Shown: one piece after another, positions 1 to 64,000 of the stretch | How the letters are laid out: each line of letters starts with the position of its first letter | How positions within the stretch are numbered: position 1 is the first letter of the stretch | Assembly (NCBI GenBank): GCA_029261555.1 | Contig: JAJDBB010000039.1 | Location: forward strand, 1 to 64,000 | Length of the DNA: 64,000 nt | Direction: 5' to 3' | Source of the DNA: Nitrospinaceae bacterium | Lineage (GTDB): Bacteria; Nitrospinota; Nitrospinia; Nitrospinales; JACRGP01 | Program-made: the position numbers and the translations under genes | The notes under the pieces: generated by a model | What the model saw: only the letters and a program-made list of their open reading frames with translations | Databases searched by the model: none | What the model was told of the DNA's origin: nothing

Positions 1-2
1 AC

Positions 3-743
3 TTTATGGGGTTTCTGAAACCGGACTTTGGCGTCCACAGCCGCAACGTGGCCTGGTTGGCTCGCGAGATTGGAAGGGAACTGGAGCATCCCAAACCGTT
101 AATCCTGGACCTTGCGGGACGGTACCACGACGTCGGTAAAATGTGTTTGCCGGCCAAACTGCGAGACGCTCCCTACGATTCCTTGAACGACTCGGAAAAA
201 GAGCTCTATAAAAATTTCCCCGTATACGGACAGGAGATCGTGCGCTCCCATTTGGAAATAGAAGGGCTGGACCAGGCCGTTCGGCAGCAGTGCGAGGAAA
301 TGGACGGCGCGGGCTTTCCCGATGGATTGCGCGCTGGAGAAATTTGCCTGGAGGCCGGAATCCTCGCCGTCGCCAATCATTTTGACGAAGCCATGGCCGA
401 GGCCGGATTCAGAAATATCGAGGTGGACATTGTCGAAGGGCGCAAGGTTTTCCAGTTCAACCGCGATCTGGAAAAACGTTTCGACGTCAAGGTAGTCAAG
501 GCTTTATTCAAAGTCGTCGACAGGCTAAGGTACAAATCCGCCAAGGAAGAAGACATTTCCATCGACGGTTTAAAACCCCAAATGGTTTTATCCCGGGACC
601 TGTTCGCTCAATCAGGTTGTCTGGTATTTAACCGCGAAACCGTTCTTTCCCCCGCCCGGATTCGCAAAATCCTCGATTTTCATCGAATCGATCCATTGCA
701 GGGAAAAGTATTCGTGTATTCCCTGTCTGTCCCCGGAAATTGA
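3..743 (+). CDS. HD-GYP-type response protein, 5' truncated by window, degenerate metal site
   Basis: The frame is open from the window edge, and the first ATG (base 6) falls inside the HD-GYP fold, so the true start lies upstream. HD-GYP proteins normally hydrolyse cyclic di-GMP with a di-iron or tri-iron centre. The HD dyad survives in YHDVGKMCLP and the GYP-like motif is DGAGFPDGL. The usual KxHP is KNFP and the usual HHE before the GYP motif is QCEE, so several metal ligands are absent. The last ~60 residues (LKPQMVLSRDL...) resemble the small C-terminal domain found after HD-GYP in RpfG-like response regulators. A receiver domain may lie upstream, outside the window. The gene converges on the deacetylase gene with a 25-bp gap. 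The family call is confident; loss of phosphodiesterase activity is inference. Confidence 0.75.
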   Translation, partial: FMGFLKPDFGVHSRNVAWLAREIGRELEHPKPLILDLAGRYHDVGKMCLPAKLRDAPYDSLNDSEKELYKNFPVYGQEIVRSHLEIEGLDQAVRQQCEEMDGAGFPDGLRAGEICLEAGILAVANHFDEAMAEAGFRNIEVDIVEGRKVFQFNRDLEKRFDVKVVKALFKVVDRLRYKSAKEEDISIDGLKPQMVLSRDLFAQSGCLVFNRETVLSPARIRKILDFHRIDPLQGKVFVYSLSVPGN

Positions 744-768
744 ATCGAACCGCCCAAACGGCTAACGT

Positions 769-1650
769 TTAAAGAGTTTTTTCAGGTCGAGAATCCATGT
801 GCAGGTTCCTCAGCCGCTCGAAGGTGGTGAACGCATAACCGTGTTCGGCCAGGTAATCGATTAACCGGTTGAGCTTGTCGCGGACTCCGGCGCGCCCCGT
901 AGCGAATCGCAAGCGCGTCAGCGCCGGCGTTCCTTGGGGATAAACCGGGTTGGCGCGTTCGGACATTTCAAAAGGATGCAGATACAGAATGTAAAGTGAA
1001 TGCTCTGGCAGGTAGCGCCGCAGAAGCGCCTTCGTCAATGCCCAAGGGAATATCCTCAGATATCCTCCTCCGGAAATGGGGATCTGTTTTTTACCCACCG
1101 CCTGAGAGCTGACCTCGAATTCGTAAAAATCGTCGTCTGAATAAACTCCGTCCGAGGCCTGCCGGAACCCGGACAAATCAAGGTCGCCGTACAGCGGATG
1201 CTCGCTGAAACCGATTCGGCTGGAGTCGTATTTAAATCCCGCTTCTCGTACTCGGTCGAGGCGGGTGCGGTCTAGACTGAAGCAGGGCGCGCGAAACCCG
1301 AGGCAGGGCTTACCCATAATCGATTCCAACTCTGCCCGGCACCGGAGTAACTCTTCGGTGAAAACTTCCGGTTCCATCTCCAGGGGACGGCGGTGCCCCC
1401 AGCCATGCGAAGCGACGTCGTGTCCGCCGTCGGCAAGATCGCGCAAACGGGATTTTAATTTTTGCGCCTGGTCTCCCAGAACAAAAAACGAAGAGGGCAG
1501 GTTGCGCCTCGACAACGCGTCCAGATACCTGTCCAGGCCGTCCAACATGGAATATTCGCGGTCGCAGGCCTTGCCGCGAAAGTATTCCAAGTGGTACCAG
1601 TCCTCGACGTCCATCGAAAGCACGGCGTGTTTCATAGCAGAGCTTTGCAT
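769..1650 (-). CDS. XrtA/exosortase-associated polysaccharide deacetylase (NodB fold, DUF3473)
   Basis: Predicted to remove N-acetyl groups from an exopolysaccharide or its precursor in the envelope. NodB motifs are visible: catalytic-type SMDVEDWYH near the N terminus, metal-binding SHGWGH at about residue 83, and RAPCFS. The C-terminal GGGYLRIFPW and YLHPFEM match the DUF3473 extension of deacetylases linked to PEP-CTERM/exosortase EPS loci. Two starts are possible, 15 nt apart (MQSSAMKH); neither has a strong ribosome binding site. It is the most 3' of four co-directional polysaccharide genes (deacetylase, sugar transferase, GT4, CapD-like). No exosortase is present in the window. Confidence 0.88.
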   Translation of the reverse strand: MQSSAMKHAVLSMDVEDWYHLEYFRGKACDREYSMLDGLDRYLDALSRRNLPSSFFVLGDQAQKLKSRLRDLADGGHDVASHGWGHRRPLEMEPEVFTEELLRCRAELESIMGKPCLGFRAPCFSLDRTRLDRVREAGFKYDSSRIGFSEHPLYGDLDLSGFRQASDGVYSDDDFYEFEVSSQAVGKKQIPISGGGYLRIFPWALTKALLRRYLPEHSLYILYLHPFEMSERANPVYPQGTPALTRLRFATGRAGVRDKLNRLIDYLAEHGYAFTTFERLRNLHMDSRPEKTL

Positions 1651-1698
1651 AAGTCCGTTACTTTTAAGGATAAAACAAAAAATATTCGCAATCTGGCC

Positions 1699-1713
1699 TC
1701 GGCGCCTCGCCGG
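1699..1713. repeat. Short palindrome of the dispersed repeat family
   Basis: CGGCG-CCT-CGCCG hairpin lying directly against the stop codon of the minus-strand sugar transferase gene. It resembles the CCGGCGCCTNGCCGG hairpins of the 22-kb array and other gaps. It could also work as a weak terminator stem, but no T-run follows on the minus strand. Confidence 0.4.
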
Positions 1714-2274
1714 TTAATGCGCTACGCCTTTGGAACGCAACACGGCAAACAAGGTGAGCCAGAGAATTTTGATATCCATTCCGAATGAACGGCGCTCCAG
1801 GTAATGGCGATCCATCTCGACTTTTTTGGGAATGGGCGCCTCGTCGCGCCCATGTACCTGCGCCCAACCGGTGATCCCCGGCGTCAACCGGTCGACGCCG
1901 CATTCCTTGCGCAAGGCGATCAGGTCGTCCTGATTGTACAGGGCCGGACGGGGCCCGACAAACGCCATGTCGCCTTTCAGTACGCTCCACAACTGAGGCA
2001 ATTCGTCCAGGCTGGTTTTGCGCAAGAAGCCCCCTATCGGCGTCAGGTAGCGATCGGGATCGCTCATCAAATGCGTCGCCACGTCCGGCGTGTCCAGGCG
2101 CATGGTGCGGAACTTTGGCATCATGAAATGCTTGTTGTCGCGTCCCACCCGCTTCGACCAATGGATCGCCAGGCCGTCCGAGGTCAAGCGAACCGACAGG
2201 TAAACGACCAAAAAGGGAATGGCGAACAGGACGCACCCCGTCAACGCCAAAATTACGTTTAAAACTCTGCCCAC
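1714..2274 (-). CDS. Bacterial sugar transferase (undecaprenyl-phosphate phosphoglycosyl transferase)
   Basis: Transfers a sugar-1-phosphate from a UDP-sugar to undecaprenyl phosphate, the first membrane step of exopolysaccharide or glycan assembly. At 186 aa it is the short monotopic PglC/WcaJ-C type, with one N-terminal hydrophobic segment (about residues 3-28). Diagnostic motifs are KFRTMR, LRKTSLDELPQLWSVL with the catalytic Asp-Glu pair, GDMAFVGPRP and TPGITGWAQVHGR. It lies between the deacetylase and the GT4 gene on the same strand. The substrate sugar cannot be read from sequence. Confidence 0.93.
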   Translation of the reverse strand: MGRVLNVILALTGCVLFAIPFLVVYLSVRLTSDGLAIHWSKRVGRDNKHFMMPKFRTMRLDTPDVATHLMSDPDRYLTPIGGFLRKTSLDELPQLWSVLKGDMAFVGPRPALYNQDDLIALRKECGVDRLTPGITGWAQVHGRDEAPIPKKVEMDRHYLERRSFGMDIKILWLTLFAVLRSKGVAH

Positions 2275-2359
2275 CTCGCTGATCCTTATTTTATAGAAGC
2301 CGACGTCATTTTACCGGAGGGACGTCGGCAGTTCACCCCTATTATCCATTACGTTGGGA

Positions 2360-3487
2360 TCAAGACCCTGTCAGTTCGCGGTAAACGTCCAGCGTTTTTT
2401 CAATAACGACGCCGACGGAAAATTCTTTCTCGACCATTTCCCTGCCGCGTCGTCCCATTTTCCGGCGGCGTTCCGGGTCTTCGATCAGGGTCTTCATGGC
2501 GTCTGCCAGGGCCTCTGCGTTTTTAACGGGAACCAGCAGGCCGTTTTGGCCGTGGCGCACAATTTCGCGGCACCCGGTCGCGTCGGCAGTTACAATGGCG
2601 CGTCCGCAAGCCGCCGCCTCCACCAATACCTTGGGCAAGCCTTCCCGGTAGGAAGGCAGGCAAACCAAATGATACTGGGAAAAAAGTTGCGACATGTCGT
2701 CGCAATGTCCCTGCCAGTCCACGACGCCTTCCCGTTTCCAGGCCTCCAACTCGGAGGCGTCGATGGCAACGGGGTTGCCGGCGTCCGTACCGCCCACCAG
2801 GATAAACTGCGCGTTAACTCCTTGCTCTTTGAGAATCCGGGCTGCCTCCACGAACTCGCGCACTCCTTTATCCCACAACATACGCGAAGGCAAAACCACC
2901 CTCACGGGTTCATCCGGTTCCGGCGTCTCGCGAAACTTTTCGGGGTCCACCCCGACGCCCTTAATAAGGACGACGTTTTGCTCCCGAATTAAGCCTGCGG
3001 CAACGAACGAATCCCGGTCGTCTGGATTCTGTACGATCAGACGCGAACGGGGATGCCCGTAGGCTAGCCGATAAACAAAGACGACCATGGGAAGGAGAAT
3101 TTTTGTCTTCAGATTTTTAATCGCGAATACGTACCCGAGTCCGGAAATCGCGTTGACCACGCGGGGAACCCCGGTCAGGCGAGCGGCGATGGAACCGTAG
3201 ATCACCGGTTTGATTGTAATGTGATGCGTCAAGTCGGGTTTCACACTGCGGTAAATCTGGCACAACTTCCAAAACGTTTTTATTTCACTAAAGAGGTTTG
3301 CCCCCCAGCGTTGCAGGGGAATGGGATGAAAAATAAAACCGGCCCTCTTGATGGTCTCCACCGCCGGTCCATCCGCCGAGGCGACGTGAATTTCGTAACC
3401 CTCGCGCTGGGCGGCGAGCGCTATCGGCAGGCGGTGGGAACAAAAAAACCAGGGAACGTTACAGACAAACAACAGTTTCTTTTTCAT
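2360..3487 (-). CDS. Glycosyltransferase family 4
   Basis: A GT-B fold transferase that probably extends the lipid-linked glycan. The N-terminal acceptor domain begins KLLFVCNVPWFF..HRLPIA. The C-terminal donor domain carries PSYREGLPKVLVEA, the E-x7-E region that binds the nucleotide-sugar phosphate, and VPSRMLWDKGV-type sequence (LPSRMLWDKGV). It is 375 aa, a normal family length, and appears intact. Its neighbours (sugar transferase downstream, CapD-like dehydratase upstream) place it in the same EPS or O-glycan pathway. The N-terminal part resembles PglA/CapM-type enzymes, but the linkage formed is unknown. Confidence 0.9.
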   Translation of the reverse strand: MKKKLLFVCNVPWFFCSHRLPIALAAQREGYEIHVASADGPAVETIKRAGFIFHPIPLQRWGANLFSEIKTFWKLCQIYRSVKPDLTHHITIKPVIYGSIAARLTGVPRVVNAISGLGYVFAIKNLKTKILLPMVVFVYRLAYGHPRSRLIVQNPDDRDSFVAAGLIREQNVVLIKGVGVDPEKFRETPEPDEPVRVVLPSRMLWDKGVREFVEAARILKEQGVNAQFILVGGTDAGNPVAIDASELEAWKREGVVDWQGHCDDMSQLFSQYHLVCLPSYREGLPKVLVEAAACGRAIVTADATGCREIVRHGQNGLLVPVKNAEALADAMKTLIEDPERRRKMGRRGREMVEKEFSVGVVIEKTLDVYRELTGS

Positions 3488-3599
3488 TTGGACTCGCCTC
3501 TAGTTTCAAAGGCCTGCCTGCGCGAAATGCAACGGCGATGATTCTGGGATCGAGGACTCGTCACAATGATCTGCTTGAGGCGGGAAGAGGCGCCAGCCG

Positions 3600-5495
3600 T
3601 CAGTTAAGGGAGGTTTCCTGGGTTTGCCGGTCTCGGTTTGGGCGGGCGAGTTCCGCTAGGAGATTGAAAATATCTTCGCGAGTGGCCTCCTGCGATCTGT
3701 TGCACAGCTCCTCCGCTTGAAACATGAAATGGCCGTCCACCCGCTCCTGAGATTTGATCAACTTAATTTTTTCATGCGGCGTGGGTTCAATTTCTTCGTT
3801 CCCGGCAACGAGTTTCTCCTGCAATTTTTCGCCGGGACGCAGTCCAGTAAACTTTATCGGGACGTCGTCTTCAGAATCGCATCCTGAAAGCAGAATCATC
3901 TTTTTTGCCAGCGCAACGATGTTGACGGGTTGACCCATCTCCAGCAAAAACTTGTCGCCGCCCCGGCCCAACGCCGCCGACTGCAGGATGAGCTGGACCG
4001 CCTCTGAAATCAGCATAAAGTATCGTTCGACGTCGGGGTGGGTGATCGTGACCGGCCCGCCGTTTGCAATCTGTTTTTGAAACAGCGGAACCACGCTTCC
4101 GTGGCTCCCCAATACGTTGCCGAACCGGACTGTGATGAATTGAGTTTCCCCTTCCTCGTTTAAACACTGGATCAGCTTTTCCGCCAGGCATTTGGTCGCC
4201 CCCATAACGCTTGAAGGCTGGACTACTTTGTCTGTGGAAACCAGAACAAATTTCTCCGCGCCGTAGGCCTTGGCCAACTCAGCCACCACGCGGGTGCCGT
4301 GAATATTGTTGTGAATCGCTTCTCCTGGATGATTTTCCATCAAGGGAACGTGTTTGTGCGCGGCGGCGTGGAATACCAGATCCGGACGAAATTTCTGGTA
4401 CAGCGTTTCCATTTTTTCCCGGTCGGTGATGGAACATAAACGAAAACATTTTTCTACACTGGAAAATTCGGAAGCCAGGGAAACTTCCAGATCGTACAGA
4501 TAATTTTCGCACCGGTCCACCATGATCAGGGAGTCCGGTTTGAATTCCACGATCTGCCGGCACAATTCCGATCCGATGGAACCGCCCGCGCCGGTGACCA
4601 ACACTTTCTTCCCGTCCACCAGGTTTTTGGTCAGGGAAAGATCCAACGACACTCGCTCTCGGCCTAAAAGATCGCTGATTTCCAGGTCGCGAATTTTTGA
4701 GATGTGAACCTGTTGCGTGGACGTGTCCAGCACGGAGGCGATGATTTTGGATTTGACGCAGGCGCGCTTGAAAATCGCCGCCAGCTCTCCCAGGTTTTCA
4801 TCGGTGAGCGTGTGCGCGGCCACCAAAACTTCCTTGATCTCCAGAGCGGAAACCAAAGAAGGGATCTGACCGCGATCGCCCAAAACTTTTATTCCGTTTA
4901 AATTATTGTTTAGCTTTTTGGGGTCGTCGTCGATAAAGCCCTTCACCGAATACTGCCCGGCGAAGCGGTTCAGGTAGCGGAGAAGATGAGCTCCCTCGTC
5001 GCCCGCGCCAAAAATAAGAACCGGGATTTTCTGGTTCTGCGAGCCGGTGTGGAATTTATTCGCCCGCTCCCGGAAAATTCTCCAGAGCAGGCGCGACCCG
5101 CCCACCGCCATGATGAGCAAGACCATGTCCATCACAAAAATGGAGCGCGGCATGGACATGGACCGGTTGTAAATAAAAGTGGCGCACAAAATTAAAAACG
5201 ACCCTACGGCGACGGCCTTGATGATTTGAACCAAGTCGTCCAGCGAAGTGTACTTCCAGAATCGCCCGTAGAATTTGAAATAAAAATAAGCCGCGCCCCG
5301 GCAAACGATCACAAAAGGAATCAGGTCGAATAAAAGTTCAAAATAAATATCAGGAATGGTTCCGTCGAACCGGAGAAGAAAGGCGAGGTAAAGCGAGAGG
5401 ATTCCCAGCAAGGAATCGAAAACAAACAGGACGGCTCGGCGGGCGTTGAATTGAAATAAGACTTTCATGAATCCATATGAGGGAAAGTACGCCAA
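3600..5495 (-). CDS. FlaA1/CapD-type nucleoside-diphosphate-sugar 4,6-dehydratase, membrane-anchored
   Basis: Predicted UDP-HexNAc C4/C6 dehydratase, as in PglF, WbpM and CapD, feeding a modified sugar into glycan assembly. About four N-terminal membrane helices occupy residues ~15-130. A first Rossmann-like domain (VLIFGAGDEGAHLL, ~residue 153) is followed by the catalytic SDR domain with VTGAGGSIGSELCRQI (~residue 297). STDKVVQPSSVMGATK shows the Met-for-Tyr replacement usual in this subfamily. At 631 aa it has full family length. It is the first gene of the minus-strand polysaccharide set, divergent from lemA across ~250 bp that presumably carries both promoters. Confidence 0.92.
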   Translation of the reverse strand: MAYFPSYGFMKVLFQFNARRAVLFVFDSLLGILSLYLAFLLRFDGTIPDIYFELLFDLIPFVIVCRGAAYFYFKFYGRFWKYTSLDDLVQIIKAVAVGSFLILCATFIYNRSMSMPRSIFVMDMVLLIMAVGGSRLLWRIFRERANKFHTGSQNQKIPVLIFGAGDEGAHLLRYLNRFAGQYSVKGFIDDDPKKLNNNLNGIKVLGDRGQIPSLVSALEIKEVLVAAHTLTDENLGELAAIFKRACVKSKIIASVLDTSTQQVHISKIRDLEISDLLGRERVSLDLSLTKNLVDGKKVLVTGAGGSIGSELCRQIVEFKPDSLIMVDRCENYLYDLEVSLASEFSSVEKCFRLCSITDREKMETLYQKFRPDLVFHAAAHKHVPLMENHPGEAIHNNIHGTRVVAELAKAYGAEKFVLVSTDKVVQPSSVMGATKCLAEKLIQCLNEEGETQFITVRFGNVLGSHGSVVPLFQKQIANGGPVTITHPDVERYFMLISEAVQLILQSAALGRGGDKFLLEMGQPVNIVALAKKMILLSGCDSEDDVPIKFTGLRPGEKLQEKLVAGNEEIEPTPHEKIKLIKSQERVDGHFMFQAEELCNRSQEATREDIFNLLAELARPNRDRQTQETSLN

Positions 5496-5744
5496 TAAAC
5501 TTTTATTTGCTTATTAAGATAAAATTGTACCTCATAGGAGGCGTCGAGGGCTAGATTTCTTTTTTTCAATGCCTTGCCCTGAGCATTCAACGAATTCTTT
5601 CGGTCCGGAAATTTACCCGCATTAATTTTTCCGAGACTTAAAAAAGAGACATATAAGGTTCTGTCTCATGGTCTATTTGCATTGGACAAATTGGGCGCGA
5701 CGTCGCAAAATATAGTCTCAGCTAAAAATTTTCCGGGGGGCATT

Positions 5745-6326
5745 ATGGGCACATTGGCTATCATCGTATTGGCGTTATTTCTGTTTGCCGCTTTGGGGAT
5801 CGTGATTTACGCCGTCTCCATTTACAACGGTTTGATCTCGCTGAAGGAGAATATCAAAAAATCCTGGGGCAACATCGACGTGATCCTGAAACAGCGCCAT
5901 GACGAATTGCCCAAGCTGATTTCGGTCTGCGAAAGTTACGCCGCGTTTGAAAAAGGCGTTCTGGACAGGGTGATGAAAGCGAGGGAAAATTATTTTCGCG
6001 CCAACACCGTCGCGCAAAAGGCTCAGGCCAGCGGCGATATCAGCGCCGGACTCAAAAGCCTGTTCGCTCTGTCCGAAAATTTTCCGGAACTGAAGGCTAA
6101 CGAAAATTTCATGCAACTGCAAAACCGCATCAGCCACCTGGAAGAATCTCTCGCCGACCGGCGCGAGTTTTATAACGACAGCGTCAACAACTACAACATC
6201 CGCATCCAGCAAATTCCGGACGTGATCGTCGCGAACATTCTTGGCTACCGCCAGGAGGAGATGTTCGAGGTGAGCGAGGAAGAGCGCAAGGACGTGGACG
6301 TCAAAATCAAGCTTCCAAAGTTTTAA
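5745..6326 (+). CDS. lemA: LemA family membrane protein
   Basis: LemA-family proteins have one N-terminal transmembrane helix and a helical cytoplasmic or periplasmic domain; their role is still unclear. I prefer the ATG at 5745 over the longer track ORF (5682). It is preceded by a G-run that can act as a ribosome binding site, and it places the hydrophobic helix (LAIIVLALFLFAALGIVIYAV) at the N terminus, as in homologues. Family signatures include SWGNIDVILKQRHDELPKL and LKANENFMQLQNRISHLEE. The product is 193 aa. The next gene is a GIDE-domain protein ~20 nt downstream, a common LemA partner. Confidence 0.92.
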   Translation: MGTLAIIVLALFLFAALGIVIYAVSIYNGLISLKENIKKSWGNIDVILKQRHDELPKLISVCESYAAFEKGVLDRVMKARENYFRANTVAQKAQASGDISAGLKSLFALSENFPELKANENFMQLQNRISHLEESLADRREFYNDSVNNYNIRIQQIPDVIVANILGYRQEEMFEVSEEERKDVDVKIKLPKF

Positions 6327-6347
6327 CGTTTGCCCGTTCCGAAAACT

Positions 6348-7331
6348 ATGGACGCCGCGAACGCCATCAATAATTTTACGATCTATTGCGTGATAGGACT
6401 GGGCGCGGGGATCTACTGGTTCGTCGCCGGTTTCCGCGAGCTGAAACAAAAACGCACGATTCAAGATATCCCCACCAGCAAAATCGCCACCGGCGCGGTT
6501 GGAACGAACGTCGAGATCAAGGGCCAGGTGATCTGCGACGAGGAGAAGGTGATTCCCGCTCCTATCAGCGAAACGCCCAGCGTTTTTTATTCCATCGAAA
6601 TTCAAAAGCTGGTGCGCAACAAAAACTCCAGTTATTGGAAATCCATCGACCGCTTTTATTCCGACAAGGGGTTCTTTGTGGACGACGGTAGCGGGGCCGA
6701 CGCCCTGGTGTACATCGAAGGAGCCACCGTCAAGCGCAAGGGTAAACCGGCGGAGTTCCAACTGGCCTCGAATAATTTCAATACCATGCCGCCCCTGCTT
6801 TCCCAGGCGCTGACCAAAAACGCCGCCAAACTAAAACGCTTCAAATTGAAATCCACCTCTTGGCTGTTTTCCGACAAATACCGGTTTCTCGAATGGTATT
6901 TCAAACCCAGCGATTCGATTTATGTTCTGGGCTTTGCCGAGTCCGGATTAAAAGTTCCCAAACGGCGCAAGCTTAAGTTCAAGACGTTTCTCAAGGCGAA
7001 AAAACTGGTCGCCTCCGATCCGAAATTGAAAAAACGTTTCGACTCAAATAAGGACGGGGTGTTGACTCCCGAGGAACTGGAATGGGGAGCTAAAGTCATC
7101 GGCGAACAACTAGACGCCAAATACGACAAGAAACAAACAAAGGAACTGGTCTCCAAGACCAAAATGATTTTCAAGCACAAGAAACCCCACCCCTTCATTG
7201 TCAGCAATATGCATGAGGAAAATCTGGTCAAATCCATTGCCATGACCTCCACCTTAAAAATGATCGGCGGACCCATCGTCGCCGTTGCCTGCCTCGGTTA
7301 TTTGGTCTTCACGCTCAAAAACTTTTTGTGA
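6348..7331 (+). CDS. GIDE-domain membrane protein with an EF-hand insertion
   Basis: The N-terminal and C-terminal hydrophobic segments and the GxxVEIKGQV...SVFYSIEI pattern fit the GIDE family (named for a eukaryotic mitochondrial E3 ligase; bacterial members lack RING). It is a frequent LemA neighbour and probably membrane-associated. Near residue 235 it carries DSNKDGVLTPEE, a canonical 12-residue EF-hand calcium loop (D1, N3, D5, G6, E12). This suggests calcium sensing or binding, and I do not know it as a standard part of the family. The track ORF starts at a TTG (6330); the ATG at 6348 seems more natural. No RING finger is visible. Confidence 0.7.
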   Translation: MDAANAINNFTIYCVIGLGAGIYWFVAGFRELKQKRTIQDIPTSKIATGAVGTNVEIKGQVICDEEKVIPAPISETPSVFYSIEIQKLVRNKNSSYWKSIDRFYSDKGFFVDDGSGADALVYIEGATVKRKGKPAEFQLASNNFNTMPPLLSQALTKNAAKLKRFKLKSTSWLFSDKYRFLEWYFKPSDSIYVLGFAESGLKVPKRRKLKFKTFLKAKKLVASDPKLKKRFDSNKDGVLTPEELEWGAKVIGEQLDAKYDKKQTKELVSKTKMIFKHKKPHPFIVSNMHEENLVKSIAMTSTLKMIGGPIVAVACLGYLVFTLKNFL

Positions 7332-7494
7332 TACCGCTTTGTTCATAATGCTGGAGCGCCACTCCTTCGTCGTCTAAAAAATGGGAAATGAAATCCTGGT
7401 TATGTTAAATTTAGTGTCCTTGCTTTATCCAACGACCTAGCGTCCCGACGTCGAAGAATAATTCCACTACCTTAATAATCACAAAAAACCACTC

Positions 7495-10002
7495 ATGCAG
7501 GAATACGATTTTAAAAAAATAGAAGCCCGCTGGCAGAAGTACTGGGAGGAGAACAAAACTTTCAAGGTCGAGGAAGAGTCCTCCCGCGAAAAATATTATC
7601 TGCTGGAAATGTTCCCCTACCCATCGGGGAAAATCCACATGGGCCACGTCCGAAATTACTCCATCGGCGACGCCTTGGCGCGCTTCAAAAAAATGAAAGG
7701 CTTCAACGTCCTGCATCCCATCGGCTGGGACGCCTTCGGTATGCCCGCGGAAAACGCCGCCATCCAGAACAAAACGCATCCGGCGGAATGGACCTTCAAC
7801 AACATCCGCGCCATGCGCGAACAGTTTAAAAAACTCGGCTTCAGTTACGACTGGGACCGCGAGATCGCCACCTGCCATCCCGGTTATTATCGCTGGAACC
7901 AATGGTGTTTCCTGAAGTTTTTCGAGAAAGGCCTGGTCTACCAAAAAAACGCGACCGTCAACTGGTGCGACCCCTGCAACACCGTGTTGGCCAACGAGCA
8001 GGTGGTGGACGGCGCCTGCTGGCGGTGCGATTCTCCCGTCGAACAAAAACAACAGCCCGGATGGTTCTTTAAAATCACCGACTACGCCGACCGCCTGCTA
8101 GAGGGTTGCCGGGAGCTTGCCGGCGGCTGGCCGGAGCAGGTGCTCGCCATGCAGACCAACTGGATCGGCAAAAGCCATGGGGCGGAAGTCGATTTCGCCG
8201 TCGAAGGCCGCGACGAAACCATCCGCGTGTTCACCACGCGCCCGGATACGCTCTTCGGCGCCACCTTCATGGTCTTAGCGCCGGAGCATCCGCTGACCCG
8301 TGCGCTCTCGCGCAACGCACCTCAAGAGAGCGCCGTCGACGCGTTCATCGAAAGCGTTCGCGGTCAGGATAAAATCAGCCGTACCAGCGAAGGCGGAGAA
8401 AAACACGGTGTTTTCACCGGCGCTCACGCCGTCAATCCCATGACAGGCAAACCTGTTCCCGTCTGGACCGCCAATTTTGTTTTGATGGATTACGGCACCG
8501 GGGCCATCATGTCCGTTCCCGCGCACGACCAGCGCGACTTGGATTTTGCCCGCAAATACCAACTGCCCGTCAAGGTCGTCATTCAACCGCCCAGCCGCGA
8601 GCTGGACGCGGACAGCATGACCGAAGCCTACAAGGACGACGGCGCGATGACGGGGTCTGGCCAATTCGACGGTTTGTTCGGCGAAGAGGGACGCGAAAAA
8701 GTTTGCGCCTGGCTGGAAGAGAAGGGGATTGGCAAAGCGACGGTGAACTACCGCCTGCGCGACTGGGGCGTTTCCAGGCAACGGTACTGGGGAACCCCGG
8801 TTCCGATCATTTTTTGCGACGCCTGCGGAACCGTTCCCGTTCCCGAAGACCAACTCCCGGTGGAGCTTCCGCTGGACGCGCAATTGGGCGCGAAAGGACA
8901 GTCGCCGTTAAAAACCATGTCCGCATTCGTCGACGTCGATTGTCCGAAATGCGGAAAATCCGCGCGCAGGGAAACCGATACGCTGGACACTTTTGTTTGT
9001 TCGTCGTGGTACTTTCATCGCTACACTTCGCCTCGTTACGAGGACGGACCGTTCAGCAAAGAGAACGCGCGTTACTGGACGCCGGTCGACCAATACATCG
9101 GCGGCGTCGAGCACGCCATCCTTCACCTCCTTTACTCGCGATTTTTCCACAAGGCGTTTCACGACCTGGGAATGATCGACGCCCCGGAACCCTTCGCCAA
9201 CCTGCTCACGCAGGGTATGGTGATTAAAGACGGCGCGAAGATGTCCAAGTCAAAGGGCAACGTTGTGGACCCGGACCGAATTATGGACCGCTACGGAGCG
9301 GATACGGCGCGCCTGTTCATCCTGTTCGCCGCCCCGCCGGTCAAGGATCTGGAGTGGAACGACAGCGGGGTCGAGGGTTGTTTCCGTTTTCTCAAGCGGA
9401 CATGGCGGATCGTGCATGAGCTCATGGGTCCGGCGCGAGGAGCGGCTGAGTCGCTGGACCCCGCCGCCGATCTGCCAAAAGCCTTTCGCGAATTGCGGAG
9501 GCAGACGCAGATCGTCATCAAGCGCGTGACGGAGGACGTTGAAACGCGCATGCAATTCAACACCGCCATCGCCGCCTGCATGGAATTCGTCAACCACCTT
9601 TACGATTTCAAGGAAGCGCAAGGAGAGTCGGGATTGGAAAACGCCGACGCCGCGCAACGCGCCGCCGTGAAGGAAGCGCTCGACTCGCTTGTCCTCTTGC
9701 TTTCCGTGTTCGCCCCGCACATTGCGGAGGAATTATGGGCGGCCTTAGGCGCCGAGAGGACCGTTGCCCAACAGGACTGGCCGCGTTTTCACGAAGAACT
9801 GATCCGTACCGAGGAAATATTGATCGTCGTTCAGGTCAATGGTAAAGTGAGACAGAAGATCGAAGTCGACGCGGAGATTGGCGAGGACGACTTGAAAGCC
9901 CGCGTCCAGGACGATCCAAAAATCCGCGAATGGATCGAGGGGAAAACGATTAGGAAGGTCGTGGTGGTGCCTAAAAAACTGGTCAACATCGTCGCCGTTT
10001 GA
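7495..10002 (+). CDS. leuS: Leucyl-tRNA synthetase
   Basis: Charges tRNA-Leu with leucine. This is a class I synthetase with the HIGH variant HMGH in MFPYPSGKIHMGH near residue 46 and GAKMSKSKGN (KMSKS loop) near residue 580. The CP1 editing domain lies between them, with TTRPDTLFGATF, a threonine-rich editing-site signature. A zinc-binding CP core is suggested by CDPCNTV and CWRCDSP. The C-terminal anticodon-binding helices and the short extra domain are present. At 835 aa it is near full length. It starts the leuS-lptE-holA order known from many Gram-negative bacteria. Confidence 0.98.
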   Translation: MQEYDFKKIEARWQKYWEENKTFKVEEESSREKYYLLEMFPYPSGKIHMGHVRNYSIGDALARFKKMKGFNVLHPIGWDAFGMPAENAAIQNKTHPAEWTFNNIRAMREQFKKLGFSYDWDREIATCHPGYYRWNQWCFLKFFEKGLVYQKNATVNWCDPCNTVLANEQVVDGACWRCDSPVEQKQQPGWFFKITDYADRLLEGCRELAGGWPEQVLAMQTNWIGKSHGAEVDFAVEGRDETIRVFTTRPDTLFGATFMVLAPEHPLTRALSRNAPQESAVDAFIESVRGQDKISRTSEGGEKHGVFTGAHAVNPMTGKPVPVWTANFVLMDYGTGAIMSVPAHDQRDLDFARKYQLPVKVVIQPPSRELDADSMTEAYKDDGAMTGSGQFDGLFGEEGREKVCAWLEEKGIGKATVNYRLRDWGVSRQRYWGTPVPIIFCDACGTVPVPEDQLPVELPLDAQLGAKGQSPLKTMSAFVDVDCPKCGKSARRETDTLDTFVCSSWYFHRYTSPRYEDGPFSKENARYWTPVDQYIGGVEHAILHLLYSRFFHKAFHDLGMIDAPEPFANLLTQGMVIKDGAKMSKSKGNVVDPDRIMDRYGADTARLFILFAAPPVKDLEWNDSGVEGCFRFLKRTWRIVHELMGPARGAAESLDPAADLPKAFRELRRQTQIVIKRVTEDVETRMQFNTAIAACMEFVNHLYDFKEAQGESGLENADAAQRAAVKEALDSLVLLLSVFAPHIAEELWAALGAERTVAQQDWPRFHEELIRTEEILIVVQVNGKVRQKIEVDAEIGEDDLKARVQDDPKIREWIEGKTIRKVVVVPKKLVNIVAV

Positions 10003-10030
10003 TTTTACTCGTCTCTTATACAAACAAATC

Positions 10031-10564
10031 ATGCCACTCATTCACGCAAAACGCGCCTCGCTGTACCTTGGGATATTGATCGCTCTGACAATTACCATTA
10101 CCGGATGCGGATACAGTCTGGTCGGCACAGGCAGCGCCCTCCCGCCGCACGTCAAGTCCATCGCCATCCCGTTGTTTACCAATTCGTCCAGCGAACCTCT
10201 GATCCACAGGGAGCTAACCGACGCGGTGCGTCAGGCTTTCATCAACGACAATCGTTTGAAAGTCGCGTCCAAAAAACGCGGATCCCTTTTGTTGACGGGC
10301 AATTTGAAAAGTTACGAGTTAAAACCCGTCGCCTTCACCGGCCGCGACGTGGCGCAGGAGTATTGGGTTCTGTTGGGCGTGGACGTTAAGGTTTACGATC
10401 AGGCGAAAAAGAAAATTTACCTGGAAGAAAATTATCAGACCAAATGGAACTATATCGCCCCGCAGGACGTGACGAACGCCGAGGAAGCCCGTCAGGAGGC
10501 GTTGCGAGAGGCGTATCGGGATTTCGCCAACCGGGTGTTGAGCCAGATAATCGATAACTTCTAA
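10031..10564 (+). CDS. lptE: LPS-assembly lipoprotein LptE
   Basis: LptE plugs the LptD barrel and assists lipopolysaccharide insertion at the outer membrane. The protein (177 aa) has a signal peptide ending in a lipobox ITGCGY, with the lipidated Cys at about residue 32, followed by YSLVGTGSALPPHVKSIAIPLF, typical of the LptE fold. It lies 28 nt after leuS and 12 nt before holA, the same order as in enterobacteria, which strengthens the call. It shows that the cell has a conventional LPS export system. Confidence 0.92.
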   Translation: MPLIHAKRASLYLGILIALTITITGCGYSLVGTGSALPPHVKSIAIPLFTNSSSEPLIHRELTDAVRQAFINDNRLKVASKKRGSLLLTGNLKSYELKPVAFTGRDVAQEYWVLLGVDVKVYDQAKKKIYLEENYQTKWNYIAPQDVTNAEEARQEALREAYRDFANRVLSQIIDNF

Positions 10565-10576
10565 TCGCGAGGCGGC

Positions 10577-11572
10577 GTGAAGATCGACGACTTTTTTCTC
10601 AAGCTGGATCAAAACCAAACCCTGCCGGTTTATTTTTTATACGGGGAAGAACGTTTTTTTCAAAAAGAAATCATCGATTCCCTGGCCCGCCTGTTCATCA
10701 CTGCGGACAACTGCGAATTCAATCTGGAGAAATTTGACGGTAAAGAAGGGCGCGTCCACGACTGGCTGGGCGCGGCGCTCACTCCTTCTTTCCTGGGCGG
10801 AACCAAGCTGGTCGTCGCCCGCAACCTGCACGAGACCTCGTTCTCCGATTCCGCAATCCAGGCGCTGGGGGATTATATCGCCGACCCGGCGCCGGATACC
10901 TGCCTGATCCTCACCGCCGATGCCGTCGACCGCAAAAGGAAATGGGTTAAAAAGTTAATCGGCTTGCCGGGGGCGGTGGACTGCGCCGCGCCTAAAGAAG
11001 CGGCTCTGGTTGTGTGGATCAAAAAGCGCGCGCAGTCCCAGGGGCAGACGATGGAGGCCAACGCCGCTCGCATGCTGGTCGACCGGGTGGGCGCCCGACC
11101 GGGGCTGTTGGCAAGCGAATTGGAAAAGCTTTCCGTTTATGTGGGAAAATCAAAACAGATCCGCGAGGTCGACGTTCAAAGCGTGGTGGGGGAAACGCGG
11201 CAGGAAAACATTTTCGATTTGGCCGAAGCTCTGAAAAAAAAGAACGCCCAATCCGCCGTTCAGGTTTTGCACAACCAACTGGATTGCGGCGAGGAGCCGC
11301 TAAAGGTGTTGGGAACGATCGCCTGGCAGTTTCGCGTGATCTGGGAGGTGAAATTTTTTCAGGACAGCGCGTGCCCGCCGGGCCAGATTGCCCAGCGCAT
11401 GGGAGCGAATCCATTTGTGGTCGACAAAGCTTTGAAGCACACCGGGAACTTTACGTCCCGGCAACTGCGCCATTGTTTTTCCAGCCTGGGAGAGGCCGAC
11501 CGGGAATTGAAAACTTCGGGGAAGAACCCGAGGACGGTCCTCGAGTCCCTACTGCTTAAATTATGCTCCTGA
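10577..11572 (+). CDS. holA: DNA polymerase III delta subunit
   Basis: Delta opens the beta sliding clamp within the clamp-loader complex. The ORF (331 aa) begins with GTG at 10577, close behind a GAGGCGG ribosome binding site. YFLYGEERFFQKEIIDSL at the N terminus, then LVVARNL and the long C-terminal collar region, match HolA. It lies 12 nt after lptE. Its 3' end overlaps the convergent rpsT stop by 12 bp, so the two messages are antisense to one another at their ends. Confidence 0.94.
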   Translation: MKIDDFFLKLDQNQTLPVYFLYGEERFFQKEIIDSLARLFITADNCEFNLEKFDGKEGRVHDWLGAALTPSFLGGTKLVVARNLHETSFSDSAIQALGDYIADPAPDTCLILTADAVDRKRKWVKKLIGLPGAVDCAAPKEAALVVWIKKRAQSQGQTMEANAARMLVDRVGARPGLLASELEKLSVYVGKSKQIREVDVQSVVGETRQENIFDLAEALKKKNAQSAVQVLHNQLDCGEEPLKVLGTIAWQFRVIWEVKFFQDSACPPGQIAQRMGANPFVVDKALKHTGNFTSRQLRHCFSSLGEADRELKTSGKNPRTVLESLLLKLCS

Positions 11573-11839
11573 GGAAGCGTTTAAACGATTCACTGCGCGG
11601 GCGAGATTGGAAATTTTGCGCGAGGCGGTGCGCTTGTGAACGACTCCTTTACTGCGGGTTTTTGAAATCGTTCGGATCGCCTGCTTCAAACTCGTTTCCG
11701 TGGTTTCCTTATTATTTTCTTCAGCGGCTTCCAACACTTTTTTAGTTTCGTTTTTCATCCGGCTACGCCAGAAGGTGTTTCTTTTAGCGCGCACGATGTT
11801 TTGACGCGCCCGTTTGATCGCCGATTTATGATTTGCCAA
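11561..11839 (-). CDS. rpsT: 30S ribosomal protein S20, TTG start
   Basis: S20 binds 16S rRNA early in 30S assembly. MANHKSAIKRARQN and the KTRSKGVVHKRTASRKISNLARAVN segment identify it; 92 aa is normal. The start is TTG at 11839, preceded on the minus strand by a strong AGGAGG six bases away. A weak start codon behind a strong site is also known for E. coli rpsT, where it takes part in autogenous control; whether that applies here is inference. It is convergent with and slightly overlaps holA. Confidence 0.97.
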   Translation of the reverse strand: MANHKSAIKRARQNIVRAKRNTFWRSRMKNETKKVLEAAEENNKETTETSLKQAIRTISKTRSKGVVHKRTASRKISNLARAVNRLNASSGA

Positions 11840-11971
11840 GCCAAACCTCCTGTTAAGAAAAATATCCAGACGCTCTTATCAAAACACCGCGTCCGTAAGT
11901 TTACCGATAAGATGAATTAATCTTTATACTAAAAGCTCCGGTATAATGCAAATTTATTGCGACGTCGACGG

Positions 11972-12970
11972 TCAGGAACGATACTTTTTCAATATGTCTT
12001 CAGTGGTGGTGTGCGAATCCACCGGCATCCGGGCTCCGAGATGGGTCACCACCTGCGCCGCGCAATAGGACCCCAGAATACCGCTCTCCTCCAGGTTGTG
12101 ACCGTTGATGATCCCGTGAAGCGCGCCCGCCGCATATAAATCTCCGGCTCCGGTGGCGTCGACCGCCTTGACGGCAAAGGTTTTTACTACCAGTTTTTCC
12201 TCGCCGGCTTTGCCAATCCAGGAACCGTCTTTTCCCCGCGTCATGAATACCGTATCCGCCAAATCCAAAAGTACGGCGAGGGCGTCGTCCAGATTTTCCG
12301 TCTCTGCCATGGCTCGCGCTTCCACCTCGTTGCAGAACAAGACGTCGACTTCGCTGCGAATAAATTCTGTCACGCTTTCTTTGAAGGCGTTGACGATGAA
12401 CGCGTCGCTCAGTGTGAACGAAACAAAAGCGTTTTCTTTTTTTGCGATCCGGCTCAACTGGAACGCCGCCTCACGGGTTTCGTCTCCCGTCCATAGATAA
12501 CCTTCGATGTAAACCGCCTTGGCGTTGCTGACGATGGTGGCGTCCACGTTTTCGGGATGCAGGGTGGAAGAGACGCCGAGATGTGTCAGCATGGTGCGTT
12601 CGGCGTCGGGCGTGATCAGTACCAGGCAGGTTCCCGTGCCGCTCTCTTCGGCGTCCGGACCGGGAAAGCCGACGTCGCATTTCGCCATGTCCTCGGTGTA
12701 CAGCCTGCCGAAGGCGTCGTTGGCGACGCGGCCAAGATAATAAGTTTTGGAGCCGAGCGCTCCGGCGCCGTGAATGGTATTGGCGGCTGATCCGCCGGAA
12801 GAATTTTTTGTGTCGCGATTCTGGAGAAGGTTGAGCAGACGTCCTTGCTCTTCCGGGGTACTCAACTGCATACCGCCCTTGGTCAGCGAATGTTCCTCAA
12901 TAAAGGAATCGTCCACCTGGACTTCGACGTCCACCAGCGCGTTGCCAATGCCTATCAAATCGTAGTTCAT
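11972..12970 (-). CDS. PfkB-family carbohydrate kinase, adenosine-kinase-like
   Basis: Ribokinase-fold sugar or nucleoside kinase. The PfkB signature GGSAANTIHGAGALG (near residue 55) and the C-terminal anion hole and catalytic DATGAGDLYAAGAL (near residue 260) are both intact. The start at 12970 (MNYDLIGIGNALVD) matches homologues; the track ORF adds 27 residues without family character. The product is 332 aa. MNYDLIGIGNALVDVEV resembles adenosine kinase-type members widespread in bacteria, but the substrate cannot be fixed. It stands alone between rpsT and a repeat-containing gap. Confidence 0.88.
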   Translation of the reverse strand: MNYDLIGIGNALVDVEVQVDDSFIEEHSLTKGGMQLSTPEEQGRLLNLLQNRDTKNSSGGSAANTIHGAGALGSKTYYLGRVANDAFGRLYTEDMAKCDVGFPGPDAEESGTGTCLVLITPDAERTMLTHLGVSSTLHPENVDATIVSNAKAVYIEGYLWTGDETREAAFQLSRIAKKENAFVSFTLSDAFIVNAFKESVTEFIRSEVDVLFCNEVEARAMAETENLDDALAVLLDLADTVFMTRGKDGSWIGKAGEEKLVVKTFAVKAVDATGAGDLYAAGALHGIINGHNLEESGILGSYCAAQVVTHLGARMPVDSHTTTEDILKKYRS

Positions 12971-13275
12971 AAGTATAAAAGTATGGAAACAGGTTTTTGA
13001 TTTTTCAGTCAGTGAGCCGGAAACATAACATAAATTGGAAACCCTTGCCAACCAGCCAGCGTCAGGACTACGCCGGAGGCTCCGGGAGGCTAAACCCCGA
13101 CCATTAAAATTTTTAGAGGAAGAATCACCCCACCGGCGAAGGCGCCGGGGCCAGATAGATTTAGCCTATATGGAGAGCTACAAGTTGTGGTGAGTTTGCA
13201 AATCCAATCCATTGCCTCCAGGCGCTTGCCTGGCGGTGGTTGTAATCCGCTTTGGAAATTTGTAAAATTTTAAGC
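12971..13275. other. Intergenic gap between divergent pfkB-type kinase and dacB genes
   Basis: About 300 bp separate two divergent genes, so both promoters should be here. Much of the right half is occupied by dispersed-repeat modules (13133-13237). A degenerate CCAGCG-type segment is visible around 13044. No convincing small ORF was seen. Confidence 0.6.
13133..13237. repeat. Composite dispersed repeat with two opposed hairpins
   Basis: The left hairpin is CCGGCG-AAGG-CGCCGG (13133-13148), the reverse orientation of the family stem. The right hairpin is CCAGGC-GCTT-GCCTGG (13218-13233), perfect, preceded by the typical TTGCCT. Between them lies GTGAGTTTGCAAATCC, like the GAGTTTG...CAAACTC module of the 22-kb array. 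It ends ~40 nt before the dacB start codon. Confidence 0.75.
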
Positions 13276-14748
13276 ATGAGCATTTCTCTCAGAATAGCCG
13301 GATGGGTTTTTGTTATAGCGATGGTTGCGGGTTCCGTTCCTGGAGCGGCTTCCGCCTTTTCCCAAAACGCCGTCGCTAAAAAATTTGCGGCAAAACTGGA
13401 GCCTCTGCTCAACAATGTTTGTCTCAAGGCGGGCAATTACGGCGTTGAGTTTTTTTCGCTCGACCACAACCGGATCTTGTTTGAAAAAAACTCCGCCCGA
13501 CTTCTGACCCCCGCGTCCAACATGAAACTGGCGACGACGGCCATGGTTCTCAAGGAACTGGGAACCAATTACCGGTTCCAGACCCGGCTGTACTCTTCGG
13601 GGAAACTGGTGGACGGGGTGTTGAAAGGCGATCTTTACATCAAGGGGTTTGGCGATCCCAAACTGGTGTCCGAGCAAATGTGGCTGTTGGCGAACGCCGC
13701 TTCCAATCTTCCTTTGCGCCGGGTGGAGGGCGACGTTGTGGCGGACGATTCGTTTTTTGATTCCGAGTCTAGGATCAAATCGTGGAACCGGGAGTTCGGA
13801 TCCGAGCCTTACAACGCGCCGCTGGGAGCCTTGTCGTTTAACTTCAACACGGTGACCGTCTACGCCTGGCCAGGCGCCCGGGCCGGAGAGAAACCCAAAG
13901 CGCGGATCGATCCGGGCACGGATTACATCCAGGTGACCAACGGCGCCACGACTTCCCGCTCGCGCAGGAAAAGTAAACTGGCGGTCGACCGCGTGGACCG
14001 CGACGGGTTTGACGAGATCACGCTTTCGGGCGTCGTGCCTTTGGACGATACCCGGAGCCGGTATTACCTGAATATCACGGAACCCGCGCGCTACACCGCA
14101 CAGGTCTTCAAGGAATATCTTTCCAAAAGCGGGATCGAAACGACCGGCAAGGTTCGCGCCGACCGCGTCCCGGAAGGCGCGGAGCTTTTGTTGACCCACG
14201 AGTCGGAAACGTTGTCGCAAATCGTTCGGGGGTTGAACAAGTACAGCAATAATTTTATGGCGGAGCAGGTTTTGAAAACGGCGGCGGCGGAAAAATTTGG
14301 ACCGCCGGGGACCACGGCCGGGGGTATTCAATTGATGCAAAACTACATGCGCGGCTTGGGATTTCTTCCCGGCGAATATAATTTTGCCGACGGATCGGGA
14401 CTCTCCAGGAAAAACCGGGCGTCGACGAGGCAGATCGTCGCCATCCTGGCTTCGATGTACAAAGACTGGAGCGTGTTCCCGGAATACGTTTCGGCGTTGG
14501 CCGAGATGGGCGGAGAAGGGAGTCTGAAGGAGCGGATGGCAGATTTGAAAGAGGCGAAAACGGTGCGCGCAAAAACCGGGACGCTCAACGGCGTCAGCGC
14601 GCTGTCGGGATATTTACAAACGAAAGACGGGGAGCGTCTGGCGTTTTCGATTTTGATGAACGATTTGCGATGTTCAAACGCCCGCGCTCAAAAACTCCAA
14701 GACAGAATTTTGCGGGAAGCGTTGTTGTTCCGCGCGGGAACAAAATAG
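13276..14748 (+). CDS. dacB: D-alanyl-D-alanine carboxypeptidase/endopeptidase (PBP4, S13 family)
   Basis: Periplasmic penicillin-binding protein that trims or cleaves peptidoglycan cross-links. From the ATG at 13276 there is a signal peptide (RIAGWVFVIAMVAGSVPGAASA). Three catalytic motifs follow: S81-N-M-K in PASNMKLATT, SNN (SxN) in KYSNNFMAEQ, and KTG in RAKTGTLNGVSALSG. At 490 aa it has normal PBP4 length, including the inserted domain between the first two motifs. The track ORF begins at an earlier TTG that would break the signal peptide. Confidence 0.95.
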   Translation: MSISLRIAGWVFVIAMVAGSVPGAASAFSQNAVAKKFAAKLEPLLNNVCLKAGNYGVEFFSLDHNRILFEKNSARLLTPASNMKLATTAMVLKELGTNYRFQTRLYSSGKLVDGVLKGDLYIKGFGDPKLVSEQMWLLANAASNLPLRRVEGDVVADDSFFDSESRIKSWNREFGSEPYNAPLGALSFNFNTVTVYAWPGARAGEKPKARIDPGTDYIQVTNGATTSRSRRKSKLAVDRVDRDGFDEITLSGVVPLDDTRSRYYLNITEPARYTAQVFKEYLSKSGIETTGKVRADRVPEGAELLLTHESETLSQIVRGLNKYSNNFMAEQVLKTAAAEKFGPPGTTAGGIQLMQNYMRGLGFLPGEYNFADGSGLSRKNRASTRQIVAILASMYKDWSVFPEYVSALAEMGGEGSLKERMADLKEAKTVRAKTGTLNGVSALSGYLQTKDGERLAFSILMNDLRCSNARAQKLQDRILREALLFRAGTK

Positions 14749-14787
14749 CGGCGGTTAAAGATAGAGTTATTTTTTTAACCGGCTCCG

Positions 14788-14807
14788 GCGCCTGGTCGGC
14801 CAGGCGC
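14788..14807. repeat. Dispersed-repeat hairpin between convergent genes
   Basis: Perfect GCGCCTGG-TCGG-CCAGGCGC stem-loop in the short gap between dacB and the convergent low-complexity gene. CCAGGCGCTTGACTGG immediately follows as a one-mismatch copy of the family hairpin. It may double as a bidirectional transcript end. Confidence 0.65.
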
Positions 14808-14822
14808 TTGACTGGTCAAGTA

Positions 14823-15659
14823 TTACCGGCCAAAGATCTTCATGTTTTCCTTGCGGTCGTCGTCCAGCATTTTCTTCCAATCCCGCTTCAAAACGGGCGC
14901 GTCCAGAAATTCCTGATAGAGCGTTTTCGCCAGCTCGGTGCGGTCCACGCCCTCCGGGGCTACCTGGATATCCAACTGAGCCAGCGCCATATCAAAATCC
15001 TTTTCCAAAAGCGCTCCGGCGTCCATATTCAGTTCCTTCAAAGACTGGCGCAATACCGCCGGGTCGATCCGGAAACGTCTGGCGACCTCGTTGATGTTGG
15101 CGGGCTTGTAATCGTTGTTCTGACCGATCCCCAAATGGTAGGCCGCAAACAATTGAAAAGGGTCGAGGCCAAGGGACGACCCGCTCTTGGTTTGGACGGT
15201 GGTTTGGACGGTGGTTTGGGTAGGGGGTTTGGCGTCGGGACCATTTTGCGGTGACGCTTCGCGCCTGGGTTGGCCGCCTGTCCGGTTGCGAGTGTTATTG
15301 GACGCGCCGTTCCGGTCTTGCCTGTTCCTGTCCTGCTGACTATTGCGCTGATTATTGCGCGACCGTTGCCCGTTTCCAGGACGTCCATTGCCGCTTGACT
15401 CGCCCGTGTTGCGAGTTCCATTCCCGTTCCCATTTCCGTTTCCGTTTCCGTTTCCGTTGCGCGATCGATTGACCGTCAGCGAAATGTGGGACGTCAGGGT
15501 TTGCGAGGAGTTTTCCATCCATAATCTCGACGCCTCGGCGCGGGAGACTCTGGAGTTCGAATTTCTGTTGTTATTGTTGGATGGGTTTTGGTCTCCGCGG
15601 TTATTGCTGGGATTTCGGCGAGCGGGGTTTCCCGATCGGCGTGGATTTGGTTTTTTCAA
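14823..15659 (-). CDS. Hypothetical protein with Asn/Gly/Arg-rich disordered N-terminal half
   Basis: Not recognised. The first ~150 of 278 residues are low complexity (Asn, Arg, Gly, Gln) and include an uninterrupted run of eight Gly/Asn dipeptides encoded by a GGAAAC hexamer repeat, and a TTVQTTVQT duplication from a 12-nt DNA repeat. The C-terminal ~115 residues look folded and helical (LDPFQLFAAYHLGIG..., INEVARRFRIDPAVLRQSL), with a possible helix-turn-helix-like segment. There is no signal peptide; the N terminus is very basic, so nucleic-acid binding is possible but unproven. Repeat-unit changes in the hexamer would keep the frame and alter tract length. Confidence 0.7.
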   Translation of the reverse strand: MKKPNPRRSGNPARRNPSNNRGDQNPSNNNNRNSNSRVSRAEASRLWMENSSQTLTSHISLTVNRSRNGNGNGNGNGNGNGTRNTGESSGNGRPGNGQRSRNNQRNSQQDRNRQDRNGASNNTRNRTGGQPRREASPQNGPDAKPPTQTTVQTTVQTKSGSSLGLDPFQLFAAYHLGIGQNNDYKPANINEVARRFRIDPAVLRQSLKELNMDAGALLEKDFDMALAQLDIQVAPEGVDRTELAKTLYQEFLDAPVLKRDWKKMLDDDRKENMKIFGR

Positions 15660-15749
15660 AACAAATTTCCTTAATTTAATGAGTCGTGACTAAAAATGGC
15701 AATTGAATATATTCGAAATTTGGAACCCGGCGACTGAAGGGAGAGATGT

Positions 15750-17558
15750 TCACGAGGTCAGAGTTTCCAACTGGTCCACCAATTCGGCGAATTTTTTTAG
15801 CGCCGTGCCGACCGGCTCGGGAGAAGTCATATCGATTCCGGCGCCCTTCAACAGGTCGATGGGATATTTCGATCCCCCCGACTTGAGGAAGTTAAGGTAG
15901 TTGCCCAGCGCTTCATCACCGCCGCTCAATACGAGGTCCGCCAGGGCGTAGGCCGCCGAAATTCCGGTGGCGTATTTGTACACGTAAAAGCTGAAATAAA
16001 AATGCGGAATCCGGAAACACTCCAGCGATAGCGCGTCGTCCAAAACAACTTCGGCTCCGAAGTACAGTTCGATCAGCTTGCGGTAATGTGCGCGAAGGGC
16101 GTCGGCGGTCAACGGCTGATTGTCCTGCGACGCCGCGTGGATAATTTTTTCGAACTCTGCGAACATTGTCTGGCGATAGAGCGTGCCGCGAAAGTTGTCG
16201 ATCTCCCGGCACGTCAGGTAAATTTTCATGTCGCGGTCCGGGTTCTGGCTTAACAGATAGCGCGTGATCAGCGCTTCGTTAAAGGTGGAAGCCACTTCCG
16301 CGACGAAGATTGTGTAGTCGGCGTACAAATAGGGTTGGTGGCTTCTCGAAAAATGCGAGTGCATCGAATGCCCTGCTTCGTGCGCCAGGGTGTACAGGCT
16401 GTTGATATCGTCGTCCCGGTAATTCATCAGGATGAACGGTTGGGAGTCGTAACAACCGGATGAGTAGGCCCCGCTTCGTTTTCCCTTGTTTTCGTAACGG
16501 TCCACCCAACGCTTTTCCAGCAGGCCTTCCTTCAACACGGCGGCGTAATCGGATCCCAAAGGTTCCAGCGCGGCGAGTATTTTCGGGACCGCTTCTTCGT
16601 AAGTCAGGTTCCATTTGAAATTCTCGACCAGGGGAACGTTGCAATCGTAGATGCGCAATTCGTCCAGCCCCAGTATCTTTTTCCGGATGCGAAAATATTT
16701 GTGCAAAGGTTCCAGGTTGTCGTGCACGGCGTCGATCAGGTTGTCGTACACCTCGGCGGGAATATTTTCATCGAACAACGCCTGCTCCCGCGTCGAGCCG
16801 TGACGCCGCGCCCGGCTATAGAAAAGATCCTTTTTAACGCTTCCAGACAACAGCGCCGCGTAAGTGTACTGGTGTTTTTTGTACGCGGAGTAAAAGGTCT
16901 CGAACGTTTCCTTGCGCACCCGGCGGTCGTATTTTTGAAACAGGCTCGACAGGTTGCCGTGGGTGATGGCCGTCTCCCGTCCTTCCTCGTCTTTTACGGT
17001 TCCAAATTCCATGTCCGCGTTATCGAGCATCCCGAAGGCGTCCTGCGCGGCGCGGCTCATATCCGAGGCCGAGGCCAGCAGAGCCTCCTCGTTTTGCGAA
17101 AGGGTATGGTTTCGAAACCGAAGCATTTGCTCCAAATGAAGCTTGTAAGGCGTTAAGGTTTCGGTTTCCATAAATTCCTGCATTTTATCTTCGGGAATCT
17201 CCATCGTCTCCGCGGCGATGAAACTTCTCGCCTGCATGATCCTGGAATGCAGGCCGACGACTTTTTCGTGATTTTGCTGGTGAACGTCGTGGGTCTTGTC
17301 TTCGTCGTTGCGCAAATGGGCGAAGGTGTACAGAGTCTCCAACTTGCGCATGACCCCGGCGTCAAATTCCAGGCAGGCACGGAGCGCGTCCGGAGACTTG
17401 CTCAACGAACCCCGCAAGGGTTCGTACTGGGAAACCTGCGCCTCCAGTTCCGCAAAGTCGGCCCGCCAAGGCTCGGCCTCACGGTACAGGCCGCTCAGGT
17501 CCCATTTGGATTCCTCGGGAATCCGGTCTCTATTTAACAGTTCAACCGTAGCGTCCAT
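15750..17558 (-). CDS. pepF: Oligoendopeptidase F (M3 family)
   Basis: Cytosolic zinc metallopeptidase that degrades short peptides. The zinc motif HEAGHSMHSHFSR lies near residue 380, and EVASTFNEALI supplies the downstream Glu ligand region. The N-terminal sequence RIPEESKWDLSGLY is typical of PepF, and 602 aa is the usual length. It has no signal peptide. It is transcribed away from valS, separated by a ~240-bp repeat-bearing gap. Confidence 0.95.
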   Translation of the reverse strand: MDATVELLNRDRIPEESKWDLSGLYREAEPWRADFAELEAQVSQYEPLRGSLSKSPDALRACLEFDAGVMRKLETLYTFAHLRNDEDKTHDVHQQNHEKVVGLHSRIMQARSFIAAETMEIPEDKMQEFMETETLTPYKLHLEQMLRFRNHTLSQNEEALLASASDMSRAAQDAFGMLDNADMEFGTVKDEEGRETAITHGNLSSLFQKYDRRVRKETFETFYSAYKKHQYTYAALLSGSVKKDLFYSRARRHGSTREQALFDENIPAEVYDNLIDAVHDNLEPLHKYFRIRKKILGLDELRIYDCNVPLVENFKWNLTYEEAVPKILAALEPLGSDYAAVLKEGLLEKRWVDRYENKGKRSGAYSSGCYDSQPFILMNYRDDDINSLYTLAHEAGHSMHSHFSRSHQPYLYADYTIFVAEVASTFNEALITRYLLSQNPDRDMKIYLTCREIDNFRGTLYRQTMFAEFEKIIHAASQDNQPLTADALRAHYRKLIELYFGAEVVLDDALSLECFRIPHFYFSFYVYKYATGISAAYALADLVLSGGDEALGNYLNFLKSGGSKYPIDLLKGAGIDMTSPEPVGTALKKFAELVDQLETLTS

Positions 17559-17692
17559 TAGTTGCTATCGCTTGTCGTTGCCCAGGGGGCGAGGGGTGAT
17601 TTAAAAGAACTTCATTATGCGATTATTTTACTTTAGGCTCGCGCGCTGTCGGCGTAACGCGGGAGCAAACAGGAGCCGCTCATACGATGAAT

Positions 17693-17777
17693 GCCACAAG
17701 CTACGTTGTGGCTTGCAAACCAAAAACTTTGCCTTCGGGCTCTTGCCTGTAGGGCTGGGCTGGCGGGCGCTCGCCCG
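17693..17777. repeat. Dispersed-repeat modules between pepF and valS
   Basis: Two palindromes are visible: GCCACAA-GCTACG-TTGTGGC (17693-17712), followed by GCTTGCAAACC as in other copies, and CGGGC-GCTC-GCCCG (17764-17777), a stem variant of the family hairpin. They fill most of the gap 3' of valS. No ORF is convincing here. Confidence 0.6.
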
Positions 17778-17796
17778 GAGCTTTTTAGAGGTTTGC

Positions 17797-20442
17797 TTAG
17801 TCAAGAGCCTCAATTTTCTTGAAATGCAAAAGCAGTTTGGACTGCTTTTCGGAAAGGACCTGTCGTTTTTCCCGGTCTTTCTCGATAACTTGGGGAGGCG
17901 CTTTTTTTACGAAATCCTGATTGGAAAGTTTCTTATCTAAAACTATGAGGTCTTTTTCAATTTTTTTCAACTCTTTTTCGACGCGTTTTTTTTCTTCGCC
18001 AAAATCCATCAAACCTGCAAGCGGAACGAAGACCTCCATTTCCTCCAGAACCGTCGAGGCCGAGGCTTCCGGTTTGGCGGCGTCCGCGTCGATGGTAAGC
18101 TCCTCGACTTTCGCAAGTTCCGTTAGATAAGCCGAGTGTTTTTTGAGCGTCGCGACGATTTCCGGGGTTTCCGGTTTGATCAAAACCGTAAGCTTTGCGC
18201 CGGGGTTGATGTTCATCTCTCCCCGGATGTTGCGCACCCCCGTCACCGCGTCCATCACCCGCGCCATTTCGCGCTCGGCGTCCAGGTCGCGCCGCGATTC
18301 GTCGTATTTCGGAAACGGCGCGCGCATGATCGTTTCGCCGGAACCGGGAAGTTGTTTCCAGATTTCTTCCGTTATGAACGGCATGATGGGATGCAACATC
18401 CGCAAGCTGGATTCCAGCACATGGACCAGAACGTTTTGCGTGCCGCGTTTTTCCGGGCCTTCGGCAAACAGGCGAGATTTGGAAAGTTCGATGTACCAGT
18501 CGCAAAACTCGTTCCAGATGAATTTGTAAATCACGGACGCCGCCTGATCGAATTTAAAATTTTCCAGCGCCTCGTCCAAAGCGCGGCAACATTCGTTGAA
18601 ACGGCTCAATATCCAGCGATCCGCCAGCGTCCGGTCGGTTTTCGCGGCGTCCAATTCGCAGGTTCCGTCGTAGTCTTGCAGGTTCATGAACGCGAAGCGC
18701 GAGGCGTTCCACAACTTGTTGCAAAAATTCCTGTAGCCGGAGATGCGCTCCTCCGACAGTTTGATATCTCGCCCTTGCGCGGCGAAAGCGGCCAGCGTGA
18801 AGCGCAGGGCGTCAGTGCCGTACTCTTTCATCACGGCCAGAGGGTCGATGACGTTGCCCTTGGTCTTGCTCATTTTCTGCCCCTCGGCGTCGCGGATGAG
18901 GGCGTGGATGTAAACCGTTTTGAACGGAACCTCGCCGCGAAACTTGAGACCCATCATCATCATTCGCGCCACCCAGAAAAACAGGATGTCGAATCCGGTG
19001 CACAGAACCGAAGTGGGATAGTAGCGTTTCAACGAAGCCGTTTCCTCCGGCCAGCCCAGCGTGGAAAAGGGCCATAGGGCGGAGCTGAACCAAGTGTCCA
19101 GCACGTCGCTTTCCTGCTCCAGTTTTTCCGATCCGCATTTTGGGCAGGACGACGGCGCCTCGCGGGCCACGGTCATTTCCCCGCATTCGCAGTACCAGGC
19201 GGGGATTTGATGCCCCCACCATATCTGGCGGGAGATGCACCAGTCGCGGATATTTTCCATCCATTCGAAATAGGTGTTCTCCCAGAATTTGGGAACGATT
19301 TTCGTAGCCCCGGAACGAACGGCCTCCATGGCCGGCTCTGCGAGGGGTTTGGCCTTCACGAACCACTGCTTGGAAACGTAAGGCTCGACGACCGTTCTGC
19401 ATCGATAACAAAGTCCTACGGAATGTTCGATCTCTTCCGTCTTGACGAGCGATCCCTGTTCGGTCAGTTCCTCGACGAGCGCTTTGCGACACGCGTTCCT
19501 ATCCATGCCCTTATATGAACCTGCGTTCTCGTTCATCGACCCGTCGGGATTCATCACGTTGATCACTTCCAGGTTGTGCCTGCGCCCGATTTCGAAATCG
19601 TTGGGATCGTGAGCGGGGGTGACCTTCAAGGCGCCGGAGCCGAACTCGACGTCGACATAGGAATCCTCGATGATGGGAATCTCCCGGTTCACCACGGGGA
19701 GGACGACGTGTTGGCCTTTCAGGTTGCGGTAGCGCTCGTCCTCCGGGTTGACCGCCACAGCCGTGTCGCCCAACATCGTCTCGGGCCGCGTAGTCGCGAT
19801 GGTCAAAACCGTGTTGCCGTCCATCAATGGATACTGGATATGGTACAAATGGCCCTTTCGGTCCTCGTGTTCCACCTCCAGGTCGGACAAAGCGGTGCGG
19901 CAACGCGGGCACCAGTTGATGATGTAGTCGCCCTTGTAAATCAGCCCCTCTTCGTACAGCGTCACGAACACCTCGCGCACCGCGCGGGACAGGCCGTCGT
20001 CCATCGTGAAACGGTTCCGCTCCCAATCGAGAGAACACCCGAGTTTTTTTAATTGATGTTCGATGGTCCCGCCGGATTCCTCGCGCCACTTCCAGACTCG
20101 TTCCACGAAAGCCTCGCGGCCCAGCGACTCGCGGTCAGCGCCTTCGGCGCGCAGTTGGCGTTCCACCACGTTTTGCGTGGCGATGCCCGCGTGGTCTGTT
20201 CCCGGTTGCCACAGCGTGTTGTGCCCCTGCATACGTTTCCAGCGCACCAGGATATCCTGCAAGGTGTTGTTGAAAGCGTGACCGATGTGGAGCGATCCCG
20301 TGATATTGGGCGGCGGGATGACGATGGAATACGGTTTGCCGTCGCGCGTTTCATCGGCACGGAAAAATCCGTTATCCAGCCAGAAGCGGTTCCATTTTTC
20401 TTCGACCGCGTGCGGGTCGTATTTTTTATCCAGTTCAATCAT
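17797..20442 (-). CDS. valS: Valyl-tRNA synthetase
   Basis: Charges tRNA-Val. Class I synthetase motifs are PPPNITGSLHIGHAFNNTLQ (HIGH, ~residue 42) and KMSKTKGNVIDP (KMSKS, ~residue 525). The CP1 editing domain includes TTRPETMLGDTA and DPNDFEIG. A C-terminal coiled coil (MDFGEEKKRVEKELKKIEKDL...) is the tRNA-binding arm typical of ValS. At 881 aa it is full length. It appears monocistronic, with repeats in the 3' gap and a TCCCC-ACC-GGGGA palindrome in the 5' gap. Confidence 0.98.
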   Translation of the reverse strand: MIELDKKYDPHAVEEKWNRFWLDNGFFRADETRDGKPYSIVIPPPNITGSLHIGHAFNNTLQDILVRWKRMQGHNTLWQPGTDHAGIATQNVVERQLRAEGADRESLGREAFVERVWKWREESGGTIEHQLKKLGCSLDWERNRFTMDDGLSRAVREVFVTLYEEGLIYKGDYIINWCPRCRTALSDLEVEHEDRKGHLYHIQYPLMDGNTVLTIATTRPETMLGDTAVAVNPEDERYRNLKGQHVVLPVVNREIPIIEDSYVDVEFGSGALKVTPAHDPNDFEIGRRHNLEVINVMNPDGSMNENAGSYKGMDRNACRKALVEELTEQGSLVKTEEIEHSVGLCYRCRTVVEPYVSKQWFVKAKPLAEPAMEAVRSGATKIVPKFWENTYFEWMENIRDWCISRQIWWGHQIPAWYCECGEMTVAREAPSSCPKCGSEKLEQESDVLDTWFSSALWPFSTLGWPEETASLKRYYPTSVLCTGFDILFFWVARMMMMGLKFRGEVPFKTVYIHALIRDAEGQKMSKTKGNVIDPLAVMKEYGTDALRFTLAAFAAQGRDIKLSEERISGYRNFCNKLWNASRFAFMNLQDYDGTCELDAAKTDRTLADRWILSRFNECCRALDEALENFKFDQAASVIYKFIWNEFCDWYIELSKSRLFAEGPEKRGTQNVLVHVLESSLRMLHPIMPFITEEIWKQLPGSGETIMRAPFPKYDESRRDLDAEREMARVMDAVTGVRNIRGEMNINPGAKLTVLIKPETPEIVATLKKHSAYLTELAKVEELTIDADAAKPEASASTVLEEMEVFVPLAGLMDFGEEKKRVEKELKKIEKDLIVLDKKLSNQDFVKKAPPQVIEKDREKRQVLSEKQSKLLLHFKKIEALD

Positions 20443-20565
20443 GTGGATTCATTCAATATCAATTATAGGGTTCGGGGTGAACGGGGTTTTGGAGCAGGGA
20501 AACAGGGCCGTTATAATATACGCCAGAGCGCAGGGCAAATAAAAAATACTTAAATTACTCCTCTC

Positions 20566-20587
20566 CCCACCGGGGGAGCGCTCACGG
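20566..20587. repeat. CT-rich palindrome in gap upstream of valS
   Basis: CTCCCC-ACC-GGGGGAG stem in the ~240-bp gap between valS and the receiver protein gene. It looks like a common intergenic palindrome and is unrelated in sequence to the CCAGGC family. A terminator role for the minus-strand receiver gene upstream is possible. Confidence 0.4.
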
Positions 20588-20685
20588 AGCGACGGATGTA
20601 GGCGAGGGTGAAAAATGACTTTATCTTTATTCCCCGCATTGTCGGCCCATGCAGGGTGGGCTTTTGGAGATTCGGGCGTTCGGGT

Positions 20686-21789
20686 TCAACCGTCGTCGCG
20701 GATCTTTTTAATTTCTTCCCGGATCACTTCCCGCGCCACGCGAGGGGCCGCCTCGCGAATAATTTCAACCGTTGCCCGAAGGATGCTCTCAGACAGCCCG
20801 GCTACCTGCCGGTCCACAACTTTGTAAACGGCGTTTTCCAAAACCTTGCACATCCTGTCGGCAACCTTGTCCGCAAATTCGTCGCGGTTGAGGTCGAAGT
20901 ACACGTCCTGCGGAAGGTAGGACTTCACGGTATTGGACGCCGTTTTTACAGGCTCGTCCCCGGCGTCCGCCTTGGGCGGGGTTTTGGGAGGATCGGTTTC
21001 TTTTGAACTATCGGAATCCATGAAAGCCGAAGGCGCCAGGCGCTCCAGAAGGTTTTCCGACTCCGGCTCGATCTCGCCCAGTTCTGAAATGAAGGAGCCT
21101 CTTTTACCGCGCGCGGATTCGTCTTTTTCCTCGCTCGTTATATCCTGAAAAGCGGTTTCCAGATCCTCAAAACTGTCCGCGGGATTGGACTTCAATTCCG
21201 CCAGCGATTCGTCCATCGGGTCCGCGGGCGTCTCCGTCTGTTCCTCGCCGATCCACTCGTCCGGTTCTTCCTTGAGCGCTTCGTCCAACTCGTTCAGCAT
21301 TTCGTCGATGATGGCGGCGACCTCGTCGGACATGGAATCGACCGGAAGTCCGTCCTCCCGAGTTTCATCCTGGACAATGCTGTCGGCGCTGAGTTGAATG
21401 AGCGAAGGAGCCGGTTCCGTTGCCGCAACGTCTCCGCACACCGCGTTGACTTTTTCAGAGAGTTCCTCTGCGTCCAAGGGTTTGGCGAGAAAGCCGTCCG
21501 CGCCGCAGGATTTTAAATCATCAAACTTTTCCGAGTTGGCGCTCAGCAGTATCACGCCGAGGGATTGGAGCGTTTGGGAGTTTTTGATTTTGCCGCACAA
21601 CTCGGCGCCAGAGAGTCCCGGCAGGTCGGCGTCCACAAGCATTATGTCTGGCCGCGTTTCTTTTATCTTCAACAACGCTTCCCGGGCGTTGCCAGCGCCG
21701 TAAATTCGGTCGTCCTCTCCGCGGAATGCGGCGGCGACCTGTTTGTATGTTGAAGAGTCCTCGTCGGCAACGAGAATTTTTACGCTCAT
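20686..21789 (-). CDS. Response-regulator receiver protein with long acidic linker
   Basis: The start at 21789 (MSVKILVADEDSS) begins directly with a CheY-like receiver: acidic pocket ADED, phospho-acceptor Asp in IMLVDADLPG, Ser/Thr switch in ILLSANS, and the conserved Lys in FLAKPLD. A ~170-residue Glu/Asp/Ser-rich linker follows, then a C-terminal helical segment of ~75 residues (VYFDLNRDEFADKVADRMCKVL...). No DNA-binding or enzymatic output domain is recognised. Similar receiver plus C-terminal helix proteins occur in deltaproteobacteria, sometimes near motility genes. The product is 367 aa. The track ORF adds 34 residues upstream without receiver similarity. Confidence 0.8.
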   Translation of the reverse strand: MSVKILVADEDSSTYKQVAAAFRGEDDRIYGAGNAREALLKIKETRPDIMLVDADLPGLSGAELCGKIKNSQTLQSLGVILLSANSEKFDDLKSCGADGFLAKPLDAEELSEKVNAVCGDVAATEPAPSLIQLSADSIVQDETREDGLPVDSMSDEVAAIIDEMLNELDEALKEEPDEWIGEEQTETPADPMDESLAELKSNPADSFEDLETAFQDITSEEKDESARGKRGSFISELGEIEPESENLLERLAPSAFMDSDSSKETDPPKTPPKADAGDEPVKTASNTVKSYLPQDVYFDLNRDEFADKVADRMCKVLENAVYKVVDRQVAGLSESILRATVEIIREAAPRVAREVIREEIKKIRDDG

Positions 21790-21955
21790 GGAAATCGGCT
21801 CGCGTGGTGAATAAAGGTTTGGGACCCTGGAACGGCCTCCGGGCGGCGGGGCTTTTGATGATTGGTCGCGGAAGGAGGCGCGAAATATCAACCGGAATCA
21901 AGTATAGCAATGGAGACGACTATTTTTAAAGAAAATTCTTCATCCGCCAACCACT

Positions 21956-22360
21956 GGCTCCGGCGCCTCGCCGCCACTCGCCGTGGAGGCAGGAGTTTGA
22001 GACGCAAACTCACCTAAGCTTGAGCCGATTTTCCTTAACGTTACACTGATAGGCTTCGGCGCCTCGCCGCCACTCGCCGTGGAGGCAGGAGTTTGAGACG
22101 CAAACTCACCTAAGCTTGAGCCGATTCTCCTTAACGTTACACTAATTGGTTCCGGCGCCTCGCCGCCACTCGCCGTGGAGGCAGGAGTTTGAGGCGCAAA
22201 CCCACCTAAGCTTGAACCGATTCTCCTTAACGTTACACTAATTGGTTCCGGCGCTTCGCCGCCACTCGCCGTGGAGGCAGGAGTTTGAGACGCAAACTCA
22301 CCTAAGTTTGAACCGATTCTCCTTAACGTTACACAAATTGGTTCCGGCGCCTAGCCGGCT
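21956..22360. repeat. Tandem array of a 96-bp repeat, four full units plus a partial fifth
   Basis: Units start at 21956, 22052, 22148 and 22244, exactly 96 bp apart, with a truncated fifth at 22340 ending in CCGGCGCCTAGCCGG. Each unit has a GC-rich hairpin region (GCCTCGCCGCCACTCGCCGTGG...GAGGC), a perfect GAGTTTG-AGACG-CAAACTC stem (21993-22011 in unit 1) and a TTAACGTTACAC segment. Units differ by few substitutions; unit 3 breaks the small stem by one base. There is no unique spacer, so it is not CRISPR. Sequence modules match single dispersed copies elsewhere in the window. Confidence 0.95.
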
Positions 22361-22428
22361 TTTGCCTGCCGCCCGGTCTGTGCTAGGATGTTTGACTTTT
22401 TAAATCATAAATTCGACCTGAAAACCGC

Positions 22429-24378
22429 ATGCATTTTTTCACCCGCAACCCAAAAACTTTTAACCGGCGCGTCTCTCAAAAAATCATTGAAACCTTTTAC
22501 GCCGCTGTTCTAACCGGCCTGTTTCTTCACGCCCTGGCGGGTCCGGCGGCGGCGCAATACCTTGAACTGGACGCCCTGGCGGACGTTAAAACTAAATTCA
22601 GTTCCGGCTGCTCCTCTGTGCAGGAACTGGCCAATGTTGCCCGCCAAAGAGGGTTGGACGCGGTTTTCTTCAGCGATTCCGACCGCCACTCCCTGGAAGA
22701 GGGAATCTGGCCGTTGGAAAATATCCTCAAAGACAAGCAGGAGTACAATTCGGTTTCACACAACGGAGCGGCGGCTTATTGGTCCGCGATAAAATTGGCC
22801 GACGAAAGTTTTAAGGACCTGCTGTTGATTCCGGGAGTGGAATCGGCCCCGTTTTATTTTTGGGGAGAGAACGCGGGAGGAGCGAAACGCACCGCCCATA
22901 ACTGGGACAAGCACCTGTGGATCGTAGGCCTGACCAGCGCTTTGGATTACGACGCCTTGCCCACTCTTCACGGAAACTTTTCCACGCGCTACAGCGCGCA
23001 ATTTTCCAACTTGTTTTTAATTTACCTTGCCGCGTTCCTGGTCGTCGCCTTCGCGGCTTACAAGAAAAAGGAACGCCGCCGCTGGCTCGCCGCCGGCGCC
23101 TTTTTTATTTTACTACTTACGATCAACAACCTTCCTTTTCGCAGTTCGCCGTTTGATCCCTACCACGGCGACCAGGGAGTTCGGCCCTATCAGGAGGTTA
23201 TTGATTATGCGAATTCCAAAGGCGCCATGACGTTTTGGAATCACGTCGACGCCAACAAGACCACGGATCTGAACGGTTGGGGAACGCAAAAGACCTTGCC
23301 GCATCCGGAAGACTTGGCGCTGACGAATGATTACGTCGGTTTCGAAGCGGTGTATCCCGGAAAATCTCTGGCGGCGGAACAGGGAAACGAGTGGGACCGG
23401 GCGTTGATAAGGTTCATTCGCGGCGAACAAAAAAATCCCGTGTGGGCTTATGGAGGCAGTGATTTTGAATGCGAAGGCAAGGATGGGCGAACACTGGGAT
23501 CGTACCGGACTGTTCTCCTGGCCCAAGAGAAAACCCAGTCTGCCGCGATGGACGCTCTGCGCAAGGGAAGAATGTACGCCGTGCGCCAATCCAAAATGGA
23601 CAACCGGCTGGCGCTGGCGAAGTTCGGCGTTCGCGACGCCGCCGGAACCCGCGAGGCCCTGATGGGAGAGGAGTTGTTGACCGAGACGGCGCCGACGGTG
23701 ACCGTTGAATTGCGCGCGAAATTCGGCGGCCAGCCTGCGGTTCCCGCAAAGGCGATCGTCATTCGCAACGGCAAGATAGCGCACGAGGCGAGCGGCGTTC
23801 TTCCTCTCAAAATAAGCTGGAAAGACGACTCGGTTTTGAAGAAGGGCCGCGCCTACTATCGAATCCGGGCGGAAGTGGGCGGCGAGGATTACCTGCTATC
23901 CAACCCGGTATTCGTTCGCTTTGGCAAGGAGAAGACGCAGGTCGCTTCCCTGCCGCAGGCCGGAGCGCCGGTGGCCGCGTCCGCACAGGCGCCGCTCCGT
24001 AGGCCCGAGGGAGCCGGCGAACCGGAAGAGAAAAAGGAAAATCGCAACGTCCCCCGTTTCGACGTCGATTTTTCCAAACCGCAAACGAGCGCCAAACCGC
24101 AAAACCGGGAAACGAAAACTCCGCCGCCGGCGAGCCAACCCGTCGTGCAACCCGCGCCTGGAGAGAAAGAGCTTCAATACGCCGTGGCCAGGATCGACGG
24201 CCTGGCGTTGAAGAAAGGCCCTGGCCTAAGTTTTCCACAGATCGCTTCCGCGCAAAAAGGCGAGCGGCTGGAGTTGATCCGTACGACTTCGGCGATGTAC
24301 AACGACAAGCCCTGGCTGGAGGTGCGTAAGGGGGCGCTAAAACTTTACGTCTGGTCGCCGCTGGTATCCATCGAGTGA
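22429..24378 (+). CDS. Degenerate PHP-type protein with membrane segments and C-terminal SH3-like domain
   Basis: Order of parts (649 aa): N-terminal signal or anchor (~residues 20-43); a PHP-like region DVKTKFSSGCSS...GLDAVFFSDSD aligning with the usual DLHxHTxxSDG...ITDHD, but with the first metal-binding histidines replaced by Lys; two membrane helices around residues 190-235; the rest of the PHP-like domain (TFWNHVDANKT, WAYGGSDFECEG); a Pro-rich linker; and an SH3_3-like module (ARIDGLALKKGPGLSFPQI...). PHP enzymes are phosphoesterases; loss of ligands suggests a binding or structural role. It is probably an envelope protein. It begins ~70 bp after the tandem repeat array. Confidence 0.6.
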   Translation: MHFFTRNPKTFNRRVSQKIIETFYAAVLTGLFLHALAGPAAAQYLELDALADVKTKFSSGCSSVQELANVARQRGLDAVFFSDSDRHSLEEGIWPLENILKDKQEYNSVSHNGAAAYWSAIKLADESFKDLLLIPGVESAPFYFWGENAGGAKRTAHNWDKHLWIVGLTSALDYDALPTLHGNFSTRYSAQFSNLFLIYLAAFLVVAFAAYKKKERRRWLAAGAFFILLLTINNLPFRSSPFDPYHGDQGVRPYQEVIDYANSKGAMTFWNHVDANKTTDLNGWGTQKTLPHPEDLALTNDYVGFEAVYPGKSLAAEQGNEWDRALIRFIRGEQKNPVWAYGGSDFECEGKDGRTLGSYRTVLLAQEKTQSAAMDALRKGRMYAVRQSKMDNRLALAKFGVRDAAGTREALMGEELLTETAPTVTVELRAKFGGQPAVPAKAIVIRNGKIAHEASGVLPLKISWKDDSVLKKGRAYYRIRAEVGGEDYLLSNPVFVRFGKEKTQVASLPQAGAPVAASAQAPLRRPEGAGEPEEKKENRNVPRFDVDFSKPQTSAKPQNRETKTPPPASQPVVQPAPGEKELQYAVARIDGLALKKGPGLSFPQIASAQKGERLELIRTTSAMYNDKPWLEVRKGALKLYVWSPLVSIE

Positions 24379-24393
24379 GTCTCAAGTTGCGGA

Positions 24394-24942
24394 TCAGGAG
24401 TAAGCGTTGAGGCGCGTTCCTTTGTGCAACTGATAAATGAAGATGGTCTTGTCGGCGTTGACCTTTGTCGGCTCCAGCGAGCGCAGGCAAAATCCGTAGC
24501 AGATGATTTTCACTTCGGGCTTGAGCCGCTCGCGCATGGCCGGGAGCAGGCGGTCGAGCGCCTGGTGGGACAAATAGATGAACAGGACGTCGGCGTCGGA
24601 GAAGTCATAATCGAAAAAACTGCGGCGGACGATTTGTATGCGGTCCGCCACGCCAAAAAACTTTACCACATGGCGGGAAATCCAGGCCTTGATCGGGTCG
24701 ATTTCCAGTCCCACGCCGGTCATCCCGTATTGCCTGGCGGCGATAATGAGAACCCTACCGTCGCCGCTCCCCAGGTCGTAAAGTTTTTGACCCGGCGCAA
24801 CTTCGGCGAACTCCAGAATCTGCCGCACCCGGCGAAGGGAAGTGGGATGCCAAGGCGCCCCGAAGAACACCGGCAAAATCACGATGGCGGCAAACGTCAA
24901 CGCGGCGCCCGTCAACCCGATATAAAATAAGGTTTCGATCAT
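24394..24942 (-). CDS. Membrane-anchored SAM methyltransferase, FAM173/ANTKMT-like
   Basis: One N-terminal helix (residues ~3-28) is followed by a compact class I methyltransferase core: LYDLGSGDGRVLIIAA (SAM-binding motif I), VGLEIDPIK (motif II) and SDADVLFIYLSHQALD (motif IV region). The size (182 aa), anchor and DLGSGDGR motif resemble the FAM173 group, whose eukaryotic members methylate a lysine in ATP synthase subunit c or the ADP/ATP carrier. Bacterial substrates are mostly unknown. It converges with the PHP-like gene with 15 nt between the stops. Confidence 0.7.
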   Translation of the reverse strand: MIETLFYIGLTGAALTFAAIVILPVFFGAPWHPTSLRRVRQILEFAEVAPGQKLYDLGSGDGRVLIIAARQYGMTGVGLEIDPIKAWISRHVVKFFGVADRIQIVRRSFFDYDFSDADVLFIYLSHQALDRLLPAMRERLKPEVKIICYGFCLRSLEPTKVNADKTIFIYQLHKGTRLNAYS

Positions 24943-25013
24943 ATTTGCAGATTCTCAATTTGGAAAAGGCTATTCGCGGGTTGCTGAGAAAGTATTTTTT
25001 AGCCGCGCCTTCT

Positions 25014-25085
25014 GTCATCCTGAGACTGCCGAAGGGTTAAGGGAGCTTGTAAATAAGGAGCATACTTTGACAAGCTCAGTATGAC
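25014..25085. repeat. 72-bp MITE-like inverted repeat
   Basis: Outer arms GTCATCCTGAG and CTCAGTATGAC pair with one mismatch; inner arms GAGCTTGT and ACAAGCTC pair perfectly. The whole element can form one cruciform. It sits between two minus-strand genes. The CAAGCTCAGNATGAC arm resembles an intergenic repeat type seen in many bacterial genomes and is unrelated to the CCAGGC family. Confidence 0.75.
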
Positions 25086-25115
25086 ATTTGTAGCGACCTG
25101 CTAATTAGTTCCGGT

Positions 25116-27071
25116 TCAAGCGGTCGTTAACTTTTCAAGTTCCGTAGAAATTTTCTCCCACTCGCTCGTCAGATCCTTTTCGCGTTTTTCCATTTTGCGT
25201 TTATTCTCCTGAGCCTCCAAAAGGGCGCTTTTTTGTTCGGCTTCGTAAATTGCGGGGTCGGCCAACAATTCGTCCAGGCGGCCTTTTTCTTTCATCACCT
25301 TCTCCAGTTTCTTTTCCACTTCATTCAGGCGCGTCTGCAAAGGCTTTAACCTCTGGCGCCGTTGCGCGCGCGCTTCGGCCTCCTGGCGCTTGCGCTCCTT
25401 GCCTTTTTTTGCGCCGCCTCCGTTTTCCACCGCAGGCTGTTTCCCGCCTTTCGCGGAAGCCGCAAGTTCCGCCTCGCGTTCGCGTGCCTTGGCCCATTCG
25501 TAATCGCTGTAGTTGCCGACGTACTCCTTGATCGCCCCGTTTTCCACTTCCCACACGCGGTTGACGACGCCGTCGAGGAAATACCGGTCGTGAGAGATAG
25601 CGACGATGGAGCCTTCGTAATCCGCCAACGCGGCGGCGAGCACTTCGCAGGAGGGAATGTCCAGATGGTTGGTCGGCTCGTCGAGCAACAGGACGGACGC
25701 GGGATTGACCAGCATGCGCGCCAGCGAGAGCCGCGACCGCTCCCCGCCGGACAACACGCCGGCTTTTTTAAAAACGTCGTCGCCGGAAAATAAAAACGCG
25801 CCCAGGATCCCGCGTAGCTGGCCCATCAACATTTTTCCTCCGGCGCCTTGCAAGGTTTCCAGAACCGTCTGGTTCGGGTCCAGCGATTCGGACTGGTGTT
25901 GGGCGAAATAGGCGCGCGCGACCTTGTGTCCCAATTCAATCGTTCCCTTGTCAGGAGACAACACTCCGCCCATCAACTTTAACAGGGTGGATTTTCCCGC
26001 TCCGTTTTCACCGACCAGAGCGACCTTCCATCCGCGTTCCAGAGTGACTGAAAAATTTTGGTAGACGCGAAGGGGACCGTAACTCTTGTCGACGTTTTTC
26101 AATTCGATCCCGATGCGCCCGGTGCGTTCGGGTTGCGGAAATCGAAAGCTTGCCTTTTTGTTTTGCGTCGCGGTTTCGACGCGCTCAATTTTGTTGAGGA
26201 GCTTGATCCGGCTTTGCACCTGCGTTGCCTTGGTGTTCTTGGCGCGGAAGCGGTCGATAAATTTTTCAATCTCGGCGATTCTTTTTTGCTGATTGGTCGC
26301 GGCGGCTTCCAACTGCGCCGCTCGTTCCGCCTTCAGCCGTTCATAATCGGTGTAGTTCCCGGCATAGAGGGATAACTTGCCTCGGTCCAGCTCCGCTACT
26401 CTTTGCACCAACGCGTCGAGAAAATTCCGGTCGTGGGAGATCAGCAAAATCGCGCCTTCGAAGCTTTTTAAAAACGATTCCAGCCAGACCACCGAGCGCA
26501 GGTCGAGGTGGTTGGTGGGTTCGTCCAACAACAACGCTTCCGGGTTTTGCAACAGCAGTTGCGCAAGCTCAACGCGCATGCGCCAGCCGCCGCTGAAAAC
26601 CGACACCGGACGGTCCATTTGTTCTTCCTTGAAACCAAGTCCGGACAGGATGGCCCGCGCCTTGGGTTCCCGCTCGTATCCGTCCAGATGTTCAAACTGG
26701 TGTTGCAGGTCGCCGAATTTGTGGCTCCAGCCTTCCGGGTCGGCCTTATGAAACGCTTCGTCGTTCTGCAATTGTTCGAGCGATTTTTTGACCTGGAAAA
26801 AATGCGGATCGCCGGCAATCACGCGCTCCAAAATAGAGTCTTCGCCGTCTGGCAGATCCTGGGCCAGCCGTCCCATGCGCGCGCCCTTGCGAATGGAAAC
26901 GGTTCCCGAATCGACGTCTTCTTCTTTCACGATGATTCTCATCAGCGTGGTTTTGCCCATCCCGTTGGCGCCCACCAGCCCGACCCGCTCGCCGGGCCGC
27001 AGGTGAAAGGAATCGCCGCTGAATATTATTTTGGAGCCGTACTGTTTTTTTATGTTTTGCAGGTTGATCAT
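25116..27071 (-). CDS. ABC-F family ATPase (translation factor type)
   Basis: Soluble protein with two ABC cassettes and no membrane segments: Walker A GANGMGKTT (~residue 34) and GENGAGKST (~residue 353), signatures FSGGWRMR and LSGGERSRLSLAR, and Walker B LLLDEPTNHLD in both halves. ABC-F proteins bind the ribosomal E site and regulate or rescue translation. A C-terminal coiled coil (LQTRLNEVEKKLEKVMKEKGRL...) resembles the Uup/YheS group. At 651 aa it is full length. It starts 9 nt after the permease gene stop, so it is probably cotranscribed with the transporter although functionally separate. Confidence 0.93.
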   Translation of the reverse strand: MINLQNIKKQYGSKIIFSGDSFHLRPGERVGLVGANGMGKTTLMRIIVKEEDVDSGTVSIRKGARMGRLAQDLPDGEDSILERVIAGDPHFFQVKKSLEQLQNDEAFHKADPEGWSHKFGDLQHQFEHLDGYEREPKARAILSGLGFKEEQMDRPVSVFSGGWRMRVELAQLLLQNPEALLLDEPTNHLDLRSVVWLESFLKSFEGAILLISHDRNFLDALVQRVAELDRGKLSLYAGNYTDYERLKAERAAQLEAAATNQQKRIAEIEKFIDRFRAKNTKATQVQSRIKLLNKIERVETATQNKKASFRFPQPERTGRIGIELKNVDKSYGPLRVYQNFSVTLERGWKVALVGENGAGKSTLLKLMGGVLSPDKGTIELGHKVARAYFAQHQSESLDPNQTVLETLQGAGGKMLMGQLRGILGAFLFSGDDVFKKAGVLSGGERSRLSLARMLVNPASVLLLDEPTNHLDIPSCEVLAAALADYEGSIVAISHDRYFLDGVVNRVWEVENGAIKEYVGNYSDYEWAKAREREAELAASAKGGKQPAVENGGGAKKGKERKRQEAEARAQRRQRLKPLQTRLNEVEKKLEKVMKEKGRLDELLADPAIYEAEQKSALLEAQENKRKMEKREKDLTSEWEKISTELEKLTTA

Positions 27072-27080
27072 TGTTTCCTT

Positions 27081-28061
27081 TTATCTTTGCTTGCGCAGTT
27101 TTGGGTTGAATGCCTCGCGCAGTCCCTCGCCACAAAGATTGAAGGCGAGGACCACGAAAAAAATCGCGAATCCGGGAATAAACGTGAGCCAGGGCGCGTC
27201 GAAAATATAACTCTTGCCGTCGGCCAGAATGTTGCCCCATGTGGCGTTGGGCGGTTGCACGCCGAAGCCGAGAAAGCTCAGCGCCGACTCGGTTAAAATC
27301 GCCGTCGCCACGCCGATGGCAGCGGAGACCAGCACCGGCGCCATGGCGTTGGGGACCATGTGGATGAAAATGATTCGCCATTCCGGGATGGCCTGGGCGC
27401 GCGCGGCGTGGACAAAGTCCTGCTCGCGCAATCGCAAAAACTCGGCGCGCACGAACCGCGCCGTTCCCATCCAACTGGTGAGGCCAATCACGATCATGAT
27501 GTTATAAATGCTCGGAGGCAAAAGCGCAACGACGGTTAGGATTAAAAAAAACACCGGGAAGCAAAGCATGATATCCACAAAGCGCATAATGAGCGTGTCG
27601 ACGGTGATGAATCCGAGCTTGACTCTGCCGTAATATCCCGCCAGGCCGCCCAATAAAATGCCCACGGAGATTGAAATGCCGACGGCGACGAAACCGACGG
27701 TGAGCGAGACGAAGGTTCCCTGAAGCATGCGCGCGAACACGTCGCGCCCCAACTCGTCGGTCCCCAACAAATAAATTCCCATGAACGGCGCGTCCGCTTG
27801 TGGCGTCGCGGCGCCGGAAAAGGTGGACAGCGGCGGCTTGAACTTTTCGGCCAGGCGCACCATCTGCGGGTCGAGCGCCTGCGTCCAATCCGTCAATCCC
27901 TTCCCAAAGACCGCGACGACCAGCAGGAGTCCCAGGAAGTACAGACTGACAATCGCCGATTTGTTTTTCTTGAAAATTTCCCACTGCTCGCGAAAGGGGC
28001 TTGCCGGGGACGGTGGTATATTGCCGGGGTCGAGAGGCGGCGCCAGGGTCGCGGATTTCAT
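27081..28061 (-). CDS. Peptide/nickel-type ABC transporter permease, OppC/DppC family
   Basis: Inner-membrane subunit of a peptide importer. N-terminal FREQWEIFKKNKSAIVSLYFLGLLL is the typical OppC N-terminal helix region, then GTDELGRDVFARMLQG and the EAA loop RAQAIPEWRIIFIHMVPNAMAP. C-terminal SFLGFGVQPPNATWGNIL is diagnostic. The product is 326 aa with about six membrane helices. It overlaps the OppB-type gene by 4 nt (ATGA). No substrate-binding protein or OppD/OppF ATPase is nearby. Confidence 0.94.
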   Translation of the reverse strand: MKSATLAPPLDPGNIPPSPASPFREQWEIFKKNKSAIVSLYFLGLLLVVAVFGKGLTDWTQALDPQMVRLAEKFKPPLSTFSGAATPQADAPFMGIYLLGTDELGRDVFARMLQGTFVSLTVGFVAVGISISVGILLGGLAGYYGRVKLGFITVDTLIMRFVDIMLCFPVFFLILTVVALLPPSIYNIMIVIGLTSWMGTARFVRAEFLRLREQDFVHAARAQAIPEWRIIFIHMVPNAMAPVLVSAAIGVATAILTESALSFLGFGVQPPNATWGNILADGKSYIFDAPWLTFIPGFAIFFVVLAFNLCGEGLREAFNPKLRKQR

Positions 28062-29020
28062 TGGAATTTTATCCTGGGATCGGCGATGGCGTAAAGCACG
28101 TCCGAGATCAGGGTGCCCGCAAGGACCAGCACGGCGGTGATGAAATTGAGCGTGAGGATGACCGGGAAATCACGCGCCAGTATGGCCTCGTAACCGAGCC
28201 TGCCGATTCCCGGCCAGGCGAAGATGGTTTCAAAGATAACCGAGCCGCCGATCATGTCCGGGAGCATCAAGCCGAACATAGTGATGAAGGGGAGCAGGGC
28301 GTTGCGCAATCCGTGGCGATAGACCGCGACGTCGTCGGACAATCCCTTGGCATAGGCGGTGCGCATGTAATCCTGGCTCAACACCTCGAGCATCTGCGAG
28401 CGGACGTAGCGGGAGAGGACCGCAGTACCCGCCACAGCAGCCATGAGCGCGGGGATGGTCAAATGCCACAGGCGGTCCATGGAACGGAACCAGAATGAAG
28501 CCTCCTCCAACCCAAACGTTTGCAGACCCACCACTGGCACGTTGAAATTTTTCACCACGAATATGATCGCCATGTAGGACAGGAAAAAACCGGGAATGGA
28601 GATCAGCGCGTACGAGACCAGCGTGGTCGCCTTGTCGTACAGCCCGCCGCGATGGAGCGCGGCGCGAACGCCGACGGGGAAGGCGACGCACCAGACGATC
28701 AGCGTGGCGACGAAGAACAGAGTGAGCGAATTGAAAAAGCGGTCGCCGATTTTTTCCATCACGGGCCGTCCGTCCTTGAACGAACGCAACTCGCCGGTGA
28801 ACAGGTCGCGCATCCAGTAATAATATTGAACGTGCGCGGGGTCGTCGAGATGAAAGGCGGCGCGGATACGGGCGATATCTTCGGCCTTCATGCGCGGGTT
28901 TGATGGATCGACCAGGCTGGGTTCCCCCGGCGCCAGGTGCACGATGGCGTGGGAGATGATGGAAACAAAAACCAGGAGGATGATCTTTTGCCAGATATTT
29001 CGGAGGATGTAAGCCGTCAT
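28058..29020 (-). CDS. Peptide/nickel-type ABC transporter permease, OppB/DppB family
   Basis: Partner permease of the downstream OppC-type subunit. The N-terminal membrane helix, the EAA-loop sequence YMRTAYAKGLSDDVAVYRHGLRNALLPF, and the terminal GGSVIFETIFAWPGIGRL...DPRIKF are family hallmarks. The product is 320 aa. It heads a minus-strand unit OppB-OppC-ABC-F and is divergent from the metalloprotease gene. The N-terminal periplasmic loop (LAPGEPSLVDPSNPRMKAEDIARIRAAFHLD) is of the DppB type. Confidence 0.94.
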   Translation of the reverse strand: MTAYILRNIWQKIILLVFVSIISHAIVHLAPGEPSLVDPSNPRMKAEDIARIRAAFHLDDPAHVQYYYWMRDLFTGELRSFKDGRPVMEKIGDRFFNSLTLFFVATLIVWCVAFPVGVRAALHRGGLYDKATTLVSYALISIPGFFLSYMAIIFVVKNFNVPVVGLQTFGLEEASFWFRSMDRLWHLTIPALMAAVAGTAVLSRYVRSQMLEVLSQDYMRTAYAKGLSDDVAVYRHGLRNALLPFITMFGLMLPDMIGGSVIFETIFAWPGIGRLGYEAILARDFPVILTLNFITAVLVLAGTLISDVLYAIADPRIKFQ

Positions 29021-29250
29021 GTTGCCGTGAATGAGGTCTGCGGGTAGCTGAAATGTTTTTTAACGCTCTATGGTTATGTTAATTTAAAGGCGGAGAAAAA
29101 CAACCCTCAAAAAGGAATTGTTCTTAACCTCCTCCCCCCCCCTCCGCCACGCTCCGGATAATGAAATAGTTGGCGCTTCCCGGTTTTGCGGTTAAAATAT
29201 TTAAAATCCTTTTATTCGGAAGCCCAGTCATTTTAATCAGCGGGGGAGCC

Positions 29251-31041
29251 ATGAAACCAGTTCAGATATTTGCGCGAGCGCTTTTGACGTTTCTACTTAC
29301 ATTTTTGCTGGCCGGCGTTGCGATTGCCCAAACGGCGCCTTCCCTGTTCATGAATCCCTCGGTTCAAACGGACGCTTCGGGCGTCCATGGCCCTGAAGTG
29401 ACGCGTTCGCGGCCCGTGGATATCAATTTTAATCTGTTGACGCAAGCGGACCCGGCGTCCGGCGCCGTGCCTCTGAACCTGAACCTCTTCGACGACGCGT
29501 CGCTCACAACTCAGATCGATGGGATGAAATCCAAGCCGTCCGGCGCCCGCATTTACACCGGCTCTGTTGAGGGCGGGGGTCCGTTCAGCCAGGCGACTAT
29601 CGTGGTGAACGGCGACACCGTGGCGGGAGATATTTTTGACGGTCACAATCTTTATCAAATCCGCAGTCGAGGGAACGGTTTGCACGAGGTTCGCGAAATC
29701 GACTCGTCACAATTTCCACCGGACAGCGATCCCATCCCGGTTTACTCCCCCCCGACGCAAGGAGACGCACCGGTCGCTAACGCGGACGACGGTTCGGTCA
29801 TCGACGTGCTGGTGGTCTACAGCGACGACGCAAGAGTTCAGGCGGGCGGCACGACCGCCATGGAAACCGAGATCGATCTGGCCGAAACATTAACCAATAC
29901 TTCTTATACCAACAGCGGCGTCGACCATACGATCAACATAGTTGGCAAAACGGAAGTGGCTTATAACGAAACGGGATTCTCCTTCACCCAGGCGTTGAAC
30001 GACGTGACGGGAACTAGCGCCACGCAGGATTTAAGCGCGGTGCGAACGCAACGCGATACGCTGGGCGCCGACCTGGTGGTGTTTCTCGTGAAGGGAGACG
30101 GGAGTTTTTGCGGGCTGGCCTGGTTGATGACCACCGTTTCTTCCACCTTCGAGACCAACGGTTTTTCCGTCACGGCGGAAGGGAGTTGCGCTACGACCAA
30201 CTTCACTTTCGGGCACGAAATCGGGCATAACAGCGGAGCGCGGCACGACCGGACCGCCGACCCGACGGACAACTCTCCGTTTACTTTCAATCATGGGCAC
30301 ATCCTTTCCGGCAACAGCTTTCGCACGATCATGGCGTTGTCGACCGGGACGCGCATTCAGTTCTGGTCCAATCCGGCCGTCAGTTCCTCCGGCATTCCAA
30401 CCGGTATCGCCGAGGGCAACGCCCTTGCCGCCGACAATCAAAAAACGCTGGATCAAACCGCGCTTACGATATCCAATTTTCGCGCCTCCGTTTCAAGCGT
30501 TTCCAATACGGCGATACCGAGCAACCTGTTTACCCGATCCAAAAAACATCGGGTGGTTTCCCCATATTGGCAGGCGGATTTAGGCATCTACACTTTCATC
30601 GCCATTTCCCATCCATCGCTTTCCGGGATGAACTCCCAGATCGGCGTTTCCGTCAATCCGGTGTTGGACGACGTTTCCGCCATCTACGGAACCCCGGCGG
30701 AATTCACCATCCTTTCGGGAGAAACCAAGAGGTTATTCATCACGGGAGCGAATAATACCGTCGCCTCTCTTACCGGCATCACGGGAGCCAGCCTCATCAC
30801 CGGCACCGATACTATCGGTAACCAGGGGCAGTTGATTGTCAACCCGGTGGCCAGCAACCCGGAGAAGTTTTTGGGAATCGCAAGTTCCGCCAGTCGGGGG
30901 TTTCCGGATATCACCGCGCTTTCCTTCTGGGGAGCGGTGGTCATCCCCACAAGCTCCACGGGGTTCGCCATGGAATTTATCGGCGATATGCAGGATTCGC
31001 GCGCGTTTCAACAAGCGGGAAATTTTAGCGGCGTGAATTGA
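29251..31041 (+). CDS. Secreted zinc metalloprotease (reprolysin-like) with novel C-terminal domain
   Basis: The start at 29251 gives a clean signal peptide (LLTFLLTFLLAGVAIAQ). A propeptide-like region (~residues 35-180) precedes a zincin domain with HEIGHNSGARHD (HExxHxxGxxHD, ~residues 322-333), preceded by paired cysteines and followed by a Met-turn candidate RTIMALS. This fits the M12B/reprolysin-5 clan. From ~residue 431 to the end (596) lies a separate domain: VVSPYWQADLGIYTF, ISHPSLSGM, FWGAVV, TGFAMEFIGD, ending NFSGVN. The same domain forms the whole mature part of the two secreted proteins at 56.4-57.7 kb. Its role could be surface attachment, recognition or secretion; that is inference. 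Confidence 0.88.
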   Translation: MKPVQIFARALLTFLLTFLLAGVAIAQTAPSLFMNPSVQTDASGVHGPEVTRSRPVDINFNLLTQADPASGAVPLNLNLFDDASLTTQIDGMKSKPSGARIYTGSVEGGGPFSQATIVVNGDTVAGDIFDGHNLYQIRSRGNGLHEVREIDSSQFPPDSDPIPVYSPPTQGDAPVANADDGSVIDVLVVYSDDARVQAGGTTAMETEIDLAETLTNTSYTNSGVDHTINIVGKTEVAYNETGFSFTQALNDVTGTSATQDLSAVRTQRDTLGADLVVFLVKGDGSFCGLAWLMTTVSSTFETNGFSVTAEGSCATTNFTFGHEIGHNSGARHDRTADPTDNSPFTFNHGHILSGNSFRTIMALSTGTRIQFWSNPAVSSSGIPTGIAEGNALAADNQKTLDQTALTISNFRASVSSVSNTAIPSNLFTRSKKHRVVSPYWQADLGIYTFIAISHPSLSGMNSQIGVSVNPVLDDVSAIYGTPAEFTILSGETKRLFITGANNTVASLTGITGASLITGTDTIGNQGQLIVNPVASNPEKFLGIASSASRGFPDITALSFWGAVVIPTSSTGFAMEFIGDMQDSRAFQQAGNFSGVN

Positions 31042-31094
31042 CTGGTCAACCCGTCAATGCGGTCGGCATTTCATTAAATAGAAAGTAGGCGGAA

Positions 31095-31889
31095 ATGGCG
31101 GGACCACAATCGGGAGTTTTTGACCTGTCCCATAAACACATTACGCTTTTAGCGCTGGAGGTTCCGGAAGCGGGCCTGAGCGCGGGGAGCGTGAGCAAGG
31201 CGGCGGCGGTGATCCCCGCATTGACCGCCGGATTGGGAAAGGATCGCCCGGAATGGAATCCGGTTTCTTTCGTCGCGTTCCGCCCCTTGTTCTGGAGCTT
31301 TGCCTGGCAGGGCGGACAGCCCAGCGGCTTGCACCCGGCGCGTAAGTTATTCGGCGCCGTCGAAGCGGCGGAGCTGGAAGGCGATATGTTGATCTGCCTG
31401 GCCTCGGAATCCCCGGAATGCAACGACGCTTTGGAACAACTTGTTCTTGAGAAACTAGGCCGGGCGGTAGACATTCTGGAAAATTTTAAATTTCCTCCCT
31501 CCCCGGACGCCCGTTCATTAAGCGAACCCACCCGCAATACCCTGATTGGCAAGGATGACCCGGAATTTGAAAACGGAGCGCTGGCGGTCACGCGACATTT
31601 TTTCCGGCCAGGAGCGGCGTCTTCCACGCCGGTTTTTTCGAACCCCGAACAATTGGGCGAGGGTTATTGTTTCTCCTGCGAAAATGACGAGGATTGTTTC
31701 CAAATCGTAATGAGCAAGGACGCAGTGAGTTTTTCAGGCTTGGCCGATCCGGAGGACGTCGAGGGCGTGGAAATAAAGTCTAAAGGATATTATTTTATTC
31801 CATCGCTTGATGTTTTACTGGGTTTGCGACTGGGCGGCATCCGCATGGGCACCCTGTCCCCCACCCACCCTTATAAAGATCCAGCGTGA
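31095..31889 (+). CDS. DyP-type peroxidase-like protein lacking the usual catalytic segment
   Basis: Recognised by comparison with YfeX-type DyP peroxidases from memory: N-terminal PQSGVF...HITLLALEV, then FVAFRPLFWSFAWQGG in place of the VVAFGNNTWR stretch, then a second ferredoxin-like half with LAVTRHFFRPGAAS (cf. LKIVRQSLPYGTAS), a GYCFSC strand and GYYFIPSLDVLLGL (cf. GYYFAPSLDKLMAL). The GxxDG motif with the catalytic Asp is missing; the segment that carries it and the proximal heme histidine looks shortened by roughly 35 residues. It is therefore likely a non-peroxidase paralogue, perhaps not heme-binding. The product is 264 aa, 53 bp after the metalloprotease gene on the same strand. 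Its stop codon falls inside a repeat hairpin. Confidence 0.55.
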   Translation: MAGPQSGVFDLSHKHITLLALEVPEAGLSAGSVSKAAAVIPALTAGLGKDRPEWNPVSFVAFRPLFWSFAWQGGQPSGLHPARKLFGAVEAAELEGDMLICLASESPECNDALEQLVLEKLGRAVDILENFKFPPSPDARSLSEPTRNTLIGKDDPEFENGALAVTRHFFRPGAASSTPVFSNPEQLGEGYCFSCENDEDCFQIVMSKDAVSFSGLADPEDVEGVEIKSKGYYFIPSLDVLLGLRLGGIRMGTLSPTHPYKDPA

Positions 31890-31992
31890 CGCTGCCACTC
31901 GCCGTGGGGGCAGGGTCTGAGATGCAAGCTCACCGCAGTTTGTAGCGTTACCCAAACAAATTACACTTATATGCCTCCGGGGGCTACCCCGG
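31879..31992. repeat. Complete composite dispersed repeat at a convergent gene junction
   Basis: Three modules occur in order: CAGCG-TGA-CGCTG (31882-31894); GCCACTCGCCGTGG with TCTGAGATGCAAGCTCACC; and a CGTTACCCAAACAAATTACAC segment leading to the hairpin CCGGGG-GCTA-CCCCGG (31977-31992). The TGA of the first hairpin loop is the stop of the DyP-like gene, and the last hairpin encodes C-terminal residues of the FAH-family protein on the other strand. Confidence 0.85.
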
Positions 31993-32635
31993 CCATCTCC
32001 CAGGAGAAGCGGCCAATCAGGTCGCTTTCAAGAGTGATCTTGTTTCCGGAAACTAATGGGCCAACACCGGCGGGCGTTCCGGTATAGATGAGGTCGCCAG
32101 GCATGAGCCGCCAGCGTAGGCTCAAAAAACGGATCAAGGTTTTAATGGGAAAGATCATATCCTTCGTATTGCCTTCCTGGCGAAGGCGTCCGTTCACAAA
32201 GCATTTAAACGAAATATTTTCCAGGTCGATGGAATCGTCGAAGGGTATGAATTGCCCGATTGGAGCGCTTTGGTCGAAGGCCTTCGCCAACTCCCAGGGA
32301 AGTCCCTTGGCCTTGAGTTGTTTTTGGACGTCGCGCAGGGTGAGGTCCAGCCCCAAGCTGATTCCGGCTATATACGAGGACGCGGCGGCTTCGTCAATGG
32401 CGGCGCCTTCCTTGCCGATCAAGACGACTGCCTCGGCTTCGTGTTGCAAATCTTCCCCGTAAGGCGGACGGCGCAAGGTTTGTCCTTTGCGCGCCAGGCA
32501 GGCAACGGGTTTCATGAACACCACCGGCTCGGCGGGCGTTTCGTTTTCCAGTTCGCGGACGTGCTCGCGATAGTTGCGCCCGATGCAAAATATCCGGCGT
32601 GGCTCGATCACGCGTTTACCCACCTGAAACGGCAA
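31967..32635 (-). CDS. Fumarylacetoacetate hydrolase family protein
   Basis: FAH-fold metal-dependent hydrolase or decarboxylase of beta-diketo acids, often acting as an oxaloacetate or acylpyruvate enzyme. The C-terminal catalytic core is seen in IFCIGRNYREHVRELEN, QHEAEAVVLIGKEG (metal ligands H-E-x-E), GISLGLDLTLRDVQ and PGDLIYTGTPAGVGPL. The product is 222 aa, the length of the compact YcgM/FAHD1-type members. The final residues GVAPGGI are encoded by a dispersed-repeat hairpin, so the extreme C terminus is probably not ancestral. The AhpD-like gene lies 23 nt upstream on the same strand. Confidence 0.9.
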   Translation of the reverse strand: MPFQVGKRVIEPRRIFCIGRNYREHVRELENETPAEPVVFMKPVACLARKGQTLRRPPYGEDLQHEAEAVVLIGKEGAAIDEAAASSYIAGISLGLDLTLRDVQKQLKAKGLPWELAKAFDQSAPIGQFIPFDDSIDLENISFKCFVNGRLRQEGNTKDMIFPIKTLIRFLSLRWRLMPGDLIYTGTPAGVGPLVSGNKITLESDLIGRFSWEMAGVAPGGI

Positions 32636-32658
32636 TGTCGTTGAAATGAATATGGGCG

Positions 32659-33168
32659 TCAGCCTTCTTGCGGTTGCAACTCATCGTCCACAGGCGTTTG
32701 CGCGACATGGTTGATGTAGTTGGTGATTGTTTTGAGTCCGATCAACGTGATGATTTCGTAAAGCCTGGCCCGGTCTATCCCCTGACTTTCGAAGGTCTTT
32801 AAGTCGTCTTCGCTCAACCAGCCCTGTTTGTCGAACACTATTCGCGCCGCTTCGACGGCGGGTTGAACGTCCTTGTTGGCAGGGGTCAAACCCTCGCCCA
32901 CCGCCTTGAGATCGCATGCTTCCAGCCCCATCATGGAGCCGCCCGCCGTGTGGGCCGCGGAGCAGTAATGGCAATCGTTTTTGGCGGAAACGGCCAACTG
33001 AACGGCCTGCTGTTCCTGCGAACTGAGAACGCCTTCCGCCAGGTATTCCTGGGCCTTCAGGTACAGACCGGCCACTGCGGGATTTTTGGACATTTCCTTG
33101 ATGACATTGGGCACGAAGCCAAATTTCTTTTGAGCGTCCTGAAAAATATCGTTTGTCGCCGTGTTCAT
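32659..33168 (-). CDS. Carboxymuconolactone decarboxylase/AhpD-like protein
   Basis: All-helical alkylhydroperoxidase-D-fold protein, commonly involved in thiol-dependent antioxidant defence. The active-site signature is AVQLAVSAKNDCHYCSAAHTAGG, with a CxxC pair (~residue 62) and the downstream His. The product is 169 aa, cytosolic. It lies immediately upstream of the FAH-family gene with a 23-bp gap, so it is likely in the same transcript. Native reductant and substrate are unknown. Confidence 0.88.
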   Translation of the reverse strand: MNTATNDIFQDAQKKFGFVPNVIKEMSKNPAVAGLYLKAQEYLAEGVLSSQEQQAVQLAVSAKNDCHYCSAAHTAGGSMMGLEACDLKAVGEGLTPANKDVQPAVEAARIVFDKQGWLSEDDLKTFESQGIDRARLYEIITLIGLKTITNYINHVAQTPVDDELQPQEG

Positions 33169-33274
33169 AGAGATCCCCCGGTTATTTGGTAAATGAATAT
33201 CAATATAGGTCGGGTAATCTTGGGAAATCTTACAATACTTTTAATATAGAGAAGTTTTTTAGACCTGTAAAAAT

Positions 33275-34117
33275 TTAGTTTTCCGGATCGGGTTGGTTGG
33301 CCGTCGGCCCATCTTGCGAGGGAGAGGCGTAGGGAACTGTCCAGTCGGCGGGCAAATAACTTATCTGAAAATTCTCGTCGATTTTTTCGTTCCGGTATTT
33401 ATTGAGGAAGGAGATCAGGGCGGCGGGGGATTTGGTAGGGTCGGCAAAATCCTTTGCGTAGGTTTTAAAAATTTCCGCCAGACGCACGAATTTTTGTTCC
33501 GCGTCCACCTGCACGTATTTCTCCGAGTTGATGAACCGGGCGGCGGAGTCCTCTAACTGTTGTTCGAGGGTTTCGCCGCGAAACGGCTCGCGGCCCAGTT
33601 GGGGCGAGGATTTTACCAGGTCGCTCAACGCGAAATGGATCCGGGGATCGCCCAGCGGACGGATAATTTTATCCTTAAGTTGGTACAGGGAAAAGTTTTT
33701 CTGTCCGACGCTAAAGCGGTTGTGCTCATAAAACCGCATGTGCTCGGAGTTTTTGGAAAAACCCGCCGGATACCCGACGCGGATAATTCCGTACAGGGCG
33801 AGGGCGTTGTAGGCGTTGATGTAGTAGGCTAGGCGCCACTCGTGGTCGGGAAAAAACGCGGGGTGATTGATTGGCGAGACTTCGGAAATGTAGGCCACAT
33901 AAGCGTAGAGGTCTTCGGGACTTTCTCCCAGCCCGGTAAAGTCAACGGCGCCCTCATCGGTCGTCGCCGTTTTCAGAGCCCGCTTCCAGGCCGGGTCGGC
34001 AAGCGTCTGCGAGACGATGGTCGATTTTACGCCGTCCACCTTTGGAGACGGGACGGGAATCTGGTGATAGCATCCCGTCTGGAGAAAAATCGCAAGTAGA
34101 ATAGAAAGCCGTTTCAT
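33275..34117 (-). CDS. DUF547 lipoprotein
   Basis: The start at 34117 gives MKRLSILLAIFLQTGCYHQ, a lipoprotein signal with Cys at residue 16; the longer ORF in the track extends antisense-like Arg-rich sequence into cheB and is rejected. The DUF547 core includes EWRLAYYINAYNALALYGI and PLGDPRIHFALSDLVKSSP. The function of DUF547 is unknown; related folds suggest a papain- or transglutaminase-like ancestry, but catalytic residues cannot be assigned here. The product is 280 aa. It follows cheB by 11 bp on the same strand. Confidence 0.85.
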   Translation of the reverse strand: MKRLSILLAIFLQTGCYHQIPVPSPKVDGVKSTIVSQTLADPAWKRALKTATTDEGAVDFTGLGESPEDLYAYVAYISEVSPINHPAFFPDHEWRLAYYINAYNALALYGIIRVGYPAGFSKNSEHMRFYEHNRFSVGQKNFSLYQLKDKIIRPLGDPRIHFALSDLVKSSPQLGREPFRGETLEQQLEDSAARFINSEKYVQVDAEQKFVRLAEIFKTYAKDFADPTKSPAALISFLNKYRNEKIDENFQISYLPADWTVPYASPSQDGPTANQPDPEN

Positions 34118-34128
34118 TATTCGCAAAC

Positions 34129-35190
34129 TTACAAACGAGAGGAGGGGTTGGTCAATAATTCGATCACGGTGGGCGGGATATCGTCGATGGCGACGAGTTT
34201 TTCGGCGGCCCCGGTATCGTGGGCGATTTTGGGCATCCCAAACACGACGGACGTCTCCTGGTCCTGGGCGATGGTGCGCGCGCCTGCGTTGCGCATGGCC
34301 AGCATGCCCTTGGCTCCGTCGTTGCCCATACCGGTGAGCATGACCCCGACGGCGGCGGCGCCGAAATTTTCCGCTACGGAATTCATCATGAAATCCACCG
34401 AGGGACAATGGCCGGAAACTTTTTCGCCCTTGAGGCAATACACTTGATAGTCGGTGCGGGTTTTGGAAACGGCCAGTTGGCGGCCTCCGGGAGCGATGAG
34501 CGCGACGCCTCGTTTGATGACGTCGCCGGTCCGGGCTTCGCGGACGTCCAGGGCGCAATATTCGTTCAAGCGCTCGGCGAACATTTGCGTGTAGTCTTCC
34601 GGCATGTGAACGACGACGAGGACGCCGGGCATATTGGCGGGCAATCGGAACAGGACGCGGCGAATCGCTTCGGGTCCGCCGGTGGAGGCGCCGATGGCCA
34701 CCACTTTTCTAGAGGCGACGTCCAGGGCGCGCGACGTCTCCAATCTATCTTCGACGGCTTCCTGCTTGTCCTTCCAATGAGACACGTCGGCCAGGGCGGC
34801 GGCTTTTACCTTGTCCGCTATCTCCTCAATGATGGTTCCCATGCCCGTGTCGGAATTCAAATTTCGTTTCGGCACAAAGTCCACGGCGCCCGCTTCCAGG
34901 GCCTCCATGGTGATACTTTTTCCCTTCTCGGTGTAGGAACTGACCATCACGACGGGCAAAGGATGCTGAGGCATGAACCGTTTGAGAAATTCCAAACCGT
35001 TCATCTTCGGCATCTCAATATCCAGCGTCAGCACGTCGGGCTTTAATTCCTTTATTTTCTCGATCGCGGCGAAAGGGTCGCCTGCGCCGCCTACCACCTC
35101 GATTTCCGGATCCTGGGACAAGCCGTCGGTGAGGATGTCGCGAATCAACGGCGAGTCGTCAACGATCAATACCCGAATTTTATCGCTCAT
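34129..35190 (-). CDS. cheB: Chemotaxis protein-glutamate methylesterase CheB
   Basis: Demethylates or deamidates chemoreceptor glutamates. From 35190 (MSDKIRVLIVDDSPLIRDIL) there is an N-terminal receiver with phospho-acceptor Asp in VLTLDIEMPKMNG, then a CheB methylesterase domain with VAIGASTGGPEAI (catalytic Ser), VVVHMPEDYTQMFAERL (His region) and GVMLTGMGNDGAKGM (Asp region). The product is 353 aa. Its start overlaps the preceding small gene by 11 bp, so translation is probably coupled. No CheA, CheR or receptor is present in the window. Confidence 0.96.
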   Translation of the reverse strand: MSDKIRVLIVDDSPLIRDILTDGLSQDPEIEVVGGAGDPFAAIEKIKELKPDVLTLDIEMPKMNGLEFLKRFMPQHPLPVVMVSSYTEKGKSITMEALEAGAVDFVPKRNLNSDTGMGTIIEEIADKVKAAALADVSHWKDKQEAVEDRLETSRALDVASRKVVAIGASTGGPEAIRRVLFRLPANMPGVLVVVHMPEDYTQMFAERLNEYCALDVREARTGDVIKRGVALIAPGGRQLAVSKTRTDYQVYCLKGEKVSGHCPSVDFMMNSVAENFGAAAVGVMLTGMGNDGAKGMLAMRNAGARTIAQDQETSVVFGMPKIAHDTGAAEKLVAIDDIPPTVIELLTNPSSRL

Positions 35191-35635
35191 TGTTTTCCAG
35201 AGACAAGGGCTTCGCGGAGCCGTCGGCGATGGCCAGGACGGCTTGGGATTGCATTTTTCCTTCGTCGATAATGGAGGGATGAATGCGAAAATCCTGAGTG
35301 GAATATTGAGGCGCTTTTTCAAAAAAACCGGGAAGCGGGGCCAGGTATGGCTGGGCTTGGCAGAGCGCTTTGGCGGCCTGTTCTTCCCTCTCGGTCGAGG
35401 TTTGATCGGCGCGCAACCCGGCTTGCCCAATGCGCAATAGTTGACCGGACTTTAATAGCCCCGCAAAATGTTCCTGACTTTGCGCCATCAAATCTCCAAG
35501 CTCTGCAGAAGGCTCCAGAAAATCTTTTTTCATTTCGTCGCGATGACCGTTGATGGATTGCATGAGCCGACTGAAACAGCCGCGAAGTAAACCAATTTTT
35601 TCGAGTAAATCTTCTATTCTTTCTTCAGGACTCAT
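35180..35635 (-). CDS. Hypothetical helical protein, second of a paralogous pair upstream of cheB
   Basis: Not a recognised family. The product is 151 aa, soluble and mostly helical. It aligns along its length with the upstream neighbour: L..IGLLR...S near the N terminus, R....DF.P....L..LMA..Q..F..LLK in the middle, and DEG....AL at the end. Start and stop overlaps on both sides (4 nt upstream, 11 nt into cheB) indicate a tightly coupled unit with CheB, suggesting a chemosensory or receptor-associated role; that is inference from context only. Confidence 0.65.
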   Translation of the reverse strand: MSPEERIEDLLEKIGLLRGCFSRLMQSINGHRDEMKKDFLEPSAELGDLMAQSQEHFAGLLKSGQLLRIGQAGLRADQTSTEREEQAAKALCQAQPYLAPLPGFFEKAPQYSTQDFRIHPSIIDEGKMQSQAVLAIADGSAKPLSLENNER

Positions 35636-36060
35636 GTTAATTCCTGGGCGTTCAGGGCGTCCTCGATCAAAAACAGGCCGTCCTCGTAAACCCGCGGCTC
35701 AAAATGTTCGTTGTCAAACTCGAAGCGGGAGAGACTTTCAAAATAAATCCGAACAGTTTTCAATTTCTCTCCGGTCTGGGCCAAGGCCCAATCTTCGATA
35801 CAGGAGCTGAAGAACTCCTCTTCGTCCCGGCTTGTCCGGATGTTTTCCGAGGCGGTGAACAAAATATCGGAAGCTTTTAAAAGTTCGACGAAATTATTTT
35901 GGGTTTCCGCCATGAGACAGGTCAAGGCGCCGGGGACGGGTTGAAAATCATTCCGGTACCCCGCCTGCCGGTCGCAGGCCCATTTGCGGACCACGCTGAT
36001 TCTGGCCCGCAACAAGCCGACGACGCTCAGAAGCTCGTCAATTTTTTTTAGGGAACGCAT
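35632..36060 (-). CDS. Hypothetical helical protein, first of a paralogous pair upstream of cheB
   Basis: Start chosen at 36060 (MRSLKKIDELLSVVGLLRAR) because it aligns with the start of the downstream paralogue; the longer track ORF runs antisense through the SPOR gene. The product is 142 aa with no signal peptide, and has the same pattern as its neighbour (VVGLLRARIS, DFQPVPGALTCLMAETQNNFVELLKASDIL, YEDGLFLIEDAL). It overlaps the next gene by ATGA. Family and function are unknown. Confidence 0.6.
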   Translation of the reverse strand: MRSLKKIDELLSVVGLLRARISVVRKWACDRQAGYRNDFQPVPGALTCLMAETQNNFVELLKASDILFTASENIRTSRDEEEFFSSCIEDWALAQTGEKLKTVRIYFESLSRFEFDNEHFEPRVYEDGLFLIEDALNAQELT

Positions 36061-36113
36061 GTGGCTCAACCACGAGTTTGGGTCAGGATTTATTAATGAC
36101 GTCCATCCTGCGC

Positions 36114-36890
36114 CTAAAGCAAACCTACTCCCCGGACCGTCGCCGCCATCCGCTCTTTCATCATGAAATCTCTGGAGGCGTCGTCCGCGGTTTTCTGTGT
36201 GGGATAATCGCCAAGGCGAACGATATGCCATTGACGCTTCATCATATCCCACATGGTAAGAATATAAGGGGAATAGCCCCTCTCTTTCAAGGTCCCGGCC
36301 AAACTTTCAGCGTTTTTCTTATCGAGAAAAGCGCCCACTTGAATCGTAAAAGAGGGACGGTCGGGAATTTTTGGAGAGGAGGCGACAGAGTTTTTTGGCG
36401 CGGGCGCAGGCTCCGTCGCTGGATCTTTTTTGGAATCCTCAGCGCCGGGTTTTTCCTTTTCAGGGGAGTCGGCAGCGGGCGGTTCCGCCTGGGCGGTCTC
36501 GGTTTTTTCAGCGGACTTTTCTTTTTCGGGAGAATCCGCGGGCGTTTGGGCTTCAGCGTTTTCGGCCTGTTCTGGAGCCGGTTTTTCCACAGGTTCTGGC
36601 GGTGTTTCTGCGGCGGAATCGGATTTCGGCGCCGGAGATTTTTCAGGCTCCGCCTGTTCGGAAGTCATTTCCGGAACTTTGAGAAGCAGGTCGGGTTCCT
36701 TGATATTTTCCACCGGGAGTGCCGGGTCGATTGTGTTGCTGGCGCGGGCGATTTGGGCGTCTGGCATGTCCGGCGTGGCGCCGGAGCCGACGACCATTCC
36801 GGAAAGAAACAGGAGCGCTCCCAAAACGAAAAAGGCGATCCCCAGAAAAACGATTCTCTTAGTGTTCAAGGTGAGTTTCATGGCTGTCAT
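36114..36890 (-). CDS. SPOR-domain protein with single transmembrane anchor
   Basis: Type II membrane protein: a short basic N terminus, one helix (RIVFLGIAFFVLGALLFLSGMVVG), a ~140-residue Glu/Pro/Ala-rich periplasmic linker, and a C-terminal SPOR domain (SFTIQVGAFLDKKNAESLAGTL...WHIVRLGDYPTQKTADDA). SPOR domains bind denuded peptidoglycan glycans, typically at the division septum. The product is 258 aa; a second ATG three codons in is equally possible. It lies ~50 bp upstream of the cheB unit on the same strand. Confidence 0.9.
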   Translation of the reverse strand: MTAMKLTLNTKRIVFLGIAFFVLGALLFLSGMVVGSGATPDMPDAQIARASNTIDPALPVENIKEPDLLLKVPEMTSEQAEPEKSPAPKSDSAAETPPEPVEKPAPEQAENAEAQTPADSPEKEKSAEKTETAQAEPPAADSPEKEKPGAEDSKKDPATEPAPAPKNSVASSPKIPDRPSFTIQVGAFLDKKNAESLAGTLKERGYSPYILTMWDMMKRQWHIVRLGDYPTQKTADDASRDFMMKERMAATVRGVGLL

Positions 36891-37034
36891 CCGATATGAT
36901 TTGCGTGATTGCAGATAAGTATAGCAATTTCAATAGGATAAGACAATCAAAAACAGGGCGGCCAAGTTTTAAGAGGGGAGACCTTTTTTAGTCTTTATGG
37001 CTAAGCAGGGTGGGTCAATACGTAAAAATTTTTA

Positions 37035-37535
37035 CTAGGTCAGGTTGCCGAAATCCTGGGGACGGATTTTATCCAGCCAGTCTTTCCACTGCTTGGAATC
37101 CTTGGGGTCGGCTTTGGAGTTGGGGTCTTGCGAGGGGATGTCGAGGCTCTTGGCGGCTTCGATGACTTTTTCTTCGACGAATATCGGGGCCTTCATCCTG
37201 AGGGCCAGGGCGATGGCGTCGCTGGGGCGCGAGTCGATATTCAAAACGTTGCCGGATGAATTGAGCTGGATGACGGCGTAAAAGGTGTTGTCTTTGAGTT
37301 CGTTGACCAGGATATGTTTGACTTCGGCTTTCATGTCCGAAATCAGGTTGCGCATCAAGTCGTGCGTCATGGGACGGGGCGTGGAAATTTTTTCGATCTC
37401 CAGAGCGATGGCGTTGGCTTCAAAAAATCCCACCCAGATGGGCAGGGCGCGTTGTCCCTCGGCGTCTTTTAAAATAATAATCGGCATGTTGGTGAGGGGG
37501 TCCAGCGTAAGTCCCTCGACTTTCATTTCTACCAC
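37035..37535 (-). CDS. Bifunctional nuclease family protein (DUF151)
   Basis: The DUF151 domain covers most of the protein: VEGLTLDPLTNMPIIILKD, LPIWVGFFEANAIALEIE, HDLMRNLISDMKAEV and NIDSRPSDAIALALRMKAPIFV. Family members have been reported with DNase/RNase activity, and many are annotated as bifunctional nucleases; the role here is unknown. The GTG at 37535 is favoured because a GAGG ribosome binding site sits seven bases upstream; an ATG nine bases later is possible. The product is 166 aa, cytosolic. Confidence 0.9.
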   Translation of the reverse strand: MVEMKVEGLTLDPLTNMPIIILKDAEGQRALPIWVGFFEANAIALEIEKISTPRPMTHDLMRNLISDMKAEVKHILVNELKDNTFYAVIQLNSSGNVLNIDSRPSDAIALALRMKAPIFVEEKVIEAAKSLDIPSQDPNSKADPKDSKQWKDWLDKIRPQDFGNLT

Positions 37536-37656
37536 GTTGTTACCTCGAACGAATTACGGTTGAGTCCCGTTATTGCTCTACTTGGGGCTGATTATTAGTA
37601 AATTCAGAATAGTTAAACGCAGGGGGATTGTCAATGCCCTTTCCCGGCGCGCGGGT

Positions 37657-37893
37657 TCAGGGCTTTTTCAGGTTCTGCACGAAATCCCGCAAGCGTTCCT
37701 GCACTGCTTCGGGGATTTCGTCGGCTTTGATAGATTTACGCGAAATCACGGTGGTGGCTTTGTAGGTTTTCAAAAAGGAAATGCAGGGCGGACAGTCGGA
37801 AAAATGTTCTTCCAGGGAGGCGGCGGTTTCCTTGGGCAAGGTTCCTTCGCTGTAATCGTACAAAAGGTCTAGGCATTCTTTGCAACAAATCAT
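37657..37893 (-). CDS. Anti-sigma factor zinc-finger protein (zf-HC2)
   Basis: A small cytosolic protein (78 aa) with CKECLDLLYDYSEG...LEEHFSDCPPCISFL, the HxxxCxxC zinc-binding anti-sigma motif. It overlaps the end of the ECF sigma factor gene by ATGA, the standard arrangement for a sigma/anti-sigma pair. There is no transmembrane helix, so it is a soluble ZAS-type sensor, perhaps of redox or metal state; that is inference. Confidence 0.9.
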   Translation of the reverse strand: MICCKECLDLLYDYSEGTLPKETAASLEEHFSDCPPCISFLKTYKATTVISRKSIKADEIPEAVQERLRDFVQNLKKP

Positions 37894-38510
37894 TTTTTTT
37901 GTGTTTCCTTGGAATAATATTCTTCAAAGTAGTTGGAAAGCTTCTTCCTCAAAAACAACCGGGCGCGGTGCAGGCGGGATTTAACCGCCGGGATTGAAAG
38001 GTCCAGTATCTCGCCCACCTTCTCAGTAGACAGCCCGTCTACGTCCCGCAAAATGAAAACTACTTTTTCTTTCTCCGGGAGTTGCTCTACGGCATTTCCA
38101 ATGTTTTCCCGCGTCTCGTTTGAAAACGTCAGGGAATCCGCGCTTTCCGACCAGTCCTTGATCTTCTCCTGATGATATCCCGAGTTATTGAACGCGGGAA
38201 ACGTTTCTTCTATGGGAACAAACTTGTCTTTTTTCTTGCTCCTCAGCTTCATGTACGAAGCGTTCAGGGTGATGCGATACACCCAACTGGAAAACGCCGA
38301 CTTGCCTTGAAAGGTATGTATTTTCCGGTACAGCGTCAGAAGCACGTCCTGAGCGACGTCCTCCGCGTCCATCTGGTTGCGCGTCAAATTGAACGCAAGG
38401 GAGTAAATCTGCCGCTGAAAAATACTGGCGATTTCCTCAAAAACTTCCAGGTTACCCGCCTGAAACTCCCGTACCAGCTGTTCCTCATGTTCCTTGTCTT
38501 CACTAGGCAT
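37890..38510 (-). CDS. ECF RNA polymerase sigma factor
   Basis: Sigma-70 family, ECF type, containing sigma2 (LVREFQAGNLEVFEEIASIFQ...NQMDAEDVAQDVLLTLYRKI) and sigma4 (QLPEKEKVVFILRDVDGLSTEKVGEILDLSIPAVKSRLHRAR), with no sigma3. The start at 38510 (MPSEDKEHEEQ) is preferred to an ATG eight codons upstream; ribosome binding is weak for both. The product is 206 aa. Downstream is its zinc-finger anti-sigma. An 8-bp perfect palindrome lies 58 bp upstream of the start. Confidence 0.94.
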   Translation of the reverse strand: MPSEDKEHEEQLVREFQAGNLEVFEEIASIFQRQIYSLAFNLTRNQMDAEDVAQDVLLTLYRKIHTFQGKSAFSSWVYRITLNASYMKLRSKKKDKFVPIEETFPAFNNSGYHQEKIKDWSESADSLTFSNETRENIGNAVEQLPEKEKVVFILRDVDGLSTEKVGEILDLSIPAVKSRLHRARLFLRKKLSNYFEEYYSKETQKK

Positions 38511-38567
38511 TCGGTAAATCCCGTCGTTTAGCATGAGGGCTAAAGCAAAACCCCAACCGATCCCAAG

Positions 38568-38587
38568 AGTAGATTGTGGAATCTACT
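38568..38587. promoter_or_regulatory. Palindrome upstream of the ECF sigma gene
   Basis: AGTAGATT-GTGG-AATCTACT, a perfect 8-bp inverted repeat in the 180-bp gap between the aldehyde dehydrogenase stop and the sigma gene start. It could be an operator near the sigma promoter or a transcript structure; no T-run follows on either strand, so a simple terminator is unlikely. Confidence 0.4.
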
Positions 38588-38716
38588 GAACAGCCTTTAT
38601 ATAGGGTTAGGATGCGCATTGCAAAAAATATGATTCGAGAAAATTCCAAAAATGCTCGATTCACGGCCAATATTTCGCCGAAAGCGATCCATCCACACAT
38701 TAAGGAGGTTTCTCAT

Positions 38717-40132
38717 CTATAGTTTGATAACAGCCATCTTGCCCTGAGTCATGTCGTGCATGGTATAGCCGATACCGCCGGTGTTGTAGCCGGACTGGCG
38801 TCGGCCCGCAAAAGGCGCCCAGTCCACGCGGAACGCCGTATGGTCGTTGACCATGACAGCGGAGGCGTCCAGTTCCCGCACGGCTTTCATCGCGACGTCG
38901 AGGTTTTTGGTGAATACCGACGCCTGAAAAGCGAAAGGCAGGGCATTGGCCATTTCTATCGCCCTATCCATGACGTCATAGCCGTAAACGCAGACGGCGG
39001 GGCCGAAGATTTCCAAGGTCGAGACTTTGGCGTCTGGCGGCGGGTTTAAAAGGACTGTGGGCGCATAGGTTGTTTTGCCCAGCATTTTTCCGCCGGTTAA
39101 AACTTGGCCCCCGCCCGACCGGGCCTCCTCAATCCATTCGGCCACTCGATCCACCTCGCGCGGGCGAATTAGCGGCCCACATTCCGTCGCCTCTTCAACG
39201 GCGTTGCCAACCACAAGCTTTGCAGCTCCTTCGGACAATGCCCGCGCAATCTCTTCCGCGTGTTTTTTGGGCACAAAGACGCGCTGGACAGACACACAAA
39301 CCTGCCCGGAATGGTAAAACCCGCCTTTCAAAAGGCTGGGGATCATGGAGTCAATATCAGCGCCGCCGTCCACGATCACTGGGGCCGCGCCGCCATGCTC
39401 CAGCGCACAGCGCGTTCCCGGCGCGAGCCTGGAGCGCAACATCCACCCCACCTTGGCCGAACCGATGAAACTAAAAAACGCCACGCGTGGGTCCGTGACC
39501 AGTTTTTCTGCCGTGGGGATATCGCAGGCGACAAAACGGCACCATTCTTCCGGCAGTCCCGCTTCATAGAGAATATCGACAAACGTCTTGCAGGATAGCG
39601 GCGTATCGTCCGCCGGTTTGACCAGGACCGGGCAGCCCACGGCCACGGCCGGAGCGATTTGATGCACGATCAGGTTGAGCGGGTGATTAAAGGCGGAAAT
39701 AGCCGCCACCGGTCCAATTGGCTCGCGCGTGGTAAAAGCCATGCGTCCGGCCCCGGCCTCTGAAAGGTCCATCGGGATTTCCTTACCTGCCATATGGGGA
39801 AGTTCCTTGACGCACAACCCCACCCCGTCGATCGCGCGCGCGACTTCCACCTGGGCGTCGACCAGCGGTTTGCCGCCTTCATTGGCAATTTGAAAGGCCA
39901 GTTCCTCAGACCGTTCTTCCATTATTTTGGCTGTTTTTTTCAGGACGTCAATGCGGCGGTGCGCCGGGAGCCAATTCCCGCGGTTTCGGAACAAGTCGTG
40001 CGCAATTTCCAGGTATTTATCGATCATGCCCCAGTCAGTTATCGGGACGGAGCCTATGACTTCTTGGTCGTAGGGGTTGACGACTTCAAGCGCGTCGCGC
40101 GCTGTTTTGATTTTTGGCTTTTCTTTGCTCAT
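38717..40132 (-). CDS. Aldehyde dehydrogenase family protein
   Basis: NAD(P)-dependent oxidation of an aldehyde to an acid. The catalytic Cys is in SGQVCVSVQRV, the general base Glu in ALEHGGAAP, the cofactor loop in FIGSAKVGW, and NHPLN for the oxyanion Asn. The product is 471 aa from the ATG at 40132, which forms an ATGA overlap with the stop of the TPP enzyme gene; the track start (40141) would overlap more. The coupling implies that the aldehyde is a product or substrate of the TPP enzyme. Exact substrate is unknown. Confidence 0.93.
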   Translation of the reverse strand: MSKEKPKIKTARDALEVVNPYDQEVIGSVPITDWGMIDKYLEIAHDLFRNRGNWLPAHRRIDVLKKTAKIMEERSEELAFQIANEGGKPLVDAQVEVARAIDGVGLCVKELPHMAGKEIPMDLSEAGAGRMAFTTREPIGPVAAISAFNHPLNLIVHQIAPAVAVGCPVLVKPADDTPLSCKTFVDILYEAGLPEEWCRFVACDIPTAEKLVTDPRVAFFSFIGSAKVGWMLRSRLAPGTRCALEHGGAAPVIVDGGADIDSMIPSLLKGGFYHSGQVCVSVQRVFVPKKHAEEIARALSEGAAKLVVGNAVEEATECGPLIRPREVDRVAEWIEEARSGGGQVLTGGKMLGKTTYAPTVLLNPPPDAKVSTLEIFGPAVCVYGYDVMDRAIEMANALPFAFQASVFTKNLDVAMKAVRELDASAVMVNDHTAFRVDWAPFAGRRQSGYNTGGIGYTMHDMTQGKMAVIKL

Positions 40133-41811
40133 ATCAAACATACCTTTTCGGCCAGTTCATCAATCAGGACTTTCTGGTTCTCGGAATAATCGACCGGCAG
40201 GTCCACCAGGTGAACCCCGCCTGCCTTGAACGCTTTTTCAAAGGTCGGGACAAGGTCTTCCGCAGACTCAACGCGGACCCCGGTCGCGCCATAGCTGTTC
40301 GCATATTGCACAAAGTCCGGGTTGCCAAATTTTAGCCCCCAGTCCTGGAAACCCGCTCCGGCCTGTTTCCAACGGATCATGCCGTAGGAACTGTCGTTCA
40401 ATACCGTGACAACCAGGTTAAGCCCTAGGCGCACGGCTGTTTCCAACTCCTGGCTGTTCATCATAAAACCGCCGTCGCCGCAAATCGCCATCACGCGCCG
40501 GTCGGGGTGCAACATTGCGGCCATCAACGCCGAGGGTAGACCCGCCCCCATCGTGGCCAGTGCATTATCCAGCAGAACGGTATTGGGGTGATAGGCTTTA
40601 TAGTTGCGCGCATACCAGATTTTATATATCCCGTTATCGAGCGCGATAATATCCTGGTCGCCCATTACCTTTCTGGTATCGGCTACGAAACGTTGTGGGA
40701 TGATAGGGAAACGCGGATCATCCGCGCCTTCGGCGATGTGAGTTTCAATTTCGGCGCGGATTTTTTCAAAATAGGAGGTATCGCATTGCACTTCGCCTCC
40801 AAGTTTTTCAGTCAGGCGCTTAATGGAAGCCGCCAAATCCCCCACCACTTCGACCTGGGGAAAATAGACCTGATCGACCTGCGCGGATTTATAATTGACG
40901 TGAATGACTTTTTTACCGCCTTTTTCCATTAAGAAAGGTGGTTTTTCAACCACGTCATGGCCGACATTGATAATCAGGTCGGCGCGCTCAATCGCGCAGT
41001 GCAGGTAATCGCCATCGGACAAAGCGGCCGTGCCCAGACAAAGCTCCGAGCGCTCGTCCACGACGCCCTTGCCCATCTGGGTATTAAAGAACGGAATGCG
41101 CGTCGCATGGACAAAATCACACAGAGCGCTGCGGGCGTCTTTGCGGTTGGCGCCCGCGCCGATCAGCGTCAACGGCATTTTGGCCTCTTTGATCAATTTC
41201 ACGGCTTCATCCAGCGTCGTATCCCCGGCAACGGCATAATGACGCGGGTGCGGCGACAGGACGCATTCATTCGTGTCTTCCGCGGCAATATCTTCAGGCA
41301 GTTCCAGTAGAACCGCGCCAGGGCGCTCTTCTTCCGCCACGCGGAACGCTTCCCGCACCAGGGCGGGGATCGTATTCCCATGCACAATCTGTTTCGACAT
41401 TTTGCAGATGGGAGCAAACAGGTTGACAACATCGATGATCTGGAACCGGCCCTGTTTTGATTTTTTGATGGGCTTTTGTCCCGTGATCATGATCAACGGC
41501 ATTCCGCCCAGATGCGCGTAAGCCGCCGGCGTTGTAAAATTTGTGGCGCCTGGTCCCAGTGTGGCCATGCAAACGCCTGCCTTACCGGTCAGGCGGCCGT
41601 AGGTGGCGGCCATAAAACCGGCCCCCTGCTCATGGCGCGTGAGGATCAGTTTGATTTTTGAGGTCCGCAAGGATTCCACCATGTCCAGGTTCTCCTCGCC
41701 CGGAACGGCGAAGATATGCTCCACCCCTTCTGCTTCCAACGCTCGCACAAACAAATCCGAGGCTTTTGTTATTTTTAGTGGCCGACTCTGTTTTTTTGCC
41801 GCTGAATCCAT
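40129..41811 (-). CDS. Acetolactate synthase large-subunit-like TPP enzyme
   Basis: Thiamine-diphosphate enzyme of the acetohydroxyacid synthase/pyruvate oxidase group. The N-terminal Pyr domain shows HIFAVPGEENLDMVESL, RHEQGAGFMAATYGRLTGKAGV (catalytic Glu) and LGPGATNF; the C-terminal PP domain has GDGGFMMNSQELETAVRLGLNLVVTVLNDSSYG (TPP/Mg motif GDG...N). A good GAAAGGA ribosome binding site lies seven bases before the ATG. The product is 560 aa. The absence of an ilvN-like regulatory subunit and the coupling to an aldehyde dehydrogenase argue for a catabolic or specialised role rather than branched-chain amino-acid synthesis; that is inference. Confidence 0.88.
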   Translation of the reverse strand: MDSAAKKQSRPLKITKASDLFVRALEAEGVEHIFAVPGEENLDMVESLRTSKIKLILTRHEQGAGFMAATYGRLTGKAGVCMATLGPGATNFTTPAAYAHLGGMPLIMITGQKPIKKSKQGRFQIIDVVNLFAPICKMSKQIVHGNTIPALVREAFRVAEEERPGAVLLELPEDIAAEDTNECVLSPHPRHYAVAGDTTLDEAVKLIKEAKMPLTLIGAGANRKDARSALCDFVHATRIPFFNTQMGKGVVDERSELCLGTAALSDGDYLHCAIERADLIINVGHDVVEKPPFLMEKGGKKVIHVNYKSAQVDQVYFPQVEVVGDLAASIKRLTEKLGGEVQCDTSYFEKIRAEIETHIAEGADDPRFPIIPQRFVADTRKVMGDQDIIALDNGIYKIWYARNYKAYHPNTVLLDNALATMGAGLPSALMAAMLHPDRRVMAICGDGGFMMNSQELETAVRLGLNLVVTVLNDSSYGMIRWKQAGAGFQDWGLKFGNPDFVQYANSYGATGVRVESAEDLVPTFEKAFKAGGVHLVDLPVDYSENQKVLIDELAEKVCLI

Positions 41812-42289
41812 TTCCCGGTCCTTTCTTCGTTAATTCAAGTAGCCTGGCAACGAAAAGCATTCACAGGTTTAGACCTTTCAATGTGAAAGAGTCTGGGTTT
41901 ACCGGTTAAGTACGACGGAGAGCCTTAACCTTACAGAGGATAGTCATGACGTAGAATAATCTAGTTATCAGAAGAAAGTTGAATATTCTAGAACTCGTTA
42001 AAACACGAGGCAATTTCTCGGACGCCTGATCTGTATTGGGACTAGGCCAGCCTATTCGCGCTGAAAATATCAAATGAACTTTTGTGCGCCCGGTTGCTTC
42101 ACGCCGGTGACGTTTTTTGCTATAATCTGGATTCAAAAATTGGTTAAGCGCAGAAACGTCTTGTCCGCGCTCAGGTTGAAATCAAATAAGCGCAATTAAA
42201 TTAAGTATTTAAAAAGAATTCCGCTTGTGCTAGAATTTCCTCTTCACTGAAAAATTAAATTCCTGATTTACTTCAATAGAGAGCATTTT
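41812..42289. other. Intergenic region between divergent TPP-enzyme and PagL genes
   Basis: About 480 bp without a credible ORF, more AT-rich than the neighbouring genes. It should contain two divergent promoters. Apart from a possible -10 hexamer at 42121, I see no repeat of the dispersed family, riboswitch-like structure or tRNA. Confidence 0.5.
42098..42126 (+). promoter_or_regulatory. Possible sigma-70-type promoter upstream of pagL-like gene
   Basis: TATAAT at 42121-42126 is a perfect -10 hexamer, with TTCACG 17 bp upstream as a weak -35. It lies ~165 bp before the pagL-like start. There is no experimental support; chance occurrence is possible in AT-rich DNA. Confidence 0.3.
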
Positions 42290-42949
42290 ATGAATCTGTT
42301 TCGCGGATTGATTCTGGTTTTGGGGCTTTGCATTCTGCTCCCCGCACCTGCCGCTTGGGCGGAAGAAAAGGAGTCGTCCAAAACCGAAAAGAAGTTGCGG
42401 CTCAACAAAAAAAACCACTTTAAAAGATTTCAAAAAGGCTACAAGGATTTCGGAATCCAAGGCGGTTGGGGCGCTGCCGTCAACATCCCTCCGGATAATG
42501 ACCGCACGGATTGGGAGTTTTTATATCTGGCTCCCAACTTGAAATGGAACCTCACCGGTCCTATCGGCAAATCCTTTTATCGCGGTAGTCTGTACTGGTA
42601 CCAGGAAGTTGGAGGATGGGTCGCCACCAATCCGGAAGACGCCTTTCTGATTTCCTATTCCCCGGTGATGGCGGAGTACAAATTTTTATGGCCCAAAGTG
42701 GACTGGGCGCCTTATATATTCGGCGGCGGCGGTTTTGCGGGAACCAACATCAACGAAAAGAGCCAAAGAGAAATCGCCACCAACTTTGAGTTCCTCCTGC
42801 ACGCCGGAGTCGGTCTGGAATTTTACAAAACCGAGAAAGGCGCCTTTTCGGTTAATTACCGATTTTTCCATATTTCCAACGCAGGGATCGAAGCGCCCAA
42901 TATTGGAGTCAACGCCAACCTTTTCACCATCGGTTATTCCTTCAAATAA
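42290..42949 (+). CDS. pagL: Lipid A 3-O-deacylase (PagL family outer-membrane protein)
   Basis: The signal peptide (LVLGLCILLPAPAAWA) is followed by a beta-barrel-like protein ending in an aromatic (GYSFK). The PagL signature near the C terminus is RFFHISNAGIEAPNIGVN, with the catalytic His and Ser as HxS. By my count the position of the PagL triad Glu is Asn here. The product is 219 aa, slightly longer than PagL because of a charged N-terminal segment (~residues 25-50). It predicts removal of the 3-O acyl chain from lipid A at the outer membrane. It is followed by the RND transporter gene after 132 bp. Confidence 0.8.
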   Translation: MNLFRGLILVLGLCILLPAPAAWAEEKESSKTEKKLRLNKKNHFKRFQKGYKDFGIQGGWGAAVNIPPDNDRTDWEFLYLAPNLKWNLTGPIGKSFYRGSLYWYQEVGGWVATNPEDAFLISYSPVMAEYKFLWPKVDWAPYIFGGGGFAGTNINEKSQREIATNFEFLLHAGVGLEFYKTEKGAFSVNYRFFHISNAGIEAPNIGVNANLFTIGYSFK

Positions 42950-43081
42950 GCGCTATAATAGCGGACTGGTTGGTTTTGATATCCAGCCGTCAATGGCGTC
43001 GTCGTCCTTTTCCCGGGAGACTGCAGCCCGGGGAGACCCGCTTAAAAATTCCGCTTCAACCGACCTCTAAACCCAAGGCGC

Positions 43082-45844
43082 ATGGCTCAAAAGAGTACGA
43101 CAACGACCCCGCGTAAAAACGGAGGCGCTTCTAATATGCTGGATCGCCTGTTTTCCCAACTGGAGCGTTTCGCCTACAATCATTCCATCGGAGTCGTTGC
43201 GGTCGCCGTCGGTTTGGCCGCGATATGCGTCTGGTTTACGGCGCAACAACTGACTTTCAACACCAGCCGCCGGGACCTCATCTCCAAAAACCTCGATTAC
43301 GAAAAACACTACCAGCGCTATAAAGACGCCTTCGAGAGTTTCAGCGGCGTCACCGTGGTGGTCGAAGGCGTCCAGCCGGAAGCCATGAAAAATTTTACCG
43401 AAAGCCTCGTCTTGAGGCTTCGGCAAGACGCTTCTCTCTACTCCGAAATTCTTTACAAGATTGACGTTGATTATTTCCGCAACAAGGGTCTGTTGTACAT
43501 GGACCTGCCGGAAATCAAACAACTCGTGGAGAAACTGGAATCGCACCGCAATTTCCTCGAAGACCTCAACGCCGCTCCCGGCTTGAATCAATTGTTGCGC
43601 GGGATCAATTCAAAAATCAGCGCCGGGATGGTCGACTCCATGTTATCCGACTTTCTGGGAACCGGTTCCGGCAGTGAGGAGGGCGAGGAAGACGACGACG
43701 CGGCGGACCTGACGCTCCTGATTTCTATCCTGAAACAGATGAACGCTTTTGTCGACGGCGGAACCGATTACCGTTCTCCCTGGCGCTCCTTCCTCGCCAA
43801 TCAGGAGGGAAAACAATTGGAGGAGGAGGGCTACCTCGTTTCCGACGACGGGTCGTTGATGTTCATTGTCATGAACCCAGACGACGACGCGCAGGATTTC
43901 GCCGGCGCCAGAAAGGCCATTGAATCCTTACGGAGCCTTATCAAGGAAGTCAAAAAAGATCATCCCGGCGTTCAGGTAGGAGTGACTGGCGGCGACGTGA
44001 TCGCCTCCGACGAAATGGTCACCACCCAGGCGGACGTCATCGACGCTTCACTGATTGCCCTGGTCGGCGTTACCTTACTCTTTATCTTCGCCTACGGCGG
44101 CGTGGTCAAACCTCTGCTAGCCGTGTTCAGTCTGCTGGTGGCCCTTTGCTGGTCGCTTGGATACACCACCTTCGCCGTCGGTCATCTCAATATCCTGTCC
44201 GTGGTCTTCACCACCATCCTCATCGGGCTGGGAATCGATTTCGGCATCCATGTGTTGGAACGCTTTCGCGAAGAGCGGGCGGCGGGCAAGGAACTGCTCC
44301 CCGCTCTGGAAAGAACCTTGCAGTGCACCGGGCGCGGCAACCTCGCGGGCGCCATCACCACAGCCATCGCCTTCGGCTCCATGATGTTCACCGATTTCAT
44401 CGGCATGGCCGAGTTGGGCCAAATCGCCGCCGGGGGAATTTTATTATGTCTCGTCGCCATGGTCCTCCTGCTCCCAGCCCTCATCACGCTGGAAGAAAAA
44501 TGGCGGGGCGACGGACGCAGACCCTCTCTCGCTTCCGCCGCATCGGGAGACGCGAGACGACTGGAAAAAATCTTCGAGCATTATCCCTGGATCATCGGAA
44601 TCTGCCTGTTTGCCATCGCCGCTTCCGCGCTGGCCTTTATCAACCTGAGCTTCGACTACAATTTGCTGAACCTGCAGGCCCATGGGTCCGAGGCCGTCAA
44701 GTACGAATTGAAAATCCTGGAAAACGACAAGCGCTCCACCTGGTACGCCGCGCTCATCGCCGATTCCCTGGAAGACGCCCGGCGTAAACAAAAAATCGCC
44801 GAGTCGCTTCCCACCGTCGGCAAGGTAGAAAGCATTCTCTCTGTCATCCCAAAAAACCAGGATGAAAAAATAGAAACCATTAAAACTCTGGCGCCGGTTC
44901 TGAACTCCATGGACGTGGAACCGGTCAACGAACCGGTCTCCATCCGTTCCTTAACCGCCACCCTGAAAAAGATCCGTTTCAAACTTCAGGAGCGTAAGGA
45001 GGGTGAAAACGACTCCGTTTCACTCGCGGGAAATCTGGCGCAAGGTCTGGTACAAAAACTGAAAACTACGGACCCCGACCAGGCCAAAGAACGCCTGAAA
45101 ACCTTATCCGGAAAATTATTCGCCGACTATCGAGACAAACTCGCCGACCTGAAAGCGGGCGGGAACCCGACCCCCGTGCTGATCGAGGAATTGCCGGACA
45201 CGCTCCAGCGACGCTTCCTGGGAAAAAACGGAAAATTTCTTATCCAGGCCTATCCCAATATTAATATTTGGGAGCGCGAGGCGATGGAATCCTTCCTGAG
45301 CGACGTCCGCAAAATTGATCCTATGGCGACGGGCAACGCCGTGCACATGTACGAGACCTCGCAGTTGATGAAAATGGGTTACCTGCGCGGCGGACTCTAT
45401 GCTATGGCCGCCATCTTATTCTTTCTCATCGTGTCGTTCAAAAACCTGAGGACCACCTTGTTCATTATGTTGCCGACGGTGGTGGGAGGGGTCTGGACGG
45501 TGGGGATCATGCACGTCCTGAACGTGCAGTTCAACTTGGCCAATCTGGTGATCCTGCCGCTCATCATAGGTATTGGCGTGGTCAACGGCGTTCACATCGT
45601 GCACCGCTACCGCGAGGAAAACGAAAAAGGCGTCTCCATTTTGTCGCGCAGCACCGGACAGGCCGTGGTTCTAAGCTCGCTGACCACGATGATTGGTTTC
45701 GGCAGTTTGATGGTGGCGGACCATCAGGGCATTTACAGTCTAGGTCTGGTGCTTACCCTCGGCGTGGGCAACGCCCTCATCGCTTCCGTCACCCTGCTCC
45801 CCGCGTTGTTAAAAATGTGCGCCGTCAACGGATGGAAGGTGTAG
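43082..45844 (+). CDS. RND superfamily exporter, HpnN-like (MMPL)
   Basis: A 920-aa inner-membrane protein with two repeats of the RND/MMPL fold: an N-terminal helix, a large periplasmic loop, then membrane bundles (LIALVGVTLLFIFAYGG...; GLYAMAAILFFLIVSF...). The loop sequence LISKNLDYEKHYQRYKDAF and ILIGLGIDFGIHVLERFREE are typical of the hopanoid-associated HpnN group, which moves hopanoids to the outer membrane. An Asp- and Glu-rich insertion occurs near residue 200. The hopanoid link is supported by hpnH 10 kb away but not by direct adjacency. Confidence 0.75.
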   Translation: MAQKSTTTTPRKNGGASNMLDRLFSQLERFAYNHSIGVVAVAVGLAAICVWFTAQQLTFNTSRRDLISKNLDYEKHYQRYKDAFESFSGVTVVVEGVQPEAMKNFTESLVLRLRQDASLYSEILYKIDVDYFRNKGLLYMDLPEIKQLVEKLESHRNFLEDLNAAPGLNQLLRGINSKISAGMVDSMLSDFLGTGSGSEEGEEDDDAADLTLLISILKQMNAFVDGGTDYRSPWRSFLANQEGKQLEEEGYLVSDDGSLMFIVMNPDDDAQDFAGARKAIESLRSLIKEVKKDHPGVQVGVTGGDVIASDEMVTTQADVIDASLIALVGVTLLFIFAYGGVVKPLLAVFSLLVALCWSLGYTTFAVGHLNILSVVFTTILIGLGIDFGIHVLERFREERAAGKELLPALERTLQCTGRGNLAGAITTAIAFGSMMFTDFIGMAELGQIAAGGILLCLVAMVLLLPALITLEEKWRGDGRRPSLASAASGDARRLEKIFEHYPWIIGICLFAIAASALAFINLSFDYNLLNLQAHGSEAVKYELKILENDKRSTWYAALIADSLEDARRKQKIAESLPTVGKVESILSVIPKNQDEKIETIKTLAPVLNSMDVEPVNEPVSIRSLTATLKKIRFKLQERKEGENDSVSLAGNLAQGLVQKLKTTDPDQAKERLKTLSGKLFADYRDKLADLKAGGNPTPVLIEELPDTLQRRFLGKNGKFLIQAYPNINIWEREAMESFLSDVRKIDPMATGNAVHMYETSQLMKMGYLRGGLYAMAAILFFLIVSFKNLRTTLFIMLPTVVGGVWTVGIMHVLNVQFNLANLVILPLIIGIGVVNGVHIVHRYREENEKGVSILSRSTGQAVVLSSLTTMIGFGSLMVADHQGIYSLGLVLTLGVGNALIASVTLLPALLKMCAVNGWKV

Positions 45845-45931
45845 AATATATTTAAAACAGTTGGCAGTCTCCTGTTAGTCGGTTGTCAGTTGACAGTTAA
45901 GGAAAAAATATTCAAACGCAAACCATTGCCT

Positions 45932-45947
45932 CCGGGCGCCTGCCCGG
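45932..45947. repeat. Dispersed-repeat hairpin in the leader of the FmdB-like gene
   Basis: CCGGGC-GCCT-GCCCGG, a perfect stem preceded by TTGCCT, ends nine bases before the ATG of the next gene and occupies the place of a ribosome binding site. It carries compensatory changes relative to CCAGGC-GCTT-GCCTGG copies. Confidence 0.75.
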
Positions 45948-45956
45948 TAAAATGCC

Positions 45957-46295
45957 ATGCCCATCTATCAATATTATTGCGAAGAAAACGATACCGCGCT
46001 GGAGGTGGCCCACTCCATCAACGATACGATCGAGACTTGGGGCGAGCTGTGCGAACTGGCGGATTACCCCGTCGTAGGCGCGCCCGCAAGCGCTTCCGTC
46101 AAGCGCTTGCTGTACGCAACCAATATCAACACGCCCGACGGCGACTCCAAGTTGAAGGAAAAAGGTTTCACTAAACTCGTCCGCCGCGACAAAGGCGTCT
46201 ATGAAAACGTCACCGCCACCGGTTCCGAAAGCCGGTACATGAAAGCCGACGACCCCTCGACCCTGCCTCACCTCAACAAAAAAATTAGCGATTAA
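45957..46295 (+). CDS. FmdB-like small protein with degenerate zinc ribbon
   Basis: MPIYQYYCEEN matches the FmdB/CxxC regulatory protein N terminus (MPIYEYxCxxC), and a second Cys follows in WGELCELADYPVV. Both CxxC pairs have lost their second Cys, so the usual zinc site is probably not formed. The product is 112 aa, with a longer C-terminal tail (GFTKLVRRDKGVYENVTATG) as in other family members. Function of the family is unclear. There is no visible Shine-Dalgarno; a repeat hairpin lies directly upstream. Confidence 0.65.
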   Translation: MPIYQYYCEENDTALEVAHSINDTIETWGELCELADYPVVGAPASASVKRLLYATNINTPDGDSKLKEKGFTKLVRRDKGVYENVTATGSESRYMKADDPSTLPHLNKKISD

Positions 46296-46301
46296 TACCG
46301 T

Positions 46302-47324
46302 TCATCCGGTAGCATCCTTGTCCATTTCATTTTGAGCCGCGTGTACCAGTTCTGATGGACTCGCGGAATATTGCCATCCGATGGCAAACCCCAGAACGAG
46401 CCATACAATTTCCCGCGCCCGCCTCATCATCGCGGTAGCCACTCCCAGAGCCGATTGCCCGGTAACGGCTCCGGTTGCCAATAAAAAGGCGGCCTCCTGA
46501 GTCCCCAATGTCGCAGGGATAAAAAACGTTCCCGCCCGCACCAGCTCGACAAATGTTTCCAGAATTATGGACTCCGCAAGCGAGATAGGGTTCCCAAGGA
46601 AATATAAAACAATGTAAACCTCCAAAGCGCCCATGTACCAGTTCAAAAGGTTCAGTCCCATCGCGCCGAAAAAATGGGCGCGTTTCCCCGTGTAAAACTG
46701 AACCAGCCTCTCGTCGAAATCCTCAAGGTGGTGGAGGAACTTTTCCAATCGACGCCCCAGAGGTTGTCGGCTGATCCAGCCGCCCGCAATGGAAGTGATT
46801 TTCAGTCGCAGAATAATATAAAACCCAAAAATTCCAGCGGTGAGCGCGCCCAGGCTTATCATGGCAAAGGTGGAATAACTTTGCGGCAGGTTGGAATCAA
46901 AAAGAATGAGAGCAACGCCCGAGGCCATGAAAAAAATCATGGAAATGAGGTGCGTTGATTCGACAAGAATGATGGACGCGGCGCCTTCTTTATAGCCGAC
47001 GCCATAATGTCTTTTCAGGAGGAAACCTTTGATAGGAGCGCCGCCAAAGGCGCTGAAAGGCAACATCTTGCCAAATGCCGCCCCCACCATGCGCACTTTC
47101 AAGAGGTTGTAAAGCCAGTGGAAATTGAATCTTGTACTGGGTAAAGTGAACTGCCACGCTATCGTATCGACGAGAAAGGCGGCGGCATAAACAACCAATA
47201 CGAAAAAGATACCCCAGCCGGTTTCAATCAGCTTCAACCACAACAATTCCAGATCGGTCTGCGATAAAACAAAAACCAGCAGGCCGACGCCCACCAGCAG
47301 GTATAAAATTTTTATTGCCTTCAC
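46302..47324 (-). CDS. Flippase-like integral membrane protein (UPF0104/LPG synthase TM family, HpnL-like)
   Basis: A 340-aa protein with about eight hydrophobic helices. Family marks are AFGKMLPFSAFGGAPIKGFLLKR, the conserved glycine-rich loop after the third helix, and ELVRAGTFFIPATLGTQEAAFLLA near the C terminus, as in the TIGR00374 group that includes HpnL. It is 18 bp downstream of a CDP-alcohol phosphotransferase gene on the same strand, so both probably act on a membrane lipid. It converges on the FmdB-like gene with a 6-bp gap. The lipid substrate is unknown. Confidence 0.85.
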   Translation of the reverse strand: MKAIKILYLLVGVGLLVFVLSQTDLELLWLKLIETGWGIFFVLVVYAAAFLVDTIAWQFTLPSTRFNFHWLYNLLKVRMVGAAFGKMLPFSAFGGAPIKGFLLKRHYGVGYKEGAASIILVESTHLISMIFFMASGVALILFDSNLPQSYSTFAMISLGALTAGIFGFYIILRLKITSIAGGWISRQPLGRRLEKFLHHLEDFDERLVQFYTGKRAHFFGAMGLNLLNWYMGALEVYIVLYFLGNPISLAESIILETFVELVRAGTFFIPATLGTQEAAFLLATGAVTGQSALGVATAMMRRAREIVWLVLGFAIGWQYSASPSELVHAAQNEMDKDATG

Positions 47325-47342
47325 TTTATTATAAGTTCCCGT

Positions 47343-48064
47343 TTAAATATGCCACCGGCGGGCGCTCCGGGTAAACTGCAGACACCAATAAACCTGTGCG
47401 CCAATCGCGGCGGGGGGGAGGAGATACCAGAGCGCCCCTCCCAGGCTGAGGAATAGGACGATAAAACAAAAATCACTGCGAATGACCCGCGCATTCAGAA
47501 CGAACCTGTCCATTTTGGTGTCGTCGTCTTTGGGCAAAGAATCCTCATGCGTCAACTGGCTTGCGTGGGGTTTGGTTTTGTTCTGATAAAGCTCCAGGGC
47601 GTAATTTATGCTGCCGCCAAACCCCGCCGCGACGCCCGTCCAGAACCACCACTGCTGTCCTGTAACAGAGGAAGCCCCCCATCCAAGGCCCATAAAGAAA
47701 CAGGCATGCACCAGCCAGTCTACAAAGGTATCGTAGCGCATTCCGAAAACGCTCCGCATATCCTTGAGCCGGGCTATTTCCCCATCGCAATTGTCGAGGA
47801 CATAACAAATCAGGAATAAAACAGACCCTGTGAGTATGGAAGAATAATCTCCATTCAAACAAAAGGCGCCTGCGGCCAAACCAAAACCCAGCGAAATGCT
47901 TGTTATTTGATTCGGCGTGATCGGAGTCTTCATCAAAAGAAACGTTACGGGGTAAGACAAATGCCTGATGAAGGGCTGAAGGTTCCTGGGAGGACTCAGC
48001 TTTTTTCCTGCTTCGGTTTGAAATGTATTTTCTGAAGAAATAATGTTATTCCGAGTTGGACCAA
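47343..48064 (-). CDS. CDP-alcohol phosphatidyltransferase family protein, start uncertain
   Basis: Membrane enzyme joining a CDP-activated alcohol to a second alcohol. The catalytic signature DNCDGEIARLKDMRSVFGMRYDTFVD has all Asp and Gly residues of D-x2-DG-x2-AR-x8-G-x3-D-x3-D. The track begins at a TTG (47960), inside the conserved N-terminal stretch (SYPVTFLLMKTPITPNQIT). The frame stays open upstream (PKQEKKLSPPRNLQPFIRH, family-like) to a TTG at 48064, so I extend it there; no ATG is available. A degenerate repeat module sits at the extended 5' end and may have displaced the original start. It is probably cotranscribed with the flippase-like gene. Confidence 0.8.
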
Positions 48065-48221
48065 CGTGGCGCTGGACTCAGCGGTTGGCGATTGGGGAAT
48101 TTATTAAAAGTCCGGATTTCAACCTGTCGAACTTTCGTTATTGTATCCGAGTTGAAAGCACACCCGAGATCGTTACGTTACCCAAACAAGTTACGCTATC
48201 TGCCTCCAGGCGCATGCCTGG
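48061..48221. repeat. Dispersed-repeat modules between two minus-strand genes
   Basis: A degenerate CCAGCG-type module (CGCTGGACTCAGCGGTTGG region, 48069-48095) and a complete hairpin CCAGGC-GCAT-GCCTGG (48206-48221), preceded by CGTTACCCAAACAAGTTACG. The hairpin ends at the base before the stop codon of the FG-GAP gene. Confidence 0.75.
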
Positions 48222-49352
48222 TTATTCCGTCAGGGGGGCGCCTGCGCGGCGCATGAAAATGGAAACGCCCGCCGCCTGATACAACGCTACGGCCAGGTCG
48301 GTCAAACCGTCGCGGTTGAAATCGGCGCTCGTCATGGCGCGTGGCTGGTTGCCCACCGGATAGTTCACGTGTGGGAAAAGGAACGTCCCGTCGCCGCGTC
48401 CCTCCAGAATGGAAATCGACCCGTCGCGGCGGTTGCAGATCGCAAGATCGGGGAACTTGTCGTCGGTGAACTCGCCGGGAACAATGTACTCCGGTCCTTT
48501 CTCGCCCGCAAAGTCCGGATGTTTTGTGAAATCTCCCCGTCCGTCTCCGGAAAACAGCGTGAGGCTGTCGAGCATGAAACTGGAAACGATCAGGTCCGTA
48601 TAGCCGTCCATGTCCATGTCGTGCGACGCGATGAAAGAAGACTGATGCCCTCCCTTGAACCGTTTGGGCGGCTTAAAAGTGCCGTCTCCCTTGCCTAAAT
48701 ACACGCGTACATAGTTGGCTTTGACGGCGTTGAAGGCGACTGCGAGGTCGAGGTTCTTATCGCTGTTGAAATCGCCCGCGACCAGCGAGGCCGGCGTGCC
48801 GTTGGCCTTGTAGGCCTCCGCCGGTTTGAAGCGCCCATCGCCGACGCCCAGCAGAATGATCAGTTTGTCGAAACGCAAGGTGACGGCGAGGTCGATTTTC
48901 TCGTCGTTGTTGAAATCGCCGGCGACGATGGCGATGGGCAGTCGGCCCACCTTGACGCGTTCCTTCCTTTTAAAGACGGAGTCTTTTTGGCCGAGGATAA
49001 TGGAGATATCCCCGTCGCCGTAATTGGCCACAGCGACGTCGGGAATATTGTCGCCGTTAAAATCCTGCGTCGCCAGCGCCAGGGGCTCCCTGCCGGTTTC
49101 CAGAGGGATGGCGGACTCAAAGGAGCCGTCTCCCTTGCCCTGCAAGTACATCACATTGTCGTCGCCCGCGTTGGCCACGAGCAGGTCGGGGTACCCGTCC
49201 GCGTTCATGTCCGCCGCTTCGAGGGCCGAGGGTTTTTTGCCGACGGAAAAGGTGACGGGGATGTTGAAAATATCAACCGGCGGCGGCGCGGAGGGTCCGC
49301 AGGCGCACAGCAGGCAGGCAGTCAGGCTCGCGCCCAACCATTTCATTTTCAT
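48222..49352 (-). CDS. FG-GAP/VCBS repeat lipoprotein
   Basis: The signal peptide ends in the lipobox LCACGPS (Cys ~residue 18). The rest is a chain of about seven FG-GAP/VCBS-type repeats with the calcium-like motif DxNxDGxxD, for example AADMNADGYPDLLVAN, TQDFNGDNIPDVAVAN and SHDMDMDGYTDLIVSS, predicted to fold as a beta-propeller. The product is 376 aa. It is likely an envelope protein that binds proteins or glycans; no enzyme motif is seen. Its 3' end abuts a repeat hairpin. Confidence 0.88.
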   Translation of the reverse strand: MKMKWLGASLTACLLCACGPSAPPPVDIFNIPVTFSVGKKPSALEAADMNADGYPDLLVANAGDDNVMYLQGKGDGSFESAIPLETGREPLALATQDFNGDNIPDVAVANYGDGDISIILGQKDSVFKRKERVKVGRLPIAIVAGDFNNDEKIDLAVTLRFDKLIILLGVGDGRFKPAEAYKANGTPASLVAGDFNSDKNLDLAVAFNAVKANYVRVYLGKGDGTFKPPKRFKGGHQSSFIASHDMDMDGYTDLIVSSFMLDSLTLFSGDGRGDFTKHPDFAGEKGPEYIVPGEFTDDKFPDLAICNRRDGSISILEGRGDGTFLFPHVNYPVGNQPRAMTSADFNRDGLTDLAVALYQAAGVSIFMRRAGAPLTE

Positions 49353-49766
49353 TTAAAGAGAACCGGGATTTTCACGGAGAATATGCGTCCTTTGCGAAAA
49401 AAGCGAATTGTAACCCGTTTCACTTTTATAAGGAAGAAACAATTCCAGCGTGCCGCTGGACCCAGCGGTTGGCGATTGGAAGGTCTCGTCTGAATCGGCA
49501 ACTACACTATCGCCTTTTATCCACCGTCAAACAGCCACTCTCCGTGGGGGCAGTAGACAATCTTTAACAGCGACGACGACAAGTTTCGATAGATTTGCAT
49601 CTCAAACTTTTCCACCGAGAGGCCCCGGAGGCAGATAGCGCAACTTATTGGGATGCAAACTCACCGAAGCCTGAATCGTTCCTCTTAAACTCTACACTAT
49701 TAGCCTCCAGGCGCTTGCCTGGCGGATATGGCTTGACATCGGGCGATTCAGCGCTAAAATCACTGT
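49353..49766. other. Repeat-rich gap between divergent FG-GAP and LysM/M23 genes
   Basis: About 410 bp, mostly made of dispersed-repeat modules (49445-49722). The left ~90 bp next to the FG-GAP start has no repeat and may hold its promoter. The small ORFs in the track (49450-49638, 49595-50044) lie in repeat DNA or in another frame of the M23 gene. Confidence 0.6.
49445..49722. repeat. Nested composite dispersed repeat
   Basis: Contains CCAGCG-TGC-CGCTGG (49445-49459), CCACTCTCCGTGGGGGCAG, an inverted copy (GGCCCCGGAGGCAGATAGCGCAACTT, the complement of the AAGTT.CGCTATCTGCCTCC leader), GATGCAAACTCACC and finally CCAGGC-GCTT-GCCTGG (49707-49722). The inverted copy interrupts what would otherwise be one element, as if one repeat had inserted in another. 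Confidence 0.75.
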
Positions 49767-50525
49767 ATGCCTTTAAATTTCAAAAAGTTACGATCCCTGT
49801 GGTGGGTGGGTTTGTTCTCCGGAATGTTGATTCTCTCCGGTTGTCAGGGCTTGCAAGCCGTGATGGGGGACGGTCCGTTTCTTGGCGTTTATCATACGGT
49901 TCAAGAAGGTCAGACGCTGTTCGCCATCGCTCAGGCTTATGGGGTGGACGTCGACAGGCTCCGCCGCGCCAACCGCGTCGCCGATCCGGAAAAGTTACAG
50001 ATAGGGCGGCGATTGTGGATTCCCGGGGCGATTCGCGTGGCTAGCATTCCCCCAGATACTCGCCCGTCGGCGAAGCGATCGCCCGAACCAAAATCCAAAT
50101 CCAAATCACAAAAGAAAACCGCTCCTGCGAAACCGGGTGCGAAAATCGCGAAGGGTAAATTGGCCTGGCCGGTCAAGGGCGTGCTGACGTCCAAGTACGG
50201 CAAGCGCAAAGGCCGCATGCACGAGGGCATCGACATCGGCGCCAAAACCGGAACAGCCATTCATGCGGCGGACGGCGGCAAGGTCATGTTCAGCGGATGG
50301 GGTCCGACGGGTTACGGACGAATGATGATCATCAAACACTCGGCCCACATGACCACGCTGTACGCGCACACGTCGAAAAACCTGGTGGCGAAAAATTCCC
50401 ACGTCAGTAAAGGCCAGCTCATCGGTCGCGTCGGCGCGACGGGACGGGCCTCGGGACCGCATCTGCATTTTGAAGTGCGCAACGACGCCAGTCCAAAAAA
50501 TCCCCTGCATTATCTTCCCCGTTGA
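49767..50525 (+). CDS. LysM and M23 peptidase lipoprotein (NlpD/EnvC-like)
   Basis: Envelope protein of 252 aa: lipoprotein signal with lipobox ILSGCQG (Cys ~residue 28), LysM domain (YHTVQEGQTLFAIAQAYGVDVDRLRRAN...QIGRRLWIP), a basic Ser/Lys/Pro linker, then an M23 (LytM) domain. Zinc ligands appear intact (MHEGIDIG and PHLHFEVR), so it may be an active peptidoglycan endopeptidase, unlike classical NlpD, which lacks them. Such proteins act in cell separation. A repeat hairpin lies ~45 nt upstream of the start. Confidence 0.92.
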   Translation: MPLNFKKLRSLWWVGLFSGMLILSGCQGLQAVMGDGPFLGVYHTVQEGQTLFAIAQAYGVDVDRLRRANRVADPEKLQIGRRLWIPGAIRVASIPPDTRPSAKRSPEPKSKSKSQKKTAPAKPGAKIAKGKLAWPVKGVLTSKYGKRKGRMHEGIDIGAKTGTAIHAADGGKVMFSGWGPTGYGRMMIIKHSAHMTTLYAHTSKNLVAKNSHVSKGQLIGRVGATGRASGPHLHFEVRNDASPKNPLHYLPR

Positions 50526-50615
50526 TTTAGTCAGGTCTTTCTTTTTATAATCGAAAGACGTCTGCATCGTTATTAATTTTCCAATTCAATTTTCATTGAA
50601 AGGACTGATCCGATA

Positions 50616-51140
50616 ATGGAAGCTTTAAAACAAGCCATTCGCGATATACCCGACTTTCCCAAGGAAGGCATTCTCTTTAAAGACATCACCCCTGCGCTGG
50701 AGGACCGCGTGGTATTTCGGAAAGTGATGGACGCGTTGAGGGAGCGCTATAAGGACAAAAAGATCGACGCGGTGGCGGGAATCGAGGCGCGCGGATTCGT
50801 TATGGCCTCGGCGCTGGCGTATGCGCTGGGCGCGGGACTGGTCCTCATCCGCAAGCCGGGTAAGCTTCCCTACCAGACGCACCGGAAGACCTACGACCTG
50901 GAATACGGAACCGACTCCATGGAGATCCACGTCGACTCGATCAAGACGGGGCAGAACGTGCTGTTGGTCGACGACGTGCTGGCCACCGGCGGCACCATCG
51001 CTGCGGCGGTGGATTTAATTCAATCCAACTTCAAGGCGAATATTGTGGAAGTGGCGTTCATGTTGGAGCTGGATTTTTTAAAGGGCCGCGAAAAACTCAA
51101 CGGCACAAACGTCTCCATCCATTCGATGGTTAATTATTAA
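50616..51140 (+). CDS. apt: Adenine phosphoribosyltransferase
   Basis: Salvages adenine to AMP using [30 protein letters not shown] is the classic Apt N terminus, and [18 protein letters not shown] is the PRPP-binding loop. The product is 174 aa with no signal peptide. AAAGGA lies 12 bases upstream of the ATG. The gene converges with the nitroreductase gene, and their ends overlap by 4 bp. Confidence 0.97.
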
Positions 51141-51742
51141 AAATAATTTTCGACTACCAGGTCGCTAAGCGGCGTCTGGCCGGGCTTGGGCCAGGGGGCC
51201 TTCGTTCCCTTGCCGATGGCGACCATCGCGCCCATTACATGGTCGTCGGGCAGGTTGATCAGCTCGGCGACCTTTTCGATATCGAATCCTATCATCGGGC
51301 AGGAGTCGTAACCCATCGACTTCGCGGCAAGCATCAGAGTTTGCATCGCCATGCCAATCGACCGCTGGGCCTCGTCGCGTTGCAACCATTCCCGTCCCTC
51401 GTGGAACGGTCCCATCCAGTTGACTAACAATTCCGCCACTTCCTTCGGCGCGTTTTTCCAATAACGCTCAGGATCCTTCTGCCAGGCTTTAACGTCGGCG
51501 GTCATGATAATCAGCAGAGAAGCGTCGGTCATTTGCGCCTGGTCGTTGCCGAACTCCGTGCGAATTTTTCGCCGCAGTTCGGGATCGCGCACGATAACGA
51601 ATCGCCAGTGCTGAATGTTAAAACTTGTCGGCGCCTGAATCGCCGCCTCTAGCAGTTTGGTTTCCTCCTCGGGCGTGAGTTTGTGTTCGGGGTCGTACTG
51701 TTTGACGGCGCGGCGTTGGTAAATGGCGTCGAAGGTATCCAT
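51137..51742 (-). CDS. Nitroreductase family protein
   Basis: FMN-dependent NAD(P)H oxidoreductase fold. [23 protein letters not shown] contains the N-terminal R-R-A/S-V motif that binds FMN phosphate; [17 protein letters not shown] and [12 protein letters not shown]...[19 protein letters not shown] complete the fold. The product is 201 aa, cytosolic. The substrate is unknown; members reduce quinones or nitro compounds, or serve as dehydrogenases. It stands alone downstream of the DUF4911-like gene. Confidence 0.92.
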
Positions 51743-51780
51743 TCTTTATCTCCATTAAGTTAATTGAGGAGTTTGTAATT

Positions 51781-52014
51781 TTACGATTCCAACACCCGAA
51801 GGTTCATCTCGTCTTTCAAACTGTCCAGCAGGGAGCGGACCTCGTCCAGGTAATCGGGCGAGCACATCAACTCGACCAAGCCGCGCGTCTGGTCCAGCGT
51901 GCGCACCACCGCGAGGTCGTCGTAAGCTTCAATCAGCGCCACCAGCGCCGCGATTTTATTGCGGTCGAGTTCGGCCCGGATTTGTACGGAGTCGTTGTGC
52001 TCAGGTTGCAACAT
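51781..52014 (-). CDS. Small DUF4911-like protein
   Basis: A 77-aa soluble protein (VQIRAELDRNKIAALVALIEAYDDLAVVRTLDQTRGLVELMCSPDY...) that resembles the DUF4911 group, an ACT-like small fold often encoded near mnmG/trmFO-type genes. Its start overlaps the end of mnmG by 14 bp, implying translational coupling. Function is unknown. Confidence 0.65.
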   Translation of the reverse strand: MLQPEHNDSVQIRAELDRNKIAALVALIEAYDDLAVVRTLDQTRGLVELMCSPDYLDEVRSLLDSLKDEMNLRVLES

Positions 52015-53893
52015 GGGCGGGTTCGTCGCGTTGGGTTCCGCCTGAGCGGCGGTCGATGTGTAGCATTAGCAAGCCTACGGCGGCCGGGGTGACGCCGGAG
52101 ATGCGCGAGGCTTGCCCCAGAGTTGCCGGGCGAATCTCGTCCAGTTTTTGCTGAATTTCCCGCGACAAGCCGGACAGGTTCTGGTATTCGAAGTCGGAGG
52201 GAATGATTACGTTCTCCAGCTTTTTTTGCTTTTCGACCATGGCGTTCTGCCGCTGGATGAAGCCTTCGTACTTCACTTGAATCTCTACCTGTTCGCCTAC
52301 CAGTTGTGGCAGGGGAGGGCAGTCGAAAGCGCGGCTCAATCCGTCGTAGCCCACTTCCGGTCGGCGCAGGAGTCCGCCCAGCGTGGTCGGCGAACGGAGT
52401 TCCTCGATTCCCAATTGCGACAAGGCGCTCATGGTCTGAGGGTTGGGCGCCACGGTGATCGCGTTCAGCCGCAAAATTTCTTCTTTCACTTTCCTGTATT
52501 TCTCCCGGCACTGTTCATATTGCTCGGCGGCGACCAGGCCCAGTTCATGGCCTTTGCCCATGAGGCGCTGGTCGGCGTTGTCCTGCCGCAAGAGTAGACG
52601 GTACTCGGCGCGGGAGGTGAACATGCGGTACGGCTCCAACGTGCCCTTGGTGACCAGGTCGTCGATCAACACGCCGATGTAACCGTCCATGCGCGTCAGG
52701 GTGAACGGAGGGCGGCCTTGCGCCATCAGCGCGGCGTTGATCCCCGCGATCAAGCCCTGTCCGGCCGCCTCTTCGTATCCGGACGTGCCGTTGATCTGCC
52801 CGGCGTTGAACAGGCCGCGAACTTTCTTTGTTTCCAGCGTGGCCTTGAGCTGCGTCGGCGGAACAAAATCGTATTCCACCGCGTAGCCGGGTCGCACGAT
52901 CTCGGCTTTCTCCAGTCCGGGAATACTGCGCACGACTTGCCATTGCACCTCCTCTTCCAGACTGGTGCTGATGCCGTTGGGATATACCCAATCTGTGTCC
53001 AGCCCCTCCGGTTCCAGGAATACGTGGTGGGAATGCTTATCCGGAAACTTTACGATCTTGTCTTCGATGGACGGACAGTAACGCGGGCCGACGCCTTCGA
53101 TCACTCCGCTGTACAACGGCGACTTGTCGAGGTTGGCGCGGATCACCGCTTCGGTCTGTTCGTTGGTGTGGGTGATGAAGCAGGGCAACTGCGGCCGCTC
53201 GATTTTGTTCGTGGAAAAGGAAAACGGTTTGGGAACGGGGTCGCCATCCTGCTGGTGGCAAACCGAGTAGTCGATGGAACCGCTTAACAAACGCGGCGGC
53301 GTTCCGGTTTTGAGTCGCGCTACCTGGAAGCCGCATTGCAGGAAAGATTCCGAAAGTTTGTTGGACGGATTTTCCCCCACGCGTCCGGCGGCGAATTGTT
53401 TGAATCCGATATGCACCTTGCCGCGCAGGAAGGTGCCGGTAGTGACAACCAGGGCTCGCGTCAGGTACTCGTTCCCCTCGCGAGTGCGGACGCCTTTGAC
53501 CTCGCCGTTCTCGAACAACATCTCCTCCGCTTCCTCGCGGGCAATATCGAGTCCGGGTTGGTTTTCCAAAACCCGGCGCATTACATTTTTGTAAAGTTCC
53601 TTGTCCGCCTGCGCCCGGTAGCCCTGGACGGCGGGACCCTTGGAGGCGTTGAGGACGCGGAACTGGATACCTGTTTGATCGATGACATTGGCCATCTCGC
53701 CGCCCAGCGCGTCGATCTCGCGCACGATGTGACCCTTGCCCACCCCGCCGATAGCGGGATTGCAGGGCATGAGGGCAATCTTGTCCAGGTCCAGCGTGAG
53801 CAGAAGCGTGGCCGAACCCATGCGCGCGGAAGCCAAGGCTGCCTCGCATCCAGCGTGTCCTCCGCCGATAACGATCACGTCGTAATGTTTCAT
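52001..53893 (-). CDS. mnmG: tRNA uridine 5-carboxymethylaminomethyl modification enzyme MnmG (GidA)
   Basis: FAD-dependent enzyme that, with MnmE, modifies the wobble uridine of several tRNAs. The dinucleotide-binding motif VIVIGGGHAGCEAALASARMG is at the N terminus, then CNPAIGGVGKGHIVREIDALGG, and the C-terminal family signature GQINGTSGYEEAAGQGLIAGINAA. At 630 aa it is full length. MnmE is not in the window. A small DUF4911-like gene overlaps its 3' end, and a repeat-bearing gap separates it from hpnH. Confidence 0.98.
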   Translation of the reverse strand: MKHYDVIVIGGGHAGCEAALASARMGSATLLLTLDLDKIALMPCNPAIGGVGKGHIVREIDALGGEMANVIDQTGIQFRVLNASKGPAVQGYRAQADKELYKNVMRRVLENQPGLDIAREEAEEMLFENGEVKGVRTREGNEYLTRALVVTTGTFLRGKVHIGFKQFAAGRVGENPSNKLSESFLQCGFQVARLKTGTPPRLLSGSIDYSVCHQQDGDPVPKPFSFSTNKIERPQLPCFITHTNEQTEAVIRANLDKSPLYSGVIEGVGPRYCPSIEDKIVKFPDKHSHHVFLEPEGLDTDWVYPNGISTSLEEEVQWQVVRSIPGLEKAEIVRPGYAVEYDFVPPTQLKATLETKKVRGLFNAGQINGTSGYEEAAGQGLIAGINAALMAQGRPPFTLTRMDGYIGVLIDDLVTKGTLEPYRMFTSRAEYRLLLRQDNADQRLMGKGHELGLVAAEQYEQCREKYRKVKEEILRLNAITVAPNPQTMSALSQLGIEELRSPTTLGGLLRRPEVGYDGLSRAFDCPPLPQLVGEQVEIQVKYEGFIQRQNAMVEKQKKLENVIIPSDFEYQNLSGLSREIQQKLDEIRPATLGQASRISGVTPAAVGLLMLHIDRRSGGTQRDEPAHVAT

Positions 53894-54325
53894 GTTAACT
53901 ACAAGCCAGTTGAAATAATAATTTCATGGACTTGCCATTGTACATAAAATCATCGGAGAGGATAAAGAATAAAACCCCGGAGCAGCCCCCGGCCAGCGTG
54001 ACGCTGGACCTAGTTGGCGCCGGGGCCAATAAGGCGCAGCTTACTTGGATAACGTTACACGCTTGGGTGCGCTTGCATTTTGAACCCTGCCCCACGGCGA
54101 GTGGCGGGGAAGAGGGGAGGCCAATAGGCAAAACTTTTTGGCCCATGGATTAATTTAATGCATTGTCGTCGTCGCTAATTTATAATGAGTGGCTGAGCGT
54201 GGGGTTCCAAACCCTGACAGGGTAGTCAAAAAGATTCTTACTTTTTGAATCGGCCCTGGAACGCACGAAATCTCTTATTAATCGCGGCTCCTCTTCCCCA
54301 GAGCGGGCCTCAACGTAATGGACTC
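53894..54325. other. Repeat-rich gap between divergent mnmG and hpnH
   Basis: About 430 bp containing dispersed-repeat modules (53993-54107) and the promoters of two divergent genes. The track ORFs at 53926-54153 and 53895-54146 are open frames through repeat DNA and have no protein-like features. TTTATAATGAGTGG near 54180 could be a -10 region for hpnH. Confidence 0.5.
53993..54107. repeat. Composite dispersed repeat, partly inverted
   Basis: CCAGCG-TGA-CGCTGG (53993-54007) followed by ACCTAGTTGGCG, an AACGTTACAC segment, and CCCTGCCCCACGGCGAGTGG (54086-54105), the reverse complement of the CCACTCGCCGTGGGGGCAGGG module. Module order and orientation differ from the 31.9-kb copy. Confidence 0.75.
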
Positions 54326-55333
54326 ATGAGCATTCCCGTTCAACAGGCCGTCTCTGTCGGCTGGTACGTTTTCAAACAAAAACTCAAACGACGCAAGCGC
54401 TATCCGCTTGTGTTGATGCTGGAGCCTTTATTCCGTTGTAACGTCGAGTGCATCGGGTGCGGCAAGATCCAGAAGCCAAACGATATTTTGAAACAGCATC
54501 TAACGGTGGAGCAATGCCTGAACGCGGCGGAGGAATGCGGAGCGCCCGTGGTTTCCGTGGCCGGCGGAGAACCGTTGATCCATCCCGAGATCGTCGAGAT
54601 CGTGCAGGGCCTACTGGATCAAAAACGCTACGTCTACCTGTGCACCAACGCCTTACTGTTGCCGAAATTTTTTGACAAGTTGCCGAAGCATCCGCTCCTC
54701 ACCTTGTCCATTCACCTGGACGGGTTGGAAAAAGAGCACGACCATATCATGCAAAAGGAAGGGTCTTTCAACGCGGTGGTCGAGGCGATCAAGGAAGCGA
54801 AGGAAAAGGGGTTTCGCGTGTCCACCAACACAACTTTCTTCGACGGGACCACGGCGAAGAGCGCGACGGAGTTTCTGGATTTTCTGCGTCCGTTGAAACT
54901 GGATGGGATGACGGTCGCGGCGGGATTTCAATACCACGCGGCGCCGGACCAGGCGCATTTTTTCGGCAGGAAAAAGACCTTCGAATTTTTTAACGACGTT
55001 CTGAAGCAAAACAAAAACGGCCGGTGGGATTTCAGCCATTCGCCGTTCTATATGGATTTTCTAAAGGGCAACCGGGATTACGATTGTTCCCCCTGGGGCA
55101 ACCCTAATTATTCCATCCTCGGCTGGCAAAGGCCTTGCTACCTTCTGGACGAGGGTTACGCGGAAACGTTCGACGATCTGATGGAAAAAACGGATTGGGA
55201 TAACTACGGCCACCGCAACAATCCTAAATGCGCCGACTGCACGGCGCACTGCGGTTACGAGGCCACGGCGGTGGAGGACTCCACGGCCAACCTTAAAAAT
55301 ATGATCGAATCCGCCAAAGGCGTTTTTATGTAG
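54326..55333 (+). CDS. hpnH: Adenosyl-hopene transferase HpnH (radical SAM)
   Basis: Attaches a 5'-deoxyadenosyl group to diploptene as the first step of extended (C35) hopanoid synthesis. The product is 335 aa from the ATG at 54326 (MSIPVQQAVSVGWYVFKQK). The radical-SAM cluster motif is FRCNVECIGCGKIQ, a CxxxCxxC variant in the form typical of HpnH, followed by VVSVAGGEPLIHPEI. C-terminal cysteines (PKCADCTAHCGYE) fit a SPASM-like or DUF3463 region. The longer track start adds 27 residues without family character. No squalene-hopene cyclase is in the window. Confidence 0.95.
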   Translation: MSIPVQQAVSVGWYVFKQKLKRRKRYPLVLMLEPLFRCNVECIGCGKIQKPNDILKQHLTVEQCLNAAEECGAPVVSVAGGEPLIHPEIVEIVQGLLDQKRYVYLCTNALLLPKFFDKLPKHPLLTLSIHLDGLEKEHDHIMQKEGSFNAVVEAIKEAKEKGFRVSTNTTFFDGTTAKSATEFLDFLRPLKLDGMTVAAGFQYHAAPDQAHFFGRKKTFEFFNDVLKQNKNGRWDFSHSPFYMDFLKGNRDYDCSPWGNPNYSILGWQRPCYLLDEGYAETFDDLMEKTDWDNYGHRNNPKCADCTAHCGYEATAVEDSTANLKNMIESAKGVFM

Positions 55334-55480
55334 CCCCCCCTGCGCGGGGCGAGGGGCCGGGATGAGTCCGATGGACGCCCCGGCTTACCGTATGTTGATT
55401 GAGCCGCGCCCCTTTCAACTTCAAGCCATTATTGGTAAAAGGGTTTTTAGTTTTATCCCGCCTTTTGGAATCGGGGGCGG

Positions 55481-56332
55481 TCAGGAAGCCGTTATTTTTT
55501 CCAGCAGGCTTTTATATTTTTCGTTTTCCGGGGCCAGTTTCAGGGCCTTTTGGATCAACTCTCCCGCCTTTTCATTTTCCCCTTTGCCCGCCATAACATC
55601 CGCCCATTGGTAGTAGGCTTCCAGATAATAAGGATTAATAGCCAGGGAATTCTGAAACGACGCGGCGGCCTGATCGGGTTTATTCTGGTCCTTGTAGGTC
55701 ATGCCCAGGTTGAAGTGAGTCAACATACCTTTGGGATTGGCGTCTAGAGAAGCTTGTAAAATCTTTTCCGCTTCCTCGAGTTTTCCAGTCAGGCGAAATA
55801 CGTCCCCAAGGTTATTGAGGTAGGTGGAGTTGCGTTTTTCCTGCTGAATGGCCTTGTTGTAATATTTGGCGGCCTGGTCGTAATTCTTGGAGTCTTTGAA
55901 CAGGTTACCCAGGTTATTATAGGCCTTGGAGTCGTTATCGTCTTCCTTTGTGGCGATCGCGGTTTCCCAGCTCTTTCCAGCGTCGTCCTTGTTGCCCTCC
56001 ATATAATAAGTCATCCCCACGTTGACAAAGGCTTGAACATAGTCGGGTTTAACTGCGAGAGCCTTATTGAAACTATCGCGCGCCTCTGGGTATTTCTTTA
56101 ATCCAAACAGTACCAGGCCTTTTTTGTCGTAGGCCATAAAGTTATTTGGATTGAACTTGACCGCCAGATCGAACTCGTCAAGAGAGTTTTGATAAAGCGA
56201 ATACTGGGCGAATTCGATTCCAAGTTTGTAATGGGAATCGGACTGTGCCGTATCGACCTTGGGTTTTTCGGGACTTTGGGAGCAGGAGACCAAGGAGGCA
56301 AGAATTAACAGATAAGAAAAGATTTGTTTCAT
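55481..56332 (-). CDS. TPR repeat lipoprotein
   Basis: The lipoprotein signal LLILASLVSCSQ (Cys ~residue 17) is followed by seven or so tetratricopeptide repeats filling the rest of 283 aa (e.g. AYNNLGNLFKDSKNYDQAAKYYNKAIQ, THFNLGMTYKDQNKPDQAAASFQNSLA). It is likely a periplasmic or outer-membrane-attached scaffold. The start lies only 20 bp after the strong terminator of the secreted-protein operon, with no clear ribosome binding site, so it may depend on read-through or a promoter within the upstream gene. That position makes a role in assembling or exporting those proteins an attractive but unproven idea. Confidence 0.88.
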   Translation of the reverse strand: MKQIFSYLLILASLVSCSQSPEKPKVDTAQSDSHYKLGIEFAQYSLYQNSLDEFDLAVKFNPNNFMAYDKKGLVLFGLKKYPEARDSFNKALAVKPDYVQAFVNVGMTYYMEGNKDDAGKSWETAIATKEDDNDSKAYNNLGNLFKDSKNYDQAAKYYNKAIQQEKRNSTYLNNLGDVFRLTGKLEEAEKILQASLDANPKGMLTHFNLGMTYKDQNKPDQAAASFQNSLAINPYYLEAYYQWADVMAGKGENEKAGELIQKALKLAPENEKYKSLLEKITAS

Positions 56333-56352
56333 GATAGGGGGTTTAAAAGGTC

Positions 56353-56385
56353 AAAAAAAAACGGGGCCAACCGAAGTTGGCCCCG
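56353..56385 (-). terminator. Strong rho-independent terminator with UUCG loop
   Basis: On the minus strand a perfect 10-bp stem (CGGGGCCAAC / GTTGGCCCCG) closes on a C(UUCG)G tetraloop and is followed by nine T residues. It directly follows the 56.4-kb secreted-protein gene and precedes the TPR gene. Such a strong stop suggests heavy transcription of the two-gene unit. Confidence 0.95.
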
Positions 56386-56405
56386 CGAAAATATAAAAAC
56401 TAAAC

Positions 56406-57050
56406 TTAGTTGAGACCTCTAGCGGTACCAGAATTAATGCCGTCAGTCGCACCATATTGTGTCGTGTTACTCAGGATTGCGGAATCAGCCGCGTCTCCAA
56501 TGAACTCCATGGCAAACCCGGAAGCGGTAGACAGGATAACAACCGCGCCCCAGAAATTCAACTGGTTGAGGTTGTTACGCAGAGTCGTCGACCCGGGAAA
56601 GTTAGCGCCAAGAGGCACCGAAGGATTTGCTCCGGTCGTAGAAGAAGCCCGGATAAAGCCAAAAGCATTCGTTCCACTGGTGGTAGCAATAAAACGCAAG
56701 GTGCTGCTAGCTGCGCCAGGAACTCCTGGGGAAATGGTGGTGTTGGTTGCGGAGATAAAAACCCGATGGGTTTCGCCGGCGCTAATTGTGAAAGTTACGC
56801 TGGGATTAGCCGAACCTGCGTCACTTGTTGCGCCAACCGCCGCAAGGGTCAAGCCAATTTTGGAAGAAGCGGTATTCAGCGAGGGATGGGAAATACCAAT
56901 AAAGGTATAAATCCCACCGCTGGTATCAGCCTGGTAATAAGGCGAAATTACCGTGCTATCCCGAGAGGTGTCTCGATCAGCATAAGCATTTTGAGCAACG
57001 ACCATAAGCCCAAAAAGACCTATAATCATTAAAGTAGAAAATCTTTTCAT
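56406..57050 (-). CDS. Secreted protein, novel SPYWQ/FWGAVV domain (stand-alone copy B)
   Basis: The start at 57050 (MKRFSTLMIIGLFGLMVVAQNAYA) has an AAGGAG site eight bases upstream and a Sec signal peptide cleaved after AYA; the track start is 13 codons too early. The mature protein (~190 aa of 214) is one domain: TVISPYYQADTSGGIYTFIGISHPSL, TFTISAGETHRVFIS, QLNFWGAVVILSTASGFAMEFIGD, ending ARGLN. It shares these blocks with the next gene upstream and with the C-terminus of the 29-kb metalloprotease. It is rich in Ser, Thr, Gly and Ala, without cysteines, as in surface or matrix proteins. Function unknown. Confidence 0.85.
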   Translation of the reverse strand: MKRFSTLMIIGLFGLMVVAQNAYADRDTSRDSTVISPYYQADTSGGIYTFIGISHPSLNTASSKIGLTLAAVGATSDAGSANPSVTFTISAGETHRVFISATNTTISPGVPGAASSTLRFIATTSGTNAFGFIRASSTTGANPSVPLGANFPGSTTLRNNLNQLNFWGAVVILSTASGFAMEFIGDAADSAILSNTTQYGATDGINSGTARGLN

Positions 57051-57104
57051 CAGTCGTTCTCCTTCAGATATTCGAAAAATTTTTTCCAATTCGATTTGTC
57101 AAAC

Positions 57105-57707
57105 TTAGTTGATGCCCGAAAAATTACCAGTGGGATCAAACGTACGCGAATCTGCCTGGTCGCCAACAAATTCCATGGCAAAACCGGTGGCGGTGTTCAG
57201 AACCACGATGGCGCCCCAATAGCTCAAGGCGGTGATATCGTACAATTCACAATGGAGGGATCTTTGCGTATTAGGCTCGCAATTATTCAACCCAGCATTC
57301 GTGGCAACTGCAGTAAAGCGCAGGTTACCAACCGTAGAATTGGTCGTGTTGGTGATCAGGAACGTGGCTTCAGAGTTCGTCGTCGTGTTTACGGCAAACT
57401 GCGTCCCAAAAGACGTGGACGGAACGATGAACAATTTTTGAGAAGCGTTGTTGCTAACCGTAAACGTGGTGCTGGTGCTTACTGCGCCACTAGAGTCCAA
57501 AGCTTGCATGTTGACGCCAATCCGGGTGGACATGCCGGAGAGCGAAGGATGACTGACAACTACGAAGGTATAAACTCCACCCTCAGACTGCCAATAAGGA
57601 CTAACAACTGATTTACCATTAGATATGGCGGAAGCGTTCCCAGCAAAGAGCAGAGAGGCCGCTATTACGGTAATGGCTAAAAACCGTTTGAAAATATTTT
57701 TTTTCAT
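57105..57707 (-). CDS. Secreted protein, novel SPYWQ/FWGAVV domain (stand-alone copy A)
   Basis: First gene of a two-gene unit; 200 aa. Signal peptide MKKNIFKRFLAITVIAASLLFAGNASA; AAGGAG eight bases before the ATG. Mature domain: VVSPYWQSEGGVYTFVVVSHPSLSGMSTRIGV, TTFTVSNNASQKLFIV, DITALSYWGAIVVLNTATGFAMEFVGDQADSR, ending NFSGIN. Its C-terminal sequence is closer to the metalloprotease domain (NFSGVN) than to copy B. Two cysteines, in NNCEPNTQRSLHCELYD, could form a disulfide. It lies 54 bp upstream of copy B. The long AT-rich upstream region should hold the promoter. No known family recognised. Confidence 0.85.
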   Translation of the reverse strand: MKKNIFKRFLAITVIAASLLFAGNASAISNGKSVVSPYWQSEGGVYTFVVVSHPSLSGMSTRIGVNMQALDSSGAVSTSTTFTVSNNASQKLFIVPSTSFGTQFAVNTTTNSEATFLITNTTNSTVGNLRFTAVATNAGLNNCEPNTQRSLHCELYDITALSYWGAIVVLNTATGFAMEFVGDQADSRTFDPTGNFSGIN

Positions 57708-58596
57708 TTACTTTTCTCCTTTGAATTCTTCTTCAAATATATTCCAAGGATCCTATTGAGATCACATTTACTTCGTTTTTAAAGCCACTCTACAAATACC
57801 GGCTACCCACCTCCCCTCAAAGGCCAAAACTTCTTTTTATTGTTTGAGAATAGTTAATTTTACCACTTATGTTAAAAGCCGTGTTTAAGCAAGCTTTACC
57901 ATACATTTTAATCATTTAAGACAATACATTATATTCAATAGTCAAACCATGTCAAGAAAAAAACCTAATAATAACCCCAAAAATAGGGTCATTATATGGT
58001 CGTTTACCAAAGGATTAGGCAGCCAATTGGAAAAATTGATCAAGATTTCGCGGTAAGTTTAAAGGTTATATTTACGAGCACTGTGTGTGTTTTGGCGGAT
58101 CCCTTTGTATTCTTCGGGGTTCTTGGCAAAGATTTCCTAGGGGAATTTCATGGTGAAAAGCATGTTCCGTTATTATAGCGCAAAAAACTAATATATTTGA
58201 TCATTTTTCTTTTAGGCCAATCCACATTCTAATGAGAGAGGCTCGAATCGGCCTTACGATAGGTTAATTGTCTACCTAGCGGAACCGGAAGCGAATTTCT
58301 TTAGTTAATTTGAATAGATAAGCGGGGTGAGTTTTCCGGGTCCTATTCCGTTTCCGGAACAAAATTACCCTGTTGGTTGGCGCATTTGACTCTCTTCCTG
58401 TTTGATTCTGTTTATTCCGTAAATTTTTCTCCTTCGCTCTCGCGGGGAAAGCTGCCAGTTTGTTGCGGAGCGTTCAGACGGTTGAGTATTTTAGCGAAAT
58501 TTGTTATAGTTTTAGTAAATTTTATTCATTTTATCCATAATTAAGAAGTCTGGAATCTCAATCGAACGTTAATTCAATTTTCAAGGACGCCGCCAA
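57708..58596. other. Long AT-rich intergenic region between secreted-protein unit and pilus operon
   Basis: Almost 900 bp, clearly more AT-rich than any coding part of the window, between two divergent units. The only track ORF of note (57996-58178, 60 aa) has no ribosome binding site or recognisable features. No dispersed-repeat module, tRNA or CRISPR is seen. It presumably holds the promoters and leaders of both units; a small RNA or a decayed gene cannot be excluded. Confidence 0.6.
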
Positions 58597-59394
58597 ATGC
58601 GCTACTCGGTACAAATATTAAAGGTTGTGGTAAAAAGCCTTCTTCCCCGTCTCTTAGCGCCGCTTATTCTGTCGGTCCCCGTGGCATTGTCGGGTTGCGC
58701 CTCCGACGGTGATTCGCTGGAAAATGCTCTCAAAGCCGAGGCCGCGTACAACGAGGCATTGCAATATCAATCCGTAAACAAAACTGCCGCCGTCGAGGAA
58801 AAAATCCAGGAGGCTATCAAACTTGATCCCCTGGAACCCAGGTATCATCTGAATCTCGGTAAGTTCTATTTTTCGGAAAACAAACTGGATCTCGCCGAAG
58901 GGCAGTTTTTACAGACCCTCCAGTTGGATGACGCCTCTCACGAACCTTACCGCCAACTGGGTCGGCTGTACCTGCAAAAAAAGGACTACTCAACCGCCCT
59001 GAATTTTTTGGGGCAAAGCCTGACCAAAAAACAACTCAAAAATCCTCAGCAAATTCACAATTGGATGGCGCTTTGCTATTACAAGACCGACGATTTCTCC
59101 AACGCTGAAAAGTCCTGGCTCAAAGCCCTTAACTTTCGCGAGAACGAATACATTCGCTTGAATCTGGCCCTGGCCTATCGCGATAACGAGCGTTTCGACG
59201 AGGCGGAGAAGACTCTTAAAAAAGCGGTGATCTACAAACCAGGTTTTGCCCCGGCTCATTATCAACTGGGCTTGCTTTACCTTAAAAAGCAGGATTTTCC
59301 CAAAGCCAAAAAACACTTCAACCGCGTCGTCAGTCTCCAACCCAGCAGTCAGGAAGCTCAGGATTCCCGCAAGTTTCTGGAATTGATGCGGTAA
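58597..59394 (+). CDS. PilF/PilW-like TPR lipoprotein
   Basis: The signal peptide ends in the lipobox ALSGCAS (Cys ~residue 34). At least five TPR units fill the mature part (RYHLNLGKFYFSENKLDLAEGQFLQTL, APAHYQLGLLYLKKQDFPKAKKHFNRV). In other bacteria PilF/PilW is the outer-membrane pilotin that helps assemble the PilQ secretin, and its place at the head of an operon with PilT- and PilC-type genes supports that role here. The product is 265 aa. The next gene starts 4 bp later. Confidence 0.8.
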   Translation: MRYSVQILKVVVKSLLPRLLAPLILSVPVALSGCASDGDSLENALKAEAAYNEALQYQSVNKTAAVEEKIQEAIKLDPLEPRYHLNLGKFYFSENKLDLAEGQFLQTLQLDDASHEPYRQLGRLYLQKKDYSTALNFLGQSLTKKQLKNPQQIHNWMALCYYKTDDFSNAEKSWLKALNFRENEYIRLNLALAYRDNERFDEAEKTLKKAVIYKPGFAPAHYQLGLLYLKKQDFPKAKKHFNRVVSLQPSSQEAQDSRKFLELMR

Positions 59395-59398
59395 TAAA

Positions 59399-60346
59399 AT
59401 GGACCCGGCAGAAAGCTTTGGACCGTACCTAAAAAATGAACGGGAACTGCGCGGAATCACGCTCGAAGAAATTGCCGCCGCCACCAAAATCCATATTAAA
59501 TATTTGCAGGCCCTGGAAGACGAACGTTACGCCGATCTTCCTGGAGAAGTTTTTGTCAAAGGTTTTCTGCGTTCCTTCGCCAAAGCCATTGGAGCCGACG
59601 GCGACGATATCGTCGCCGCATACGACCAGTTGGCGGACAAGAAATTTCCCGAACGCCCGGTTCCGTCCGCTTTCTCCGAAAACGAAAAAAACCAGTCAAG
59701 TCTCTCGGGCGTTATAATTTGGGGTCTTCTGGTCGTCCTGGCTGCAGCCGGTTATTTTTATTTTAAACCCTTCGCTTCAAAAACGCGCCTTCCTGAAATA
59801 CGGGAGAACCCACAAGCCATACCGGAAGAGCCAAAATTTATTCCCCACGCTCCCTATTCGCCCACGACGGATTTTTCTCCCATTACAATACCGATTCTTC
59901 CACCCGTCCCCGATGCGGGCAGAGAAAATGGAGCCCACGACGGGACCGAAAAAAGCATTCCTAAAAATGAAAAACATGGTATAATTCAACCACCTATGCC
60001 AGTTTCATCGGGTGAAACCGCTGGTGAGGAGGGGCTGGTTTCCGAGGCTCAAACCTCCTCATTGAAAGAGCCGGGAAATGGAGAAGCGATCCGGGAAAAT
60101 CTGGTTTTGGTGGTTGGCGCAAAAACCGCCTCCTGGTTTCATTTGCAGGTGGATAGTTCGGCGGAATACGATTTCATACTTCCCATGGGGACGGAAAAAA
60201 CGTTTCATGGGAAGAAAGAATTGAACCTTACAATAGGAAACCGGGAGGGGGTCCGTTTAACGTTAAACGGCAAATCTCTCGTACCGCCCTCTGGGCGGGA
60301 CAATGTCGTCCGTAACTTTATTATCACCCACAAACTGATTGAGTGA
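59399..60346 (+). CDS. RodZ-like HTH membrane protein
   Basis: N-terminal helix-turn-helix (GPYLKNERELRGITLEEIAAATKIHIKYLQALE, residues ~7-40) as in RodZ, where it binds MreB. A transmembrane helix follows (GVIIWGLLVVLAAAGYFYF, ~residues 103-121), then a Pro-rich periplasmic linker and a C-terminal RodZ-type beta domain (DUF4115-like: TASWFHLQVDSSAEYDFILP). The product is 315 aa. Classical RodZ controls cell shape; a copy between PilF-like and PilT genes may instead organise the pilus machine. That alternative is inference. Confidence 0.85.
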   Translation: MDPAESFGPYLKNERELRGITLEEIAAATKIHIKYLQALEDERYADLPGEVFVKGFLRSFAKAIGADGDDIVAAYDQLADKKFPERPVPSAFSENEKNQSSLSGVIIWGLLVVLAAAGYFYFKPFASKTRLPEIRENPQAIPEEPKFIPHAPYSPTTDFSPITIPILPPVPDAGRENGAHDGTEKSIPKNEKHGIIQPPMPVSSGETAGEEGLVSEAQTSSLKEPGNGEAIRENLVLVVGAKTASWFHLQVDSSAEYDFILPMGTEKTFHGKKELNLTIGNREGVRLTLNGKSLVPPSGRDNVVRNFIITHKLIE

Positions 60347-60349
60347 CTC

Positions 60350-61423
60350 ATGGCTAAAATAGACGCATTTTTCAAATTGATGAACGATCAGGGCGCCTCC
60401 GATCTTCACTTGGTTTCCGGCTCGCAACCCATTCTGCGCGTACACGGCGAAATGGAACGCGTAAAATATAAAGAGTTGGGGAACGACGAACTCAAAGCCA
60501 TGCTCTATGAAATTGCCCCGGAGGACAAGATCAAAGTCTTCGAAGAAACGGGCGACATCGACTTTGCCTACGAGATTCCGAACCTGGCGCGTTACCGGTG
60601 CAACTATTTCCAGCAGAAGTGGGGCGTGGGAGCCGTGTTTCGCGAAATTCCCAGCGAAATCCTGACGGCGGAGCAACTCGGCCTTCCCCCAGTGGTGAAA
60701 AAATTCGCCATGTTGCACAAAGGAATGTGTCTGGTAACCGGTCCGACGGGTAGCGGTAAGTCCACCACTCTGGCGGCGATGATGAACTACGCCAACAAAA
60801 ACCGGAAAGACCATATCCTCACCGTGGAAGACCCTGTGGAATTTGTTCATAAAAGCGAGTCCTGCATCGTCAACCATCGCGAAGTGGGAATGCACACAAA
60901 AAGTTTTTCCACCGCTCTCAGAGGAGCGTTGCGGGAAGATCCGGACATCATCCTGGTCGGCGAAATGCGCGATTTGGAGACCATCGCCCTGGCGCTCGAA
61001 GCCGCGTCCACCGGCCATCTGGTTTTCGGCACTCTGCATACCCAGAGCGCGGGCAAAACCGTCGACCGCGTGATCGACGTTTTCCCCTCCAACCAACAGG
61101 CCCAGATTCGCACCACCTTGTCCGAGGCCCTGAAAGGCGTCGTCGCCCAGAACCTGTTCAGGAGAATCGACAAGAAAGGCCGTATGGCAGTGCTGGAGAT
61201 TCTGGTTGTGACCGCCGCCACGTCAAACCTGATTCGCGAAGGCAAAACTTTCCAAATCCCCTCCGTGATTCAGACCGGGAAAAAATATGGCATGCAATCT
61301 TTGGACGACGCCATTCTGGAAGCCCTGCAAGCTAAAAAAATCAGCGCCGAAGACGCCTACGACAAAGCCATCGTCAAGGACCGTTTTCTGGCATTTCTCA
61401 AAACCCCTCCGGACTTCATGTAG
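60350..61423 (+). CDS. pilT: Type IV pilus retraction ATPase PilT
   Basis: Hexameric ATPase driving pilus retraction and twitching. The N-terminal PAS-like region is followed by Walker A GPTGSGKSTTLAAM (~residue 131), the Asp box DHILTVEDPVEFVH, Walker B DIILVGEMRDLETIALAL and the His box HLVFGTLHTQSAGKTVDRVIDVFP. All match PilT; the product is 357 aa. It follows the rodZ-like gene by 3 bp and is followed by a second PilT-type ATPase 2 bp downstream. Confidence 0.95.
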   Translation: MAKIDAFFKLMNDQGASDLHLVSGSQPILRVHGEMERVKYKELGNDELKAMLYEIAPEDKIKVFEETGDIDFAYEIPNLARYRCNYFQQKWGVGAVFREIPSEILTAEQLGLPPVVKKFAMLHKGMCLVTGPTGSGKSTTLAAMMNYANKNRKDHILTVEDPVEFVHKSESCIVNHREVGMHTKSFSTALRGALREDPDIILVGEMRDLETIALALEAASTGHLVFGTLHTQSAGKTVDRVIDVFPSNQQAQIRTTLSEALKGVVAQNLFRRIDKKGRMAVLEILVVTAATSNLIREGKTFQIPSVIQTGKKYGMQSLDDAILEALQAKKISAEDAYDKAIVKDRFLAFLKTPPDFM

Positions 61424-61425
61424 CC

Positions 61426-62610
61426 ATGAGAAGAGCTGAAATTGATCACATTCTGACCACCATGTTGGAGAGCCTCGGGAATATTTCCGATCTCAACATA
61501 ACAGTCGCCAAACCCTTTCAGGTGGAATCCTCCGGACAACTCGCCGAGGTGCCTATAGAGCCCAAGATGGGGAAACTCACTCCCTTTCAAACAGAAGTCT
61601 TCGCCATGAACCTGATCAACTCCGACCGGCGACTGACGGAGACCCTGGTCTCGTCCGGATCCTGCGACTGCTCCTATTTTCTGGTGGGCAAAGCCCGCTT
61701 TCGCGTGAACATCTTTTCCCAACGAGGCAATTACAGCATCGTGCTTCGAAAGCTGGAAACCCGCATTCCGACTATCGACGAGTTGAACCTTCCGTCCCAG
61801 TTCAACCAGGCGGCGGAAGAAAAGAACGGGATGATCCTGGTCACCGGCGCGACCGGCAGCGGTAAAACGACGACCCTCGCCGCCCTGCTCAACAAAATGA
61901 ACGGCGAAAAGTCTATCCACATCATCACACTGGAAGACCCGGTGGAATTTGTGCATCCGCATCGCAAGGCGACCTTCAACCAAAGAGAGTTGGGCAACGA
62001 TTTCGACTCGTTTTCCACGGGACTCCGCGCCGCTCTGCGGCAGGCTCCAAAAGTCATCCTTGTGGGCGAAATGCGCGACCGCGAAACCGTAGAGATCGGC
62101 ATGAGCGCCGCCGAAACCGGACATCTGGTGCTCAGCACCCTGCACACCAACGATTCGGGATCCACCATCAACCGCATCGTCGGCATGTTTTCCCAGGAAG
62201 AAGAACTGCAAGTTCGCATCCGCCTGGCGGACGTCATCCGCTGGATCATCTGCCAGCGCCTGGTTCCCAAGGTAGGCGGCGGACGGGCCGCGCTTTTGGA
62301 AGTGTTGCACACCAACATGCGCGTGACCGACGTGATCATGAACGGAGAATCCGAAGGCAAAACCTTTTATGAAATCCTCACCAATGGCGACGCCTATGGA
62401 ATGTTCACGTTTGACCAATATATATTGAATATGATGAAAGCCGGGCAGATCACCGAAGAAACCGCCATGGCCTACGCTTCGCGCAAAGCGGTTGTCGGAC
62501 GAGGCATCGACACCATCAAGTCCTCGCGCGGCGAAAAGACGTCCGACATTGACGATTTGGACATGGACGACGCTTACTCCAAACCGGCAAAAAAAATGGG
62601 CCGAAAATAA
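61426..62610 (+). CDS. Second PilT/PilU-type ATPase
   Basis: Paralogue of the preceding ATPase. Motifs: Walker A GATGSGKTTTLAALL (~residue 142), IHIITLEDPVEFVHPH, Walker B KVILVGEMRDRETVEIGM, and HLVLSTLHTNDSGSTINRIVGMF. The product is 394 aa; the C-terminal extension (~25 residues) is acidic (TSDIDDLDMDDAYSK). The tandem pilT-pilT order parallels pilT-pilU of pseudomonads, where PilU assists retraction under load. The catalytic motifs look intact, so it may be an independent motor. Confidence 0.93.
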   Translation: MRRAEIDHILTTMLESLGNISDLNITVAKPFQVESSGQLAEVPIEPKMGKLTPFQTEVFAMNLINSDRRLTETLVSSGSCDCSYFLVGKARFRVNIFSQRGNYSIVLRKLETRIPTIDELNLPSQFNQAAEEKNGMILVTGATGSGKTTTLAALLNKMNGEKSIHIITLEDPVEFVHPHRKATFNQRELGNDFDSFSTGLRAALRQAPKVILVGEMRDRETVEIGMSAAETGHLVLSTLHTNDSGSTINRIVGMFSQEEELQVRIRLADVIRWIICQRLVPKVGGGRAALLEVLHTNMRVTDVIMNGESEGKTFYEILTNGDAYGMFTFDQYILNMMKAGQITEETAMAYASRKAVVGRGIDTIKSSRGEKTSDIDDLDMDDAYSKPAKKMGRK

Positions 62611-62628
62611 CCCAGGAAAGACCGACTC

Positions 62629-63297
62629 ATGCAAATCGCTTGTACCCAATGTAAGAAAGCCTTCAACATCCCCGACGACAAAATACCCAAGGACCAGGCC
62701 TTCAACGTTGGATGCCCCGCTTGCAAGGCTAAAATCAAAGTCGACCAGCATTTGAAAAAGGAAGCTCCCGCTCCTCCTACGCCCGCTCCTGCGGCGGATA
62801 CGGTGGACGCGGCGTCCATGGTCGTCCAGGAAGATTTTTCCGAAGACGACGAATTAAAAATTTATGGCGACGACGACAAAGTCGCGCTGTTGCTGGACTC
62901 CCGGCACAAAGACGTCTGGACTAAATTTCTAGGCGAAAAAGAATATCATGTAGAAGAAGCCCGCAGTCCCGAACACGCCGTCCATAAAATAAAAATCACC
63001 GAATACGATCTGGTGATTCTGGACGAAGCGTACGGCAACCAGCCCTTGGAGAAAAATGCGGCCTACCAAAACCTGCTTGAAATGCCGATGACCACCCGGC
63101 GAAAAATATTCCTGATCATGGTCGGCGGCAATTTTAAAACCATGAACAACATGCAGGCCTTTCAATACAGCGCCAATCTCGTGATCAACGAAAACGATTT
63201 GGACAAACTGCCTCAAGTCATTAAAAAAGCCTTAAACGAACACGAAACTTTTTATAAAGTTTTTAAAGAATCCTTACACGCCTTGGGGAAATCATGA
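62629..63297 (+). CDS. Zinc-ribbon protein with receiver-like (pseudo-receiver) domain
   Basis: N-terminal MJ0042-type zinc ribbon (CTQCKKAFNIPDDKI...VGCPACKAKIKV; CxxC x ~21 CxxC), then an Ala/Pro linker, then a ~120-residue alpha/beta domain resembling a response-regulator receiver: KVALLLDSRHKD, YDLVILDEAYG at the phospho-acceptor position, KIFLIMVGG and NLVINENDLDKLPQVIKKAL. The second acidic-pocket Asp, the switch Thr/Ser and the conserved Lys are not evident, so phosphorylation is doubtful. The product is 222 aa. It lies in the pilus operon between the ATPases and a cNMP-binding protein, with a 4-bp overlap with the latter. Confidence 0.75.
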   Translation: MQIACTQCKKAFNIPDDKIPKDQAFNVGCPACKAKIKVDQHLKKEAPAPPTPAPAADTVDAASMVVQEDFSEDDELKIYGDDDKVALLLDSRHKDVWTKFLGEKEYHVEEARSPEHAVHKIKITEYDLVILDEAYGNQPLEKNAAYQNLLEMPMTTRRKIFLIMVGGNFKTMNNMQAFQYSANLVINENDLDKLPQVIKKALNEHETFYKVFKESLHALGKS

Positions 63298-63713
63298 GCT
63301 TAAAAGACACAGCCAACATCCAAAGATATTCCAAGGGAGACGTCATCGTTTCTGAAGGAATCATCAGCAACAACGCCTATATCGTCATGGCGGGTACGGT
63401 TCAGGTCACTAAAAAGATCGAGAAAAAGACCGTGGTCGTCAGCAAATTGAAAGTAGGCGACGTTTTTGGCGAAATGGGCCTCATCTCCCAATCAGTCCGG
63501 AGCGCCAACATCACCGCTATGGAAGACGTTACCATCGGCATCATCGACCGGGAGACCTTTGAAAAACAGTTGGAGGAAATTTCCCCGGACTTACGATCCA
63601 TCGTACTCGCCCTGGTGGAACGGTTGCGGTTCACTACCGAACAACTGTCCAACATTGGCATCCAGTTGCAAAAAACCCGCGACGCCATCCAAAGCTATTC
63701 TCTGAAACAATAA
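63294..63713 (+). CDS. Cyclic-nucleotide-binding domain protein
   Basis: A 139-aa protein made of a single cNMP-binding beta-roll plus C-terminal helices. The phosphate-binding cassette region is VFGEMGLISQSVRSANITA, close to the consensus FGExxLxxxxxRxAxVxA with the essential Glu and Arg. No DNA-binding or kinase domain is present, so it is a stand-alone sensor module. Its place between the pseudo-receiver protein and pilC suggests that it links cAMP or another cyclic nucleotide to pilus activity (inference). Confidence 0.88.
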   Translation: MSLKDTANIQRYSKGDVIVSEGIISNNAYIVMAGTVQVTKKIEKKTVVVSKLKVGDVFGEMGLISQSVRSANITAMEDVTIGIIDRETFEKQLEEISPDLRSIVLALVERLRFTTEQLSNIGIQLQKTRDAIQSYSLKQ

Positions 63714-63728
63714 AGAGGAGAAAACCCC

Positions 63729-64000
63729 TTGGCGACATTTACCTATAAAGCAAAGGTCAAAGGCAAAACCGTTACCGGCGAAGTAGACGCCGAGGACGAA
63801 AAGGGAGCCATTGCGCAATTAAAATCAAAAAACATCAAATCTCCCTCCGTCAAAAAGAAACCCGAAGGAGGAGGTTTTTGGGCCAACGCCAATAAAAAAC
63901 CCGTCACGGGAAAAGACATCGTCATATTCACCCGCCAGTTTTCCACCATGGTCGACGCCGGTCTACCCCTGGTGCAATGCCTGGATATTCTCGGGAAACA
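63729..64000 (+). CDS. pilC: Type IV pilus inner-membrane platform protein PilC (GspF family), 3' truncated by window
   Basis: TTG start at 63729 with GAGGAG eight bases upstream; the track lists no ORF here because the frame runs off the window. ATFTYKAKVKGKTVTGEVDAEDEKGAI and DIVIFTRQFSTMVDAGLPLVQCLDIL are the N-terminal PilC/GspF signatures. About 90 of the usual ~400 residues are visible. PilC is the membrane partner of the PilB and PilT motors, consistent with the preceding ATPases. Confidence 0.93.
   Translation, partial: MATFTYKAKVKGKTVTGEVDAEDEKGAIAQLKSKNIKSPSVKKKPEGGGFWANANKKPVTGKDIVIFTRQFSTMVDAGLPLVQCLDILGK

What the first reader, a model, noticed from the sequence alone, without database searches (positions are those of the whole stretch)
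21956..22360. 96-bp tandem array derived from the dispersed repeat
Four units of exactly 96 bp plus a partial fifth, between a receiver-protein gene and a PHP-like gene. Each unit fuses the modules that occur separately elsewhere, and units are nearly identical, so expansion is recent or kept homogeneous. Internal stems (GAGTTTG-AGACG-CAAACTC) would form repeated hairpins in RNA or cruciforms in DNA. Unit number may vary between strains and affect the downstream gene 70 bp away.
Basis: seen in the sequence. Interest (0 to 1): 0.62.

Follow-up and report, generated by a model that had tools for sequence, protein, structure and literature searches.

The report
Tandem array of hairpin-capped dispersed repeats
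A 400-base stretch between two genes of an uncultured Nitrospinaceae bacterium is a four-unit head-to-tail run of a small repeat that occurs hundreds of times in its genome, built from hairpin ends shared across the whole bacterial order and a middle part found only in this genus; it resembles known REP/BIME repeats in design and is probably not a regulator of the neighbouring gene.

Summary
The array is real: TRF gives 21955-22357, period 96, 4.2 copies. It is the longest of many small arrays of one dispersed family. Each unit is cap-core-cap. Caps are short GC palindromes of about seven sequence types with a conserved tail (NNNCA); the core is about 67 bp. At least 150 core copies were scored in each of the two genomes of the genus (scoring limit reached; about 500 by extrapolation) and none in two other genera of the family. 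The caps are spread through the order, where other genera build arrays of the same 95-99 bp period from the same caps and unrelated cores. Unit number differs (2 versus 1) at one orthologous site. The array lies between two candidate promoters, so it is probably not in the downstream mRNA. Best reading: a BIME/REPIN-like composite repeat without GTAG/CGTC tag or detectable RAYT, tandemly expanded. New variant of a known kind; regulation of the next gene is unsupported.

The parts
21955..22357 (+). Tandem array, 4 full units of 96 bp plus a terminal cap
   Evidence: TRF; the repeat finder
21956..22051 (+). Unit 1 (cap T3b - cap T4 - core)
22052..22147 (+). Unit 2
22148..22243 (+). Unit 3 (carries the substitutions that weaken the GAGTTTG/CAAACTC stem)
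22244..22339 (+). Unit 4
22339..22358 (+). Terminal cap T3b, TGGTTCCGGCGCCTAGCCGG: CCGGC/GCCGG stem that closes the array
21973..21991 (+). Cap T4 of unit 1, GCCACTCGCCGTGGAGGCA (copies at 22069, 22165, 22261); 54 matches in the genome with up to 1 mismatch, also in other families of the order
21985..22047 (+). Core of unit 1 (profile match; further cores 22081-22148, 22177-22244, 22273-22340)
21932..21954 (+). Remnant that flanks the array on the left and is itself repeated (TCATCCGCCAACCACTGG, compare TCCAATCGCCAACCACTGG beside other copies)
   Evidence: L029, L028, L005; G001 matches to window 21932-21992
21901..21930 (-). Candidate promoter of the receiver gene (TTTAAA-18-TATACT, TG before -10); the AAGTATANCATA motif is common at this place in other genomes of the order
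22362..22389 (+). Candidate promoter of the downstream gene (TTGCCT-16-TAGGAT, TG before -10); counterpart TTGCCA-17-TAGGAT in G003. Weak consensus match (8 of 12), read by eye, not flagged by the scan
   Evidence: sequence; G003 and others
20686..21789 (-). Response-regulator receiver protein gene
   Evidence: PF00072
22429..24378 (+).
31881..31992 (+). Single dispersed element: T2 - T4 - core - T1
13133..13233 (-). Single dispersed element whose core is absent at the orthologous G001 site
53993..54113 (-). Dispersed element; the orthologous G001 site holds a differently composed element

Best explanation
The array is a local head-to-tail expansion of a genus-specific, hairpin-capped miniature repeat of REP-dimer (BIME/REPIN) design. 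SHOWN: the unit is cap-core-cap; caps are palindromes of several types with a common tail and face inward in opposite orientation; caps are shared across the order while cores are genus-specific; copies are intergenic; composition and unit number change at orthologous sites. INFERRED: elements spread, now or in the past, as non-autonomous DNA, with the hairpin ends as the part handled by an enzyme in trans (not identified); once adjacent copies exist, unit number rises and falls by slippage or unequal recombination. The array persists because it lies between two promoters where extra DNA is tolerated; it has no demonstrated role in the expression of either neighbour.
For: Array and unit structure. 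Family size and genus restriction of the core. Caps order-wide, with zero hits for the reversed control patterns. Same caps with different cores at 95-99 bp period in G002, G004, G021. Palindromes preserved across different stems (4.88 of 6 pairs; 4.08 with halves swapped, maximum 4.26 in 200). Mixed cap pairs and the NNNCA tail. Intergenic placement (127 of 128), usually just after an upstream stop (median 8 bp, against 104 bp to the downstream start), no core orientation preference (26 versus 34). Turnover at orthologous sites. Distance decay of identity between units. Position between candidate promoters.
Against: No transposase was tied to the family: Y1_Tnp (RAYT) is absent from G000, G001 and G004 and present in G003, which lacks T2 caps. 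No target-site duplication or clean empty site was seen; the one site lacking the core still has a cap, which also fits deletion. Elements are not depleted between divergent genes (15 of 67 gaps against 45 of 261 tandem, p = 0.50), unlike published REPs. Gene calls were made with a simple codon model of my own.
Confidence: 0.72

Rival explanations
1. Structured regulatory RNA: the array is transcribed as a leader or small RNA whose repeated hairpins control the downstream gene.
For: Units fold somewhat better than shuffles on the + strand (z -0.9 to -1.7), and the closing stem GGCTC/GAGCC of units 1-2 reads GGTTC/GAACC in units 3-4, a paired change.
Against: RNAalifold finds no consensus structure for 50 copies; no covarying core helix; no Rfam match (best is E 1.8, far below its gathering score); candidate promoters lie outside the array on both sides; cores are unoriented relative to genes.
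Confidence: 0.07
2. DNA-level element of the host: protein binding sites (nucleoid protein, gyrase or similar) whose ~96 bp spacing (about nine helical turns) matters, kept by selection.
For: Period stays at 95-103 bp in arrays with unrelated cores, in several genera and two families, with two exceptions (111 and 36 bp); caps nearly unchanged while the core diverged at one orthologous site. Gyrase and IHF binding is known for E. coli BIMEs (own knowledge).
Against: Rapid turnover of composition at orthologous sites; variable number and type of caps; no binding data. The constant length would also follow from a mobile unit of fixed size.
Confidence: 0.13
3. The order-wide cap palindromes are ordinary terminators or mRNA 3' stabilisers that are reused, and the core is an inert spacer.
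For: In tandem gaps elements start a median of 8 bp after the upstream stop codon.
Against: Elements are as common between divergent genes, as in this array; no T-run follows the caps as a rule (sequences); both orientations are used.
Confidence: 0.05
4. Assembly artefact of a short-read metagenome.
For: The genome is a 129-contig draft, one array stands at a contig end (C90), and the G001 locus lies in a contig gap.
Against: Units differ from each other by substitutions; similar arrays are found independently in G001, G002, G004 and G021; the contig continues for 103 kb.
Confidence: 0.03

Closest known systems
REP dimers / BIMEs and REPINs (GTAG and CGTC superfamilies; PMC3733652, PMC3116915)
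   Same: Short GC palindromes with a conserved tail at one end, in opposite orientation at the two ends of a spacer; heterodimers and conserved spacers of 20-100 bp; high copy number; intergenic, often right after stop codons; tandem clusters of dimers also known (P. fluorescens SBW25, 184-bp spacing).
   Different: Tail is NNNCA, not GTAG or CGTC (12 of 232 exact caps have such a motif nearby); about seven palindrome types occur in 26 pairings; a ~67 bp core is itself conserved in the genus; no RAYT found in this genus; not depleted between divergent genes.
BOX elements of Streptococcus pneumoniae (PMC3049150)
   Same: Composite repeat of modules with a tandem, strain-variable number of one module.
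   Different: boxB is an internal module between fixed ends; here the whole cap-core-cap element is repeated and the ends are palindromes of several types.
MITE with internal minisatellite (Porphyromonas gingivalis, PMC4596501; abstract only)
   Same: Dispersed miniature element associated with tandem repeats.
   Different: No shared terminal inverted repeat sequence or target duplication was seen here.

Membership tests
REP (GTAG/CGTC-tagged) | 20-40 bp palindrome in many intergenic copies | tested here: met
   Caps:
REP (GTAG/CGTC-tagged) | Unpaired GTAG or CGTC at one end of the palindrome | tested here: not met
   12 of 232 exact caps; usual tail is NNNCA
REP (GTAG/CGTC-tagged) | Predominantly between unidirectional or convergent genes | tested here: not met
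   Occupied gaps: divergent 15/67, tandem 45/261, convergent 13/59, p = 0.50
REPIN | Two palindromes in inverted orientation with a spacer forming one unit | tested here: met
   cap1 and cap2 are classified in opposite sense at the two core ends; the two caps are often of different type, so one long hairpin does not follow
REPIN | Associated RAYT (Y1_Tnp) gene in the genome | tested here: not met
   PF01797 absent from G000 and G001 (each about 86% complete) and G004; control genomes were positive
BIME (descriptive class) | Mosaic of palindromic units with other short motifs, in clusters | tested here: met
   a descriptive class only
MITE | Shared terminal inverted repeat and target-site duplication at empty/filled sites | tested here: inconclusive
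   One core-less orthologous site, which keeps a cap; no duplication seen; few sites comparable
Structured non-coding RNA (Rfam) | Match to a family or a covarying fold | tested here: not met
BOX | boxA-boxB(n)-boxC sequence | not tested
   No sequence comparison made; different phylum

The most novel reading that the evidence does not exclude
Nitrospinales carry a third kind of REP dimer: hairpin ends with an NNNCA tail, mobilised by an enzyme other than RAYT, which have taken up a different core in each genus while the unit length stayed near 95-100 bp, and which amplify in tandem at tolerated sites.
Probability: 0.3. Interest if true: 0.65.

Novelty: new variant of a known kind. Interest (0 to 1): 0.45.

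Why it matters
REP-type repeats are usually explained by a RAYT transposase and a GTAG tag. Here an order-wide set of palindromes without that tag, in genomes with no detectable RAYT, surrounds cores that differ by genus but keep one unit length. If borne out, it separates the conserved part (the ends) from the passenger (the core) and gives a natural system for asking what moves and what limits the size of such repeats. No paper on such repeats in Nitrospinota was found in the held library, which lacks most subscription journals.

Tried and rejected
RAYT search in the own genome and four relatives: negative in this genus. Rfam in gathering and permissive mode: nothing; the HDV-like hit (17.2 bits against a gathering score of 44) is taken as chance. 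Consensus RNA fold of the core: none, so the leader-RNA idea was lowered to a rival. A genome-contig scan with the neighbouring protein gave only one record (Nitrospinaceae MAG OFTM44), which starts inside the gene and cannot show the array. Whether GTAG inside 57 of 148 cores is a relic REP tag was considered; the array's own subfamily has GAACC/GAGCC there and the following stem is weak, so it was not used.

Full report
OBSERVATION. The window holds one strong tandem array, 21955-22357, period 96, 4.2 copies, 94% matches and no indels, in a 640-bp gap between a receiver-domain gene on the minus strand (20686-21789; PF00072) and a divergent gene on the plus strand (22429-24378). The four full units are 92-96% identical and neighbouring units are the most alike, as expected from stepwise duplication followed by divergence. 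The fifth piece is only the closing palindrome TGGTTCCGGCGCCTAGCCGG.

WHERE IT IS FROM. The window is part of a 3.05-Mb, 129-contig draft whose nearest named relative found is a Nitrospinaceae MAG, OFTM44.

THE FAMILY. The 96-bp unit matches 56 places in its own genome, the array included, and many in the one other genome of the genus, but not elsewhere in the order apart from short pieces that cover mainly the cap. A sequence profile of the core reached the scoring limit of 150 matches in both genus members and gave none in G002, G003 and G004 of the same family; a few weak hits in G021 and G047 (E about 1e-4) were not examined. The window itself has 11 core copies, which would mean about 500 per genome if typical.

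ANATOMY. Reading 128 copies in 571 kb gives a simple grammar: cap1 - core - cap2. The core is about 67 bp (roughly GTTTGAGATGCAAGCTCACC-N7-TTGNANCGTTTCCCTTAAACGTTACACTA). Caps are GC-rich palindromes of about seven types, for example CCAGCGTGACGCTGG, CCAGGCAAGCGCCTGG, CCGGGGTAGCCCCCGG, CCGGCGAGGCGCCGG, CCGGGCAACGCCCGG and GCCACTCGCCGTGG, followed by a tail of the form NNNCA (one type has TGGAA instead). The two ends carry caps in opposite sense, usually of different type: cap1 is mostly T4 or T6, cap2 is spread over seven types, and 26 pairings were seen. The array unit is cap T3b + cap T4 + core, so the array reads T3b-(T4-core-T3b)x4. Tandem pairs and triplets at 95-103 bp are frequent in the family (L075, L087, L080, L091, L061, L071 and others); the window's four units are the most in any of 73 occupied gaps.

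STRUCTURE. Cap palindromes are kept although their sequences differ: 4.88 of 6 stem positions pair in 106 downstream caps, against 4.08 (maximum 4.26 in 200 trials) when the two halves are swapped between copies. This control does not remove the effect of relatedness within a type. The core, in contrast, gives no consensus fold and no covarying helix.

CAPS REACH FURTHER THAN CORES. The T4 cap pattern is found in 33 of 64 genomes of the order, in 12 of 16 genera; the T2 cap in 40 of 77 genomes of the phylum, up to 236 copies in one genome, all but one genome inside the order. Reversed control patterns gave zero in every genome. In G002 and G004 (another genus) and G021 (another family) caps form tandem arrays of 95-99 bp period with unrelated cores; exceptions are one 111-bp array in G021 and a 36-bp T4 array in G044. 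The same intergenic gap carries cap palindromes in several other genomes (G004; L117, L121, L124).

TURNOVER. Orthologous sites in G000 and G001: at 13.1 kb the core is absent in G001 though a cap remains; at 31.9 and 54.0 kb both genomes have repeat material but of different composition. At one locus G000 has two units and G001 one; at another the same element stands in both, with caps nearly unchanged and core clearly diverged. The array locus itself cannot be compared: the G001 contigs end inside the two flanking genes.

PLACEMENT. 127 of 128 copies are intergenic or at stretch ends, one falls in a predicted gene; the share of occupied gaps does not differ between convergent, divergent and tandem gene pairs (p = 0.50). 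In tandem gaps elements begin a median of 8 bp after the upstream stop and end 104 bp before the next start (p about 5e-5), without orientation preference (26 versus 34). Here the array lies between a candidate receiver-gene promoter (-10 TATACT, 21901-21906, the motif recurring at this place across the order) and a candidate promoter of the downstream gene (TTGCCT-16-TAGGAT, 22362-22389; TTGCCA-17-TAGGAT in G003). The second is a weak consensus match judged by eye. If right, neither mRNA contains the array.

EXPLANATION. The design is that of REP dimers: inverted tagged palindromes around a spacer, with heterodimers, conserved spacers and tandem clusters described in PMC3733652 and PMC3116915. 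Membership in the GTAG/CGTC superfamilies fails on the tag and on gene-orientation bias, and the RAYT expected for REPINs is not found in this genus. Two drafts at about 86% completeness could each miss one gene, but both missing it is unlikely. I therefore describe it as working like a BIME/REPIN-type repeat with an unknown mover, expanded in tandem by slippage or unequal recombination, and held where it does little harm. The spread and expansion steps are inferred; structure, distribution and turnover are shown.

LIMITS. Nearly all genomes are drafts; copy number was not checked against reads; gene calls come from a simple codon model; stretches were chosen for having hits, so densities outside the window are biased upward (20 copies in 147 kb of later, less selected stretches).

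Noticed in passing
G044 (T2 cap counts); L151:345-440: One genome of another family has 236 copies of the T2 cap, and a 36-bp, 2.7-copy array built on the T4 cap.
   Followed up: partly
window 51133-51141; L096:1254-1801: G001 has about 547 bp inserted here relative to the window, with what looks like two small open frames (possibly a toxin-antitoxin type pair, not tested).
   Followed up: no
window 48061-48221: A longer, 160-bp form of the element (a second 5' module with CGAACTTTCGTTATTG joined to the core) is matched at many G001 places at 71-75% identity.
   Followed up: partly
L060 (G002:C60): The Y1_Tnp match of G002 lies about 1.6 kb from a cap palindrome; whether it is a RAYT linked to caps is open.
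   Followed up: no
window 22429-24378: Protein conserved in 53 of 64 genomes of the order, next to a divergent receiver gene in those inspected, but without a Pfam match above cut-off.
   Followed up: partly

Follow-up and report, generated by a model that had tools for sequence, protein, structure and literature searches.

A conserved domain shared by a secreted metalloprotease and two stand-alone secreted proteins of Nitrospinota: a possible C-terminal surface-targeting tag

Genes and signals at the locus

The window, by which we mean the whole 64,000-nucleotide stretch of Nitrospinaceae DNA that was analysed, contains three copies of one domain. The first is the C-terminal tail of a secreted metalloprotease, while the other two are stand-alone secreted proteins, here called A and B, that are encoded in an operon together with a tetratricopeptide repeat (TPR) lipoprotein. 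The features referred to below are these:

29251..31041, plus strand: secreted reprolysin-like (M12B-type metzincin) metalloprotease with a C-terminal A-type domain (Reprolysin_4, E 1.8e-16; also Reprolysin_5 and Reprolysin_3)
29797..30387, plus strand: Reprolysin catalytic domain of the metalloprotease (Pfam PF13583, residues 210-406 of the 623-aa ORF)
30532..31038, plus strand: C-terminal tail domain (A-type) of the metalloprotease, ending NFSGVN (HMM match; AF2 beta-sandwich, pLDDT 85)
55481..56332, minus strand: TPR lipoprotein with lipobox LVSC and some seven TPRs, encoded by the third gene of the A-B operon (orthologues, TPR families, co-occurrence)
56361..56386, minus strand: strong intrinsic terminator (GCGGGGCCAACTTCGGTTGGCCCCGT followed by T8) between B and the TPR lipoprotein gene (hairpin; recurs in type-1 loci)
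56406..57050, minus strand: stand-alone secreted protein B, a signal peptide, one domain and a short extension, ending ARGLN (HMM, BLASTP against the tail)
57105..57707, minus strand: stand-alone secreted protein A, 200 aa, a signal peptide and one domain, ending NFSGIN (HMM, BLASTP against the tail)
57928..57955, minus strand: consensus sigma-70 promoter TTGACA-16-TATAAT, matching at 12 of 12 positions, 220 bases upstream of A (sequence match)

The metalloprotease carries the zinc motif HExxHxxGxxHD (HEIGHNSGARHD in the translation) and matches PF13583, and so meets the criteria for an M12B-type reprolysin (metzincin). Its ORF is open from a TTG at 29170; the ATG at 29251 follows the sequence GGGGGAG and begins the signal peptide. 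The coding range given for B likewise sits inside a slightly longer ORF.

In pairwise BLASTP comparisons the metalloprotease tail is 41% identical to A over 180 columns (E 7e-40) and 39% identical to B (E 3e-29), while A and B are 35% identical to each other (E 2e-27), and a three-way alignment contains many invariant columns. The three are thus homologous over their whole length, with a similarity far beyond chance. The original prediction, that an undescribed domain occurs here as a protease tail and as two secreted proteins, was correct in its coordinates and held in every library that we searched, although it missed both the operon that joins A and B to the TPR lipoprotein and the fact that the tail resembles A rather than B. 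Pfam recognized Reprolysin in the protease but had no family for A, B or the tail; the domain had no credible match in NCBIfam or PHROGs, and profile searches of PDB sequences with it returned chance-level matches only. The match to a described family that would have refuted the original prediction was thus not obtained, and identity with a named family was rejected on the basis of these searches. A viral origin was also rejected, as tblastn against plasmids and phages produced no match and the matches in BFVD were all weak. No structured RNA was found in the window, and no description of a C-terminal sorting domain in Nitrospinota was found in the literature searched, which did not include most subscription journals.

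A and B adjoin in nearly all genomes that carry the domain. At what we call type-1 loci the order A, B, TPR lipoprotein is syntenic across families f1-f4, usually beside a conserved divergent block of genes that in the window starts with a TPR gene and a RodZ-like gene. Orthologues of the TPR lipoprotein are 43-54% identical across f1-f4 and lie directly 3' of B or of a single domain protein. In family f5 the lipoprotein is 32% identical and is preceded by a single domain protein; genus g7, too, has the TPR gene with a single domain protein. The arrangement of the f5 and g7 loci suggests that the ancestral unit consisted of one domain protein and the TPR lipoprotein.

Across 77 Nitrospinota genomes the domain and the TPR lipoprotein occur together in 32, the domain alone in 8, the TPR lipoprotein alone in 3 and neither in 34 (Fisher p 8e-11); the same comparison by genus gives 11, 1, 1 and 11 (p 1e-4). 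These counts take no account of relatedness or of gaps in metagenome-assembled genomes (MAGs), and one lone TPR gene (G047) lies at a contig edge with its neighbours missing. No TPR gene adjoins the type-2 A-B pairs of genera g4 and g14, and four genomes (G026, G032, G040 and G051), in which only a type-2 pair was found, lack the lipoprotein. Within the lipoprotein, conservation is higher at positions on the concave face of the TPRs than at the remaining non-core positions (p 3e-6).

The promoter upstream of A also matches at 12 of 12 positions in G001 and G003 and at 11 of 12 in f3, f4 and g15, so that promoters with 11-12 matches recur in f1, f3, f4 and g15; in several other genera the search found none above shuffles, and at most f2 loci the promoter is not seen. 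Nearly all type-1 loci have a hairpin equivalent to the window's terminator after their last domain gene, whereas the type-2 loci of g4 and g14 all lack it. Because a consensus promoter and a conserved terminator frame A and B, we infer that these two are abundant products and that the lipoprotein is expressed by read-through, but this inference is drawn from sequence alone and there are no expression data.

Distribution of the domain and the proteins that carry it

Searched with the HMM built from the three window copies, the window's own genome contains nine copies of the domain, and at least one copy occurs in 40 of the 77 Nitrospinota genomes. Thirty-nine of these belong to the window's order and one (G061, with a single copy) to another family of the class; many of the genomes counted are incomplete MAGs. 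Positive genomes carry 1-11 copies each, apart from the Nitrospina sp. MSP assembly (G003), which has 46 to 47 copies on ORFs of up to 5370 aa. This expansion to about 46 copies includes runs of adjacent client genes (for example L140, L141 and L153), and its cause is unexplained.

A scan of the genomes of 85,462 species returned 59 loci. All come from Nitrospinota apart from two, which lie on short contigs labelled as Proteobacteria. These two (L041 and L042) are binned as Gamma- and Alphaproteobacteria, but their client tails nest among those of the window's genus and they share an isolate series name (OFTM) with a Nitrospinaceae MAG, so that they have probably been mis-binned in that series. 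Apart from these two, the family was not found outside Nitrospinota, with the reservation that the scan relied on specific peptide patterns and that distant relatives elsewhere could escape it. Within the phylum, both the domain and the TPR lipoprotein are absent from all eight genomes of genus g8 (G011, G013, G015, G017, G019, G023, G027 and G029), four of which are at least 94% complete. Genus g2 (L087, L091) has a lone divergent domain protein that ends in KARAMK or KARAVK, without B, clients or the TPR lipoprotein.

The original prediction had suggested looking for further copies fused to other secreted enzymes, and such copies were found on dozens of unrelated secreted proteins. Our survey of architectures covered 170 different proteins with an intact C-terminus, 84 of them at least 300 aa long. 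In 83 of these 84 long carriers the domain is at the C-terminus, the protein ending no more than 26 residues beyond it, and each long carrier has a single copy of the domain and no transmembrane helix. The 19-residue hydropathy over the last 60 aa has a median of 0.98 and exceeds 1.6 in only 2 of the 170 proteins. The final residues of the long proteins are [ST]GxN in 66, GPxAP in 7 and RGxN in 3. The lone exception to the C-terminal position is an MSP protein of 1508 aa (L145:13053-17576, the same protein as L065), in which the domain occupies residues 59-220 and is followed by Calx-beta-like and RHS repeats.

The other domains found on long carriers are extracellular ones (Reprolysin, Peptidase_S8, SBBP, NHL, GSDH, FG-GAP, Calx-beta, He_PIG and BACON). 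A simple and crude scan recognized a signal-peptide-like N-terminus in 42 of 60 complete carrier ORFs, and start codons are unclear in many of those without one. The tailed reprolysin is the most widespread type of client: it is found in f1, f2 and f3, and several genomes encode it in one operon with their type-2 A-B pair. Most tails, on dozens of clients, are attached to non-proteases. A-B pairs occur without any clients in about a dozen genomes, whereas a client is hardly ever present where a free domain protein is missing, so A and B have a function independent of clients. Since A and B are present without a tailed protease in G007 and in all five g10 genomes, the reprolysin is not essential to them.

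Terminal peptide, tree and predicted fold

In a tree of 139 domains, B proteins form a single clade (SH-aLRT 98) and all of the client tails included fall with A. The closest free relative of the tails is free A, and tails group with the A of their own lineage. B-type tails were found later on three long proteins (L171, L180 and L181), which are FG-GAP and Calx-beta proteins. Without the terminal peptide, the f2 client tails (g4, g14) group in a single clade (SH-aLRT 95) that excludes the A proteins; one client (G016) could not be placed. Client tails and A proteins of f2 nevertheless split in parallel into members ending in GPAAP and members ending in SGVN, and clients of either ending occur in genomes with two A-B pairs. 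Similarly, both A and the client end in TSQP in G010 and in DSTSGIN in G014. The score over the last ten residues between a client and the A of the same genome is 28.7, against 23.3 when shuffled within families and 13.3 when shuffled overall, and none of 5000 shuffles of either kind reached the observed value. We have thus shown that the terminal peptide of clients changes in concert with the A of the same genome.

No intact A with the matching type of ending was among the sequences compared for three genomes (G018, G032 and G052). The type-1 A gene of G018 (L172:949-1497) has a TAG right after the MEFIGDM block, leaving the terminal peptide untranslated, and a sequencing error is possible; this genome keeps a GPAAP-type client despite the early TAG. 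Gene conversion within operons could possibly have produced part of the match in endings where client and A adjoin; the GPAAP clients examined lie on contigs other than those of their A-B pair.

The AF2 model of the tail, made with 82 sequences, is a beta-sandwich (pLDDT 85, pTM 0.80) whose last ~20 residues are conserved yet have a pLDDT near 50; the model of B is weaker (pLDDT 68). Both models independently find TM1070 (1nc7) as a structural neighbour, with TM-scores by target of 0.61 and 0.62 and by query of about 0.4, probabilities of 1.00 for the tail and 0.98 for B, and Foldseek E-values of 7e-3 and 9e-2, and both have a domain of GH50 agarases as another neighbour. Foldseek gave no match below E 0.001 for either model. 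Of the three copies, the comparison of predicted folds that the original prediction called for covers the tail and B, and it rests on their shared neighbour and not on direct superposition.

TM1070, an eight-stranded beta-sandwich, belongs to the ASRT superfamily (PF07100), whose sequence criteria the domain does not fulfil. PF07100 matched none of 82 domain members at E 5, and over the 77 genomes it gave nothing above cut-off, while control genomes including T. maritima do match. The published ASRT signature SHE..C..N (PMC2739507) is absent from the domain. The same work requires a Trp at the start of strand 1 and an Asn at the end of strand 2 (PMC2739507), and this is not met, as strand 2 ends in SHPS and not in Asn; the Trp of SPYWQ is present in A-type members and mostly missing in B-type members. 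The domain is therefore predicted to be an ASRT-like beta-sandwich with a disordered but conserved C-terminal peptide, a likeness of fold only.

Possible role and comparison with known systems

The reading that we favour, with a probability of about 0.55, is that the domain is a Nitrospinota-specific C-terminal tag for surface targeting and assembly, with A and B as the scaffold. A and B would be secreted and probably abundant structural proteins, exported by Sec, which is likely given their signal peptides. The co-transcribed TPR lipoprotein would help them to leave the periplasm through an outer-membrane translocon that is unknown, and it would most likely read the free C-terminal peptide of the SGVN, GPAAP or RGIN type, an inference for which there are no binding data. 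TPR domains are known to recognize C-terminal peptides, as in PEX5 and HOP, and this lipoprotein is the best candidate receptor because it is linked to A and B, co-occurs with the domain and has a more conserved concave face. A and B may then build a mixed structure on or around the outer membrane, and enzymes and large adhesin-like proteins, among them the metalloprotease of the window, would be placed in or through this structure by a C-terminal A-type domain of their own, with a few using a B-type domain. The abundance of A and B, their location, their assembly, the receptor role and the export route are all inferred, and there is no experimental evidence that any of these proteins lies on the surface.

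Several observations count against this reading. The type-2 pairs of g4 and g14 and the four genomes without the TPR gene are exceptions, as is the g2 domain protein, which has neither a TPR gene nor a GxN ending. Concave TPR faces are often conserved in any case, the MSP protein carries its domain near the N-terminus, and most f2 loci lack a consensus promoter. The original prediction had offered a shared address, a self-assembling unit, or recognition between protease and substrate as explanations. The first two have been strengthened by the position of the tail, which is almost always exactly C-terminal, and by the co-variation of the terminal peptide with A, whereas the third is now the weakest, since the majority of tails belong to proteins other than proteases and A and B occur in many genomes without the tailed protease.

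Nitrospinota are dominant marine nitrite oxidisers, and no description of their cell-surface organisation was found in the literature searched. A dedicated tag of this kind gives a one-step listing of the proteins that these bacteria put outside the cell, among them proteases, subtilases and giant repeat proteins, and accounts for many large ORFs that would otherwise be anonymous. A bolder version, which is less likely than not, is that this is a self-contained surface-display system unlike any described. In it, coat subunits and client tag would be the same domain, their free C-terminal peptide would be read by the TPR lipoprotein, and where a cell has duplicated systems these would separate their clients by GPAAP versus SGVN. 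If the lipoprotein does read the terminal peptide, this would be a bacterial parallel to the eukaryotic TPR receptors that recognize C-terminal peptides, and with two such codes side by side in one cell its specificity would be directly testable.

The strongest alternative, which remains possible, is that the domain is an outer-membrane secretion signal only, parallel to the C-terminal domain (CTD) of the type IX secretion system (T9SS), and that A and B, in the manner of PorA, are its small substrates or accessory proteins and build no structure. The strict C-terminal position, the conserved disordered terminal peptide and the T9SS-like range of clients support this, as does the existence of PorA, a small T9SS CTD protein of Porphyromonas (PMC7712824); a TPR lipoprotein, PorW, also occurs in T9SS. 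Against it, many genomes have client-less A-B operons, the layout of promoter and terminator points to A and B as the main products, and there is no match to the T9SS tail models. It is unlikely that the domain is instead a carbohydrate-binding module with the ASRT (ASRAH) fold, by which proteins dock to polysaccharide of the cell itself, with A and B as lectin-like matrix proteins. It is true that the best shared structural neighbour comes from the ASRT superfamily, a group of predicted sugar-binding proteins that often form tetramers, and that the agarase domain is another neighbour; but the Foldseek E-values, the TM-scores by query, the lack of a PF07100 match and the missing signature all weigh against it, and it leaves unexplained both the co-variation of the terminal peptide with A and the linkage to the TPR gene. 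Finally, a role of the tailed reprolysin in maturing or shedding A, B and other tailed proteins, with the tail as an exosite, has in its favour the wide occurrence of this client, its operon with type-2 pairs and the analogy with PorU, a CTD-bearing T9SS protease that removes CTDs (PMC7712824), but is very unlikely given the genomes with A and B and no tailed protease and the dozens of non-protease clients.

By analogy, and returning to the favoured reading of a targeting and assembly tag, the domain would work like a T9SS sorting domain without being a member of that family. As with the T9SS CTD (TIGR04183, TIGR04131), it is the last domain of Sec-exported and functionally varied proteins, including proteases, beta-propeller and repeat proteins, and this is a likeness of function. 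The two CTD models found no match in the three window proteins, and the SprA/Sov translocon (PF14349) was found in 0 of 77 genomes in a search where no control genome matched either. The domain also differs from the CTD in its length (about 165 aa versus about 80), its conserved free terminal peptide, its conserved A-B pair with a TPR lipoprotein and its occurrence only in Nitrospinota. The reprolysin, as the most widespread client, might play a part in maturation as PorU does. The type II secretion system was considered as a dedicated exporter and set aside, as 70 of the 77 genomes, with and without the domain, have GspD-like secretins, which do not discriminate. With ASRT/ASRAH proteins (PF07100, TM1070), of which extracellular versions are known, the domain may share a beta-sandwich, predicted independently from the tail and from B, but it has no sequence match to them, lacks SHE..C..N, is longer and is used as a C-terminal tail. 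Like PEP-CTERM, GlyGly-CTERM and LPXTG, it is a C-terminal sorting tag common to many unrelated secreted proteins of one organism, although those are short signals with a transmembrane helix and a basic tail and here there is a whole domain without such a helix. The proposed arrangement, for which binding data are lacking, would resemble dockerin/cohesin or SLH proteins in that a dedicated domain would join enzymes to a surface scaffold; it has no sequence relation to those systems, and differs from them in that the A-type tail and the proposed scaffold protein A are homologous to each other.
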